Origin: Medicago truncatula
Lineage: Eukaryota; Streptophyta; Magnoliopsida; Fabales; Fabaceae
Assembly: GCF_003473485.1 (NCBI RefSeq)
Contig: NC_053044.1
Span: forward strand, 53,794,091-53,858,090
Direction of reading: 5' to 3'
Length of the DNA stretch: 64,000 bases
Shown here in pieces: positions 1 through 64,000 of this stretch. A model generated the notes under the pieces. The model had not been told where the DNA came from and ran no database searches. It was given only the letters and a program-made list of their open reading frames with translations. A program made the translations under genes and the position numbers. Each line of letters opens with the position of its first letter. Position 1 is the stretch's first letter.

Positions 1-90
1 AAAAGTGTTGCCAAACAGAACTTTTTTTATCAAACGAGCTTATAAGCTATAAGTTAAAAGCTCTTTTTTGGGTTAACCAAACAGACCCTT
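1..90. mobile_element. Truncated end of a MITE (hAT-like)
   Basis: The first 90 bases end in AACCAAACAGACCCTT, a terminal sequence typical of small hAT-like elements in plants. They also hold the short palindromic run AGCTTATAAGCTATAAG. The other end lies outside the window, so neither a target duplication nor the family can be checked. Confidence 0.4.
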
Positions 91-94
91 AATA

Positions 95-600
95 AATTTT
101 GAAGGTGGTGAGCCTCCCTATTTTTTCGCCTAAAAATGAAAATCTATCATCCATAAATAAGAAATGACTAATCATAGGACTTGTCGACATATATTGACAC
201 CGTGTCCGTTGAAGTTTAGCTCTATGTGGTAAAACAGATAAACCCTCAACATAGAAAATGAACAAATAAGGAGATGTAGGTCTCATTGCTGGAGATCCAT
301 GTATGGCACACAATATGATCAATTTTGTCGTTATTCACCAAGATAAAATAATTCACCATAGCGATACACATTCTCATTGAACCTATTTTGTCCATACCTG
401 TCAAAGCATGACTTCAATCAATTCTATCATAAGCTTTACTATTATCAATTCTGAGTGCAACGTCACCTTTTTCCCTCTAGTTTTACATTTAAAAAAATGA
501 ATTGCTTTAAAGGCTATTAAAACATTATCCACAATGAATCTACCTGCAATGAAATCGCACATTTTTTTAAAATAAGTTTTTGAAGTTTGTGGGCAAGAGT
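95..600 (-). mobile_element. LINE reverse-transcriptase fragment (degenerate)
   Basis: Read on the minus strand, this stretch gives pieces of a plant LINE (non-LTR retrotransposon) reverse transcriptase. The upstream part (about 600-330) shows AFIAGRFIVDNVL, then a lysine/glycine-rich stretch and an SKAYDRIDW-like motif, spread over shifted frames. The downstream part (322-95) reads in one frame with SPYLFIFYVEGLS and ISHFLFMDD, matching the SPYLFxxxxEgLS and FADD catalytic blocks of the family. The catalytic block reads FMDD rather than FADD, and frameshifts and stops break the frame, so it is dead. No 3' tail or target duplication was found. Confidence 0.75.
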
Positions 601-625
601 CTGTGGAGGGATATTGGTCTTAAAT

Positions 626-2203
626 CACACATAGTTAGTGGATTATCACACTGTGGGATGTGCACAACATTAGTTTTCCTAATAGAGCTTATCATCTAAT
701 TGTATTTACCCCACACTTTTATATATAGTAGAGGTGTTTTGGGGAATTAAGGAGAAGAAAACTATCTTCTACTCCTCCCATTATGACCACAAAAAGGATC
801 ACAGGACCATTAAGATAAGGCCAATTCGGAGTTAACATTATATATATACACACACCCGCGCACGTACACACATACAATATATTAGAGACGACTATATTCG
901 CCTCTCTACACTGGAAAATGGCTAAACCTACCAATTCTATCAGTAACATAAGCAAATCTTGACCATTCATTATAGATCAAAGACCTAGCACAAGAGAGAA
1001 ATAAGTTGTTCAACACATTCTTACTTGATCGTTGAAACGTTTACATATGCATCATCCTCCCTCAAGAGAGAAATAAGTTGTTGTCTGAGGTGCCTCAACA
1101 ACCACCACAAGGTTGTTGAAGTTAAAGTCCTAAAGAAATCAATTTGCATACATTAACGGTGTAAAATATTGACTTGTGTTACTTGAACATCCATACATGT
1201 GACAACCAAAATTTTACAAAGGAAATGAGATAGTGGCACAAAAGTAATAGAGAGAAAAAGTAAAAAGATAATGCGAGTATGAGAGAGAAAGTTATAAAAA
1301 ATAGTTGTTCAAATGTCATTTTTCTAAAATATTTTAACACGCCATGATGTCAATATTTTAAACCACCTCTATAAATATAGATTTTTTAATATTTGGTTGA
1401 TACATGTGTGAGATAGTTTTGCAGCGTATGTAATATAATGTTCATTAGTTATTGTGTTCATATAATACTTGATTATAAAGCTATGTGTGGGGAGTGACGG
1501 TCCATACTCCTCAGTTAGGGCGTTCCCATCAGTCGGTGTCACGTTTATTATGATGACAACAACCCACGGCTCTTTCCATACTGCATATTAATTCATCTCA
1601 TCAATCAAAATCTCCTCCTTCAAGTAAAGTAAGCCATCAATTCAAATGTGACTAATATGAACGAACCAAAGATAATTCATATGGACTAGTATAAATCTAA
1701 TCTTGGATCAAAACTACCCCACATATTCATTCATATTCACATATATACTTGCGGCTACAAAGCAAACAATCACCATTTGCCAAAAAAGAATAAATAAAAA
1801 AATCATGGAATTCCAAAAAGTCTATCTGGATGGTTCATCATCCAAAGACAAATGATTAACACTTTTGTGTTGGCTATCTATGAAATTATTGAACCCTCCA
1901 GCCGGAAATTCTTCTCCACCAGCCGGAAATCAAGACAAAACAACCTCAAGCCACTGTCTCTTTGTTCAATTACTTACGTCACTGTATGTAACTCTTTTCT
2001 TTCCCTTTATTTTTATAGTACTGTCTCTCTATACTTCACTAAAATCCAACCTAACACCAAATATTATACTTTTTGCCACCTTCTAAACCTTAGTCTTCAT
2101 TTCACTTTTCCCTCCATATATTCCGTGTCGTTGCATACAAACATCACTTTCACTTTTCCCTTTACATACAGTTCCATTCAACTCTGAAAAAAATACTTAG
2201 AAA
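626..2203. other. Spacer upstream of the AFR-like gene
   Basis: No gene is visible here. There is a mixed TA/CA microsatellite at about 838-875, and the phrase CAAGAGAGAAATAAGTTGTT occurs twice (about 991 and 1062). A CCAGCCGGAAAT direct repeat about 20 bases apart lies at about 1898 and 1919, in what is probably the promoter or 5' leader of the downstream gene. The last 200 bases are pyrimidine-rich, as is common in plant leaders. I could not pick a TATA box with confidence. Confidence 0.5.
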
Positions 2204-3244
2204 ATGGCGATTTTGGAAAGTGAAAAAGAACACAACAAGGTGCATGAAGAACTTATTCCAGGTTTACCAAACGAAATAGCAGAGATTTGTCTTCTTCATG
2301 TTCCTTACCCATATCAACCTTTAGTACGCTCTGTTTCTTCTTCATGGAACAGAGCAATAACAAACCCCCCTTCTTTTCTACTCTCCAAGAAAACAAAAAC
2401 ACTTTCGCATCCACATCTTTTTGTTTTAGCTGTCAATACAGTAACCTCCAAAATCCAATGGCAATCTCTAGATCCTTCTTCTAACCGTTGGTTTATGCTT
2501 CCTTCCATGCCTCTCGTTTGTCCAACCGCCTTCGCCTCCGCTTCGTTGCCACATAACGGAAAGATATTCTTCATCGGAGGTAAATCCAGTTCAACACTCG
2601 TTTACCGCACTGCCGTTAACAAATGGTCGACGGTGCCGGAAATGATCACCGGGAAATCATTCTCCGCGGCGGAGGAAGTTAAAGGAAAAATCGTGACCGT
2701 TGGTGAGAGCGGGACGGGAATCTACGACCCGGAAAGTGACACGTGGAAGAGAGGTGCGCAATTTACGGGGGAGTTAAGGAGGTATGAGACGGTTGTTAAT
2801 GGAGGGAAGATGTACTTAACGGAAGGGTGGTGGTGGCCTTTTGCGGTTAGGCCGAGAGGTTGGGTATACGAATTAGAGAGTGACACGTGGAGTAAGATGA
2901 GAGAAGGAATGAAAGACGGTTGGACAGGGGTAAGTGTTACGGTGTGTGGGAGGGTGTTAATGATACCGGAAGTTGATTTACCGGTGAAGGTTTACGATGA
3001 AATGACTGACACGTGGCGGTGTGTGGGTGGTGAGAGGTTACCTAGAAATGGAATGAAGAAACCGTTTATTGCAAAGGGTTTGGAGGATCAAATCTATGTG
3101 GTGTGGCATGGTTTGAAAGTGGTTATTGGTAATGTTGTTGTTGTTGATGATGATCATGTGAAGGTGACGTGGCAGGTTTTGGAGGGACCAGCAGAAGCAT
3201 TTGGAGAATTATCACCTTCTAGTTGCCAAGTGGTGTATGCTTGA
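2204..3244 (+). CDS. AFR: F-box/kelch-repeat protein, AFR-like
   Basis: This is an intronless gene for 346 residues. The F-box is near the N-terminus (about residues 16-60: LIPGLPNEIAEICLLHVPYPYQ, then LVRSVSSSWNRAI), followed by kelch repeats containing YRTAVNKW, YDPESDTW, YELESDTW and YDEMTDTW. F-box proteins of this kind bridge a substrate to the SKP1-CUL1 ubiquitin ligase. The N-terminal block and overall length agree with Arabidopsis AFR (ATTENUATED FAR-RED RESPONSE, a positive factor in phytochrome A signalling) as I remember it. The start is the first ATG of the frame, in context AAAATGG. The kelch DTW codons are GACACGTGG in three repeats, so three CACGTG hexamers lie inside the coding sequence. 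The family assignment is firm; orthology to AFR itself is likely and is helped by the gene order of the window. Confidence 0.9.
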   Translation: MAILESEKEHNKVHEELIPGLPNEIAEICLLHVPYPYQPLVRSVSSSWNRAITNPPSFLLSKKTKTLSHPHLFVLAVNTVTSKIQWQSLDPSSNRWFMLPSMPLVCPTAFASASLPHNGKIFFIGGKSSSTLVYRTAVNKWSTVPEMITGKSFSAAEEVKGKIVTVGESGTGIYDPESDTWKRGAQFTGELRRYETVVNGGKMYLTEGWWWPFAVRPRGWVYELESDTWSKMREGMKDGWTGVSVTVCGRVLMIPEVDLPVKVYDEMTDTWRCVGGERLPRNGMKKPFIAKGLEDQIYVVWHGLKVVIGNVVVVDDDHVKVTWQVLEGPAEAFGELSPSSCQVVYA

Positions 3245-3303
3245 ACAGCGCAGCTACAACAGTAACTGCTGGCCAGGCCAGGGTGGACATGTTTTTGTTT
3301 GTT

Positions 3304-3479
3304 GAGGAGTGCTATAGACACTCTCTTTCTAACATTTATTCTCTTATTGGGTGAAGTTCATATGGGTATCACACATTAGAAATGATCCCACATAAAATGG
3401 TGAGACTCATATGAGTTTCATTCAATAGAAGAGTGAGTGTTAGAGAGAGTGCTAGAAAGAAAGTGTTCCTAGCATTTCT
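3304..3479. mobile_element. MITE just downstream of the AFR-like gene
   Basis: The left arm runs GAGTGCTATAGACACTCT and on into TTTCTAACA. The right arm, read in reverse, runs AAATGCTAGGAACACTTT and on into CTTTCTAGCACTCTC. The arms pair over roughly 30 bases with mismatches. GTTTGTTGA lies next to both ends, but the right flank is a GTTT repeat, so the exact target duplication is ambiguous. The element is only about 60 bases past the stop codon and may lie in the 3' UTR. Confidence 0.6.
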
Positions 3480-5146
3480 TGTTTGTTTGTTGAATACTAG
3501 TATTTAATATTAACAACTCTTTCAATAGTTCCAACATGTCTCCCAATGGTTCAGTTTGGTTTTAGATTTGGTGTTTTTAAATTTTAATATGAGTAAGGGT
3601 TAATGGAATTGAGACTTGTTAGTTGAAAATGGATTCTGATTTGCGGGCTGGCTTGTCTGATAGTACAGACAATATGTGTTATGTAGCAGGATTAAGACAT
3701 GAGTGTGCGTGCGTTATTCCTCAGGCCAATGCATCATGCATCTTTCTCACTGGATTTCAAATTATGGCTTCAACCTTGTGCGATCGTGGAATGCATGTTC
3801 TCAAATCTCAACTGTTCTAATCTGTGTGTTTTCGGTTTTGCCTTTGCATAAATTAATTTTGTAAAATTGATTTTTGGATGAATGGGAATTGAAAGTAAAA
3901 TAATTTATATTTAGATGTGTTTATGTTAATGTGGATATAGCAATAAATTTAAGATTAAAATATATTGTACAAGTTGAATAAAAAGATCAACTGTACAAGT
4001 TAAAACCTATAAATTATAACTTCAAGTATTAGTAAAATCGGTGTATGTTTGAGTTATATATACCTTCAACTTCTGAAGTATGACTTTGACTTAGCTCACA
4101 ATAAAGGAAGGACTCTCGACGTGGAGCTCGAAAGAGGGGACCGTTAGGGAGTCAATAAACTAAAGGGACGAGGGTTTTTGAGGTAAATTATATGGTTTGG
4201 AATACCTTTAAAACACCTTGAGTATGAAATCATTGACTCTCTTAGTCACGAGTAAAGATTTGGGAAAAATGTAGAATCATGTTTGAGGACCAATCCTTTA
4301 ATTACTTTTGAAATCTTTGTGTAAAGTTAGTCTCTTGATTAGTGGAACGAAAAAGTGCTCTCCGGTAGATTAAGTCATTATTGGATCGAACTAGGTAAGC
4401 AATATTGTGTGTTTTTTCTCTCCCTTCTCGTTCATCCTTCTTATTGTTGTTTTATTTAGTTCGTGATTATTATTGTGTTTCTTTTTTGGTTTGGTTGCTA
4501 TTGATTTGCTCCACACATTAAATTATTAGTGTGTCTCTATTAAAACTCGCAACAATTTGATTTGCAATGACAATAATTGATTTTGAGTGATCTAATTCTG
4601 ACAAAAAATGAGTTGCAAGTAAAATGGTTTGTGTTTGAATTATATGTCGAATTGAGTTTAACTGTAAATTTGTTTGTAAAAATCTAATCTTGAATTAAAA
4701 GCTACAAATTCTAACTTTGAATCAATTCTTGAGACAAAATTAATTCTACTAAAAAACAACCAAACATGTCAGAATTAATTCTACATATCCGAAATCAATT
4801 TTGGCCTCTCCAAAAATGGAACCAAACAAAATCAATTCTCATTTTTATGAGAATTATAGAAGTCAAAAGCTACCAAATTTGCTTTTAGTGGAATCAAGTC
4901 TACATGCAAAACCAATTCTCATTTAAATCCTGAAAATATGAAGAAAAAAAATTAATTCTACAAAATCATCCAAACATGATAAAATCGATTCAACAACCTT
5001 AGAAACAATTTTGATCCCTCCAAAATTTAAATCAAATATTTAATTTAAGGCAAGAGAGAAATTGATTTGCTTCTTAGGTGAATAATCTTACTGAATATAC
5101 CAATTCATTGTTTTTATTTACAACAATATGTATGTTTTATTTCATA
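3480..5146. other. Spacer without recognisable genes
   Basis: This is AT-rich sequence. A short open frame at 3623-3820 has no recognisable similarity and is probably chance. From about 4560 to 5060 the phrase AATCAATTCT and close variants recur many times (for example TTGAATCAATTCTTGAG, AAAATCAATTCTCA). This suggests an old, diverged element, but I see no end structure or coding remnant. Confidence 0.4.
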
Positions 5147-5432
5147 TGCTCCCTCTGTCCCTGCTTATAAAAACATATTAAAAAAAAAAAGTTGTCTTCC
5201 TAATATAAATATAAGACCCTTTAAAGATTTTTAGATAAAAAAAAAATTTCTTCAAATTTACCTTTTATTAACACTATCAAATTATCTTAAAATATGAAAA
5301 GTTAAAATTGAATATATTTATTCATAAAAGGTTATTTAGTAACAATCACAACAAATTTATTACTTCAACAATTTTTTCTTAATCTCCACGATTTTTGTTA
5401 GATGGTCTTATAAAAAGAGAAAGAGGTAGTAA
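5147..5432. mobile_element. Stowaway-like MITE
   Basis: The left end TGCTCCCTCTGTCCCTGCTTATAA and the right end TTATAAAAAGAGAAAGAGGTAGTA form imperfect inverted repeats of the CTCCCTCYGTCCC type found in plant Tc1/mariner-derived Stowaway elements, which insert at TA. The interior is AT-rich and non-coding. Ends are placed to within a few bases. Confidence 0.55.
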
Positions 5433-5869
5433 AAGAACAAACATGTTTTTTTTTGTACATATACAGGAGCCCATGGCATAAATTGCTAGTGCTAATTTTC
5501 ACGATGTAATTTGTATTTATAATTGTATCACTAAAATATGAAAATATGAAGACATTTTTTTCTCTGTACCCTCTTCTATTTTAAAATGAAAAAAGAATGA
5601 AAATGATTAACATTCATTTCTCTTGATATGTCAAAGTAGATTTCTTACATCATATGTTGGAGTCTCTTGTTATGTTGATAGTTTTGACTTAATCCCCTTT
5701 TCAAATTGTTTGCTGGGATATGATTGTATATAACTCTTAAAAAAATGAAAACAGTTATAATTGTTGCATCACAAATTTTGATTCCCAATATTTGGTTTTA
5801 GAGCTCCGATTGGGGCCTGATATAGAACTGCAATTCTTGAGTGTAATAAAGAAAAGAAAGTGAAAATGG

Positions 5870-7690
5870 AAGAATCGAGTAGAAATTTCAAACAATCGTC
5901 AAGACCAAACTTATATGGACACTATGATCATTGATCAATGTTGGTGGAGAACTTTCTTTGTTCCAAGGAGTACTGGAATCTGGTCGAGAGCAGTGTTTAC
6001 ATTTCAACTCCAGAGGAAATCAAGAAAGGTAAATAAAGCAAGCCCTCAAGGCAAAGAATTACACGTTTCAAGCTATGGATCGAACAATCTTGGAAACGAT
6101 TCTCAACAAAGATTCCTCGAAATGCATTTGAGATTCCATAAAGCAAAAGTATCAAGGTTCTTCCAAGGTTAAGAGAGCACAACTGCAAGCCCTGCACAAA
6201 GAATTTGAGTTGCTTGACATGAAAGGCGATGACTCAATTGATGAGTATTTTTCAAGAACTCTCTCCATTGTCAACTGGATGAATATGCATGGGAAAAAAG
6301 TTGATCAAGGAACAATTGTTGAAAATATTCTCAAATCTTTAACAACAAATTTCGACTATGTTGTTTGTTCCATAGAAGAGTCAAGTGATGCCACTACTTT
6401 ATCAGTAGATGAGCTCTGAAGCAAATTGATGGAGCGTGATCGAAGGATGAAGGGATGCAAATAAGAAGGAGGAGGAGGAGAATAACAAGCCTTGAAAGTG
6501 AGCTTTGGAGGATGAAATGGTGGAAGGAGAGGAGGACATGCAGGAGGAATAGGTGGTCATGGCAAAGGGTGGAAAACATTTAATAAGGAGGAGATTGAAA
6601 TTGAATATTTCAATTGTCATAAATTAGGACATTCTCATAATGGATGTCGTAACTGAGAGGAAAAGGAGATTATTTCCAATTTAATGAAGAAGAAAGGCTT
6701 CTTTTGATGGCAGTTACTCAACGAGAAACTACTTCATCAATGAAGATATGGTTCTTAGGCTCGGGTTGTAGTAATCACATGTGTGGGTATAAAGAGTGGT
6801 TATGCAGCTATGGACACTTGAATGAAGAATTTAGAGCATCAGCGAAATTAGGAGATAATTCAAGAAGAGACATGCTATATGGTGCGACAGCTTTAACGCA
6901 CGACATGCACACGATAAAAAGGTTGCAGTGTATTTATAATTTTCAAACAAACAAAAGTAGAACATGGCTGACCTCACAATATAATCTGCTGACATCACAA
7001 TACAATCTAACGGCGGTTAAACATACGTTGGTTTTCGTCGGGTCTCCTTCGCACCATCTATCTTTTTCCATTCAAGAATGATGGGTTATATGAGAAGGGA
7101 GTATTATAAACTTGAAATTGGAGGAATTGTGCAAGTAATTACATAGGTTTACTTCCTTCAAAAAAAAAATTTATATAAGTTTAGTATATTCCAAAGCTGA
7201 AAAACAATCTTGTTAGTATTAGTGAGTTAAAAGAAAAGGAGTTAACAATTGTTTTTCAACATGATGAATGAAGGTGTATATGGACAGAAAAGTTCATTTT
7301 TGCAGTAAAAGTGTCCTAACAACGATGTTTGCTATCATCCCAAATGAAACACTACCATCTTGTTTCAAGCCATCAAATAAAGACACAGCACATATGTGGC
7401 AATGCAGCTATGGACATTCAAGTCGAAAGGGCTTCCGAGTTTGAATGATAACACAAGAATTTGTGGTTACTTGATGAGGAGAAGGCAACATAGAGAAGTA
7501 GAGAACCATTCCCAAAAGGACCACCATGGAGAGCAGGTGAAAAGCTTCAGTTGATACATAAAGACATATGTGGATCTATGAAGCCTGAGCAAACAACAAA
7601 GAGGCGTTTCATTTCATCACTTATATTAAGTAGAAAGACATGTATTTTAGCGATGTTTATGTTTGTTTGGGATTTGATTCTCTCCTGCCT
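5870..7690 (+). mobile_element. Decayed Ty1-copia gag-pol remnant
   Basis: Pieces of a copia-type polyprotein appear in order on the plus strand in shifting frames. First come gag segments (about 5895-6420) including YFSRTLSIVNWMNMHGKK and ILKSLTTNFDYVVCSIEES. Next is a zinc knuckle near 6597-6650 (YFNCHKLGHSHNGC) in which the first cysteine of CCHC is tyrosine. A protease-like segment follows near 6750-6810 (GSGCSNHMCGYKEW). After that come a GAG-pre-integrase region and the start of integrase (about 7400-7640) with QLIHKDICGSMKPEQTTKRRF. Many stops and frameshifts are present, the polymerase part is missing, and no LTRs were recognised, so the copy is inactive and truncated. Confidence 0.8.
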
Positions 7691-8600
7691 TTTTGGTTCA
7701 GACATCTCTCCTTTTCCAAATCAATGGTTGATTGATACATGAAAGAAAGAATAACAACAAAGGAGAGAGAAAAAAAGTTAATGAATGGCTGAGATTAAGG
7801 CAGGATGGACAACAAAAGAGAATGAACATGAAATGATCAAAATCCGTTTGTTGGCGACGTATTTTATCCATCTTAACGAATATAATTTTTTAGTAAAAAA
7901 AACACTTCTATAATTATGTGTATGTTTCAAAAAATAAGTTATTTATTTTCTTCTTTTAATCTAAATTTTGTTTTATCAAATTAATTATACATGTCTCACC
8001 TAACATAATAATTATATTTGGTTGTTCAAAATAAACGTAATCATATATCTCTTCAAAATATACGTTGTCATATAGAAAGAAAATAAATTACATTGTCAAA
8101 TTTAAAATTTATAATGATTTAGACAATTGCTTAGTAAATAATCATTTAGCCCTACAAAAAAATTATTTCGTTCAATATAAAGGGCATGGTTAAGGAAAAA
8201 TGATTCGGATAATCTGACCATAATTACTTAACTTTTTTGCTAAAGAAATTATGTAAGAGGCATCGTCGCGTGAGGTTCGTATGGGATATAGATAGATTAG
8301 CTGCCGTCATCTCTTCCTATCTCTATCTAAATACAGAAACGTGCGTGGAATTTTCAGAATACGCGGTAGCTTTTTTAATAGGAATCCACGGTAGCTTTTG
8401 TTTGTGGATTATTCTTTTCTCTTCTAGAATCAACTATAACCAACTTATTATATTTCTTCCCCCTCCTCCTTCTCTAAGTTGCCAGAAAAAAGCTCTTCAA
8501 TAACCACCATATTCTCTTTTCGTTTCGTTTCGTTTCTCTATTTGTAGAAATATATAGTACAGTTGCTCACACAAGGACAAAAGAAGGGTAGAAGAGGAAT
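7691..8600. other. Spacer and promoter region of the zinc-ribbon gene
   Basis: No gene is seen between the copia remnant and the next start codon. The last 100 bases hold CGTTT repeats and pyrimidine runs (8518-8540) and TATATAGTAC (about 8550), which fit a plant promoter or 5' leader. The assignment as leader is an inference. Confidence 0.4.
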
Positions 8601-8801
8601 ATGTGTTTAGTGTTTGTGTGTGGAGAGGATGAAAGAGTTGTGTCAAGGCAGCAAGCACCTGGGTCATGTCCTTATTGTGGAGGTATGATTCAGGCTGTGG
8701 ACGTAGACAGCCGCTGGAATTTCTGTTTCGTACCCTTGTACCACAAGACCAAACGCAGGCACTATTGCACCATGTGTTCCAGAAAACTAGTTGTCAAATA
8801 G
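8601..8801 (+). CDS. Small zinc-ribbon-like protein, conserved in plants, function unknown
   Basis: This is an intronless gene for 66 residues. It has two cysteine pairs, CPYC at residues 23-26 and CTMC at residues 56-59, spaced as in a zinc ribbon, plus cysteines at 2, 7 and 42. The centre (CGGMIQAVDVDSRWNFCFVP) and the basic KTKRRHYC stretch match, from memory, a family of short plant proteins that begin MCxVFVC and have no assigned function. Its own ATG, a complete frame and conserved Cys spacing argue for a real gene despite its size. It converges on the PTRHD1-like gene, with 753 bases between their stop codons. Zinc binding is an inference from the cysteines. Confidence 0.75.
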   Translation: MCLVFVCGEDERVVSRQQAPGSCPYCGGMIQAVDVDSRWNFCFVPLYHKTKRRHYCTMCSRKLVVK

Positions 8802-9554
8802 CTCTAGACAAGGACAACATCTATGGCCAACGAAAAAGCTATTTGTATTTAGACTTTAGAAGCACTTGTTTCCAGTTATCTATCTTTTACTATTTACCAT
8901 GTATGAAGAGTTGTAAATAGATATGAGTTCGGCTACTGAGATTAGACTTACGTATCACGATTGTGCACAAATTTCAGATATACTAAAGTAGCACCTTCTT
9001 TGATTTAAGAATTTATATTTTTATTGTTAACTGATTTTATACAATGCAGATTGCAGAAGCCAAACATACACAAGGAAATACTCATTAATTCACATAGTTA
9101 TATACTTTATTAATCTGGTAAATACAGTGGATTCTAAAACTAGGATGCAAACTGGGCTGCTTTTTCTTCTAAGAAATCAAATAACTATATACAAACGTAT
9201 AAAACAACAATTGAGTTGTCCAAATACAGCAAGGCTGGAACCTCAACGTACGATAGATGCTAAGATTTCTTCAACAAAACAAAAACATCATGAGCCTCAA
9301 AAAGGAATTAAATAATCTGCAACTTCCTGTTATACTTCATACAGTGTACCAGAAATACCAATTGAAAGAGGACCCACAAAAGGCAGAGGGTCAGTCAGTA
9401 TAAAAATCAGGTTTAGATTGTTCAAGTCCACCCTCCTCACCCATAAGATGCTGAATTTGAAGCTTTTGTGAATTTTAGAAGTAAAGGGAAAGAATAAGAA
9501 ATCTGAAACAACCATAGTTTAGAAAGGAAAAAAAAGTTTATATCAAATATGAGA
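8802..9554. other. Convergent intergenic region
   Basis: This is sequence between two convergent stop codons and should hold the 3' UTRs of both genes. AATAAA-like and AT-rich stretches occur on both strands. A short frame at 9127-9315 has no recognisable similarity and is not called. Confidence 0.4.
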
Positions 9555-12500
9555 TCACTTGCAGAGTTTCAACTTCTTAAAATACGAAGATACAATTGAC
9601 TTAGGGTAAGGTTTTGTAGCAAGGCAAGTAGGTATGTTTTCAGGTTGCTCAATCCACAGTTTATGAATGATCCCACCAGATGTCAGCTTCTCAGACAAGT
9701 TTTTGATCTGGAGTTCTCCCTTCACTTCAAGTGTGACCTAAAATTTAAGTTCAGCAACCCAGTTAATTCAAAGACTTGGTAAAGTTGCCAGTTTGCAATT
9801 CACTAGTCCAACTACGATTGAGCCATAGTTGAACAAATGAAGTTTAAATAAAAAATCATAAGGCAATTAAATAAATTTTAAATTAACATACAATTATCAT
9901 ATTTATCATGAAGAAAAAAATCAATAATAAAAAACAACGCACGACCCTTGTTAACTAACTGTTAGACCTTAGTTTATCTGGACAAATTATTGAATTAAGT
10001 GTGCGTGCGTGCGTGTGTGTGTGTAAACACTTGGTTCTCCAGCACAGATGTACACATTAGCTGGTTTTCAGGTTGAATAAACCATAAACTTAAGAGTTTT
10101 GGTGACAAACAACTAGTATGGTGCAGTTTTTTAACCAACAGTATAAATAATAAACATAGACACACAATTTGTAGTTAGCTCATTTAGGTTCCTTCTAGGG
10201 GTGGGCAAAAATAACCAAAAACCAATTCGAACCGGTTAACCGAACCGAACCGTATCAAAATTAATTGAACCATTTAACCAATTCTCGAACCGAACCATTA
10301 TTTTGATAACAATTCACTAACCGAACTGAACCGTTAGTAACCACAATTATCCGAACGGAACTGAACCGAACCATTAACCATTTCTATTTTAAAAACAGCT
10401 TATTTATTTTAAAAAACAGCTTATTCAAAACAACTTATTTTATAAAACAGCTTATTCAAAACAGTTTGTTTTATGAAAACAGCTTATTTTAAAAATAAAA
10501 ATAAAAGCTTATTCAAAAAAACTTTTTATAAAAACAGCTTATTTTATGCAAAACAGCTTATTTTAAAAAAATAACTTATTTTAAAAAACAGCTTATTCAA
10601 AACAACTAATTTCACTCTTCTGCGATTCCAACTCTACCATTGTCTGAACGAAATGTGATGTTCTTACTTTTGAAGTTCACTTTTGAGTGGAAATATTAAG
10701 TTCATATATATCAGAACAGTATGAGTGTATTATAGGATAATTCAATTATGTGTATGTTGATTTAAAATTTTGTATAGAGTACTGCCCTAAGGATAAGATG
10801 ATATGATAGTTTGATACTTTGCTTTAAAATAATGTTTCAAGTTCATAAAATGGAACGATAAGTTGCTTAAGTTGGTTCTGATATTAGCCTCCCTCTTTTC
10901 GCAGCAATTCATAGCCTGCTTTGGCTTTCTGTTAATTAATTAAGGGATTTCATTTTATTTTATTTCATAACCTAATTTAGAGCAAACGTTGTTTTACATT
11001 TGAAGCATAGATAATCTTTGTGTTGTTCTTTTACTAAAAGCGACAATTATAATGTTTTTTCATCTTTTTGATTTTATTTCATAACCTAATTTAGAGCAAA
11101 CGTTGTTTTACATTTGAAGCATAGATAATCTTTGTGTTGTTCTTTTACTAAAAGCGACAATTATAATGTTTTTCCATCTTTTTAAACTGAAAACTGCAAA
11201 ATATATCAAAATATAATTTTGGTTCGGTTCGGTTCGGTTAGCAAGTTACGAAACGGTTAACCGAACCATAACTTTGGTTCAGTTCAGTTCGTTCTAAATC
11301 TTAAACGGTTCGGTTCGGTTATTCCGAACCATTTCAACATTTCGGTTCGGTTAATATGGTTAACCGAACCATGCCCACCCCTAGTTCCTTCTAATGCTAT
11401 CAAACTAACAATGACTAATAAGACAAAAAAAAAATGAGGATATCGTTGTGGTTGTGGGTATGTCTCTCAAGGCCCTGCCCTGTATGGTCAAACTACCCCT
11501 TGAGCATGTTTTGGGAGATTTAGAAGTATTGTTCAACAGTATGACATGAGGCCTATGTTTACGAATATAGTTACAGGTGATGAATATGATGGGATGCTGG
11601 AACTTAAACAACATCTGATCCAAAACTTTCAGGTTAAAGATCTAGGTTGACTATGTTATTTCCTTGGTATTGAGATAGCTCAATCAAGGACACGAATCAC
11701 TATTTTCCGCATAGAGTATGCTATGGATATCTTAGGGGAAACTGGTATGCTTGATTGCAAGCCAATTGATACTTCTAAGATTTCAAATGTCAAACTGGCA
11801 CCTAATCAGGGAGACTTTTCCATACCCAAGAAAGTACAAAAGACCTAGTTGGAAGCTTTTCAGCACTAAAATATTGTTCTCAAGTGATATTGCAGCTGAA
11901 TAATCTCCAATAAGAAAGACATTATTAAAAAGCCAAATGTTTTGTTTCTCCCAAACAGAAGCAAAAAAGCAGGGAATGATAAATAGCTTGAACTCACATA
12001 TCCGTAACCTTGAAATGCACCCCTTCTAAATTCTAATTGACAGAGGGGGAAGGGGGGAGGGACTAAGGGAGAGAGTGGGGGTCGTTCTGATAAATATAGG
12101 GCAACAAGCACTTCTATATTGCCTCATGTACAAAAATGAACAAACATTCATTCATCATATACATGGAAAACACCTAGAGTAATGTGTTGGGCCGTGATTG
12201 GGAGCCTAACTGGATTGGATCATCACATTGGTCTAAGAGCAACCAAACAAGTGAGTTTGACACCACGTCTTAACCCAAAACCTTAAGGCATTGGATTTAT
12301 GGGTCCTCTCTCTAATATGTTGCTCAACCTCAACTCTTCCATCCAATGTGGGACTTTAAACAGTCATTCGACATATCAAAACATCTCTCCCTCGAGACTC
12401 TCCGCGCCTGTGAGCAAACAAAGTGTCTCTACTGCTCCCCCACCAAGTCTAACCGGGCTCTGATACTACTGTTGGATCATGAGGGGAGTCTGGGCATTGG

Positions 12501-13382
12501 ACCAAGAGCAATCACACAAGTGAATTGGACCAATAAATCCAATGTTGTAAGCTTTTGGGTGAAGATGTGGTGTCCAACCCACTTGTGTGGTTGCTCTTAG
12601 TCAATGTGTGATGATCCAATCCAGTGAGGCTTGCCTTATGGCCCAACATCCTGGACCAATTAAACACTCAATAAACTAATAGCAATCCCAAAGCAAAATG
12701 CACCGTCAGAAACCATACTAAAAATCACATATTTGAATCCATTTTAATTTAAATTGGCAAAAAATGTAAAACAGAAAGATGCTAGAATTAAACTGTAGTC
12801 TGGAGTTGTGTAAAAATAGTATAAGATTAAATGTTCCAAGCTCTAATTGGTTATAGGCAATCATCCACTACACTAGATATCAATTCTATCATGCCCTCTT
12901 CACTATCAAAATTGAGCTAGAAAACCCTAAAATTAAACATATTGCATAACCTAGAAAACCTACATTGAACAGAAAACAAGAAGAAAAAGAGAGGAAAACG
13001 AAAAACCTACTTTGCGCATAGAATCAATTTTCTCGGGGCTACAATAATCAATGGTAACAGGATCGTCCTTGTTGAACCAAACCGCGGAAACAGAAGCGTG
13101 GCAACCTTGAGTAACCACACTGCCTAATGGCCAAGTATCGATTAGATCACGCCGGAGCACCACGTATTGGACCACAACATCGACGTTTTCCGGCGAATCA
13201 GTTGGTGTGGAGAGATTGGTGGAATCGGTGGCGGCGGGTTGACTCATTGAATTACGATTGAGCTGACTCGTCTTGTTTGAGAAAGAGGCCGCGTGTAAAG
13301 TGACACTAAACTTCGTTCTTGAGAAGGCGAGGTACGAACCGGAGGGGTTGAAGAGACGAAGCGTAGGAATGGTGTAGGCCAT
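9555..13382 (-). CDS. PTRHD1-like protein (peptidyl-tRNA hydrolase 2 fold)
   Basis: There are two coding exons, 13382-13011 and 9737-9555, giving 184 residues. The donor reads AAA|GTAGGT and the acceptor TTTTAG|GTC, and the join falls between MRK and VTLEVKG without a shift. Residues 68-184 match the PTRHD1 family: VVQYVVLRRDL, WPLGSVVTQGCHAS, then [20 protein letters not shown] and a C-terminal YFKKLKL. PTH2 enzymes release peptides from peptidyl-tRNA; PTRHD1 relatives lack part of the lysine-rich active site, so activity here is uncertain. The first 45 residues are rich in Ser, Thr and Arg and look like an organelle transit peptide. A second ATG at residue 46 (MSQPAATDS) would make a shorter form. 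An ATG further upstream (13448) is open but not favoured. The 3273-base intron holds several transposons. Confidence 0.88.
10196..11383. mobile_element. hAT-type non-autonomous element with exact 8-bp target duplication
   Basis: The element begins TAGGGGTGGGCA and ends TGCCCACCCCTA, a perfect 12-base inverted repeat. GTTCCTTC flanks it on both sides (10188-10195 and 11384-11391), the 8-bp duplication expected for hAT. Sub-terminal repeats of AACCGAACC on one side and GGTTCGGTT on the other are typical of the group. Inside are many ACAGCTTATTTTA-like repeats (10395-10610) and a tandem duplication with a 114-base period (10957-11070 and 11071-11181). No transposase reading frame is seen. It sits in the PTRHD1-like intron. 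Confidence 0.92.
10957..11181. repeat. Tandem duplication, 114-base period, inside the hAT element
   Basis: The segment starting ATTTTATTTCATAACC at 10957 is repeated starting at 11071. The two copies are nearly identical (one visible T/C change near the end), so the duplication is much younger than most repeats in this window. Confidence 0.9.
11455..11850 (+). mobile_element. Ty1-copia reverse transcriptase fragment
   Basis: The plus strand reads LYGQTTP, then CFGRFRSIVQQYDMR. After a deletion it continues IVTGDEYDGMLELKQHLIQ and then YFLGIEIAQS, YAMDILGETGMLDCKPIDT and KLAPNQGD. These are the RT blocks that precede copia RNase H (YVDDxxxTG, YFLGIE, CKPxxT). The YVDD motif lies at the deletion and is lost, and a stop interrupts VKDLG*. 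It is a dead fragment inside the PTRHD1-like intron. Confidence 0.85.
12185..12648 (-). mobile_element. TRIM-like element with inverted arms and a tRNA-Met primer-site-like motif
   Basis: The two ends (TGTTGGGCC... and ...GGCCCAACA) are long inverted arms of about 120 bases sharing GGATTGGATCATCACA, AAGAGCAACCA and similar blocks. On the minus strand, 12648-12470 looks like a 179-base LTR (TGTTGG...CCAACA). One base later comes TAGTATCAGAGC (12468-12457), one mismatch from TGGTATCAGAGC, the usual plant primer-binding site complementary to initiator tRNA-Met. A second LTR would be expected in direct orientation, but the other arm is inverted, so the copy is rearranged or a fold-back derivative. 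Confidence 0.6.
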
Positions 13383-13473
13383 TGACAAACTGACACGTAC
13401 ACCGTAAACATTGTGGTATCTGAAATGTGAGAATTGTTGTTCACACATTTGGTTTGGCTGATAAACACGAGTA

Positions 13474-13724
13474 AATTACTCAAATGCCTCTCGGCAGTTA
13501 ATTGTCGAAATTTTAAAGAATCGGCTGCAGTTAACTGCCGAGGAATTTCAAACATGAAATTAAATAAGGAAATGCACATAAATTTTCCAGAAAGAAAATT
13601 AGAAAAAGAAATTATAAGATGAAAAAAAAAAATTGAGATTGTGATGAATGATACCGGTAAAAAAAATTGTTTTTTGTCCATGAAGTTATAAAGAATAAAG
13701 TGAGTCAAAGATTTTTGAGTAATT
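13474..13724. mobile_element. Small inverted-repeat element with CGGCAGTTAACTGCCG palindromes
   Basis: AATTACTCAAA at 13474-13484 pairs with TTTGAGTAATT at 13714-13724. Near the left end lie two palindromic blocks built on CGGCAGTTAA(C/T)TG(C/T)CG. The same palindromes mark both ends of the larger element at 23.7-26.5 kb. It lies about 90 bases upstream of the PTRHD1-like ATG and so probably inside its promoter. Confidence 0.5.
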
Positions 13725-13929
13725 AATTTTCCAAAAATTAGACTTAATTAAAAAAACACAATAACATTTAAGAAATTCTAATAAACACATATTTTGTTAA
13801 TTCAAAATAACACATTAGAACTTTTCTATGGTTAAATCTAATCAAAGATGCAACGTGAAAAAATTTAAAATAATAGGGATTGATTAAAAGATGGCAGGAA
13901 AACGAACAACAGCCAAAAATTTAAATTTA

Positions 13930-15200
13930 ATATAAAAATTAAACATCTACTCTTACATTGATCATCACATTTACATGTGTCTTGACATATACAATTGTAT
14001 CTAATATGAAACTTTAAATCACGATTGACACATTAACATATCTTTTTTAAGTGTGAGGCTTTTTGCGTCTGTTATTTGGTGACATAATCGAATAAAGTAA
14101 AACAGATGCATAACATGGTTAAATATGTGGATTGATGGTGATTTTATGGAGAAGTGTTTATGATTCTAACTTTCACGAAAAGAGAGAAATGAAATTAGAA
14201 AATGATAGAATATGAAAAAGTAATTTGAAAATGAGAGAAATGATAGGAAAAAAGCAGTGATTGTTTTGTCCGTGGAAACATTGAAAATAGAGCGAGTTAT
14301 TGGTAATTTTATGGTTTAGTTGAAGAAGTATTCATTCTACCCAAAAATTAAATAAACTCAATAAAAAAATGACACATGATTTTCGCTTTGTCAACTCAGC
14401 AAAAACATGCATTTTTTCATTGTTAGATCCCACCAAAAAGCAAAAGTGAAGGTATTTTACATAATAGAAGTTGGATAAAAACATTTGCATGAAAGTAAAT
14501 GACATCAAATAAACGTATATTTAATATAAAAAAAAAAAATTAAGCAAACGAATTTCAAAACATAACAAAACTATTAATCATGATGTTCAGAGTTCTTAGA
14601 GTGCCTACAATAGGTTTGATCATCGCATTTGACCAAGAAAAACCCCACACGTGAAATTCACACCACATCTAAATTCAAAACCTTAAGACATTGGATATAT
14701 GTTGCTCAATATCTACTCTTACATATAATGTATAAGTTTAAATGACACATGACACATTAACGTCTTTCCCTCAAGTGTTATCTACTCTTATTTGATTCAC
14801 AACTTCACCCAAAATCTTAAGACATTAGATACATGAGTCATCTCACTTATATGTTTCTCAACATCTACTATTGCATTCAATGTGTTATTTTAACTCACAC
14901 TTGACACATTAACATCTCTCTATTAAGCATGAAACTCTCTGTATCCCAAAAATGTTGAAGCAGATATGATATCACCATTGGGACTTATGGGGGAGCCAAC
15001 GCTTGTGTGAATCGTCACATTGCAGAAAGAGCAATCACACGAGTGATAATGATGTTACATCTTCATCCAAAATTTAAAGTATTAAGTATATGAGTTTATT
15101 TTCACTTATTTACTCTTCAACCTCTAATATTTTATCCAATATTGAGATTTAACATACATTCAATACATTACAATATTCTCTCCCTTAAGGATGACGAAAT
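13930..15200. repeat. Decayed copies of the 12.2 kb repeat family
   Basis: Phrases from the 12185-12648 element recur here in degraded form: GATCATCACATTT, CCAAAACCTTAAGACATTGGATATATG, GTTGCTCAA, GACACATTAACATCTCTC and CGTCACATTGCAGAAAGAGCAATCACACGAGTG. At least three partial copies can be made out (about 13950-14060, 14600-14960 and 15000-15190). No ends or coding sequence remain. Confidence 0.55.
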
Positions 15201-15814
15201 TCTAGCCCATGCTTGGCACGAGTGTCCATCCTAGTGTTTTAGCTAAAAAAAATTAGGTTATACCAACTTATTATAGGCTAAATTAAAGAGTGATTGAGGA
15301 GGTTTGTAAGATATTGGTTTTGAGTTATTTTGGTCACATTTCCTCAAAAAAAAAATATTTTGGTCACGTATAAATCATTTCATTAAGTTTGAGGTTTCAG
15401 ATTGGTCCTTTAAGTTATTTTGATCACATATAAGTCATTTAAGTTTGTAAACGTTTTCAATTTAGTGCTTATGCTAACCAAAACAATGATGTGACAGAAT
15501 GATTAAATTGAAAACTTTTACAAAGTTAAAGATTTATGTGTGGCAAAAATAACTTAGAGGATTAATTTGTAACAAACCTCAAACTTAAAGGACTTATGTG
15601 TAACCAAAATAACTTAAAAGATCAATTTATTACAAACATCAAACTTAAAGGACATCCGACATAATTTAGCCTTTATTTTATTTTTACAAAAACAACTTAT
15701 TTCATTTAAAAAAAATTAATTATTTTTCGTTTAATTAAAAATTATTTGACTAAAATAATTTAGAGAATATTGTTTATCTAAATTTCAAAAACAACTTGTT
15801 TAATTTTTTTATTT
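15201..15814. other. Spacer with direct-repeat debris
   Basis: No gene is seen. Phrases such as GGACTTATGTGT, AACTTAAAGGACTTATGTG and TTTTGGTCACGTATAA recur in both orientations between 15330 and 15650, the pattern of an old inverted-repeat element of the 'TTTAAGTTATTTTGGTCAC' kind. Confidence 0.4.
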
Positions 15815-15920
15815 TATCAAGTAGTCTAGCGGCTAGAGAAATTCATCTTAAAGGTGAATAAGTTTGTATCCGAGATTCGAACTCAGACACCTGCATATAA
15901 ATGCATATCCCTTACCAACT
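15815..15920 (+). mobile_element. tRNA-derived SINE fragment
   Basis: TAGTCTAGCGG at 15822-15832 fits the RNA polymerase III box A pattern (TRGYNNANNNG). GATTCGAACTC at 15874-15884 resembles box B (GGTTCGANTCC), 42 bases further on. The phrases GGCTAGAGAAATTCATC and AAAGGTGAATAAG are familiar from legume SINE-like repeats. The 3' boundary is not defined. Confidence 0.55.
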
Positions 15921-17421
15921 TGTTTAAATTTAAAATGATTGGAAAAAAAGAGAAAAATGAAATTGAAGAAATGACAATCCCCCACTCCGGCACTCCCCCA
16001 TAATAGAAATGTTTTTTTGTTACATATAGTTGGACATAACATCATATATCTATATGGATTTCCAGTTTTAAATTAATTATTTTTTCTCTTTCTTTAGATG
16101 TTTTTCTCTTTTTTTAATCCAATATCCACATAAAGAGATGTTTTTCTCCTCATAAGAGATGTTTTTCCCTTTTTTAAATGTGAATTTTTAACCTCTAAAC
16201 TGTTTAAAGAAAAAAACATATCACTCAAAAAAAAAGTACACACAATTCCTTAAAAAAAATAATACAAACACTAACAATAACAAAAAATAGTACAAACAAA
16301 TGTTCGGTGGGAGTGACAAATCAAATTTCAGTGTAGCAGCGGCCACTAGGCTGACAAACAAGATGCATCCCCCCTCCACCAAAATCATGTCAAATTCTTA
16401 TCCATTCTATCATCAACATGAGTATGGGAATCTTGAAACAGAAACTAGGTTCCACGTTTTTACTTGTCTTTTCTCATTTTCACTTTAATGCTTGAGTTTG
16501 GATTTTGGAATCAATATTATGTTGACCTTTATAAAACGACATATTTTTATCTTTTTTTAATGAGAAATACATTTTAACTTTGACATTTATATATGTTTTT
16601 TTTAGTTTCAACTCTAGCTTTTATTCTTGTATAAGCTTTTAATTTCTTTAAAGAAAGGTGAGTTCGAAAATATATATTTCTTCTGAGTGCAAAAACGAAA
16701 AATACTTGTACCAAAATACTACCATTATATCAAGAAATGATCCTCATGACTTACGAAAAGTATCTTTTTAATGCATCGAAAAATTGTAGTATTTTATTAT
16801 CTAAAGAATAATTTTTTAATTTAAAATTCTTAAATAATAATCCGTGACATTCGTTACGAAGACACTTTTATTTTCCGTAATTTAAATGACATGTTAACAT
16901 TTTTTTTTTTTTGAGAAAAAAATGATATGTTAACATTATTAAGTGTTTATTTTATGATTTAACACCGAAAATAAAAATTAACACAATTGTTGATATTTGT
17001 AACTCTTATTATCATAAGTTATTATAATATTCATATTAATGAAACTCTAATCTATTTATCCTTCCTTTATTTTGTTATCTCCATCATTAACATATCATCT
17101 AGATTTTAGTTGGATTCTCCTTAAACAACTACGCCAGTCGCACTATTCCGTTGTTCAGTTCACAATAGTTTTGAGAACTTGTTTGCTTTGCTCTTTTATG
17201 ATCTATTCTTTTCTTTGTTTTGTGACCTTTTATGATTTATTCTACCGAAAGAGAGGGAAGGAAAAAAAAACTATAGTTGCATGTCGTCTGTATTTATTTA
17301 TTATTAGATTTGTTTCAAGTTTTTTTAAAACCCATTTCAATAAGTTGTTGAATGTATAATTGTAACTCACACATCCTTTAAAGTTTAAACTAATTTTTAG
17401 TGTGAGATTCAAATTCATTTA
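15921..17421. other. AT-rich spacer
   Basis: No supported gene. Short open frames at 16300-16488 and 17072-17359 have low-complexity or chance-like translations. GAGATGTTTTTCTC occurs three times near 16096-16170. Confidence 0.4.
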
Positions 17422-17692
17422 AAGGTTAAATATGTTTTTAATCCTTCTAAAATTATAAGTTTTCAAATTTAGTCCCTACAAAAAATTTATTCACTTTTAG
17501 TTCCTATTTGCATTTTATAGGGACTATTTTAGAGGACTAAAAATATCCATTTTTTGTAAAAAAAGTATTCAAAATAGGAACTAATTTTACAAACTACAAT
17601 ATTTTGGAAGACTAAAATTATCATTAAAATTTTATAGGGATTAAAGTAAAAAACTCATGATTTTATAGAGACTAAAAATATATTTAATCCTT
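17422..17692. mobile_element. MITE (AAGGTTAAATATGTTTTTA family)
   Basis: The left end AAAGGTTAAATATGTTTTTA pairs with the right end (reverse AAGGATTAAATATATTTTTA). The interior carries TTTAGTCCCTACAAAA, TAGGGACTATTTTAGAGGAC and ACAATATTTTGGAAGACTAAAATTATC. A clearly related copy is at 41175-41440, and a left-end fragment is at about 37703-37745. The family is widespread in legumes as far as I recall; the superfamily is not assigned. Confidence 0.65.
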
Positions 17693-17797
17693 CATTTAAT
17701 ATAGTATCTTAGATGCACATATGTTTAGATACCGCATTATTTAAGCTAGCTTTTGCGTTAGAGATCTAAATCTATTAAACAAATAATAATACCTACA

Positions 17798-17947
17798 TAC
17801 TCTTTTCGGTTAATATTATAAACAAAACTTCACATTTTAGATACATTGAATAATTAATGTATCTAATCTTTATTATAGGTTGTATACATTAATTATTCAA
17901 TATATCTAAAAAATAAATTTTGCTTATAATAGTGACCGGAGGAAGTA
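17798..17947. mobile_element. Stowaway-type MITE, 150 bases
   Basis: It starts TACTCTTTTCGGTTAATATT and ends ATAGTGACCGGAGGAAGTA. The interior folds through TACATTGAATAATTAATGTAT and its counterpart TACATTAATTATTCAATATAT. This gives a hairpin over almost the whole length, with TA at both outer ends. Confidence 0.75.
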
Positions 17948-19437
17948 TGATTTATAAGTACGCGGTTTAGGGGATCGAAGTTCAACGCGGGTGCTCTTAC
18001 AGGCACTCATAGGTGATTTATTTGGGGGTAACAACAACTGCACTTTGAGATGGATTGGGGCAGATAGTTGATGACATATGTATTAGGAAAATAGAGAAAT
18101 GATTCTTATTGATGAAAAGAGTGTTTACAATTCATATATATACAAGAATGAAGGTGCATAGTAAGTAAAACTATACTAGCAATTGAGCTGCAAGTATTCT
18201 TGTTCCTTAGCTTTCTTTCCTTCTTTCTCAACACACTCTGATAATATGCACAAGGATAAATAAATAAAAAAATTAAGTATGGTTTATTTTGCCTGTCTGC
18301 GGATCTCTGCTGTAACTCCACAAACACCTATATGGTTGTTTTTATCAAATAACAGAATTCATACTAATGCTATTTAAGGATGGAATGACTTGATTTTGCC
18401 TGTGTCAACCAGAAGAGGTCAAAGCCTTTTATCAGTGGCCTCTATGCTAATCTGTTTAGGTAAACAATTTGTACTTTTATTAGTGGCCTTGCTAATCTTT
18501 TTAACTAAATAATTTTGTATAAAAAATTTGATGTTGTCTATTTAAAAAAAAAGATTTGTATGAAGTATGAACTAAATATAGACGGTTCCTGTCTTTTTCA
18601 CTCCTAATTTAAACACTAATTTCTTTCACTAGAAAGATCTAATTTATCTAAATCATTTTAGTATTACTTGTAAAGAAAGATAATAGAAGAGATCCACATT
18701 CAGACTCCACATCTAATGGAGGAATACAAATGGATCTTACAAGAGATCTCTTCTCTTATATAGGATAGATAGGTTGAAAGGTCAGCATGACCCATGTTAT
18801 CCGTTAAGGCAAATAATCAAGTTATTATAGCTTAATACCAACCAACTAACTACTAAGAAACCCAAATAGCAAATACCTACCAAATTAGATTAACACTATT
18901 CTAATTCAACTTCAATTTTGAGTACAGACAAACGGGATCACAACTTGCTATATCATAATAGTAACTTCTTAATAAAGTCTTTCTTTTTCAAGCATCTGTA
19001 TCAATAGTCTAAACAAAGGATAGGATAAGATTTGTTCAAGATACTGCTAAGGAAAATGTTTGGTGACCATAATCACTCCCCACCTACCTATCTCATCACA
19101 CTTTGTCTCGACACAAACAAATTTTTGTTGTTTATATTTCGTTGCTATTTAATGTAACAATATCCACTTTGTGGAAAACAAATATCATCAAAAAAAGAAA
19201 CAAAAATAAATTGTCGATTATTATGAAGCTTTCATTACTTTGGTAGTCCCACAACAAGATATGCAGGGAATATACTTCCTTACTAGCAAATTTCATTTTT
19301 TAAGTCTTGGCCAAAAAATAAAAAGAAAGATACAAGTTGTTAATTATTCAATTCAGTAGTAACTTAGTAGTGAATACTATAAATTTTATTTCAACAACAA
19401 AAGAATAAAAAAAGAACTCTATGTTAATGTTAATTAG
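17948..19437. other. Spacer downstream of the OXS3-like gene
   Basis: No supported gene. Positions 18080-18145, read on the minus strand, resemble the end of a copia-type LTR (AATTGTAAACACTCTTTTCATCAATAAGAAT...), but without a partner this is only a suggestion. The last 100 bases probably hold the 3' UTR of the OXS3-like gene. Confidence 0.4.
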
Positions 19438-20253
19438 TTAATCATCATCTTCCTCATCATCATGTTCTTGTAGATCTGCAAGAGAATAACTCCTTGACTT
19501 GAAGCTTCTAAGTCTAAGTCTCATTTCAGCAGCATAGGATTCATGCATTCTACCATGACCAATCTGAACCTGGTCTTCTTGTTTCTTATCATCAGCCAAG
19601 GAATTAGAGGAAGATGAAGATGATGAACCAGATGGCATTTTTCTAGCCTTTTCCTCATCTTCATAATCATAATAAACATCATCATAATCATCACGATCCT
19701 CATTTACAGGCAAAAGTGGCATGGATTGAGGATTTGACCAAGAATAGAAAGATGATTTTCTTGAAAATTTGGATGCAATTAGAACCCTTCTTCTTTTGTT
19801 AAAAGGACTCTCTTGCTTTTGCAATTCATTCAAATTGCTTACTTGTGATAGATCTGTGAATGACTTTGATTTTCCTTCAAAATGACTCGATAATCCCCTC
19901 CTAATCAAATATCAAATACACCAAAATTAGAAAAGAGACTAATTAAACAAATAAATCAAAAACTTGGAACAACCCAAAAACAGAATGAAAAGGAGAGAGA
20001 AAAGAACAAACTTGATGGGGAGAGAGTCTTCTAAAGAATCCAACGAACCCAACCCATTTCTTCCTTTCAAGTTCAACTTGCTCTGTACTTCCTCATCGTT
20101 GTCACTGTCATCAGGAGTTCCGATCGACGATGAACTCTCCGGCTCCGATGAAACACCGCCGGTGAAGAAGAGGTGGCGACCGTCGGACTGGTTGGAAGGT
20201 GGCGGAGATGAAGGAACGTCAATGGTGAAAGTAGGACCCACAAAAACTTCCAT
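19438..20253 (-). CDS. OXIDATIVE STRESS 3 (OXS3)-like protein
   Basis: There are two exons, 20253-20012 and 19900-19438, separated by a 111-base intron (donor ATCAA|GTTTGT, acceptor GATTAG|GAG), giving 234 residues. The first exon begins [16 protein letters not shown] and is rich in Ser and Asp ([16 protein letters not shown]). Across the intron runs the conserved block [24 protein letters not shown], the GLS...GKSxSFTxL motif of plant OXS3-like proteins. Basic [16 protein letters not shown] may act as a nuclear signal, and the C-terminus is very acidic (DDEEDDD). OXS3 itself is a nuclear, chromatin-associated stress-tolerance factor; transfer of that role here is by similarity of the short motif only. 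The protein is otherwise mostly low complexity and likely disordered. Confidence 0.82.
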
Positions 20254-21130
20254 TTTTTTTCACCCAAAAAAAAAGGTAAAGAGTGATTTGGTTACTACCC
20301 TTGTCCTGTTCTTCTTCGCTTTGTCTTAGGTTTCCAAGTAAAAGGGGTGTTTGTCATCAATCTTCAGAACCAAACAGAAACAGGAACTCAACTATGTATG
20401 AATTAGATTTCTATTTGTAAACACTAAAAACGATGATGTTTTTTTTTTTATGTTGTTGTTCATCTATATCTATAATCATAAAGGAAGAAGGAAAATAGAG
20501 AAAGAGATGAGGAAAAAAAGAAGGAAATAAATGAAGTGTGTTGTTGTTGGTGAAAGAAGAATGATTATATAAATTAATAATTTTTAAATAAAATATATAT
20601 CTACGGATAAATACTAAAGAAAAAAATAATAAGAGAAATGAGGTGAGGTAGATAGAGGAGAGAGAGAAGGGTAGTTTGACACGTTGGGAATGACGTGGCA
20701 AGAACCTAGCCTGGATAGAATCCGTTTACCTAAATAAATAATAATGATGTTGATCATCATCATCATGGGTAAGGGTGTCTTACACTCTTACTAACTCTTA
20801 TCTCATTCATTCATATACTTATCCACACTCAAGTACGTGCTTCCTTATTTACCAAATTGATTTCAGGATATTTTATTGCTTTCTTCTTCATTTTTTGGTA
20901 GACATGTTCTTTTTTTTTCTTTGATCTACTTGGCAAAGATATTTCTTTCAGTTTTTTTGGGATATATATATATTTCATTGAGTTGATTGCTTAGTTATAT
21001 ATATATATTTTTTTAAATAGCTTAAAAAATACATACAAAGTGTATGTATTTATCAATGTGTATTTTATTGATATTTATTTTTTTTAAGTGGAATTTGCAT
21101 TGAGAAATGATGAAAAGTGAAATGTTTCAT
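20254..21130. other. Promoter and upstream region of the OXS3-like gene
   Basis: Directly upstream (higher coordinates) of the minus-strand OXS3-like ATG. ACGTGGCAAG (20693-20702) contains an ACGT core, and ATCATCATCATCATG marks a short triplet repeat at 20752-20766. A TA run is at 20963-21008. No gene is seen. Confidence 0.4.
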
Positions 21131-22203
21131 TAGGGCTGTGCATGGTCGGATATTTTGACCGACCAAACCATATCCATATATAAGTAATTTATATAGTTTT
21201 GGATTCCTAACCATAACCATATTTTATTGTAAACCGGTTATGAATATATAACTGTTGAAATTTGGGGTCTAACTCAACCTTACAAAACCGGCTTGTAAGG
21301 TGAAGATTGTCTCCTCTATATAAACTCTTATCAAGAGTCTTATCTATCTGATATGAGACTTGAGTTTTTCTCAATACGGTTCATAAATGGATATGTTTTG
21401 GTTTATAAAAATATCCGGATTTTTTTTAAATCTGGATTAAAAATTGATGATTTGTTTTTAAAAACAGGTTATTTCTCTTTTTAAACCAATTTTTAAGGCC
21501 AAATTTTGTAAAAAATAAAATAAAACGAAAACAACCAATTTAATAAAAAAAATCGGTTATTTTTGGACCTTTTTGTTCAGAATTCTATTTTTCAAAAATA
21601 TACTTATTCCAGCCAATCATTTAAAATATTTATTACTTATTCCTACTTTATTTTATTTTTCTAATGATGTACTCAGTGTATATGGAAACTACAAAAATCG
21701 AAACCTCTAACAGCTATAAAAACTACGATGCTTCTCTCACATGTTACTATTTTCCATTTCCATTTCTTAAATAATAAAGTATCGTGTTGTTTACTTGTGT
21801 TCCAGTGAATAAGTTAAAAATTAATTTCCACGAATTTAAAACTAGGACAGTGTCAAAGTATGTTAATTGTTAAGCAAGTGTAACAATAATACGAGTGACA
21901 ATGAAAAGTGTATCTACATGTCGGAAATTCATCATCGATTCAGGGAGAGAGGTGGAGAGAGGGTCTATGATTTAACAATGTATGGTTTAGTCAGAAAAGA
22001 AAAAGAAAAAAAAATGAAAAATAAATATGGTTACGGATATGGACATCGACATCCAATAAAAAAATTGGATTTATAAAAGTGGATGATTGACCATTTTAGA
22101 AGAAACCGGTTAATTATTTGTTTGTAAATATTCGATTATTTGAATATGATTTTGGATTTGGATATGACTTTCTCCATGTTACCGGATATTTTGCTCAACC
22201 TTA
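21131..22203. mobile_element. hAT-like non-autonomous element, 1.07 kb
   Basis: It begins TAGGGCTGTGCATGG and its right end in reverse reads TAAGGTTGAGCAAAATATCCGG. The flanks TGTTTCAT (21123-21130) and TGTTCCAC (22204-22211) match at six of eight positions, fitting an aged 8-bp duplication. GGTCGGATATTTTGACCGACC near the left end is a local palindrome. At about 21250-21400 lies CTAACTCAACCTTACAAAACCGGCTTGTAAGGTGAAGA..., a common legume LTR-type repeat, apparently nested. No transposase frame is seen. Confidence 0.65.
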
Positions 22204-22211
22204 TGTTCCAC

Positions 22212-23704
22212 TTTAGAAAAATCAAAAAATTGTTGTGTTTTTTTAAAAAAAAAATCTATTTTTAATTTTCTTAACTAGTAACACAACCCTTTAAATTTTC
22301 AGTATGTAGTCCCATAAAAAAAATTGATTTGTTAACTAAAAAAAAAAACTAAAACCTCAGAGGTTGTTAGCATTTTTCATTGAACAAGGAGACCTAGAAA
22401 GAGAGCAGTTACAACTTACAAGCCCTAAAATATCCCCTTCAGCCTATAAAAAAAAATTGAATCAGGTGGACTTTGCCATATTGGCCGACAGATATTCAAA
22501 ACTAAGGAATTTTATTATTAAATTAATAAAATGGTTATAAATAATATTAATAGGTAGGATGAGATGAAATGAATATGATAGGAGAAAATTGGGTCAACGT
22601 GAGTGATTGTTGTTCTTGCACTAAGCTATTTGCTATTTGCGATTGTAGAACAACCTTATCACTTTGGATAAAGTAAAGTAATTTAATCAAATCATGCACA
22701 CCATGTTTAGTGCTTGGATGATCCCATCTGATAAAGCCACTGGTTGCTCAGCAAGACAACTAGTGATTGTAAAACATGACGAAAGGAATGGTGTAGATAG
22801 AACTTTTTATGTGTATTCACATCACAAGTCTAGACAAATCAAATTAAAAAATTAATTATTTTAAACGAAGAGAATAATGTTCTTAAACTATATCAACTGG
22901 CCGTAGGTTGCGGTCTAAATTATATCAAAAAATTGTACGTTAATTATTCAATAATCAAAATCAAATCAAACACACATACTGTTATAATAACGATTTGCAA
23001 CGATCTTTTTGAAGGATTTTGGAATCCATTGAACAAGTCAATATACAAAATCATTATGTTATTAATTTATGTTCTTAGAAACTACATGTCTTAGAGATTT
23101 TGTTGAATTTTGTCTGAGAAATAAGTTCGAGTGTTTTTAGAATATTTCATACTGATAAAAGAGGATAAATGACTGCATTAAACTCTATATACAGAGTTTG
23201 TGAGAAATTAACTATCAATTGCCCAATAATAAAGTCCAACTAATCAAGTTTTAAGGAGCTATTTCATCATTTTCACTTAATTTGAATCATGAAATCCGAA
23301 ATATTGTAAGATGTTGAAGGATAAAAAGATGGTTTTAACATTTTTTTTTATACTGTTTAGATTATAAAATTTAAAATATTGTAAGACGCACGAGAAATTC
23401 CAAGAATGAAAAAGAAAATCTCCCCAAATTTTGAACCAAGTTAAACCAAGTAATGCACATGAGAATGGAAAATGGGTCACTTCTGTTCCTTGAAATTTTG
23501 AACTTTGATGTTCACATTTTTTAAAAAGTTGAAAAACACCAGTAGCAGAAATTAAGAGCATAGATGGCCTCATGACAAGAAAGCACACCAAATAAAATGT
23601 TACAAGGCAGATCAAAACATATATGTCTCTATCAAACAATCTTGATTTTTACGAAAAAAATATGCGCAAATAGTTTTTACATAGTCCAAAATCCAAATGA
23701 CATA
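22212..23704. other. AT-rich spacer
   Basis: I see no gene, RNA or defined element here. An open frame on the minus strand at 23277-23639 is hydrophobic, lacks recognisable motifs and uses AT-rich codons, so it is treated as chance. Confidence 0.4.
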
Positions 23705-24122
23705 GTAGTAAAAGACGTAATGATTCAGCGACAGTTAACTACCGAGGCAAAGAACTGGTGGTAGTTAACTATCGAGTTTCCTTCGGCAGTTAACTGCCGA
23801 TGCTCTGTTTGAAGAACAGAACAGACGTAGGAATTTCCAAAACTTCATTGTTGCGGTTTTGACTTCCATGGATGCGATTTTCACCAAGCTTAAGCCATTC
23901 AACCTATTTACAAACACAAAATCAAGTAAGTGCTTTGAATCCTATTGCATTGTTTTTTTTTATTGAATTGTTAGATTTTTGGGAAATTTTTTGACTTATT
24001 TAGGTTTTGTTGATTTTAGATTTTATGATGATTTTTGATTGATTTGTTAGATGTTGTTTAGAGTATAATTGATTGAATTGAGTTAGAAAATGTTAGGAAT
24101 TATTAGAAATTGTTAGGAATCT

Positions 24123-24350
24123 ATGGTAGAAATTTTGATCTGGTGTTTGCATCGTCTAGAAATGTCTCAGAAACAAGGCGATGCTGCTCAATTAAAAAAA
24201 AGAGAGGGTGAGAAGAAAAAAACTAAATCGACAGTGACATGGCACGAAATCGAATGTGATGGTTATGTTAAAAAAAAACGATTTGAAAGTACCGGTGTAC
24301 AACCATTCCAGGCTGAGGAGGAGCGGAAGGACATGTTATTTCTATCCTAA
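24123..24350 (+). CDS. Lysine-rich ORF in the 23.7 kb transposon, function unknown
   Basis: This is an open frame of 75 residues in the left half of the element. The middle reads KKREGEKKKTKSTVTWHEIECDGYVKKKRFE, very basic, followed by a short acidic segment. An upstream ATG-containing segment (about 23865-23925) ends at a GTAAGT-like donor, so this may be a downstream exon. The basic character would suit a nucleic-acid-binding protein, but there is no recognisable domain. Confidence that it is translated is low. Confidence 0.3.
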   Translation: MVEILIWCLHRLEMSQKQGDAAQLKKREGEKKKTKSTVTWHEIECDGYVKKKRFESTGVQPFQAEEERKDMLFLS

Positions 24351-24911
24351 ACCAAAAGCAGGTGCCCTAGGGACTGTCGAGGACAATCCAATTGACTTGT
24401 GTGACAAGGAAGATGATTGAATGAAATGGCTTGTAATGTCTAATTGTTTTGGATCTTTTATTTTGTTTTTTTTTTATATGTCGCGCATATTGGTACATTT
24501 TGGTTTACATTCTGGTACTTTGAATAAAGTTGCGTACTGAATAAATTCGATTAAAGTCGTGTATTGAATAATTTCAATTAAAGTTCTGTATTGAATAAAT
24601 CCGATTAAAGTTGCGCAAATACACAAAATCATTTAAAAAAATACACAATTTTATTTAGTTTTAATTTCATCAACATTACATTACATTCTACCTAAATATA
24701 TGTGGTATCATCATGATGTTGAATTTAAATTTAATTCATGAAAGTTTGTCGAAAATGTCGGAATTGAAGTGTCTTATACTTAGTGTAGTGATTTCCAACG
24801 CCCTTTGAAAAGTCAAATGAATGAAGAGAACACAACACGTGTATTCTACAAAATCAACTATATATGTGACCATATCGAATTCCTTCATATAAAATGAGTC
24901 ATCACGGAAAG

Positions 24912-25288
24912 GAATGCATTCCAAGAGGTTGCTTTGAGCTGAATCTTACTGCATGCCAACTGACAAGTTTCAATTGATAGAGGAGCATGATCCAGTTCAA
25001 AGAAACCCCTTAGAGGTGCATTCCCGTCATCACATAAAAAAAATGTATTCTAAGAGGTTGTTTTTAATTGATTTTACTGCCATGCCAACTGACAAGTTTC
25101 AATTGACAGAGGAGCACAATCCAATTCAAAACAACCCCTTTGAGGTGCATTCCCTGCATCACATAAAGGAATGCATTACATGAGGTTGCTTTGAACTTAA
25201 TCTTACTTCGCTACCAACTGACAAGTTTCAAATGACAAAGGAGCATGATCAAGCTCAAAAGAACCTCTTAGAGGTGCATTCCCTTCTG
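24912..25288. repeat. Three tandem repeats of about 128 bases between inverted arms
   Basis: Units starting at about 24913, 25042 and 25170 share AATGCATTCCAAGAGGTTG, CCAACTGACAAGTTTCAATT, GAGGAGCATGATCCA and TTAGAGGTGCATTCCC. Inverted arms flank the array: GAATTGAAGTGTCTTATACT at 24761 pairs with AGTATAAGACACTTCAATAC near 25410. The array therefore sits in the loop of a large stem. Confidence 0.8.
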
Positions 25289-25512
25289 GAACACTCATTC
25301 TATACGAAGGAATTCGATGTGGTAACCTATATAGTTGATTCTGCAGAATACATGTTGTGTTTTCTTAATCTTTTGACTTTTCAAAGAGGTTTGTAAATCA
25401 CTACATTCAGTATAAGACACTTCAATACCAACAACTTCAGCAAACTAACAAGAATTAAAATTAATTTCCAACAAAATAAAGACAATACATATGATGATAC
25501 CTAAACATAATT

Positions 25513-25845
25513 TTATGGCATAATCAAACCGTTCATAATATCTTCAGGCGATCTTAGCAACGTAGCTTCCAACTCAATTACCGGGAACATGCATTCCCGA
25601 TAATGTCTGGAGAACATGGTCCTCACGCAATCATTGTCCGTTAGCATTATCTTTTGGTCTTGCAAATATCTGGGACGTGCATACTGATGGTCATCCACCC
25701 TCCTCGTGTCTCTGGGGTTGAGTTCTTGATTGATTTCATTCAGTTGATCCTTGAGATCCTTTAGCGTGATATAGACCCGGACCTTGAACAAGTGACGGTT
25801 TCCACCGTTGAAACGTACTTGAGTTTTGAATAAACGAGGGTCCAT
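25513..25845 (-). CDS. Transposon-encoded protein, unrecognised family
   Basis: This is an open frame of 110 residues starting MDPRLFKTQVRFNGGNRHLFKV. It has LKDLKDQLNEINQELNPRDTRRVDDHQYARP, then DNDCVRTMFSRH and ELEATLLRSPEDIMNGLI. The arrangement (hydrophobic N-terminal strand, LNEIN...DTRRVD, then VRTMFS...IELEA) resembles a protein I have seen repeatedly beside Mutator-like or plant-mobile-domain elements in Medicago, but I cannot name a domain. The frame is clean and has balanced codon use compared with its AT-rich surroundings, which supports real coding. It is inside the 23.7-26.5 kb element and converges with the other ORF. Confidence 0.55.
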   Translation of the reverse strand: MDPRLFKTQVRFNGGNRHLFKVRVYITLKDLKDQLNEINQELNPRDTRRVDDHQYARPRYLQDQKIMLTDNDCVRTMFSRHYRECMFPVIELEATLLRSPEDIMNGLIMP

Positions 25846-26530
25846 TGTTTCAGATCTACACTATAAGAAATTAAACAATCGATGAAAAATTCATTCAAAC
25901 ATTTCATCAGACACTTGGAGTGCAAATTATACATAAACCCTAAAAATCATAACTATAACATAAACATGAAAAAAATTAACAAAATTAATCAACTTATATC
26001 TACTTTTAAAATGAATCATATGCTCTTACCTGTAAATCTACTCTAACACTAAAATTAAAAAAAAATAGAAAACACCAAAATTTAAATTAACCTAAAACTC
26101 ATAACTATAACATAAACATGCAAACATTTTAACAAAATTAATCAACTTAAATCTACTCTAAAAATGAATCATAATATGTAAGTATATTCAAAAACTAAAA
26201 TTACATATATTAAAAAAAAAAAACAATTTACATCAACCTAAAACTAAAATTATAAAAAAAGAAAAACAATTATAACAACTAAAATGTATATTAATAACAC
26301 TATGATTACTTACTTGTGATTTTGTTGAATAAATTTGGTTGAGATTTTTAGAGAGATTTTGAGAGAGATTTGAGAAATTTTGAGATTTTGAGAATAATAA
26401 TGGATGAGAGAGCTTCTGCCTGAATTTGTATCAGGATCGCATCGGTAGTTAACTACCGATGGATCCCGCAGCAGTTAACTACCGCCGTTTCTTTGAGCAT
26501 CGGCGGTTAAATACCACCGGGGCATTTCGG

Positions 26531-28675
26531 TCTTTTTGTGGTGTTTTTCAGCCTTATGTGATGTGTCAACAGCAAATTTCTGAAATTTTTAGTTTTGGGC
26601 CTTATTTTTTCATGTGAGCCCAATATTTGTCATGTTAGATACACAATTGCAAAAAGAAAATTGCTCTTTAAGCCTCAGCAATTGCTCTTTGGCACCTTAA
26701 AATTACCTTGATACTCTCCAATGACAGTTATCTATAGTTATTAAAGAGCAATTTTTAAAGCTTAGAACGATTATCTTGCAAAAATGGCATAAAAGATACA
26801 ATTGCATGCTTCGTTGGGTTAAACTTTCAGCAGTTATACACAGTCCTTCAAGTTATTTGAGATTGCTAAACCCTGGATCCCAATTAATTGCAGGGACTTT
26901 AGAGCATAATTAATTAATGGGGCTCTTACCTTGTCTAACACTAACTTAAGTAGGCTGCACCTTTGTTGTGGTGTGAGATGTTATGTGCAGTTTGGAAGAA
27001 GTGCTATACTAAAGCGCACACACTCTAGATTTTTATCCGTTACTTTGAAGTTTGAATTTATGTCCAATTATAGTGTGCTTTAGTCCCTCTATGAAGGTTT
27101 AAATAACATTTTGTTCACTATAAACATTTTGAATTTCGTTTTGTAGTCCCTTTTAAAAAAAAAAACCACTTCGTATTTAGTCACTCTAATATTTTTTTAA
27201 CAAGTTTTGGTATCTCTAATATTTTTCGTCACGACGTTTGGCCTCGCTTTTAAATAAGTTTTGGTATCTCTAATAGAAATGTTTTTTGCAATTTTTTTTT
27301 TCTTTCTTTCCAATGGATGAATTAAATATGAATTTTTAAATTTTCAATGCTTAAAAATTCATATTTTATTAACAAATTCTAAGTTTTTGTCGCATATATT
27401 GTTATAATATTATAAAAATCTTTGTAAGAACAATGTATTAAACAATGTGAAAGGGGAGGCATGAAAGAAATCTATACATCAAAGATCACACAAACTATCA
27501 ATGCATTGTAATTACTCTATTTTACACGTTTGGATTCTATAATTTGGTCGTGTAATCTACGTACTCTTCAAAACATGGATTCTTAATTCTAATTCTATAA
27601 TCAGGGTTGTTTCACTTAGTTTATGCAATTCTATATACCCCCATATTCTATGACTTATACGAGTAAAAATACCTAAAATAAACGTTCGAATTATTTAATT
27701 CAAACGTGTAATTTTTTTTCTTCTGCTGAGTCTTTTATCTTGATTTTTGCAATTTTACATGTTTTCAAATTACAGAAATTAGGTGTGTAAAAATACATAA
27801 AATACATGTTCGGATTATAAAATTCAAACGTGGATTTTATCGTAAAATTAGTTTACTAGATAAATAAAACGCCTCAGACCAAATATCAGCTCATAAAATT
27901 ATGATTTAATTGGACATCATAAGTTCAAAGCAACGGGGAAAAAAAATTAATAATATGATAACACAAATATATTAACCAACTAAATAGGTTTCTTCAAAAT
28001 ACTACAAAATATCGAGGTTTGAAACCAAATATACAAATACTACAAAATATACAAAAATACAATAAAAAACATTCTACTGCGTCAGGTGTTAAGGCAACTT
28101 GTGTATCCCTGAAGATCTCACACACAAAATTTCAAGTCCGGGTGGGTGCCCTTAGGTATATCCCCGCTAGTCAGTAACCTAACTGTTAAATATCTAGTAG
28201 GGACGCATCATGGGATGATTTATTTTTAAGAAACTACATGGGATAAAGTTAGTTTGAAAACCTCATTCCTTTTCTGTAGCAGCCTCTACAAGGGTCTTTT
28301 ACTCTGTTGGTCTTTATGGTTTTGTTTGTAAGTTTAGAAGAGAGAAGAAGGAAGAGCTTTGAGGATATAGGGGAAAATTGAGAAATCTCTTATATTTTTT
28401 AAAAGAGTATTATTTTTAGAGAGTGATAAATTAATGTTTGTGATTGATATATTTTTAATTTTTAAGAATATTATAAGAACATATATTAAATGTTCACATA
28501 AACTATCTCAAACCCCTCAAAAGTCTGTAACCAAAAAAAAAAAAAAAACCCCTCAAAAGTCAAAACCCTCATCCAATACAATTCTTTAGTTCCCCAAACG
28601 AGGAGTGTTTTATATTTTGAAGAAAAATAAGCTCCTAAAACCCCTCCTCCCAATGTCCTCTATTTTTTCCACTTA
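26531..28675. other. Spacer with minor repeats
   Basis: No gene is seen. AATTGCTCTTTAAGCC (about 26669) and TAAAGAGCAATTTTTAAAGC (about 26741) form a short inverted pair. Imperfect palindromes of the form ACGTTCGAATT...AATTCAAACGT occur at 27680-27710 and in variant form at about 27805-27835. Around 28076-28210 TTTCAAGTCCGGGTGG resembles an RNA polymerase III box B, so a SINE fragment is possible. TTTGGTATCTCTAAT occurs at about 27204 and 27258. Confidence 0.4.
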
Positions 28676-29005
28676 GAGCATCCACATCGGTATGGTCTTT
28701 ACCATTTAAGACCCGATACCTAATAGTATCCCAATATGGAAAAAAATATTGGGGGTCTCTTAAGACCGATGATCTCACTTAAGACCTCCAATCTTAAGTG
28801 GTCCCCACACCACTTTTTAATAAAATAATCATTATTTGAGTTGTTTTTGTTACTTTTCATTAATAAATAGTTATTGATGAGACTCATTTAAACCTATTGA
28901 TAGAGGATCTCGAATATACTATTATTAAAAAATAATAAAAAAGTGATGTGTTCATGTAAGACTCGTTTAAGACCTCAAATGTGAGGGTCTCCATTGTGGA
29001 TGCTC
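28676..29005. mobile_element. Harbinger/Tourist-type MITE, 330 bases, TTA target duplication
   Basis: It begins GAGCATCCACATCGG and ends CCATTGTGGATGCTC, inverted repeats differing at one or two positions. TTA is present on both sides (28673-28675 and 29006-29008), the 3-bp duplication expected for PIF/Harbinger elements. TTAAGACC and AAGACCTC recur in both orientations inside. Confidence 0.85.
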
Positions 29006-29008
29006 TTA

Positions 29009-29824
29009 CTCCTTCCTTTTTTTTTTTTTTTTTTTTCTTTTCAATACTCTCTCATTCCTTCCCGTCCAAACTCGCAAAGGAACACTTAGGCGTAGACATT
29101 AAATATGGATGTGATATACAAAAATGCCACCTCAAATATCGAGACATAACATCCCATGTTAGTAGAGCAAGGTTGTCTTCTTCCACTATCATCAACAAAA
29201 GATCCATATACTGAGCATTGTGGTTATGCTTATGTATGCTCGCTCTTCCTTTGGTTCCTCGACCTTCGGCTGCTCTTCTCAACACTTTGGCAGTGACTGA
29301 AATTTTATTCCCTTAACGCGAACGCGACTAGCAATTCTTTCCATTTCTTAAATATCGATTAAACGTGAGAAAATCAGAACAGACATCACATGAGAAATCA
29401 ATAATTCTACAACTTTGCATACATTTTGAATTTTATAAAGGCTTAATGTCATTTTGAGCATTAAATGTCATTTTAAAATAAGGGTCGTTTTAGCCAAAAA
29501 AAAATTGTTTCAAACTAAATGTCATTTTGAGTTTTCAATGCAATAATACATTTTCTTTTCAATTGTACCCTTCAATCAATAATAAATACATTACTTCCAA
29601 CATATTATTTTTTCTTTAATGAAAAACAAATCAATAGTTAATTAAGATAATTTGATAAAATAACTTTAAACGACATTCATTTTCTAGTGCAAAAAAAAAA
29701 ACGACATTCATTTAAAAATGGAGGGAGTATGAAATTGGCATGTATTTTTTGTAAAGTATACCAAATTGTATCCTTTTGTGCTTTTTTATTTAATAACACT
29801 AGACTTTTGACCCGTGCTACCGCA
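29009..29824. other. Spacer between the Harbinger MITE and the first large LTR
   Basis: A run of T lies at about 29017-29036. Near 29700-29730 AAACGACATTCATTTAAAAATGGAGGGAGTA looks like one end of a Stowaway element, but no partner end was found. No gene is visible. Confidence 0.4.
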
Positions 29825-30029
29825 TGTAACGCCCTATTTTATTATTTGATTTATTTTATTGAGTTTAGAGTATATTTATATGATTTATGTGATTTAAATG
29901 ACTATGTGGTGTGTTTTTATTTTATTAAGTGGTGTTATTTTATTATTTAATAGAATAAGATTTGAAAATAAAATAAGATTAAGTTGTGGGGGCTGTTTTG
30001 AAAATTAGAAGAGTTTAGTGGGATAAGTG

Positions 30030-30255
30030 GAAATATATGTTATTTGGTGTAGAAATATATATGTTATCAGGTGTAGAAATATATTTATTATTTGGTGTAG
30101 AAATATATATGTTATCAGGTGTAGAAATATATTTGTTATTTGGTGTAGAAATATATATGTTATCTGGTGTAGAAATATATTTCCTATTTGGTGTAGAAAT
30201 ATATATGTTATAGAAATATATTTGTTATAGAGATATATTTGTTAATTGTTATAGA
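30030..30255. repeat. 24-base minisatellite (GAAATATATNTGTTATNNGGTGTA)
   Basis: About seven 24-base units are followed by shorter ones, and two unit types (ATATATGTTATC and ATATTTGTTATT) largely alternate, giving a partial 48-base higher-order period. The sister LTR at 33.3 kb has a single unit at the matching place, so the array expanded after the copies separated. A (TA)n run follows at about 30270-30315. Confidence 0.9.
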
Positions 30256-30266
30256 AATATTTTATA

Positions 30267-30319
<53 letters not shown>

Positions 30320-30534
30320 TAGAATATTGAGACTTGAAGGGCAGATTTGGAAATAAGAGAAAATAATTAGGTTAAGGATTTATATAAAAGGGGAGCGTTA
30401 GAATTAGAAAACAAGGATTTCGTGAAACCTGTTTTTGGAGAAAAAGGGAGAAAACCAAGAGAAGAGAGAAGTCAGAGAAAAGGAGCAATCTTGTAGAGTC
30501 CGATCATCTAATTTAAGGTAAGGGTGAGACTAAC

Positions 30535-30920
30535 TATAACACCCAAGGCTGACGAGGGCGGGGAGTGATCGCCGGTGCACAAGGAACGACAATGAGCGGC
30601 TCCCGACAGCTTCTAGAGGAACCGAATCACGCCGGAATGAGAGGGATCCTGAGGCCTTGTATGTATGAGACTACTTGGTTGAAGGAAGGCTTATAAGAAT
30701 TGTTGGGTACTACCTATATCAACAAGATGCATCTTCTTTTTGGTAGCTCATTCCATAAGAACTCCACAGTTAAGCGTGCTTGACTTGGAGCAATTTTGGG
30801 ATGGGTGACCTACCGAGAAGTTTCCCGATAAGTGTGCGAGTGAGGACAAAACACGCTGAAAAGACTCGTGTTGGTTTGTGGGGTCAGTCGACAATGCTGA
30901 AAGCAGTCTGGGATGTTACA
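30535..30920 (+). mobile_element. Cassandra-like solo LTR carrying a 5S rRNA-like core
   Basis: This 386-base insertion starts TATAACACCC, ends GGATGTTACA and is flanked by CTAAC on both sides (30530-30534 and 30921-30925). The sister LTR shows the uninterrupted site GGACTAACCTTC at about 33714. The core contains a stretch closely matching plant 5S rRNA (see the separate entry). LTRs with an embedded 5S gene are the hallmark of the Cassandra TRIM retrotransposons. Only one LTR is present. The first base pair reads TA instead of TG, a point change. It is nested inside the first large LTR. Confidence 0.82.
30748..30828 (+). pseudogene. 5S rRNA-like segment with intact internal promoter boxes
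   Basis: CCATAAGAACTCCACAGTTA followed by AGCGTGCTTG and later GGGATGGGTGACC correspond to the central and 3' parts of plant 5S rRNA. The polymerase III A-box region AGTTAAGCGTGC (30768-30779) and the C-box region GGGATGGGTGACCT (30798-30811) look unchanged. The segment between them and the outer ends differ, and the 5' third of the 5S gene is not recognisable, so it is not a functional 5S gene. It belongs to the LTR described above. Confidence 0.8.
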
Positions 30921-33017
30921 CTAACTTTCTCTAATTCTAAGTTGTATAATTTTAAAATTGAGTTTAGCATGTTGTAGGTTGTAGTTATGGGAATTTGGGA
31001 ATTAGGTTTTGAAGTTGTAATTGGTTGTTAATAGAGTAGAAAATCTGTTGAATTTGTGTAGAATTGATGTTCGGATCATGAGTTATTCTTGGTGCAATAT
31101 TTTATATGGTTTTGAGTGCCTTAACATGTATAGAAATCGTTAGACAAGTTTTTGGATTAAATTTGGGCATAGGAAAGTTAAAATTGGGATTTTGGGGTGA
31201 AAAGTGGGTTTTTCCCGAGTTGCTCTCTGACAGCACGTCCTGTTTCATGTTCTTGCGTCTTTTTCACACGTTTCTGTTTTGTATTGGCCTTTGGTGTAAA
31301 CATAAAAGTTGTAGATAATTGAGTTAGCTTTCCAGTGGCTTTAGTTTGACGTGAAAATGATTTTTGGTTCTTGAGATATGATGAAAATACTCCAAGTAGG
31401 TCTTGGTGAAATCTTATGAAAATTCAGTATAACCATTTCTAAGTTAATCCAAAACTCATGGGATAATTCCAAACCTCAAAACTATAAGTACTAGGGGTTT
31501 AATTAAGGGGTTTAAGAGTATTTAACCTATGTTTTGATGGATCTAACTTGGTTTGACGTGAATATCTTTGTTGGATGATTTAATTATTATATGAATGTAT
31601 ATGAATATGATGATATATGAAGTTGATTTCTTATTTGAATGTACCTGTTGAAACTATGATGTTATATGATGTTATTAATGATTATTGTTGTTGGTTAATG
31701 TGAAATACATGTATTTATGTGGAAAAGGTATGATATAGAAAATAATATTGTTATACCATTCAAGTTGTTATTATTAATGATGCTATGTTGTGAAGTTGTA
31801 TGTTGCTGTCTCTGCTGTATTGATTATTAAATCATTAAGTTGCATATGTTAGTCAAAGTTGTCAAGTTTTAAGTTGTTGTTCCAAGATATTGGAGTCATA
31901 TAAGTTGTTGATGTTGTCCAAGTTGTAAGTTGTTGAGTCCATGCATATTCATTTGAAGTTGAGGGCTTGATGCTCTGTGAGCTTTTGCTCTTACGTTGAG
32001 GGCTAGATGCCCTATGAGTGTATTTATGCTCTTTATGTTGAGGGCTTGATGCCCTGGTTGGTACCACATGCATGATTAAGAAATTGAAGTTGCATATGTT
32101 GAGTTTAAGTTGTAGAAGTCGCATTGTCGTTGTCGTTAAGTTGTCATTTGTCAATGAGTTGTTAATAAAGAACTAAGTGAAGTATTAATACTTATTAATC
32201 GTTGTTGTTTATGTCGTTATGAGATGATGTTTATGAGGTATTGTTTATGTTGTTATAAGATGATGTTTATGATGTGTTGTTTATGTTGTTATATGATGAT
32301 GTTTATGATCTGATTATTATGTGCTATATGATGTTGTATATAATGTGATGAATATGAAGTTAATGATGATTAGAAGTTGGAAGAGTTATTAATGAAGTAT
32401 TATAAGAAGAGTTAATGTTATTAATTGATGAAGTTTAAGTTGTTAAATGATTTTGATGATTTATATGCTTATTATTATTGAATGTGAAATCTCACCCCTT
32501 CTGCTTGGAAATGTTGCCCTCACAATTAGGTAACTTGCAGGTAATTAAGATTAGCTGTGAAGTGAGTCGACTCTCTCACGTGTCGTCGTCTTAGGGTCGC
32601 TCTGATACGTAACGGGATGAGAATTTTTGTTGTTGCTTTCTATTCATTACGTATTATTTTATGAACTTTCATGAACATGTTGTTGGAATAACTTTAAGAG
32701 ATTTTATGTTGAGGCCTTGGTGTCAAGGTTGTTTTAAACGTTGAAATAATTTCCGCTGCGAAGTAATAAATGATATGATGTTTAAGTTGGACAATAAATA
32801 GTTAATTTACACGAATATCATTAAGCTCCATAAATATTTGCAAACCGTTTTATGTTGACAATAAAGTTTTAAGTGAAAGGATAAAGTGTTATGTTAACAG
32901 CAAGACACTAAAGTTTTATATGCCGCTTTTTTAGACAGAACCAATTTGAGCAATAAATTCGCAAAACACCTGCTTCAAATGCATTAATTGAGATGACTCT
33001 GTACATACTAACAATAC

Positions 33018-33313
33018 TCCCGATATCATAAATGTTGGTGCGACTGGCATGCTCAAAAATGGGTTGTTATGAGTTTCGAAAGATAGACTAAAACTTAAGG
33101 CTATAGAGATGCATGATTTCAGCCATAAATCAAAACTATTTCAATTCCCCCTATATCATAAATGTTGGTGCGCCATCCATGCCAAAAAATGGGTTGTTGT
33201 GAGATTTGAAAGCTAAACTAAAACTTAAGACTATAGAGATGCATGATTTCAGCCCTACATCAAAAAAGACTTTCAATCACCTCTATGTCATAAATGTTGG
33301 TGCGCCTGGTATG
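33018..33313. repeat. Tandem repeats interrupted by the solo LTR
   Basis: CATAAATGTTGGTGCG recurs at 33027, 33157 and 33299 (spacings 130 and 142), with shared GGGTTGTTRTGAG, CTAAAACTTAAG and CTATAGAGATGCATGATTTC blocks. The third unit is cut after GTATG by the LTR that starts at 33314. Confidence 0.88.
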
Positions 33314-33458
33314 TGTAACGCCCGATTTTATTTATTTAATTATTTTATTGAGTTTAGAGTCCTTTAGAGTAATTTGTTTAATTTATTGTGATGTGTGTTA
33401 TATTTGTGTTATATGCTGGCGTTTTTAGTAGCATATTATATTATGTTATTTGGTGTAG

Positions 33459-33507
<49 letters not shown>

Positions 33508-35796
33508 TAGAATATTGAGGCTGAGGGGCAGAATAGGAATAAGGGAGAATGCCTTAGGTTTATAAAAAGAAAGGTTAGAAAGTCAGAAAAGATAATACGT
33601 GTATATTGCTTTTGGGAGAAAAAGGGAGAAAACGAGAAGTCAGAAGAGAAGAATCTTGTGAGAAGAGGAACAGTGTTGTAGAGTCCGATCATCTAATCTA
33701 AGGTAAGGGTGGGACTAACCTTCTTTAATCATGAGTATATAATTCTGAAAAAAGGGGTTTAACCTTTGTAGTTTTTGTTAGTTTTGATGTTATAGAGATT
33801 AGGGTTAGATTGAATTTAATTGTTAAAAGCGTAGGTAATCCAATGACATAGTGTACAGATTGATGTTCAGGTTGTATAATAAACATAGGAAGAGTTTTCT
33901 ATAAAATTTGGGATTTGGGTAGATGAGATTTTGGGTTTTTCGTGTGAAGTGTCGATGTTTAAGCGTTTTTGCCAATAAGTGATTATGTGAGGTTTTGGGA
34001 AATAATTATTGGGATGGTTGAGACTTGAAATTTCTGTAGATTATGATAGAGTTAAGTGTCAGGACCGTGTAGGCGAAAACGACATCAAAATCCGATTAAC
34101 GGTTTGAATTTTACGCGCGAAATGGTGAAAAACACACTTTTTGAAAAGCAGATTTCTGGACCTAATGCTGTCAAACCGTGTCACGATTTCGCAGGCTTGA
34201 CACGATTTTTGTGAATCAGATCCTTCTTATTTCACTATTTTTCACCCTTTTATGCTCTGAACCGGGTTTTGGTATAAACATGAAAGTTTTAGATAATTTT
34301 GTTAGCTTTCCAATGGCTTTGGTTTGACTTGAAAATGATTTTTGGTTTTTGAGATATGATGAAAATACTCCAAGGAGGTCTTAGTGAAATTTTATGAAAA
34401 TTCAGCATAACCATTTCTAAGTCGATCCAAAACTTATGGAATAATTCCAAACCTCAAAACTTGAAGTACTATGAGTTTAATTAAGGTGTTTAAGAGTATT
34501 TAACATATGTTGTTATGGATCTAATTTGGTTTGACGTGAATATCTTTGATTGATGAATTATTATATGAATGTATATGTTGATGAATATGATGTTGTTCAT
34601 TCATATGTTGATGAATATGATGTTATATGGTGTGGTTCATGATTGATAAATTATTATATGAATGTATATGTTGATACATATGATGTTATATGGTGTGGTT
34701 CATGATTGATAAATTATTATATGAATGTATATGTTGATACATATGATGTTATATGGTGTTGTTCATGATTGATGAATTATTATATGAATGTATATGTTGA
34801 TGAATTATGATATTATGATGCAAAGTCGTTGTTGTTGTTGTTGCCGCCGTTGTCGTCAATGTCGATAAAGTTATAAGTTGTTGTCCATGTCGTTAAAGTT
34901 GTAAGTTGTTGTCGATGTCGTTGAAGTTGTTGGTTGTTGCTGCATTTGTTGCTGAGTCCATGCATAAATATTAAAGTTGAGAGCTTGATGCTCTGGAATG
35001 TATAATCATTCATATTAAAGTAGAGGTCTTGATGCTCTGGAATGTATAACAATTCATATTAAAGTTGAGGGCTTGATGCTCTGATTGGTACCACATGCAT
35101 ATTACATTGTTAAGTTGACGCTGTCGTTGTTGCATTGTCAAGTTGATGTTGTTGTCGTTGATGTCGAGTAGTCGGTGTTGTCGTCGTGTTGATAAGTTGT
35201 CGAATTATTTTAATGAGTTGTTATTGAGAAATTATGTGAACTATTGTTGATGATGATCTGCTGTTGTTTTATGTGGATAAATTCTCTTATCTAAATTATT
35301 GTTTATTAGTATTTCTAATGATGAATAGATGTTGTCATGTGTTGTTAAATTCTTTTATAGAATTATATGCTTATTATTACTGAATGTGAAATCTCACCCC
35401 TTCTGTTTGAATGTTGCCTCTACGTGGGTAACATGCAGATAACCAGGAATAGCTGCAGATGTGAGTTGACTCTCTCTTCATCGTCTTAGGATCGCTCTGA
35501 TACGTAACAGGATGGGGATCTTGCTCTGTTTTCCATGTGTTACGTATTTTTATGATTTGTGTTGATGAACCACCTAGAATGGAATTTTAACAAGTTGTTT
35601 ATGTTGAGGCCGTTGTGCCATTACGTTGTTTAATGAATGTTTCCGCTGCAATGTAATTTGAATTGTTGACATGAGATGTTTTGAATAAATAGTAATTCTA
35701 CTCTATTTATCTTTTAAAGTAATGTGACATCCTGTTTAAATTGATTACTCTGATTATTATGTAAAAATTTTCAAGTTTGAAAAACGGGGTATTACA
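33314..35796 (+). mobile_element. Complete solo LTR, 2483 bases, with GTATG target duplication
   Basis: It runs from TGTAACGCCCGATTTTA to AACGGGGTATTACA, with TG...CA ends and a short inverted TGTAA/TTACA. The 5-base direct repeat GTATG lies at 33309-33313 and 35797-35801. No primer-binding site, polypurine tract or gag-pol frame is attached, so this is a recombination product that lost its interior. A (TA)n tract is at about 33464-33510. The interior is rich in GTTGTTGTCGATGTCG-like low-complexity sequence. It is probably from a Ty3-gypsy family judging by size, but that is inference. Confidence 0.9.
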
Positions 35797-36029
35797 GTAT
35801 GCTTGTTAGATAAAATGTTATGAAGACACTGTTAGATAAAATTCCCTCTAGTTAAAATTAAAAGTGTCTTATTCAAATAGATTTGGACTTGTTGTCTATA
35901 TGTAATCCGAGAATTATAATTTGTTGTCTACATGAAGTAACTGTTCCAATGAAATGTTATGACGTAGTCAAACGAAGGAACATACATAAATTGTGCATTG
36001 ATTAGGATAATTTGTGTCTTACTTGTAAT

Positions 36030-36350
36030 CAATCATCCATAAATTGCATTTAAACTTAATACTCAAACGAAAAAACATTTTAAACCCATTATTTTGGCTC
36101 CATGAAGGATACATGTACAATATAAATTGCTGGCAAACAATCAAGTTTAAATTGCATTTAACCTTAATAGTCAAGCGAATAAACATTTTAAAACCATGAT
36201 TTTGGCTCCATGAAGGATTATGGTACACTACAAATTAGGGGCCAAACAATAATCCATAAATTGCATTTAAACTTAATAGTCAAACAAAGAAACATTTTAA
36301 ACCATAATTTTGACCCCATGAAGATAATAACATAAATTGCATTAAAATGA
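36030..36350. repeat. Tandem repeat, about 109-base period, nearly three copies plus a stub
   Basis: AAATTGCATTTAAACTTAAT-like units start at 36041, 36149 and 36258 and share AACATTTTAAACC and TTTTGGCTCCATGAAGGAT. A shortened fourth unit begins at about 36334. No coding potential is evident. Confidence 0.88.
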
Positions 36351-37149
36351 AAAGATAATTCAAAAACATCAAATTGAAGAGTTACACGGAATCAAGTTGA
36401 AGAGATAACATAGTATCAATAATATTGCACTCACATCTATTACACGAAACTCAAGTTGAAGAGTTCTATATTGAACTCGCAATCTGTTGACAAACTTGTC
36501 CAAATGAGTTATAGGATTTGGATATAATGGAGCTGAAAAAGATCAAAGATTCAAAGAAATTAGTGCAAGTTTAAAAATATATATGAAACAAAACATAGGA
36601 GATCAAGAAAGAAGATGAAACATGACTAGATTTTGTAGTGTTATTTTTACCCTTCAAGCCCTGCAAGGCTAAGAGAGTCAATGCATCACTTTCCATTGTT
36701 AAGTCTAAACTCTTTTGACGGAAATATGATGGTAGCCGAGGACAGTGGGAATGCAATCGTTAATATACACTACTTGTTAAATGAATCGTGAAATGTTATG
36801 AGATCTACGGTTGAGATGTAAGGAGTGGTTGACTGTGTTGATTAACATTAAATGAAATCGTTAATATACATTAAAAGTTATGAGATATACGGCTGAGATG
36901 TAAGGAGTGGTTAACTGAGTTGATTAAAATTAATTACGTATTAGGGAGGGAAAATGAGGATGGATTAGGGCTAACATGATAGCTTGATAAGTCTAGCTTT
37001 TATATAAAGGATTGACATATCTACGGAGCACCTTCAAATTGTTAATTTTGGGTATAATTTTTTTTGGTCAAGGTTTTTGGGTATAATACTCACGGTTCTT
37101 AGCAACTTTAATTATCTTTAAGTTTCAATGAATTGGGAAATGGGTTTTA
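36351..37149. other. Spacer with a small direct duplication
   Basis: GAAATGTTATGAGATCTACGGTTGAGATGTAAGGAGTGGTTGACTG (from about 36789) is echoed by a close copy from about 36871, an 80-base period. I see no gene. Confidence 0.4.
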
Positions 37150-37268
37150 TACTCCATCCGGTCCTATTTATAAGAAAAAATTAACATTTAGATTCATTGA
37201 GTAATTAATCATTTATGCAATGAATCAAAAAAATCAAATATTTTTTATAAATAGGACCGGAGAGAGTA
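37150..37268. mobile_element. Stowaway MITE, 119 bases
   Basis: It starts TACTCCATCCGGTCCTATTTATAA and ends TTATAAATAGGACCGGAGAGAGTA. These are near-perfect inverted repeats with TA at both ends. The short interior is also partly self-complementary around GATTCATTG...CAATGAATC. Confidence 0.85.
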
Positions 37269-37946
37269 TTTGAATGAAGGGAATCAATACTTGCCTGAAT
37301 GAAGGTTGATTAACCAAAGGATTTCAAATTCATTTTGATGGTCCATTTCATCGAATGTTTTTTTTATTTCTCAAATGAGGGCCAATCAGTTTTAAAAGTT
37401 CCATAAGCATATGATTTAGTAGTAATCAATGATAATCCGGTGAGTAAATAAATATTTGTATTAATGATCGCCAAAAATAGATTGATTGAGGTGGTAAATA
37501 ACATGAAATCCTTAAGCATATGATTGGGAGTTTGATTTCTGATGGTTGATAGGAATGACCCATCTTAACACTTGTGTGCTCCAAAGGTTTTAACGAGATT
37601 AGTCACGACTAAGCGACAATGAAAGCGTTGTATCAATACCAAGATAACAAAAAAAAAAAATTTGTATTGTTTAATAATTATTTTTTGGGATATTTAAATT
37701 AAAGGGTTAAATATGTTTTTCATCCTTATAAAATTGAGATTTTGTATGAAAATAAGAGCAAGATTCACCGAATGAAAATAAACTAAAAAGAAGGTAACCG
37801 TTAACCACCATCTTACTTTTCTATAGCATACCTGATTTACATAGTAACACTAACCACCACCTTACTTGTCAAAATACTAAAATGAAAAAGGAAACACCAC
37901 CCTGTTTCTATTATTTCCTACTGCCAATAACCAATATACCCTTGTT
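37269..37946. other. Spacer downstream of the WRKY gene
   Basis: About 37703-37745 resembles the left end of the MITE family at 17422 and 41175. The segment nearest the WRKY stop codon (37780-37946) probably contains its 3' UTR. No gene is seen. Confidence 0.4.
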
Positions 37947-39532
37947 CTAATTCCCTCCTCCTAAGGTTAGCTCAAACACCCCCAAATCCATGCTCCCACT
38001 CCCACACCCTGAACCAGAATTATTCTCTTGCATTGGGGCTTGATTATGACGATGCTCAAACTCGTACGTTACAACCAGGATATTTGGATCATCCTTTGCT
38101 TTCTCCACCCTTTTCCTAGCTGGACAATTTTTAGACACAGTGCACCTATAATAGCCCCTGAAATAAACAAAACAAATTCAACCTTATGTATTTTTAGAAA
38201 ATAGTCAACTAAATAATCAACGGCTATAAATCAATCATCACTCACCTTGGATGTGGTGTTCCCTTAATCGGTTTGGAACCATACTTCCTCCATGAATACT
38301 CATCTGCTGGTATATCAGCAATCCTTGAACTTATGCACGGGACTCTCACTTCTCTCCTGTTCCGATTTTTCCTAAAAAAAAAATAAAATCAAAACGTTAT
38401 AATATTAATATGCCATTGTTGCTAACATGCAGTCAAAAGCAAAGAATAATGACTAAATGACAAATAAAATATGCGGGGTCAAGATTCTGTCTGTGACATT
38501 TATTTTCCTTGTCTTTTTTACAAGACAGACAGTGTCGAAAAATTCGTTTGCTGACAAACGCGAAACATAACAAATTAGAAACTCATGTTGTCGTTTTCAA
38601 GCGTGACGTGACCAATGAATGTTGACTATTAACAAATGATTCGTAAATTAATTGTACCTTTTCTGGCAGTGGCATTTCTTAGATGCGGAGGTTTTCCCAG
38701 AGACATCGCCGGAGTGACTGTGACAGCTTTTCTTCAATGTCGGCGATGAAAGAGGCGGCTTACCACCGGAGACAGCAGGGGTGAGGGTATAAGATGGACC
38801 GATTCTGCCGCTGGAAACGCTTCTATCACCGGTGATGGCGGAGGACATGAAGGATGAGTAAGATGTAAGAGGCTGTTTACCACGGGAGACAGAGGGGGTA
38901 AGGAATGGAGATAGACCTAGTCTGCCATTGGAACCACTGCCTTCGCCGGTGTAATGGCCGGTAATGGGGGAGGACATGAATGGTGTGATGGATGAAAGAG
39001 GCTGTTTACCTCGGGAGACAGCGGGGGTGGGGATGATAGATGGACATGGACCTAGCCTGCCATCGGAAACACTGCCGTCGCCGGTGATGGCGGAGGACAG
39101 GAGTGATGGAAAACTAAATGTTTCCTTGGGGATTTCTAGATCTAAGGATTTAGGGTTAGATATAAAGGTGTAAGGTTTAGTAAAATCGAGAGTTAAAGGT
39201 TGGTTATGGCTCTTGGGAGGAATTTGAATTTGAAGTGGTGGTGGTGGTGGCTGAGTAGAGGTGGAGGGAGTGGATGATTTTGGCAGCGGTTGATCAGGAG
39301 TTGCATTCGGATTGCGGCGGAAGCGAGCGTGGCCTTTACGGTTTAGTAAGTTGGATAGTTTCTTGAGTTCTGAAACAGTGATGTTGGTGAGTTGAGTGTT
39401 TTGAAGAGAGGGTTGGGGAGAGACGTTATTAGCGAAGCTGGTAAGTGAGTTTATGCTTTGTGTGGCAGTTTCTAATATTGCTTTTTCTTTTTCCTCATCC
39501 ATGTTTGGAAAATCCATCAATCTCAATGTCAT
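37947..39532 (-). CDS. Group IId WRKY transcription factor with WRKYGSK variant
   Basis: There are three exons, 39532-38658, 38371-38246 and 38157-37947, giving 403 residues. All introns are GT-AG, and the second falls in the PR|GYY position typical of this group. The N-terminal region has [18 protein letters not shown] (57-73), the HARF-containing calmodulin-binding block of group IId. The [16 protein letters not shown]...PAVSxGKxPLSS motif, single in relatives such as Arabidopsis WRKY11/17, occurs three times in tandem (about 141-184, 185-227 and 228-268). The DNA-binding domain reads WRKYGSK (319-325), not WRKYGQK, with zinc ligands C339, C345, H369 and H371 (C-x5-C-x23-H-x-H). At 403 residues it is longer than the roughly 320 of WRKY11/17, mainly because of the triplication. 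These factors bind W-boxes in defence genes; binding by this variant may differ. Confidence 0.93.
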
Positions 39533-41174
39533 TTTCTTCTACTAAAAATGGACAATGGCTGAGTTTATGTTTGATTTGTATGGAAAATGATGATGATGGG
39601 TGAGGTTAATTTATATGGAGGAGTGAGAGGCAAAAAAAATGTTTGAATATTTTTTATTTTTCTGAATAAAAAAATACAAAAGTTAGTCAATGAGTTTTTT
39701 AATTTCCTTTTATTCTACTTGATCAAAGGGTGGAGATTAATCTGATACGATTTTGTGGGGTGTTGAACTTTGAAGTGGGTCCAAAAAGCATCCTCGGGTT
39801 CTAACTTTCTCAGCGTTGAATTTCATAAAGAATGATTATCTAGAAAATCTATTACTTCCATATTGTCAAAAAGAAGAAGTAAAAATCAAATTCAATTCAA
39901 CGCGTCACTTTAATAGGATTACCGTATTTTTGTAAAGACTTCCCTTTCCTAGTCATAAGAAAGGCAGTGTTTTTAAAGAAAAAATCGAAAATGATTGTGT
40001 TTTTAATCAACTTTCTTTTTTCTTTTTTGACAGCATTGATCATATTGTAATTCTTCTTGATAACTCTCTTTGCTCTTGTTTATTGTGTAAGAAATAAAAG
40101 ATATAAATCATTAAAATTAAAGAAACGCATTAAAAATGATTATTTGTATTTGATGTCTATCAATTAGTTTTAATCCCACAAACTTACTTACTTTTAATAT
40201 TACCTCTATAATAACAATAGTACAAATGAAATTTACCTTTCTTTAAAAAAAAAATATGAAACCTTCTAAGTTTTAACGCATTCAAAAATTTATCAATATT
40301 TCTAATGAAAAAGACGCAAAATCATTAACACTGTTTTTAAAGGAAAAAAGGTCAACAATTTCTTTTTTAATAAAATGACAAGAGGAAGTACTTTCTTCCT
40401 AATACTCATTGAAAATATAATCCTGATTAGTGTTATTACAAATACTTATTTGTGATAGCTAAATGTATATTATTGGAGTAACATATTACAAAATATACTA
40501 AATTACTCAACTAAAAAAATATTTTTTTGGGTAGCTTTACAAGGCATAGCTTCGCCTCTAATTATGAGTAATTCAACGTGTAACTTTAATAAGATTATTA
40601 CTGTTCCAAGTCATAAAAAAGGAAGTATTTTTAAAGAATAATCGAAAACGATTGTGTTTCTAATCAAGTTTCTTTTTTATTTTTTGACAGCATTAATCAT
40701 TTTGTGATTCTTCATAATTACTCCCTTTAGTCTTGTTTATAAGAAACAAAAATATAAATCATCATGATTAAAGAAACACATTCCTATTTGTAGTTGATGT
40801 TCCTATATCAATTAATTTTGATTCCACAAACTTACTTGTTTTTTTTTTAAGGACAAACTTACTTGCTTTTAATATTACATCTATGATAACAATGGCACAA
40901 ATAAAATTTACATTTTCTTAAAAAAATAATATTAAAATTTACCTTCTAACATGTTTGAAAATTTATCAACGTTTCTTAAGATGAAATTTACCTTCTACCA
41001 TATTTTAAAATTTATCAATGTTTCTAATGAAAAAGACACTAATCATTAACAATTTTTTTAGATTAAAAAAAGGTTAACACTTTTTTTCTCTTGTAAAAAT
41101 TATAAGACAATATAATCATAATTAGAATTATATTTCGAAAAAAAATAACAAATACTTTTAAAAAAACTTTAAAA
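39533..41174. other. WRKY promoter and repeated spacer segment (copies A and B)
   Basis: The WRKY leader and promoter occupy the first few hundred bases. A GGTTAATTTATATGGAGG phrase at about 39604 is TATA-like for the minus strand but unproven. From 39892 a segment with AATTCAACGCGTCACTTTAA, GAAAGGCAGTGTTTTTAAAG, TCGAAAATGATTGTGTTT and TTTTTTGACAGCATT occurs (copy A, to about 40400) and is repeated from about 40566 (copy B, to about 41100). A third copy starts near 42010. Confidence 0.6.
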
Positions 41175-41440
41175 AAAGTTAAATATATTTTTAACTCATA
41201 CAAAATCATAAAATTTTAAGTTTAATCTTTAAAAAAAAAAAAATCATTTTATTCCCTATTTGTGTTCTATGGAGACTATTTTGATGGACTAAAAGTATCA
41301 ATTTTTATAAAAAAAATTATCAAAATAAAAACTATCCTCACAAGCTACAATATTACGGTAAACTAAAATTAACATTAAAATTTTATATAAATTAAACTCG
41401 AAGACTTGTGATTTTGTAGAGATTAAAAATGTGTTCAACC
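41175..41440. mobile_element. MITE, same family as 17422-17692
   Basis: It starts AAAGTTAAATATATTTTTAA and ends AGATTAAAAATGTGTTCAACC. The interior matches the 17.4 kb copy: TTCTATGGAGACTATTTTGATGGACTAAAAGTATC and ACAATATTACGGTAAACTAAAATTAACATTAAAATTTTATA, in the same order. Confidence 0.7.
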
Positions 41441-42009
41441 CAAAAAAATACTTATATTTAAGTAAATAATACCATAACCATGAAACAAAACGAATAGGAA
41501 AATTGCCATGATTTTCATCAAAACCAAGATTATATTTTTTTTTAACAAGTCAAAATGAAATTTATAACCATAAACAAGCAGTCCCAAATTTCCAATAACA
41601 CAAAGCATGTCAAAGAGACTACAAAAGATACACAATGTCAATCTGTCAAAACAAAAAACAATTAGCCAATGTCCAGATAAGTAAAAGGACTCGACCACCA
41701 CCTATGAGTGCCAAACACAAATGTGGCATGCTAAAACTAAACTAAAATTAGAAAGGCTTTCAAAGTTACCAACTTTTTTTTTTTTTTTTTGTGTCTAAAT
41801 ACACGGTATTTTTGTTTATTTATTTGTGAATTTTTTTTTTTATCACTAATTGATTGATACAATATTAAAAGTTTCAAATTGAATGAAGTTATAGTTTGAG
41901 AATTTTAAAAGCGGAAGTAGTTCTCACATTATACTACTAATAAACTATCATTATCTAGAAAATCAATTACTACTAGTATCATACTGTCAAAAATAGAAAT
42001 AGAAATCAA
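41441..42009. other. AT-rich spacer
   Basis: A T-run is at about 41771-41790. A minus-strand open frame (41435-41701) is hydrophobic and without motifs, and is treated as chance. No other feature is seen. Confidence 0.4.
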
Positions 42010-42074
42010 TTATGAGTAATTTGTCTTTTCAATGCATAAATTTAATAGCATTGCTGTATTTTTAATTTGGGTCC

Positions 42075-42248
42075 GGTTAACCGGTGCTTCCGGGACACTG
42101 GTTAAGCATACCATAGAAGATAATTATTACCACAAAAGAAAACTGTTTTTGACTTTATTATATATTAATTACCCAATTTCAATGCATTAACTACTATATA
42201 ATTTTTTTTTTCTTAACCTTAACCAGTGCCACGGGGCACCAGTTAGCA
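42075..42248. mobile_element. MITE with GGTTAACCGGTGC ends
   Basis: The left arm reads GGTTAACCGGTGCTTCCGGG and on through ACACTGGTTAAG. The right arm in reverse reads GCTAACTGGTGCCCCGTGGC and on through ACTGGTTAAG, about 32 paired bases. It interrupts copy C of the spacer repeat. Confidence 0.75.
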
Positions 42249-42364
42249 TTTTGATAAAAAGCATCGCTGTACAATGTTTTGAATCATAAGAAAGGCAGTA
42301 TTTTTAATGAAAAATCGAAAATGACTGTGTTTCTAATTGTTTCTTTTTGACAGCTTTAATTGTT

Positions 42365-43172
42365 GGGAAATTCTATGGTGAAGTTGTCAAAATGACTTCT
42401 TCGGTGAAGTAATCCTACAGCTAATAAGAACACGCTACGTGTGTTAGTTATGTCATGTTATAGTGGCGGATGCATGGTATATATTATGTACCTTGAGTCA
42501 AATTTAATTGTATTTTAGCCCTTAGATTTTTTTAATCATCGAATTAAACACTTCACTAGTATTATTGTGTTGCCTTTCCCACTATATTTATTTCTTTTCT
42601 CCTTTTTGAATTTTTCTTCCTTCTATTTCAAAAAATATTTAAATAAACCTTTTTATGATAATCCTTTTTATAAAAAAATATTTCATTATTAAAAATAAAT
42701 AAATCCAGGAAGATTATGAACATCATCACCATGTTCATACCTTCATCATCTTCTTTATTGAACAAAAAACAAAATAGCTACTCTAATTCACCTCCAAAAA
42801 TTAAAATGTCATGATTTGTGTTACGAAAGTTTCCAGATCTATGTCGTAAAATTCAGCAACATAGGCGCAAAGATAGGATGAAAGCGACGATGACAGCAGT
42901 AATCCGGCGATGGTTTAAATGTTGTCTGAACAACACACAACATTTTTTCCAAACACCTGATTTTGTGATTTAAATAGATAGAAAGGAAGAGGGGAATTAG
43001 AAGAGTATTGAAAACGAATTATAATCATCATTTTCGACCTTGAAAATAAGTACAAATAATCGGGTTCAATTTCGGGTGCCAATGATCTGAATCGGGTTTA
43101 AACGACCCGGTTGGAGGTTGAAGACGACTTCACCGAAAAAGTCAATTCCCCGACTTCTTCGTAGAAGCTCCC
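42365..43172. mobile_element. Mutator-type non-autonomous element with 9-bp target duplication
   Basis: It begins GGGAAATTCTATGGTGAAGT and ends CTTCTTCGTAGAAGCTCCC, inverted repeats of about 50 bases with mismatches, each holding a second TTCTTCGGTGAAGT-like block. TTAATTGTT is present at 42356-42364 and 43173-43181. The 9-base duplication is characteristic of Mutator-like elements. The two unoccupied homologous sites, at about 40.04 and 40.70 kb, read through without the insert. No transposase frame is seen. Confidence 0.88.
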
Positions 43173-43309
43173 TTAATTGTTTTGTGATTCTTCTTAATTA
43201 CTCCTGATTATGAAAACGATTACGCGGTCCAGAGATGACAATTAGGCTGATAAATTTAATGGATTCCCACAAACAACGACTACTAATGCCTAATGGGCAT
43301 GTGTAGGAG

Positions 43310-43865
43310 GAAGGGTTTACCCACAAAATTAAACAGGTACGAGCACTCTAGTACCTACGTTGCCCTCCACCCGCATATATACATATATAATTATTAAATT
43401 AATCTATCCTAAGTTTTAATAAATTAATTTTAACACAATGACATGTAAAACTCATTTAAAAATACTTTTTTTTTAATCTTTTTGAGACATCATTTTAAAA
43501 TAAAAACTTAAAAAATTATGAAAAATGTGTTAACTTGTGCCCTTAGGGCACATATTAAGAATTCTACTAATATAAATTATATATTGAAAATGGTGTTAAT
43601 TTATTGCTCAAAATGTTTAATATTATTATTTTTTCAATTAATTCTTACCATTAATGAAATGAAATTAATGCTTAATATGTATCCTAAGGACACAGGTTAA
43701 CAAATTATATATTTTCTATATGTCATTTCCTTTCACATTGTAGTGAACTTTTTCTTCTCTTCGTTGGAGAAAATTGGGTATACAACAACATAACGAAAAT
43801 TAGCAAAACTTGTTAACTAACAATATATATCTAACAACCTCTCAAAAAAATAAAAAAATAAAAAA

Positions 43866-43945
<80 letters not shown>

Positions 43946-44388
43946 CAAAAACCACACACACGTAAAGTAGAGCATTGTCTTGTTTGATTGGGTATAATAT
44001 TTTAGTTTGAAGAAGACATCTTAGGGTTTTTTGACTGAAAATTTGTGAAAGAAAAATCTTGTGCATGTAGTAAAAGTTAAATGATTTGAACGAAACGAAA
44101 GTTAAATAACTTCTTTAAAAAAATTAAGATAAATGACCAAATTAATACAAAATAATAGGATAAATTGAGTACGCGAGGGTTTTGCCGCTATAGTTAAAGT
44201 GTTGTTAATAGGTATAGATACAAGCGTGTAGGTACTTATATTGTACGGGTATGAGTATTAAAGTTGCTATCCATAAAAACACAAGTACGGGTATTTTTTT
44301 TAATCTATGGGTACGAGAACGAGCACTTTAGTACCCTACACATACCCTATCCATTGTTATCCCTAGCTAGTACCCACGTTGCTTCACA

Positions 44389-44438
<50 letters not shown>

Positions 44439-44735
44439 TTTTTATTAATGTATAAATAAATAAATATAATTATTCATTGAAAAATATATATAATTATAAT
44501 AAATAAAATTTAAATATTAAATTAATCAAGCCATATTTTTAATAAAATATTTTAATAATATTTTTATCTTTTGTGCACATCGTTCAAAAATAAAAACAGC
44601 AAATTATAATTCTATATTTTCTATATGTCATTTCATCTCACATTGCGTGAACTTTTTCTTCTCTTCATAGGAGAAAATTTGGTATACAGCATAATGAAAC
44701 TCACCAAAACTTGTTGACCAACAGGTTAATTAAAT
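43310..44735. repeat. Duplicated segment of about 500 bases, two copies
   Basis: Copy 1 (about 43318-43815) and copy 2 (about 44222-44735) share GAGCACTYTAGTACC, ACGTTGC...CACCCGCATATATA, TATATTTTCTATATGTCATTTC, GTGAACTTTTTCTTCTCTTC and AGGAGAAAAT-type blocks ending in AAAACTTGTTRAC. Copy 1 contains an inserted MITE at 43529-43701. Between the copies is a long (TA)n tract (about 43868-43944), and copy 2 has another at about 44394-44432. Confidence 0.75.
43529..43701. mobile_element. MITE with GTTAACYTGTGYCCTTAGG ends
   Basis: The left end GTTAACTTGTGCCCTTAGGG and the right end in reverse GTTAACCTGTGTCCTTAGGA form inverted repeats of about 35 bases. The second copy of the surrounding duplication (near 44597-44620) reads straight through, giving an empty site. 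Confidence 0.8.
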
Positions 44736-44782
44736 TTTTGGTCCTATAAATATCTGCTGTTTTGTTTTTAGTCCCTATAAAA

Positions 44783-45537
44783 ATAAATCACACTTTTTAG
44801 TCCTTACAAAATTTTCTGTTAGTGTTTTTAGTCCCTGTTAAATTAAAATTTGTTTAATTATGCTTAAACTTCTAAATTATTGAAAGATTTTTTACATACA
44901 TATTCATAACATCGTAATACACTCTTTTGTAAAAAAAAAATTAGTTTTTTAACATGTAATGAATTAAATATGAATTTTTCTAAAAGCCAAATTTTCAAGA
45001 TTATATTAATGAAAATTTGGACTTAATAATAAAATTTTAAGTTACTTTTTTGCAAAGGAACTTTGTATAATATTCTAAGTAAGTATGTGAAAAATATGTT
45101 ACAAATTTAAAAGTTTAAGCACAATTAAGCAAATTTTAATTTTACAAGGACTAAAAGTATGTGTTGGTCTCTGTTAAATTAAAATTTGTTTAATTATACT
45201 TAAACTTTTATATTTTTAAATGATTTTTGACAGACATGTTAAGAACATTATAATAATCTCTTTTATAAAAAAATTAGAATTTTTTAACATGTAATGAATT
45301 AAATATAATTTTTTTAAAACGCCAAAAATTCAAGATAAAACTAACGAAAATTTGGACCTAAAAATAAAATTTTGAGCTAATTTATTGTGGCGGAACCTTT
45401 TATAATGTTTTAAACAAGTATGTAAAAAATCATTAAAAAATTTAAAATTTTAAGCATAATTAAACAAATTTTAATTTAATAGAGACTAAAAACACTAACG
45501 AAAAATTTTGCAGAGACGAAAAAGTGTAATTTATTGG
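44783..45537. mobile_element. Inverted-repeat element (TTAGTCCCTATAAA type)
   Basis: The left arm (about 44783-44875) with CACACTTTTTAGTCC, GTTAGTGTTTTTAGTCCCTG and TTAAATTAAAATTTGTTTAATT is the reverse complement of the right arm (about 45445-45537). A third, partial copy of the left arm starts near 45170 in direct orientation, so the element is duplicated internally. No coding sequence is seen. Confidence 0.65.
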
Positions 45538-45633
45538 TGACGGAAGTTGTTTGCGATGGAATTTTGTTAAGCTAGTAACGGATTACTATCGTCTCTAATT
45601 TTTTATTTTTTTATTTTTAGTGATTAATTAAAT

Positions 45634-45786
45634 GATATTGTTGATGATGCTGAAGTTGAAAAGCATAATATCCACAACTCACATCCCTCTGTGTCCCGTA
45701 TGAATTTGGAGATGGGGATTCATGAAGATGATATTCGGGATGAACTAGAGAATAAAATAAAAAGGAGTTGCATGTGCCGCACTTAA
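45634..45786 (+). pseudogene. Fragment of the RING-H2 gene (central acidic region)
   Basis: In one frame this reads DIVDDAEVEKHNIHNSHPSV, then NLEMGIHEDDIRDELENK, ending in a stop after 50 residues. It is collinear with residues of about 97-133 of the RING-H2 protein encoded at 49958 (DDDADVENHSDNSQP...LEIQECDIGDELEME). The RING domain and the N-terminal half are missing and there is no start codon, so this is a broken partial duplicate. Confidence 0.7.
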
Positions 45787-47680
45787 TTTGATATATGAAA
45801 GCCATTGAATTAATTTAATTTAATGGTTGAGATTTGGTATAAGTTATCATCAGAAGTTATATATTCTCTCTGTCTCTTAATGTAACCTCTCTTTGTTTTT
45901 TTCACATTTTTTAAGAAAAATTGTCAGTGTAATTAATATGTCTGTTTTATGTATTAATATTACCAAATTGTCATTTGTTTGTATGTGTATTAAATTTGAC
46001 TTTTCATATTTCAAGACAAGTTAGTAGTATTAATTAGGGGTATGTTTAGGAAAAATAATAAATGTATTTAGTAATTTGAAAAAGGTTTTACATTAGGGAC
46101 AAAACTAAAATCAAATGGATGCTCGCATATAGAAACAGATGAAGTATATAATAAAAGTTTAAATATTCAACTTTTATAATTCATTAATTAAGTTCAACGA
46201 TTACTTGCTGAGTTGAATTTCTCAAGTTAACTCAATTCATTACAAGCCCTATGTGGAAAAATGTGTGTGACAATGCAGACAAGAAACGAGACCGAGGTGT
46301 ACTTTAGTAGCCAAAGGAAATGAGAATTTCAGAAATAAGAAAATCTGCTGACTTTTCTTTGCCCAAAATAAAAAATTGGCTACAACAGTCAACAAGTGAA
46401 TTGGAAGTTCTAAGTTTGGAAATGTGCATATCAGAACACACAATAAGCTGTTACTTTTATAGTTTTTTGGGGTTGAATTATTTGTATAGTTAATTAAATT
46501 AATATTAATAACCCCTTTAGAATTTACAAACATAAATATTAGAATTTGAATATATAAAATTAGTTATAAAAATTTAAAATTATTTTCTTAAGTATTATAT
46601 ATATAAAGTTGGTGGTACCCCTTCCCGAATTTGTATATGCAAGAGTTTTAGTGCAACAAACTATCTTTTTCTTTCTTAAGTTAATCGAGTCAGTTTTATA
46701 AACAAACTTAATTTTTAACTAAAATTCAGCTCATTTGATCCAGAAACCTAATGGAAGTGAAACTTCAATTTCAATTTATTTACATTTTATGATGCTACAT
46801 GAAAAAAGTTGATTCCAAATTTTAAAACAAAAATTAAAAAGCAACTCCTCCATAGGAGAATTTCTTTTGTTTGATGAACATACTTTCTGTACGAGATGAT
46901 TACTGAGATTGATATTGATCTGATTGAAATATTGTTGCAAGGCCAGATAATTTGCTCAGACTTGAGACTCACACTTGATTTGATTGTGTAATTCCATCTC
47001 GTTGCTTAAAGGTTTTTTTTTTTTTTTAAGGAATCTCGTAGCTTAAAGATTAACATTTTAAAAAAGGTTTGTCTAACATGTGCAGTATTGCACATGTAAA
47101 GGTAACTAAAAGTAGTAACTTATAATTGAAAACCAACAATTATTGATTAAAAGTTACATATTTAATATAAAAAACACAAGTTCCAAGTCAAAGTTACTAC
47201 TTTAAACTTCTTAGCATGTGCAAAAAACTCTTCCAAAAATTGATGTGAATTTACTCAAATGGGGCACTATGGGAAATGAAGGAATCCAAGCAAGAAAATA
47301 AAAAAATATGATCACGGTTGAAGAAAGGAAAAGATTTCCTTCAAATTTTGTAAGCGACGAGAAAAGGAAATGGAGAGGAAATTGCAGGCGCCACACTTTT
47401 GATTTCTTTTAATTTAACTAATGTAAATCATTATACACACACATTTGCTAACTTAGACCATCAAAGAACATCAAGGTTCAAAATAGCAAAAATGTATTTT
47501 TATTTGAACAAAAAAACTAATATCCACTAATGTAAATCAATTTAAAGTAAGAGATAATTTAGTAAATATTCCTCAAACTATCAGTTATAAAATAAAAGTG
47601 GGTCTAAGTTAGCAAATTGGTGTAATTTAACAAATATGTTTTAATCATAAAAAAAAAAAAAAACAACTATGTTTTAATGA
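45787..47680. other. Spacer without recognisable genes
   Basis: AT-rich throughout. Minus-strand open frames at 46249-46533, 46787-46972 and 47211-47396 have no recognisable motifs. The phrases CTAACTTAGACC and GTCTAAGTTAGCAAAT appear near 47450 and 47602 as inverted copies, and the second recurs near 48108, so the area around the next element is itself an older repeat. Confidence 0.4.
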
Positions 47681-47689
47681 AAATTACTA

Positions 47690-48060
47690 GGTCAAATGAA
47701 TCTAAAGGTCTTTTAAGTTTTTCATTTTTCCCAAAGTGGTCATTTAAGTTTCAAAAGTCTCAAACAAGTCCTTTTTGTCTTGCATTGTAGATAACATAGT
47801 TGGTAATTGCTTCCTTGAACTCATCTTTGGTACCAAATTTGGCTCCTAACACTCACTTAAAATCAGTAATCTTTTTAGGCATGGCAAATGGTGGGTAATG
47901 CTCTTTGTTGCTATAATCTGAATCATCACCATCATCCTCTAAAAGGACTTGTTTGAAACGATTCAAAAACTAAAAGGACTTGTTTGAGACTTTTGAAACT
48001 TAAAGGATCACTTTGGAAAAAACAAAAAAAAACTTAAAAGACCTTTAAATGCATTTGACC
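47690..48060 (-). mobile_element. Mutator deletion derivative with transposase fragment and 9-bp duplication
   Basis: The ends pair over about 85 bases: GGTCAAATGAATCTAAAGGT at the left and, in reverse, GGTCAAATGCATTTAAAGGT at the right, continuing through TTTCAAAAGTCTCAAACAAG. AAATTACTA flanks both sides (47681-47689 and 48061-48069), as expected for a Mutator-like element. The middle (about 47945-47785, minus strand) reads EDDGDDSDYSNKEHYPPFAM, then a stop where Trp would be expected, then LGAKFGTKDEFKEAITNYVI. That is the acidic lead-in and start of the MuDR N-terminal DNA-binding domain (F...EFKEAIxxY). Almost all of the transposase is deleted. Confidence 0.9.
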
Positions 48061-48069
48061 AAATTACTA

Positions 48070-49891
48070 AAGTAAACCTCAAGTTATTTGTACTAAAATA
48101 AAAGTGGGTCTAAGTTAGCAAATACGTTTAAATGAAAATTACTAAAGTAACCCTTAAGCTATTAATTTTAAATAATAAAGATGAAAGACATTTTTGTCCA
48201 AATGAAAATGTGCACTTTGCTAACTTGAATCTTCATGTTTCCCGCTCAAAAACATGAAGAAGTTAGCAAGTCTACTTCCACTTATATATATATATATATA
48301 TATAACTTACTCCCACTCAAAATCATGAATAAGTCAACAAGCCTACTTCCACTTGCTATTGATAAAAAAATCATGTTCTACCATTTTGAACTACTATTAA
48401 TTGAAGGCTAGTTTTGTAAATTTGTTTTTAAAAACCATAATTGTTTTTTTAAATTCAATTTACTATATCAATTGGACATCGTTCGTTAGACATTGACAAT
48501 AAGATGTGTTATCCTGTAAGGGCGGATGTATTTATCTTGTAGGCGTAGTTTTATGAAACGGAAATAACTCTTTTGCATGACTAATCAGCATGTGAGAAAG
48601 ACTCGTTTTATCGGCACCATAACCAAATTCAACATCATCTCAATCTGATAAATGACTTGTCAACATTTGATTGGATTCGTCATGATAGAGACGACACACA
48701 ATTGATATTAGAAAAATCACTGAATATATATATATATATTCCAAAGATGGATGAGTTTAAATGCTCTGATCTTGCATTACTCTTGACCAATTGCTATTTG
48801 TGCAAGAAATTTGATAGGTTTTTAGGATTAAGGTTTAGGATTGTTGATTTCCCATTAACTTTTGAAACATTAATGTGGATTGTTAGCTTATTTTTGGCTT
48901 TCTTAATCGCTAGTACTATTGATCTCATCCTTCAAAAAAAAGAAAGTACTATTGTCTCAAAATATGGATGAAGAATGTCTTAACACATGATCCCTCTAAT
49001 GAGCAATGTTATGGGCAGACGCTTCAACACTCTCCCTTGGCCACCCTCTCTTTGATTGGGCCATGTCTCATACATGTTTTAAACTACTATCATTTTTGGC
49101 TACCGGTTCTATACCTGCTCATTAATATATATTTGATTTTTTTTATATTTTTTTTACTGTTAATTTATCTTTTTCGGCTTTCATCCAGCAACCCACAACC
49201 ATTTGAAGGGTCATTTCAATTAAAAAATAATGTTATAATTGATCTTTGTACTGCTAACAGAGCAAGAAATAAAGCTTCCATTGTCAAAAGGGTGGTTCAG
49301 GTTCACCTTTGAAGAACCTGCATCAAATTGGATTCATGGGGAATTTACCAAATCAAATAAATAGAGCACAATGATCACCTAGTAAACAAAGAACCCATTT
49401 TTTACACATGCATCAATTTGGACTTTGAAACTTGCTGAAAATTAAAAGCAAATTTCATATGGGTGTGGGTTTTAATTTGCAGATGAGAGAAAGAAAGAAA
49501 AAAATACAAAATCCAAAAACCCAGAAGTTAGATGTTGTTTGATTTGGTGTGGGTTTTAATTTGTTGTTTTGGCCTCAGAAGTTAGATGTGGTTCATATCA
49601 ATTACGTACTTTTTTTTTTTTTTTTTGTAAATAAGGATATAGTATTAAAAAAAAGGATATTGCATTATTCCTCTAAAAATAAAAATATTCTAAACAAAAA
49701 TATAAATTATAAATCATAATAATATTCAAACGATATCTTATTTTAAATATAAACTATATTTTAAATCTGAAATCTCAAAAAAAATATTTAGCATATTATT
49801 AAACATTGTTTTATATTAAAAGTAAAGACAATATTCTATTGATTTTCTTTCAAAATTGAATCCAACTTATCTTGAAGTGAAAGTCTTTTTC
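48070..49891. other. Spacer upstream of the RING-H2 gene
   Basis: TA repeats are at about 48280-48304 and 48727-48740. Two open frames (48657-48971 and 48968-49312) translate to hydrophobic, AT-codon-rich sequence with no domain I recognise. The phrase GAAGTTAGATGTKGTT with TTGGTGTGGGTTTTAATTTG occurs more than once between 49465 and 49590. No gene is called. Confidence 0.4.
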
Positions 49892-49900
49892 TATATATAA
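49892..49900 (+). promoter_or_regulatory. Probable TATA box of the RING-H2 gene
   Basis: TATATATAA lies 58-66 bases before the ATG at 49958. That would put the transcription start about 30 bases upstream of the coding sequence, consistent with a short plant leader. Confidence 0.55.
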
Positions 49901-49957
49901 CGAGTGCAACACCCTCCAAAATAGAAATCAAAGAAATTAATTTTCCTCTTAGTGGTC

Positions 49958-50599
49958 ATGGCACCATATGAATGTTATAGGAATCATGAGCATCCAAGTC
50001 CCACAGATTTGTTCAAATTCAATGTCTGTATTCGTTATTACTTTGCTAACTCAAATCACATACACCATGAAATTACCTTCAACAACCTTCCAACCATTGC
50101 ATGCCGAAAATTCTTCAGGCAAGAGGGTCGACTTTACCTACTGACACATTTATCTAAGGAACCCTTAACCTTAGATACGCTTGATTACATAATAACTCAA
50201 ATGACATATGCAATTCAACAATCATACAATATTGATTTTGATTATGATGATGATGCTGATGTTGAAAATCATTCGGATAATTCACAACCACGTGAGTTTT
50301 CTATGAGCTTGATATTGGAGATTCAAGAATGTGATATTGGTGATGAACTAGAGATGGAACTTGTTAACGATGAAGAAGGATATGAAGAATCCATAGAAGA
50401 ATTTGGAACTTGTGCTATATGTATGGATGAGTTTGATCATGTCGATATTAATAATGATATTGGCACATCAAGGATATTCAGGATGCCTTGTAATCATGTG
50501 TTTCACCAACAATGCATTGTGAAGTGGCTACAAACTAGCCATACATGTCCCTTGTGTCGATACCAAATGCCCACTACTCTCTCTAATAGAAAGAATTGA
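49958..50599 (+). CDS. RING-H2 finger protein, probable E3 ubiquitin ligase
   Basis: This is an intronless gene for 213 residues from the first ATG (MAPYECYRNHEH). A GTG two codons earlier is open but should not be a plant start. The C-terminal RING-H2 has C152-x2-C155-x22-C178-x-H180-x2-H183-x2-C186-x10-C197-x2-C200, with the usual W190 and P198. The central part is acidic (residues 93-147: DFDYDDDADVE, then ELVNDEEGYEESIEE). The N-terminal half (residues 1-90) has no recognised domain and no membrane segment. RING-H2 proteins bring a ubiquitin-loaded E2 to a target; no substrate can be inferred. A broken copy of the acidic region lies 4.2 kb upstream at 45634, so the gene has been partly duplicated locally. 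Confidence 0.88.
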   Translation: MAPYECYRNHEHPSPTDLFKFNVCIRYYFANSNHIHHEITFNNLPTIACRKFFRQEGRLYLLTHLSKEPLTLDTLDYIITQMTYAIQQSYNIDFDYDDDADVENHSDNSQPREFSMSLILEIQECDIGDELEMELVNDEEGYEESIEEFGTCAICMDEFDHVDINNDIGTSRIFRMPCNHVFHQQCIVKWLQTSHTCPLCRYQMPTTLSNRKN

Positions 50600-51594
50600 A
50601 ATTAACCTTATCGAAGATGAGAAGGGAGAACAAGGAGAGATATTATACTATATTTTATTTTACTTTTTTATGATTTGTAATTTTTATTTATTTTTTCATG
50701 GATGCTAAGTTATTTTTTTATCACTTTGATTTTCTTTTTCTTATCTATTTTATTAGTTTGATAGGATAGTGAATACGATATGATATTGATACGTGAAAAT
50801 TTTAAAATTTAAGATACGATTTGGTTGGAATACTTTAATAAAAAATTCAATTTAAAATAACATATCTTTTTTTTTTTGGTCCAATTTAAAATAACATATC
50901 TAAATGCATAATATTAGATTAATTTTTTTTATCTAAAAATTCAATTTATATAAAGTTCATAGAGAATGCACGTTATTTCTCCTTTGGGTGATGGCTCTTT
51001 GCATCCCTTTTGAATTGAAAAAAAGAGAATGTAAAAAGGTGCAGTTCTTGAATTTTATAATGAATGAATTGAGCTCGTGACTTACGGTATAGATGCAAAT
51101 TGCAATCATGCAAATACCCACAAATCTGATATCTAGTACCGTCAAAAGAGAGAAACAGCCAAAAAAAATAATTGATTGGATCTACTCTAGCATGCAATTA
51201 TTCATTATTTTAATAAACGTGTTTTTGTTGATTAATTTTATTTAAGGGAAATGTTATACGGTATCTTTGGGGCACTTTTTAAGAACCATAAATAGTAGTA
51301 AGTATTTATAAAAATATATAATCAATGCAATAGAAATCAAAATATTTGACTTTTTTAAAGAATAATTACTTATTTTAAAATCTTTAAAGAATGCCCTAAA
51401 GACACTCGTTAACGAGACCGATTATTTAAAGACAAGTTTAAATCCAATTCTTTTCTACAAACCAAACAAATTTATTTCACATTATGATTTATTGGGATCA
51501 AGCACCCAGGTGAGACTCACACAACACTACAAAAAGAAAAGAGATGAATTACAAACACACATGACAGAACACATACATAAGGATAGACACCTAC
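50600..51594. other. Convergent intergenic region
   Basis: Between the RING-H2 stop and the stop of the first sarcosine oxidase gene. It should hold both 3' UTRs. AATTTAAAATAACATATCT occurs twice close together (about 50851 and 50883). No gene is seen. Confidence 0.4.
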
Positions 51595-52767
51595 CTAAAT
51601 CTTAGATGCCATTTGGAATCTTCCAATCCTAAAATGTTTCAAGTCAACCTCATTAGTTTCCCCATCCACCACAAGTTGAGTCAATATCTTACCAATAACT
51701 GGAGCCATCTTAAACCCATGACCCGAAAACCCAACACCCAAAACCACATTTTTTCCAAACTCACCACCCAAAAAATCAATCACAAAATCCTCATCTGGTG
51801 TCATTGAATACATGCAAGATTGTTTCACCACTGGCTCACTTGAATCAACAACCCCACCAAATATCCCTTCAACCCATTCCTTCAACTCATTCATCATCAC
51901 AACTGAGCCCCACGGTCTCTTATCCGGGTCACACAACCGACCACCATGGACCGCGGCTTTAATCAAACCCGGATACTCCAAAACGGGTGTTCCGTATACA
52001 TAAGCCTTACCAAAGCTAGCAAAAGTTGGAAAATCACCACCAATTACGAATTTACCTTCATGCCCTTTTTTAATCCTCCAGTAACAAACATGAGTCTCCA
52101 CGGGTTTTATCGGAATTTCAACTCCGCTAATTCTCTTAACTAACTTATTCGCCCACGCTCCAACAGTTACCACACATTTTTTACCGCGAAACTTTTCACC
52201 ATTCGCGGTAAAAACTACAACACCTCCATCGTTTTTGATATCAGTCACCTTTGTGTTGTCTTTCAAAACAGCACCGTTTTTGTAGGCGAGTGTCTGAAAC
52301 ATGGCAGTGGCTTTCGTGGGCTTCAGTATGCCACCGTATTCAGTGGACAAGCCCACCCAGTTTGCCGGTAAGTTAAATTTCCCGGAGAATTTCTCGGCAA
52401 CTTGCTGGTGGTTGAGGAGCTGGTGAGGGATTTTATGTTTCCGGCAGTTTTCGACGACGGAATGGACGACTGGGTCGTTGAATGGGCCCATGTCAAGGTG
52501 CTGGGCTTTGAAATAAACGTTGTAGCCCACTTGGGCCTGGGCTTCTTTCCAAAGTTTGTATGATTCCATCACCATAGGGTAGTAATGGTTTTGAATATAG
52601 GTAGCACGAATTGTGCGGGATTCACCGTGGGAAGAGCCACGGTGGTGGAGAAAGTCAAATTGTTCAAGCAAGAGTGTTTTGAGACCCCTTTTGGCTGCTT
52701 GGTAGGCGGTGGAACTTCCCATGACGCCGGCTCCGACAATAATCACGTCAAACTGAGAATCCTCCAT
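51595..52767 (-). CDS. Sarcosine/pipecolate oxidase-like FAD enzyme, copy 1
   Basis: This is an intronless gene for 390 residues, taking MEDSQFDV as start; an ATG four codons earlier (52779) is possible but does not match the paralogue. The FAD-binding GAGVMG follows a VIIV strand near the N-terminus, then LLLEQF and HHRGSSHGESRTIR, the family's His/Arg substrate region. C318 in CMYSMTPDEDF matches the cysteine that holds FAD covalently in monomeric sarcosine oxidase. The enzyme class demethylates sarcosine or oxidises pipecolate with H2O2 release; the Arabidopsis relative is peroxisomal. The C-terminus is ASKI: SKI is a weak but plausible PTS1. It is a tandem partner of the gene at 61764, and the two proteins agree over their whole length except the last few residues. 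Confidence 0.92.
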   Translation of the reverse strand: MEDSQFDVIIVGAGVMGSSTAYQAAKRGLKTLLLEQFDFLHHRGSSHGESRTIRATYIQNHYYPMVMESYKLWKEAQAQVGYNVYFKAQHLDMGPFNDPVVHSVVENCRKHKIPHQLLNHQQVAEKFSGKFNLPANWVGLSTEYGGILKPTKATAMFQTLAYKNGAVLKDNTKVTDIKNDGGVVVFTANGEKFRGKKCVVTVGAWANKLVKRISGVEIPIKPVETHVCYWRIKKGHEGKFVIGGDFPTFASFGKAYVYGTPVLEYPGLIKAAVHGGRLCDPDKRPWGSVVMMNELKEWVEGIFGGVVDSSEPVVKQSCMYSMTPDEDFVIDFLGGEFGKNVVLGVGFSGHGFKMAPVIGKILTQLVVDGETNEVDLKHFRIGRFQMASKI

Positions 52768-52862
52768 GGATAGGATCAAGTTTTTAACAAGGGAAAAGGA
52801 TTGAGGGAGTTGAGTGTTGGTGATGCTGATGCAGTGTGTGTTGGCATTTGTTTAATTGTATG

Positions 52863-52873
52863 TCAATATATAG
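52863..52873 (-). promoter_or_regulatory. Probable TATA box of sarcosine oxidase copy 1
   Basis: On the minus strand the sequence is CTATATATTG, about 96-106 bases before the chosen ATG. It is the only strong TATA-like site in the proximal promoter. Confidence 0.45.
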
Positions 52874-53387
52874 AAAGGGTGGAATCTCTTTTGCTGCGCA
52901 TGGTACTACACGACATATATTTGTTGTTTTTTTTTTGCGTAATTTATAACTAGTGGAAGCCATGCATGTGGTCAATTATTTTCACGTTACAGAAAAGAAA
53001 ATATGACAATTTGAAGTAATGAATAATAATGACGGAAGTCTAAAGTCTTACATATTCAAGCAGAAAACTAACTTTTGACAGATGAAATCCAAACTCATCA
53101 AAGTATATGTAACAAAGCCGAGTAGCAATTGAAGTTGTATTGGAGTATCCTATTCATGATTTTTTTTCCCCATGTGAATAGGTTTTTTTTATTGGAGATT
53201 AATCTCTCAATTTAGGTAGTTTTGCAATAGATGACACAATTTTTACTTAAGGGATTTAACACTTCAAGACTGAATTTGATCCGAGATTTTGAGTTAAGTT
53301 GAAAGAGAGCTCTTACCATATTATTATATTGCTTTTGTAGACTCTTGAACAATAGAATGTATACATGTTGCTGAACTTCGTCTTATG
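52874..53387. other. Promoter-side spacer of sarcosine oxidase copy 1
   Basis: No gene is seen. Directly upstream are CATGCATG (52962-52969) and T-runs. Nothing else stands out. Confidence 0.35.
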
Positions 53388-53395
53388 AGATAGCT

Positions 53396-53688
53396 CAGGG
53401 CCGTATCTGAGGTAAGACGACTGTCCTAGGCCTAAAAAAATAAGTGTGAAATTTGGGCCCAACAAAAAAAATTGGGGCTCATTAAACCCTAAAATAATTA
53501 CTTAAATTCTAATAGAATGTGTGGTTGTTAGTAATAGGCTTAGTTCTTTGTGACCAATTTATAATTTATTGTGATGTTATAAATTTCTAGCCTTCTATCA
53601 TCCTAAACTCTTCCGTCAAAATCACTATAGAAATTTGATTAAAATTGTAGGTTCGTCATAGGCCACCAAATTCTCATAACCGGCCTTG
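53396..53688. mobile_element. hAT-type MITE, 293 bases
   Basis: It begins CAGGGCCGTATCTGAGG and its right end in reverse reads CAAGGCCGGTTATGAGA, inverted repeats with a few mismatches. AGATAGCT (53388-53395) and AGATATCT (53689-53696) match at seven of eight positions, an aged 8-bp duplication. CAGGGCCGG-type ends are common among hAT elements. Confidence 0.75.
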
Positions 53689-53696
53689 AGATATCT

Positions 53697-56599
53697 ATAC
53701 ACATCATTATAATTAAAATAAAATATGAATATCATTTATAAAAGATATCCTTATTTACTTATAAAGACTAGAATGTGTTTTTTTTTACATTTGAGGGACT
53801 AACTTTTTTTTTTAGAGGATGCGAGGGACTAACTTGATCATTTTAATTTTTTGGGTATATATAATCCACGTAATCGTTTAAGAAACTATTCAATTCAATT
53901 ATCAATTTTTTGGTTCAGAAGCTGATTAATGTGTCCCACTGGCCGATTAAAGTTGTATTATTTTTTCAGAGACTAATATGTTCGTATGCCAAATATTAAT
54001 GAGGTACTAATACTAACAGCTAGCTGTTTTCAATGGTGAAAGGGATATGATATCATAGGGCCCATTATTTACCTCTTGCAATGCTCTTTGTCTTGATGAG
54101 AAGAATTGTGGGGAGAGAGTAACATGGTTTTCATGTGCCAAATGAAAGGTAAAGTCACCATCAACTTAATTTAAAGACTATGACATTTGCTTGAGTTACG
54201 TACACTTCTTAGCGCATGCATCATATATGTTGGTAAAGAACAGAAATTAGATTGCTGGCCTTTTCTATCTCTTTCATTTTTTTCTCTCCAATTAATCTCA
54301 TTCGTAGATCATGAAGAGTCTATGCAAGGAAGGTGACATCCACTTAACTAGTTCCTCACATAGAAATAGTTAATGTATGGTGATTCGCATCTGTGTAGTT
54401 AACATAGGAGTATATACCAAAATCAATACAGAAAATAAGAATAAATGAATGAAACTGTGCAGTTAGATCATAAATTCAGAAAACTAGTTGTGAGGGGTTT
54501 GAGTAATATAATATGCATGATCGAAAATCCAAAGTTCAAATCACACTGTTTCCATTACACAAAAAAAAAATATCGCAGACTGAAAGTATATTTTAACTAG
54601 GGTATTATGATTCAATTGCGGTGATATTATATTTTATCCACAACGTTATCATTGTTTGCCATTAAGAAAAACACATCTACGCATGAAGACAAAAGACAAA
54701 TATTTAGGACATGGCCGTATACGAGTACTAGTACTGATTAGTTTTGGAGGATCATTTTCTAATACCAACACATTAGACGTTGATGGTTTAATTGATTAGG
54801 CAGGACCACACAGAAAGCCAAGACAATACCAAGCACTACACTGTACACACACTAGTCATGACACGTAGTAGGTTGAGAAAGTTATTTCATCTATTTCACT
54901 GCATTCTAAAATTACAAAAGGCCAAACCCTTACATTTTATTGAATCAAGTTAAAATTAACTTTATACAAATGTCACAAATTCTCCTAAAAAAATATGTCG
55001 CAAATTATTCTAGGTGTGTGCTTATATTAATTAATATATCTATATGAACAGATAAGTTTCAATAAAATAAAAAACTATAACCAACCTCCATGATCAGTGA
55101 AAGGAAAGAAAAGAAAAAAAAACGAAGGGATTTTACACATTGGAACAATTATTATTTTCAAAATAATATTAGCATTTGCCATGATAATGGAATACCAACT
55201 ATGCTAACATTTGTCATAAAAATTAGAATTATAATTTACACTAAGCTTTAACCCATGCCCATGCAACTGAGTTTTGTTGGAGTTATTCTAGCTAGTCCTA
55301 GTTTATTTTGGTTCAATTACAGAGACGACGGTAACTATGATTACCGTACCTACACTTTCTGTTGTTATTCCCTTTTCACTAAGAATTCAGAATGCTTTCC
55401 TTTGTTCCTCTTACATTTCCTTCAATTTCCTTTGCACTGTAATTTTTATGAACCAAAACTTTGACCTTCCAAATTCCTGCAAATATAACCAATATCAACT
55501 GAGCTAAGGAAGAAACAGAGCATTCAAATTGAATTAGAATAAGAAAAATGATAATAATAGAATAGAAAGCGGGAACTATAACAAGAGGAAACAAATTCAT
55601 TTGACCGTCCCGTTATAAAATCCTAGTAATACAGTCTGGCTGGTTTTCAGAATAAGGTTCAAATGTGCTTAAAATTCAAATATTAAATTAGCCTAGAGCA
55701 TAAACGAGAACAACTTAAGCTATTCTCAATAAAAATGTTGCAGAATGTAACTTTTTAAAATGCAATTGCTACAAGTAAATGTGTCAATGACCTTTGATAC
55801 AAACACAATTTATTTATTCATCGAAAAAGATTATATATATGTATACACAATTTATTTATTCAAGTGAACAGAATCAGCAAAAGTAACAGCTTCATAAAGC
55901 GTAATCAAAGAAAACGGTTAAAGCAGAACCCCTGGGGTGGTGATTTTCAAAGCTAAACCTCTTGTTCCAAAGAAACAAAGTAAACGTTAGAATGATGAGA
56001 GCCACAATCCAATTTGCAGAATGATGAGAGAAAACAGCTTAACTGCACACTAATTCTACTTTTTACGGTCATCTATACATTTTAGAAAGTTAGTGGAAGC
56101 TAAACACTTCAATCCAACCTAATACTATGTGTGCTTGCCAACTAGCGCCTAATAGATAGTTTAATAGAAAATCCAGTCGTACACATTCATCGTTAACCAT
56201 TTTTTCTTATTTTTGGAGTTAAAGAGGATTCCAAACGAACAGTTCAGAGATATAAAGTCCCTATAGAATCCACAAAAAATAAATGACTAATTTGAGCTGG
56301 AGCTTGGAACCACTACTATATCCCAAAGCTGCTTAAGCATGTGCACAGGAGTTAGCTTCACAATATGTGCGACATATTTTCACTTCCCAATCTAGCTCCA
56401 ACAAACCTATTCCCAACACCACTCACTGTCAGTCACTGGTTTACGGCTACACAGGGTCTGCACCACAACCTTTGACTTTGAGTCAACACTTAACTCTACT
56501 TTCCGAAAACCATATTGCCTTGCTAATTCCAAACTTTCCAACATGCCCTATAGCTCATCAACATACGCAGTGCAGCTTCGAAAAATCACTTAACCATTC
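53697..56599. other. Spacer between hAT MITE and LINE remains
   Basis: I see no gene or clear element. GAGGGACTAACTT occurs twice (53793 and 53823). Positions 55810-55860 contain a short direct repeat (ACACAATTTATTTATTCA). The open frames at 55255-55464 (+) and 55379-55600 (-) overlap on opposite strands and neither has recognisable motifs. Confidence 0.4.
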
Positions 56600-57134
56600 A
56601 CCTTCATCTCTTCTTAATAGTCCTCCCTCCCACCATGACTTTCGCTGTCTGAATTAATTGTAATCTATCCTGCCAAAGGTGGCTGCCAACCAACCTGAAT
56701 TTGACTGTTTTCTGTCGCAGCAGATAACACATCAGCAGTAGCAACCTGCTTATACTGTCGCGGCGCCCGAGTGACGATCTCAATCCACGGAGTGGCCTTC
56801 CAAAATTGTCGCAGTGAATCTCCAAGTTCATCCACATCCTCAATGAGTGTCAAGCTATAGCCCACAAAGAGGACCAATCTTTTGGCTCTGTCATGTTCCT
56901 ATGGGTTAAAATTAGATGAATCCACTCATAAGTTTACAGAAAGAAAAAGAAAAAAAACTGGTTCCTGAACTCATCTTCTACTAGTCGGATCCACACCCTC
57001 AAGCACGTGTAAAGTAGTCTCAAAAGTATCACCTCGGCTCAATGTTTACGAAAAGCTTCTCCCAAATGCAATGTATGCTTCCTATAGTTAGTTCACAAAT
57101 GATCATGACTAACTAACTATCCGCATAAAGTGTC

Positions 57135-57505
57135 AAGGACCTGTTTGAAATGCTTCTCAAATACTGTTTTTTTGTTTTATAAAATTGAAAATTTTAAAAA
57201 CTTGTTTGATGAACGTCTTTCAAAATTTGATTATTTTAAAACTGTAATTTGTTTGTTTTAAAAACTGAAATATGGAAACTGCCGAAAGGTGTTTTGGTTT
57301 TCAAGTTTTCTCTCAATTGAAGAAAAACACGGAAAACTTTCATTAATGGCATTTTAGTAAATATTTAAAAAAAATTAAAATACTGAAAACTGATTTAAAA
57401 ATAGGATAATCAAACATGTCTTTATTCTTAAATAGTGTTTTGTAAAAGTGATTTATAAAATAAAATTTAAAAACTAAAAAGCAAAAGTCAATCAAACAGG
57501 CCCTA
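57135..57505. mobile_element. MITE inserted in the LINE remnant
   Basis: The left end AAGGACCTGTTTGAAATGCT and the right end in reverse TAGGGCCTGTTTGATTGACT form imperfect inverted repeats of the AGGGCCTGTTTG type. It separates the zf-RVT block of the LINE from the RNase H linker block. The target duplication is not clear. Confidence 0.65.
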
Positions 57506-57654
57506 ACTCTTTCGGGCCAACCGCCAAACTTTTCTCCAATCACCGTGTTCGACTAGATTATCAAATCCACACAGCAACTGGTATGTTGTTGATACCTTAT
57601 ATTCCCCTTTTCTTGATCCCAACCAAATACATGCATGCTATCAGTCTCATTGCT

Positions 57655-59709
57655 CAAAAATCAGGCAAGTTTAGATCTAACGGCGTAAGAGTTGAATTAA
57701 TCACAAAAGTCTATAATCTTTATAACAAAGTGTTAAATTGCTGGTAGTCATTGAATGAATTGAACTCAAAGCTAACCAGAAATATGGATCGTTGGAGATG
57801 AGTTTTGACGAATAAAGGTGCGTTCACAGTCGTGTCTTCAACCTGGTCATTCAAATTCTTATCCTTATGCTTAAAAGCTTTATCACTTGCTATGGGAACA
57901 TGATTTACTATTACATTTAATTGATGGAGGTTATTGGGTGATAGATCGATGAGCATTAGAACAACCAGCTCCATCAGCATCACTAACTAAAGTAGCATTG
58001 CCTTGAATTGTTTTGGAGCTTGAGAGAGAACCCACGCTCCAACAAATCATGAGCTCACTCTCGAACAGACCAAATACAGCGAAGGTTCTTTTTCAGATGA
58101 CAACGAAAACTTGTGGAAATTTTCCCACACAGAAATCATGACCTATTGATCAAGACACTTCCATAAAGGAGAGAGCTTGATTAAAGGCAGGCCATAAAGA
58201 TGGTTTATACAACCTTATAATTCACTTGACATTCTTCTTAAGAATTTTTAATAGCAATCTCAACCCCCTTCGTGCACAGGCGCACGAGTTGATTGCTGAA
58301 AATATGACATGAGCTATTTTGTCACTCAAGAGTATGAGTAACCATCAAAGGATCAAAGGAGGTTAAGAATGAGACACTAATGTATATAACAAAACTCCAT
58401 GGTGAAATAGTGGCAGCCATGTAGACGATGCAAACTCAAAAATCTAAGACCCCTCAATCACAGTAGCAAATAAAAAATCCAATAACTAATCAAACGATAT
58501 TCCTGCAAGAATCATAATCTAATCCAGAAGGCAAAAACCAAAGAGGATCGGTCGCAACTAGATGTTATGCTTGAACATGCATGGTATATCATTTTTTTAA
58601 GTAAACTTTGAAATAGTCAAATCCAAAATAACTAAACAAGAGGAATGCTTTTAAATAAGCCACCAACAGGCTATAGAATGTAAATATGTAATAAGGTACG
58701 TTGCGGCCTTCAAAAAAGGTTCCCCAATAGTTGCATAAAAATACTAAGCCTGTTGGCCCAAATTTCTAAGAAATGTTTTGCCTCAAAACAAAATATAGAT
58801 GTAGACATTGTACATATAAGTCAGAACAGAAAGAAACTGCTCAAAAGTATGTGGCAGGTATATAAATTACTACAGCAGGGACCAAATCCGCCATCTCCAT
58901 ACAAATAATACCTACCAAAAAAATATGATCTAATAAGGTAAGATTTCAGAAAAGTCATGTATTGCAATTGATACGAATACCACACTACTTAAACCATCAC
59001 ATCTAATTTATTCACATTGCCGACTGCATATCATTATGATTACATTTACAGTGTTGTCAATTGCAGATCGTAGAAAATAGCGGTTTGTTCAAACTATACT
59101 ACAATGCTATAGCCGCTATTTGACAACATTTTGTACTAAACGTACCGCAGAATAATAACGGTTTGTTAAAATTCCGCTATGCTACAGTGCTATAGCACTG
59201 CTGTAGCTGCTATTTGACAACAGTACATGATTATAAACTTTGTGAAAGAGAAGGATTGCACAAGAAAAACTAGGAATTTATTTACGGGCCAAGAGAGGAT
59301 GTATCTTGCAGTCAAAACCTTTAATTCAATGTCTATCATACATTTTCAGAACTGGCATCCCAGACCATGAAAATGGTCAAAAATTTAAAATATATACAAA
59401 CCAATTTTGTAATTTACATTCTATATGGTTGGAATTTCAAATTTAACATTGCTTATCAGCACACGCAGAACAGTGCATTAATATAATCCCTCAACAGTAT
59501 ATAAGTGAGAAGGTCTTATAAAGCGACACAATTTATTGAATGAAATGTTTAACTTATGAATTATGATACAAATGACTTTCTTCAATAAGACTATGAAACT
59601 ATAAATAAATTGAATAGATATCGAGTTAGCCTGCCCTCAGCTTCAGACATGAAGCTCTGCATCAAGGCACATAAATAAGAAACAACAAATCAAAAAGAAA
59701 ATAAAAATA
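57655..59709 (+). mobile_element. 2055-base insertion with A-rich end, unidentified
   Basis: It interrupts the LINE remnant and is flanked by CATTGCT (57648-57654) and CATTACT (59710-59716), one mismatch in seven. The plus-strand right end is A-rich (AAATCAAAAAGAAAATAAAAATA), the other end has no matching inverted repeat, and no LTRs are seen. This pattern fits retroposition (a LINE, SINE or retrocopy) better than a DNA transposon. No coding sequence inside is recognisable; a minus-strand frame at 57720-57983 has no known motif. Confidence 0.45.
59045..59226. mobile_element. MITE with TTGTCAA ends and GCTATAGC repeats
   Basis: The left end ACAGTGTTGTCAATTGCAG and the right end in reverse TACTGTTGTCAAATAGCAG are inverted repeats. 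The interior repeats CGGTTTGTT, AATTCCGCTATGCTA and GCTATAGCACTGCTGTAGC in both orientations. It is nested in the 2055-base insertion. Confidence 0.6.
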
Positions 59710-59965
59710 CATTACTACCATTCTCCGACGCAGGAGGCATGACAGCAAAAAAATTATGCAGGACATTAATTGGAAGCCAATCAACAAGCAAACCTTCATT
59801 CCATTCCTATCCACTAAATCCGCCACCATACAGTTCTGCAAATTACTTGGAATGTTGACCTGCATGTTGTCAATACACAGTCCCGGTGCTATCCACTTTT
59901 ACAGGCGCGTACCAACTGTCCATTACCGATAGACCACGTCACATATTCTTTTAACTTAGGCCATG

Positions 59966-61763
59966 ACTTAAAAAGAATTCTCACAACCACTAATGTTATA
60001 TAGCCTATAAGGAATTATTCTGAAGTTTAATGCTCAAGTCTCTTATCTAGTCGATGCAGTGCAAATTCGCAACCACTAATCACTCATTTAAAAAACCTAA
60101 TGTTATATATAGCCTATAAGGAATTATTCTGAAGTTTTTTAACCAATACATGGCTATGTCCTTTTGTATAAAAACTTTGATTTGGACCTTCACTAACATA
60201 TGACGCCTACCAAAACCTTCCGTGTATCCAGCCGCCGGTCAAACTAAAGGCCCTTTAATTTGACAGATATCTCTAAAGTCATTCTCGGGATAAATCAATC
60301 TACAATATTATAGCTTATAAAAAGATGGCAATCTCATGCAACTATCAACAAGTAATACAACCATATACCTCGATTCCTCAAGCACTATATTCCGAGGACT
60401 TGCCCTCAGTGACATATGATGCCTAACCAAAACCTTCCGTGTAACCAGCCAGCCAGTCAAACTAAAGGCCCTTTAATTTGACAGATATCTCTAAACTCTA
60501 AAGTCATTGTCGGGATAAATATCAATCTACAATATCATAGCTTATAAAAAATGATAATCTCATGCAAATATCAACAAGTAACACAACTATATACCTCAAC
60601 TCCTCAAGCACTATATATTGTGAGGACTTCCCCTCATGAACACTTCATCAAATAGCAAGGAAAGGAAAATAACGTAGTTAAGTTTACAGTCACTGCTTAA
60701 TGCGGTGCACAGAAACTCTTAGAATCTTGGTTAGAGGAGCCCCAACCTCAAAGGCGAAATCATGTCTGCCTGAGGGCATCTAGGTTGCACTAAAGCATAG
60801 ATAAGCATTTCAAACACCATTACAATCTATTGTCAGGCATACAAATGAATACTTTATCCTCATACCTCCCTCAAAAGTAACTATAGCAGGGCACTGAGGG
60901 ACAAGGTTTATGAAATTCAGTAAGTGTAGTTTTATGGCAGATGTGACACTGTCTTGCTTCATTCCATAAGGATTTCTACATCAAAAAACCTTTAAATCTA
61001 ATGCAGTTCATGGAAAAACTTCAAAAATTTCCGTACTCATACAAGCACTCATAGACTTGTAACAAGCAACAGCCTTCATAATTTCATGCGGGTTTTACTC
61101 ATGTAAACAAAACCTCAAATAGCAAGGGATTGAGCAGATAATTCAGGTATATATATTTCTTAAATTTTGTAGACCTAAAATTCAAAATAAATTATTATAC
61201 CAATAAAAGAATTGAAAATAACGGGAAAAATAAAATAAAGAAGGAAGACCATAAACTCAATTTATCCCTTACTAAAAGAAATTCCGTCCTAAAAATGTAT
61301 CTTACTTGAGTTGCGCTGTACCATTGCCGATATAACTATTATGACCTTGTAACCTCTAACTGGTGATAATTAAGAATTGTCAAGTGATGTTTTCGTTTTT
61401 CTGGTTCATATTTATTCAAGCAGCCAATGAGAAAGTTGTCATAACACACTCAACTATCTATCCCAAAAACAACCACACCTTTTAACTCATGAACTTATTA
61501 TATCCTCTATAAAACTTTGAATACTATTACTACCGTCATAATTTCAAGAGATCAATCCAACATCAAGCTTCCGATAATACATTTGCAGACTCCAATTGCA
61601 ATTAACTTCAATAACTTACTATTCCATCCAATAATCACAATTATAACAGATGTATTCACATTCAACACAGATTTTCCTCAATTATTGCATTAGGTATAGC
61701 CGAAACATTAAATCTTAATCTCAGAAGAAGAAAAAAATGCAAGACAAGAAAATTACCTAAAGC
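59966..61763. other. Spacer between the LINE and sarcosine oxidase copy 2
   Basis: No gene is seen. ATGTTATATAGCCTATAAGG-type phrases with TTATTCTGAAGTTT occur at about 59993 and 60099. The clearest structure is the tandem duplication at 60190-60636. The last few hundred bases should include the 3' UTR of the sarcosine oxidase gene. Confidence 0.4.
60190..60636. repeat. Tandem duplication, 216-base period
   Basis: ACATATGACGCC at 60196 recurs as ACATATGATGCC at 60412. The two units share CCAAAACCTTCCGTGTA, GTCAAACTAAAGGCCCTTTA, GACAGATATCTCTAAA, TCTACAATATYATAGCTTAT and CCTCAAGCACTATAT. The copies differ by scattered substitutions and small indels. Confidence 0.9.
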
Positions 61764-62939
61764 TTAGAAGTCACTTTTGAATCTTCCAATCCTAAAGTGT
61801 TTCAAATCAACCTCATTAGTTCCCCCGTCCACCACAAGCTCGGTCAAAATCTTCCCAATAACAGGAGCCATCTTAAACCCATGACCCGAAAACCCGGCAC
61901 CCAAAACCACATTTTTCTCAAACTCACCACCCAAGAAATCAATGACAAAATCCTCATCCGGAGTCATTGAATACATACAAGCCTGTTTCACAACAGGCTC
62001 GGATGAATCAACCAACCCACAGAATCTCCCTTCAACCCACTCCTTCATCTCATCCATCATCACACCTGCCCCCCACGGTCTCTTATCCGGGTCACACAGG
62101 TTACCACCGTGAACTGCCACCTTAATCAAACCTGGAAACTCAAAACTTGGCGATCCATACAATAAAACCCTACCCAAGCTAGCAAACGTTGGAAAATCAC
62201 CACCAATTGTAAACTTCCCTTGGTGCCCTTCCTTGATCCTCCAGTAACATAGGTGAGTTTCCAATGGTTGAATCGGAATTTCAACCCCACTTATCTTCTT
62301 TACTAGCTTGTTCACCCAAGCTCCTACTGTCACAACACATTTTTTGCCACGGAATTTTTCACCTTTCGCAGTTAAAATAACAACGCTACCACCATCGTTT
62401 TTTATGTCTACAACTTCAACATTGTCGTTTAACACAGCACCGTGGCTACGCGCCAGTGACTGAAACATCGTTACAGCTTTTGTGGCTTTGATAACACCAC
62501 CGTATTCTGTTGAGAGACCAACCCAATCATCTGGAATGTCGATCCTGCCGGAGAATTTCTCGGCAACTTGTTCACGGCGGAGGAGTTGACAGGGGAGATT
62601 GTTTTGGCGGCAGTTTTCGACGACAGAGAGAATCATTGGATCGTTTGAAGAACCCATGTCAAAGTGATGAGCTTTGTAATAGACATTGAAGCCTGCTTGA
62701 GCTTGAGCTTCTTCCCATAATTGGTAGGATTTCATGACCATTTGGCAGTAATGTTGTTGAGGATAAGCTGCGCGAATTGTGCGGGATTCACCGTGGGAGG
62801 AACCACGGTGGTGAAGAAAATCGAATTGTTCGAGAACCAGGGTTTTGAGGCCTCGTTTGGCAGCGTAGTAGGCGGTGGAGCTTCCCATGACGCCGGCGCC
62901 GACAATAATGACATCATAATCGGAACCTGAAGACTCCAT
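61764..62939 (-). CDS. Sarcosine/pipecolate oxidase-like FAD enzyme, copy 2, PTS1 out of frame
   Basis: This is an intronless gene for 391 residues starting MESSGSDYDVIIVGAGVMG (GxGxxG at residues 14-19). HHRGSSHGESRTIR follows, and C321 in ACMYSMTPDEDF is the expected covalent FAD site. It is close to copy 1 throughout: from HHRGSSHGESRTIR to KHFRIGRF the two rarely differ by more than a few residues in a row. The reaction should be oxidation of sarcosine or pipecolate with H2O2 production. Copy 1 ends RFQMASKI, whereas this frame ends RFKSDF and stops. Shifting the frame by one base at the AAAA run just before gives ...VTSKL and a stop at 61757, i.e. a perfect PTS1. As written, the protein lacks a recognisable peroxisomal signal. 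It may be a real change or a one-base sequence error. Confidence 0.92.
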   Translation of the reverse strand: MESSGSDYDVIIVGAGVMGSSTAYYAAKRGLKTLVLEQFDFLHHRGSSHGESRTIRAAYPQQHYCQMVMKSYQLWEEAQAQAGFNVYYKAHHFDMGSSNDPMILSVVENCRQNNLPCQLLRREQVAEKFSGRIDIPDDWVGLSTEYGGVIKATKAVTMFQSLARSHGAVLNDNVEVVDIKNDGGSVVILTAKGEKFRGKKCVVTVGAWVNKLVKKISGVEIPIQPLETHLCYWRIKEGHQGKFTIGGDFPTFASLGRVLLYGSPSFEFPGLIKVAVHGGNLCDPDKRPWGAGVMMDEMKEWVEGRFCGLVDSSEPVVKQACMYSMTPDEDFVIDFLGGEFEKNVVLGAGFSGHGFKMAPVIGKILTELVVDGGTNEVDLKHFRIGRFKSDF

Positions 62940-63031
62940 CTTTTTTGATTGATTGATTGGTGAATGTGGTGAGTGATCGTTGATTTGATATTGTTAAGAT
63001 GAGAAATTGAGAATGAAGTGATAGAATATAG
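62940..63031 (-). promoter_or_regulatory. Short host promoter/leader of sarcosine oxidase copy 2
   Basis: Only about 90 bases of apparently unique sequence separate the ATG from the transposon-like sequence that begins at about 63032. No TATA box is obvious, so the promoter probably reaches into the element. Confidence 0.35.
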
Positions 63032-63300
63032 GCTTAATTGCACTTTTGGCCCTCTATGTTTTAAGAAGTTGCGATTTTGGCCCCCTAATTAATTAAAATA
63101 TAAAACAGCCTCTATGTATTGGATTTTTGGCAGTTTTGGCCCCCTAGATCAATTTTGACTCGGTCACGTGACACTTCAAAGCCGTCAGGTGTGCATTGTT
63201 TTAATTAAAAATAAATAAAAAAAACACATAAATTAAAATAATTAAATAAATGAAAAAAAACAACAAATAATTAAAAAAAAAAAATGAAGGAAATCATGTT
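63032..63300. mobile_element. Legume repeat of the CTTAATTGCACTTTTGGCCC type
   Basis: It begins AGGCTTAATTGCACTTTTGG, with CAGTTTTGGCCCCCTAGATC and GATTTTGGCCCCCTAATTAA following. Such TTTGGCCCCC repeats form the ends of a family of elements common in legumes. The partner end was not found in the window, so the right boundary is open. It contains GTCACGTGAC (63163-63172), a G-box palindrome. Confidence 0.5.
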
Positions 63301-64000
63301 TCAAAATCTGATAATCCCTCTTCTTCCTCTCATCTCTTTCTAAAACACTGATATTCTCTCTCTCCAAAACCCTTTGTTCCAAAATCTTGAAGCTTTATCA
63401 CCACCATGGATTTGCTCCGATTGAATATCTCTCGTATTCGAATTGTGACCAGAAACACGAGGAAGTAAAATGGCATTCTAATTTTTCAAACACAGGTAAA
63501 CTAGTTGTAACATTCAGGAACAGAGTTGATGAGGAAATATAAATAGAAACTATCATTATACTTTTAATAATGTAAACAGTATGCAATTGTTTCTAAATTT
63601 TTGGGAGATCATCAAATTGATAATACAGAGAGTTCTTATTCATGCATACAAGGTAACATGTAGGAGTTATTGTGTCTCGGATGATGAGTTTTAAAACACT
63701 TTTTAACTGATTCAAGAATATATATATATTCTTACTATTAAAGATTATTCATATATTCTTGCATTATTCATGCTGACACTGATAATATTGCATTTATAAC
63801 TGCAAATTAACAAATAACTGAGCAGTTTATAATAGATATACAGATAGGAAACGACGGAGTAAAGGAGGAAAAAAAAGAATTTATATGATAAATATATCAT
63901 GCTATTGGATTGTTAGGGAACAATGGAGGTGTAATTCTTATTCAAGTTATGTATAAGCAACATGCAACTAATATAGTTGCCTTGTTTTATGTCATTTATA
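63301..64000. other. Right edge of the window
   Basis: Pyrimidine-rich stretches (63310-63375) precede ACCACCATGG at 63409-63418, which looks like a good start context, but the frame closes at once. It may be the interior of the element that begins at 63032. No gene is supported to the end of the window. Confidence 0.35.

What the first reader, a model, noticed from the sequence alone, without database searches (positions are those of the whole stretch)
61755..61795. Hidden SKL peroxisomal signal one base out of frame in sarcosine oxidase copy 2
The annotated frame ends RFKSDF and a stop. One base shift at the AAAA run gives VTSKL and a stop at 61757, aligned with MASKI at the end of copy 1. 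The tract is one base longer than the copy 1 alignment needs. If real, the enzyme lost its PTS1 and may be cytosolic, producing H2O2 outside peroxisomes. If not, it is an indel in the assembly. Either way, the annotated terminus needs care.
Basis: seen in the sequence. Interest (0 to 1): 0.75.

Follow-up and report, generated by a model that had tools for sequence, protein, structure and literature searches.

The report
Peroxisome tag lost by one-base frameshift
In a legume genome, one of two sarcosine/pipecolate oxidase genes carries one extra base a few codons before its end, which pushes the "send me to the peroxisome" tag out of frame while the enzyme itself looks intact, so this copy may work elsewhere in the cell unless the extra base is a sequencing error.

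Summary
Copy 2 (62939-61764, minus strand) ends RFKSDF. One base out of frame the same DNA reads RFK-VTSKL-stop, TAG at 61759-61757. That frame is ancestral, not chance: the closest orthologue (94% identical) ends RFKVTSKV, the four nearest copy-2 relatives all end SK-x, and none of the 120 homologues printed ends SDF. Three of those four have V after the shift point, placing the extra base in the A run (61778-61775); copy 1 alone would equally allow an extra G.

The rest of copy 2 looks like a working enzyme: residues at recalled catalytic positions match bacterial monomeric sarcosine oxidase, and Ka/Ks against copy 1 is about 0.13.

Best reading: a real one-base insertion removed PTS1 from a constrained duplicate. 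Sequence error is not excluded; no reads could be examined. "Cytosolic" does not follow automatically: Arabidopsis SOX is reported as imported by a non-standard signal, and only 12 of the 86 remaining, mostly non-legume, homologues end in a validated PTS1 tripeptide. Presence of such a tripeptide changes at least 8 to 11 times on the legume tree. A transposon begins 91 bp upstream of the copy 2 ATG.

The parts
61764..62939 (-). Copy 2: plant sarcosine/pipecolate oxidase gene, 391 codons plus TAA, ends RFKSDF
   Evidence: (PF01266, E 2.5e-46)
61775..61778 (-). AAAA run that holds the extra base (ancestrally AAA by comparison with P0001, P0003, P0004)
61764..61766 (-). TAA stop of the frame as assembled
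61757..61774 (-). Displaced ancestral tail in the +1 frame: GTG ACT TCT AAG CTT TAG = VTSKL-stop
51595..52767 (-). Copy 1: paralogue with in-frame PTS1-like end RFQMASKI
63031..64000 (.). DNA transposon beginning 91 bp upstream of the copy 2 ATG; runs past the window end (1,466 bases in L013:222-1687)
   Evidence: ends read by eye
63022..63030 (.). Gene-side copy of the 9-base target duplication TAGAATATA (other copy L013:1688-1696)
   Evidence: read by eye

Best explanation
Copy 2 is a constrained, probably active, FAD-dependent sarcosine/pipecolate oxidase. A single A was inserted into an ancestral AAA run four codons before the end, which replaced the ancestral C-terminus VTSKL, a PTS1, with SDF. 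Shown: the frame relation, the homology of the displaced SKL, the SK-x ends of the nearest relatives, and the conserved enzyme core. Inferred: that the base is real; that import by the PTS1 route is lost; and that, since the related bacterial enzymes are monomeric (which would disfavour piggy-back import on copy 1), most of copy 2 stays in the cytosol unless an internal signal, as claimed for Arabidopsis SOX, brings it in.
For: One-base gap with homology on both sides. The four nearest copy-2 relatives end KVTSKV, NKTSKH, NVSSKL and NVASKV; the first, third and fourth are on the validated list, SKH is not. Copy 2 and P0001 are sisters (support 100/99) and copy 2 has the shorter end branch, 0.028 against 0.043. 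NG86 dN 0.131 and dS 1.03 against copy 1 over 384 codons. One core residue, S165, is unseen in 40 other legume rows. In the alignment to two MSOX chains copy 2 keeps the H, R, R (HGESRTIR), K and H (KVAVH), C and Y (CMY) and K (GHGFK) positions, which I recall as catalytic or FAD-binding. The indel lies in the last 15 of 1,176 coding bases, and only 1 of 22 homopolymer runs of 4 or more in copy 2 lies there.
Against: No reads, RNA-seq or second accession were available, and one-base homopolymer indels are a common long-read error (recalled). The library shows cluster representatives only, so an independently sequenced protein of this species could not be seen. A transposon 91 bp upstream of the ATG could mean weak or altered expression. 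Import by a non-standard signal is reported for the Arabidopsis enzyme.
Confidence: 0.62

Rival explanations
1. Assembly or sequencing error: the plant has AAA and copy 2 ends VTSKL in frame.
For: One-base difference in a homopolymer; nothing else in copy 2 is odd; the nearest relatives have the tag in frame.
Against: The run is only 4 long. Six longer runs (5 or 6 bases) and fifteen others of 4 in copy 2 leave the frame intact. Only 1 of the 22 runs lies where a shift is harmless to the enzyme.
Confidence: 0.25
2. Early pseudogene: copy 2 is losing function, the upstream transposon and the frameshift being first signs.
For: Transposon beginning 91 bp upstream of the ATG; a second copy exists that could cover for it.
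Against: No premature stop or frameshift in the core; only one odd core residue; end branch not longer than that of its sister; the transposon's inverted arms are only 82.5% alike, which suggests, but does not prove, an old insertion that the gene outlived.
Confidence: 0.06
3. Leaky dual targeting: +1 slippage at AAAA still makes some SKL-ending protein, as in yeast IDP2.
For: +1 shifts at all 13 boundaries tested end in listed tripeptides, 12 SKL and 1 FKL. Precedent in PMC4526572 (passages), including genes without runs longer than 3.
Against: The frame relation is fully explained as a relic; the run is short; no conservation of a hidden tag can be shown, because relatives have it in the main frame; no product data.
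Confidence: 0.07

Closest known systems
Plant peroxisomal sarcosine/pipecolate oxidase (Arabidopsis SOX; Goyer et al. 2004, seen only as a citation, paper not read)
   Same: Same family by homology; one homologue is named 'like AT2G24580' (that AT2G24580 is SOX is recalled). Flavoprotein that makes H2O2
   Different: Many legume copies end soon after the RF motif with a PTS1-like tripeptide, which copy 2 has lost. The Arabidopsis enzyme is said to use a non-standard targeting peptide
Yeast IDP2/IDP3 cryptic PTS1 in the +1 frame (PMC4526572, abstract and passages seen)
   Same: A PTS1 one base out of frame near the stop codon of a metabolic enzyme, with a duplication in its history
   Different: There a cytosolic ancestor gained targeting; here an in-frame PTS1 was displaced, and slippage is not shown
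Gain and loss of targeting signals after gene duplication in plants (PMC7086175, abstract and outline seen)
   Same: A duplicate loses an organelle signal
   Different: By its abstract that study measured chloroplast and mitochondrial proteomes; this is one peroxisomal locus with the causal base named
Bacterial monomeric sarcosine oxidase (PDB 1zov, 1el5)
   Same: Sequence family and the recalled active-site positions
   Different: Bacterial; no peroxisomal signal

Membership tests
Plant MSOX-type sarcosine/pipecolate oxidase | DAO domain (PF01266) over nearly the full length | tested here: met
   residues 9-368 of 391, E 2.5e-46, 159.3 bits against a cut-off of 27.9
Plant MSOX-type sarcosine/pipecolate oxidase | Residues at the covalent-FAD Cys and catalytic His/Arg/Lys positions (positions recalled) | tested here: met
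   alignments to 1zov and 1el5
Plant MSOX-type sarcosine/pipecolate oxidase | Oxidises sarcosine or pipecolate with release of H2O2 | not testable with these tools
   needs an enzyme assay
PTS1 protein | In-frame C-terminal tripeptide on the validated plant list | tested here: not met
   SDF is not among the 48; the displaced SKL is
PTS2 protein | RLx5HL-type nonapeptide in the first 50 residues | tested here: not met
   by eye on the translation; no scoring program was run
Cryptic PTS1 used by +1 frameshift (IDP2 type) | PTS1 and stop in the +1 frame near the stop codon | tested here: met
Cryptic PTS1 used by +1 frameshift (IDP2 type) | Hidden frame kept across species | tested here: inconclusive
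   the nearest relatives have the tag in the main frame, so a hidden one cannot be compared
Cryptic PTS1 used by +1 frameshift (IDP2 type) | Slippage product demonstrated | not testable with these tools
   needs a reporter or mass spectrometry

The most novel reading that the evidence does not exclude
Copy 2 is a mainly cytosolic SOX that still sends a small share to peroxisomes through +1 slippage at the new AAAA run: a mirror image of yeast IDP2, with a lost PTS1 kept in use as a hidden one, in a legume enzyme family whose PTS1 has changed repeatedly.
Probability: 0.07. Interest if true: 0.7.

Novelty: new member of a known kind. Interest (0 to 1): 0.4.

Why it matters
If the base is real, this is a clean natural test of relocalisation after duplication: two paralogues about 9 kb apart, one with a PTS1 and one whose PTS1 is out of frame by one base. 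It would move an H2O2- and formaldehyde-producing reaction (products from PMC9125320, passage) relative to catalase. The C-terminus of this family is unstable (25 of 39 legume-set and 12 of 86 other database homologues end in a validated PTS1 tripeptide), so this pair could also help to test how plant SOX without a PTS1 enters peroxisomes.

Tried and rejected
Stop-codon readthrough: the in-frame extension ends ENLC, not a PTS1; rejected. A -1 frameshift: none of the 13 boundaries tested ends in a listed tripeptide; rejected.

Extra G rather than extra A: allowed by copy 1, disfavoured by V in P0001, P0003 and P0004.

Further copies: the protein search of the own genome gave 2 matches, copies 1 and 2 (4 of 4 candidates scored). 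The DNA search with 401 bases around the 3' end gave copy 2 itself and a 47-base match in copy 1.

Independent sequence of this species: not reached. The protein library lists cluster representatives, and of each search only the best 120 of 6,032 and of 1,221 matches were listed. A paper search for the presumed assembly found 0 papers.

Papers on sarcosine oxidase with Medicago: listings only, plus one passage of PMC11705226, which names a sarcosine oxidase subunit alpha family protein, not this gene. PMC8154099: listing and two passages; listings, apart from the papers named above. I did not search for a report of this very frameshift beyond these calls, so I make no claim that it is unpublished.

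Rows dropped: P0031 (named partial) before the legume counts; P0114 was never put in the tree. Four rows with doubtful tails (P0002 SKH, P0014 and P0029 SKF, P0025 CRL) were left out in the second count of changes. The tree used 51 of 128 sequences (126 database rows and the two copies); the 86 rows called 'other' are simply all those outside the legume set.

Full report
WHAT IS THERE. On the minus strand the window holds two single-ORF genes for plant sarcosine/pipecolate oxidase: copy 1 (52767-51595) and copy 2 (62939-61764). A protein search of the whole own genome (42 contigs, 429.9 Mb; the window lies on contig C3) found these two and no other. The closest named relatives are legumes: Trifolium, Lathyrus, Cicer.

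THE TERMINUS. Copy 1 ends RFQMASKI. Copy 2 ends RFKSDF at TAA 61766-61764. One base out of frame copy 2 reads RFKVTSKL and stops at TAG 61759-61757. The DNA alignment of the copies has a single one-base gap here, with matching bases on both sides, to just past the old stop. The +1 frame is therefore the ancestral frame. The AAAA run is 61778-61775.

ORTHOLOGUES. The sister of copy 2, P0001 (94% identical, branch support 100/99; a 1,376-base contig without a name), ends RFKVTSKV. The next relatives end NKTSKH (P0002, Trifolium pratense), NVSSKL (P0003, Lathyrus oleraceus) and NVASKV (P0004, Cicer arietinum). None of the 120 rows printed ends SDF; four non-legume rows end KDF, about ten residues further from the core. 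V in three of the four nearest rows places the extra base in the A run. SKL, SKI and SKV are among the 48 experimentally validated plant PTS1 tripeptides; SDF and SKH are not (PMC3427985 Table A1, passages, appendix).

IS THE ENZYME INTACT? Copy 2 aligns with bacterial monomeric sarcosine oxidases of known structure over residues 7-386 and keeps the residues at the positions that I recall as catalytic or FAD-binding. Against copy 1 it shows dN 0.131 and dS 1.03 (NG86) over 384 codons; 154 of 249 differing bases are at third positions. Apart from the shifted tail, one residue (S165) is unseen in the other 40 legume rows. Over all 41 rows that number ranges from 0 to 27 in the core, and it depends on how near the nearest row is. 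The end branch of copy 2 is shorter than that of its sister (0.028 against 0.043).

REAL OR ERROR? The indel lies in the last 15 of 1,176 coding bases. Copy 2 has 22 homopolymer runs of 4 or more, 6 of them of 5 or 6, and only the one at codon 388 lies in that tail. A random error would rarely land there, whereas real frameshifts survive there. This favours a real change but does not prove it, since no reads could be examined.

DOES LOSS OF PTS1 MEAN CYTOSOLIC? Not necessarily. A review names sarcosine oxidase among proteins imported by non-standard targeting peptides, citing Goyer et al. 2004 (PMC3633942, passage; the original was not read). A pepper proteome paper says that 5 of its peroxisomal proteins lacked a PTS, and lists its SOX in a table of five proteins without a PTS column (PMC9125320, passages). 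In the legume set (41 rows: 39 from the database and the two window copies; the clade with support 100/99, without P0031) 26 end in a validated tripeptide. On the legume tree at least 11 changes of state are needed with all 41 rows, and at least 8 with 37 rows after four doubtful tails are left out. Those counts include copy 2, do not show direction, and database termini may be mis-modelled. Still, the loss in copy 2 looks like one case of a recurrent change rather than a singular event.

HIDDEN TAG STILL USED? Yeast IDP2 genes reveal a +1-frame PTS1 by slippage (PMC4526572, passages). In copy 2 a +1 shift at each of the 13 boundaries tested ends in SKL (12) or, at the stop, FKL (1), both on the list. 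Leaky dual targeting is therefore possible, but the relic explanation is enough, and there is no positive evidence for slippage.

UPSTREAM. A DNA transposon of 1,466 bases (L013:222-1687; window 63031 onward), with inverted arms of about 325 and 347 bases (82.5% alike), begins 91 bp upstream of the copy 2 ATG. It is flanked by a perfect 9-base duplication TAGAATATA (window 63022-63030 and L013:1688-1696, ends read by eye). A 421-base query from its gene-side part had 61 matches in the genome, with only 40 of 1,934 candidates scored. A 9-base duplication with long inverted arms is what I recall for Mutator-like elements. It may have altered copy 2 expression, which bears on whether the SDF protein matters.

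VERDICT. The likeliest account is a real one-base insertion that removed PTS1 from an otherwise constrained duplicate (0.62), with sequence error the main rival (0.25).

Noticed in passing
window 63022-64000 and L013:213-1696: Complete repeated DNA transposon (1,466 bases, inverted arms of about 325-347 bases, perfect 9-base target duplication TAGAATATA) beginning 91 bp upstream of the copy 2 ATG, in a TATA-like stretch; it may have changed the promoter.
   Followed up: partly
P0023 (Lupinus luteus), P0007 and P0117 (Sesbania bispinosa), P0028 (unnamed), P0067 and P0079 (Arachis hypogaea): Other legume-set SOX proteins whose tails lack a validated PTS1 tripeptide although near relatives have one, which suggests repeated loss.
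   Followed up: partly
window 51598-52767 against 61767-62939: Third-position differences between the copies fall to 6-8 per 32 codons in the last 96 aligned codons, against 11-21 before; possible gene conversion or stronger constraint at the 3' end.
   Followed up: no
window 60262-60640: Imperfect direct repeat of about 140 bases, copies about 240 bases apart, downstream of copy 2 (seen by eye).
   Followed up: no
homologues: Most legume-set SOX lack the ENPKGNVKDFEDQV-like tail seen in many other eudicot rows; their PTS1-like tripeptide follows the RF motif almost directly.
   Followed up: partly
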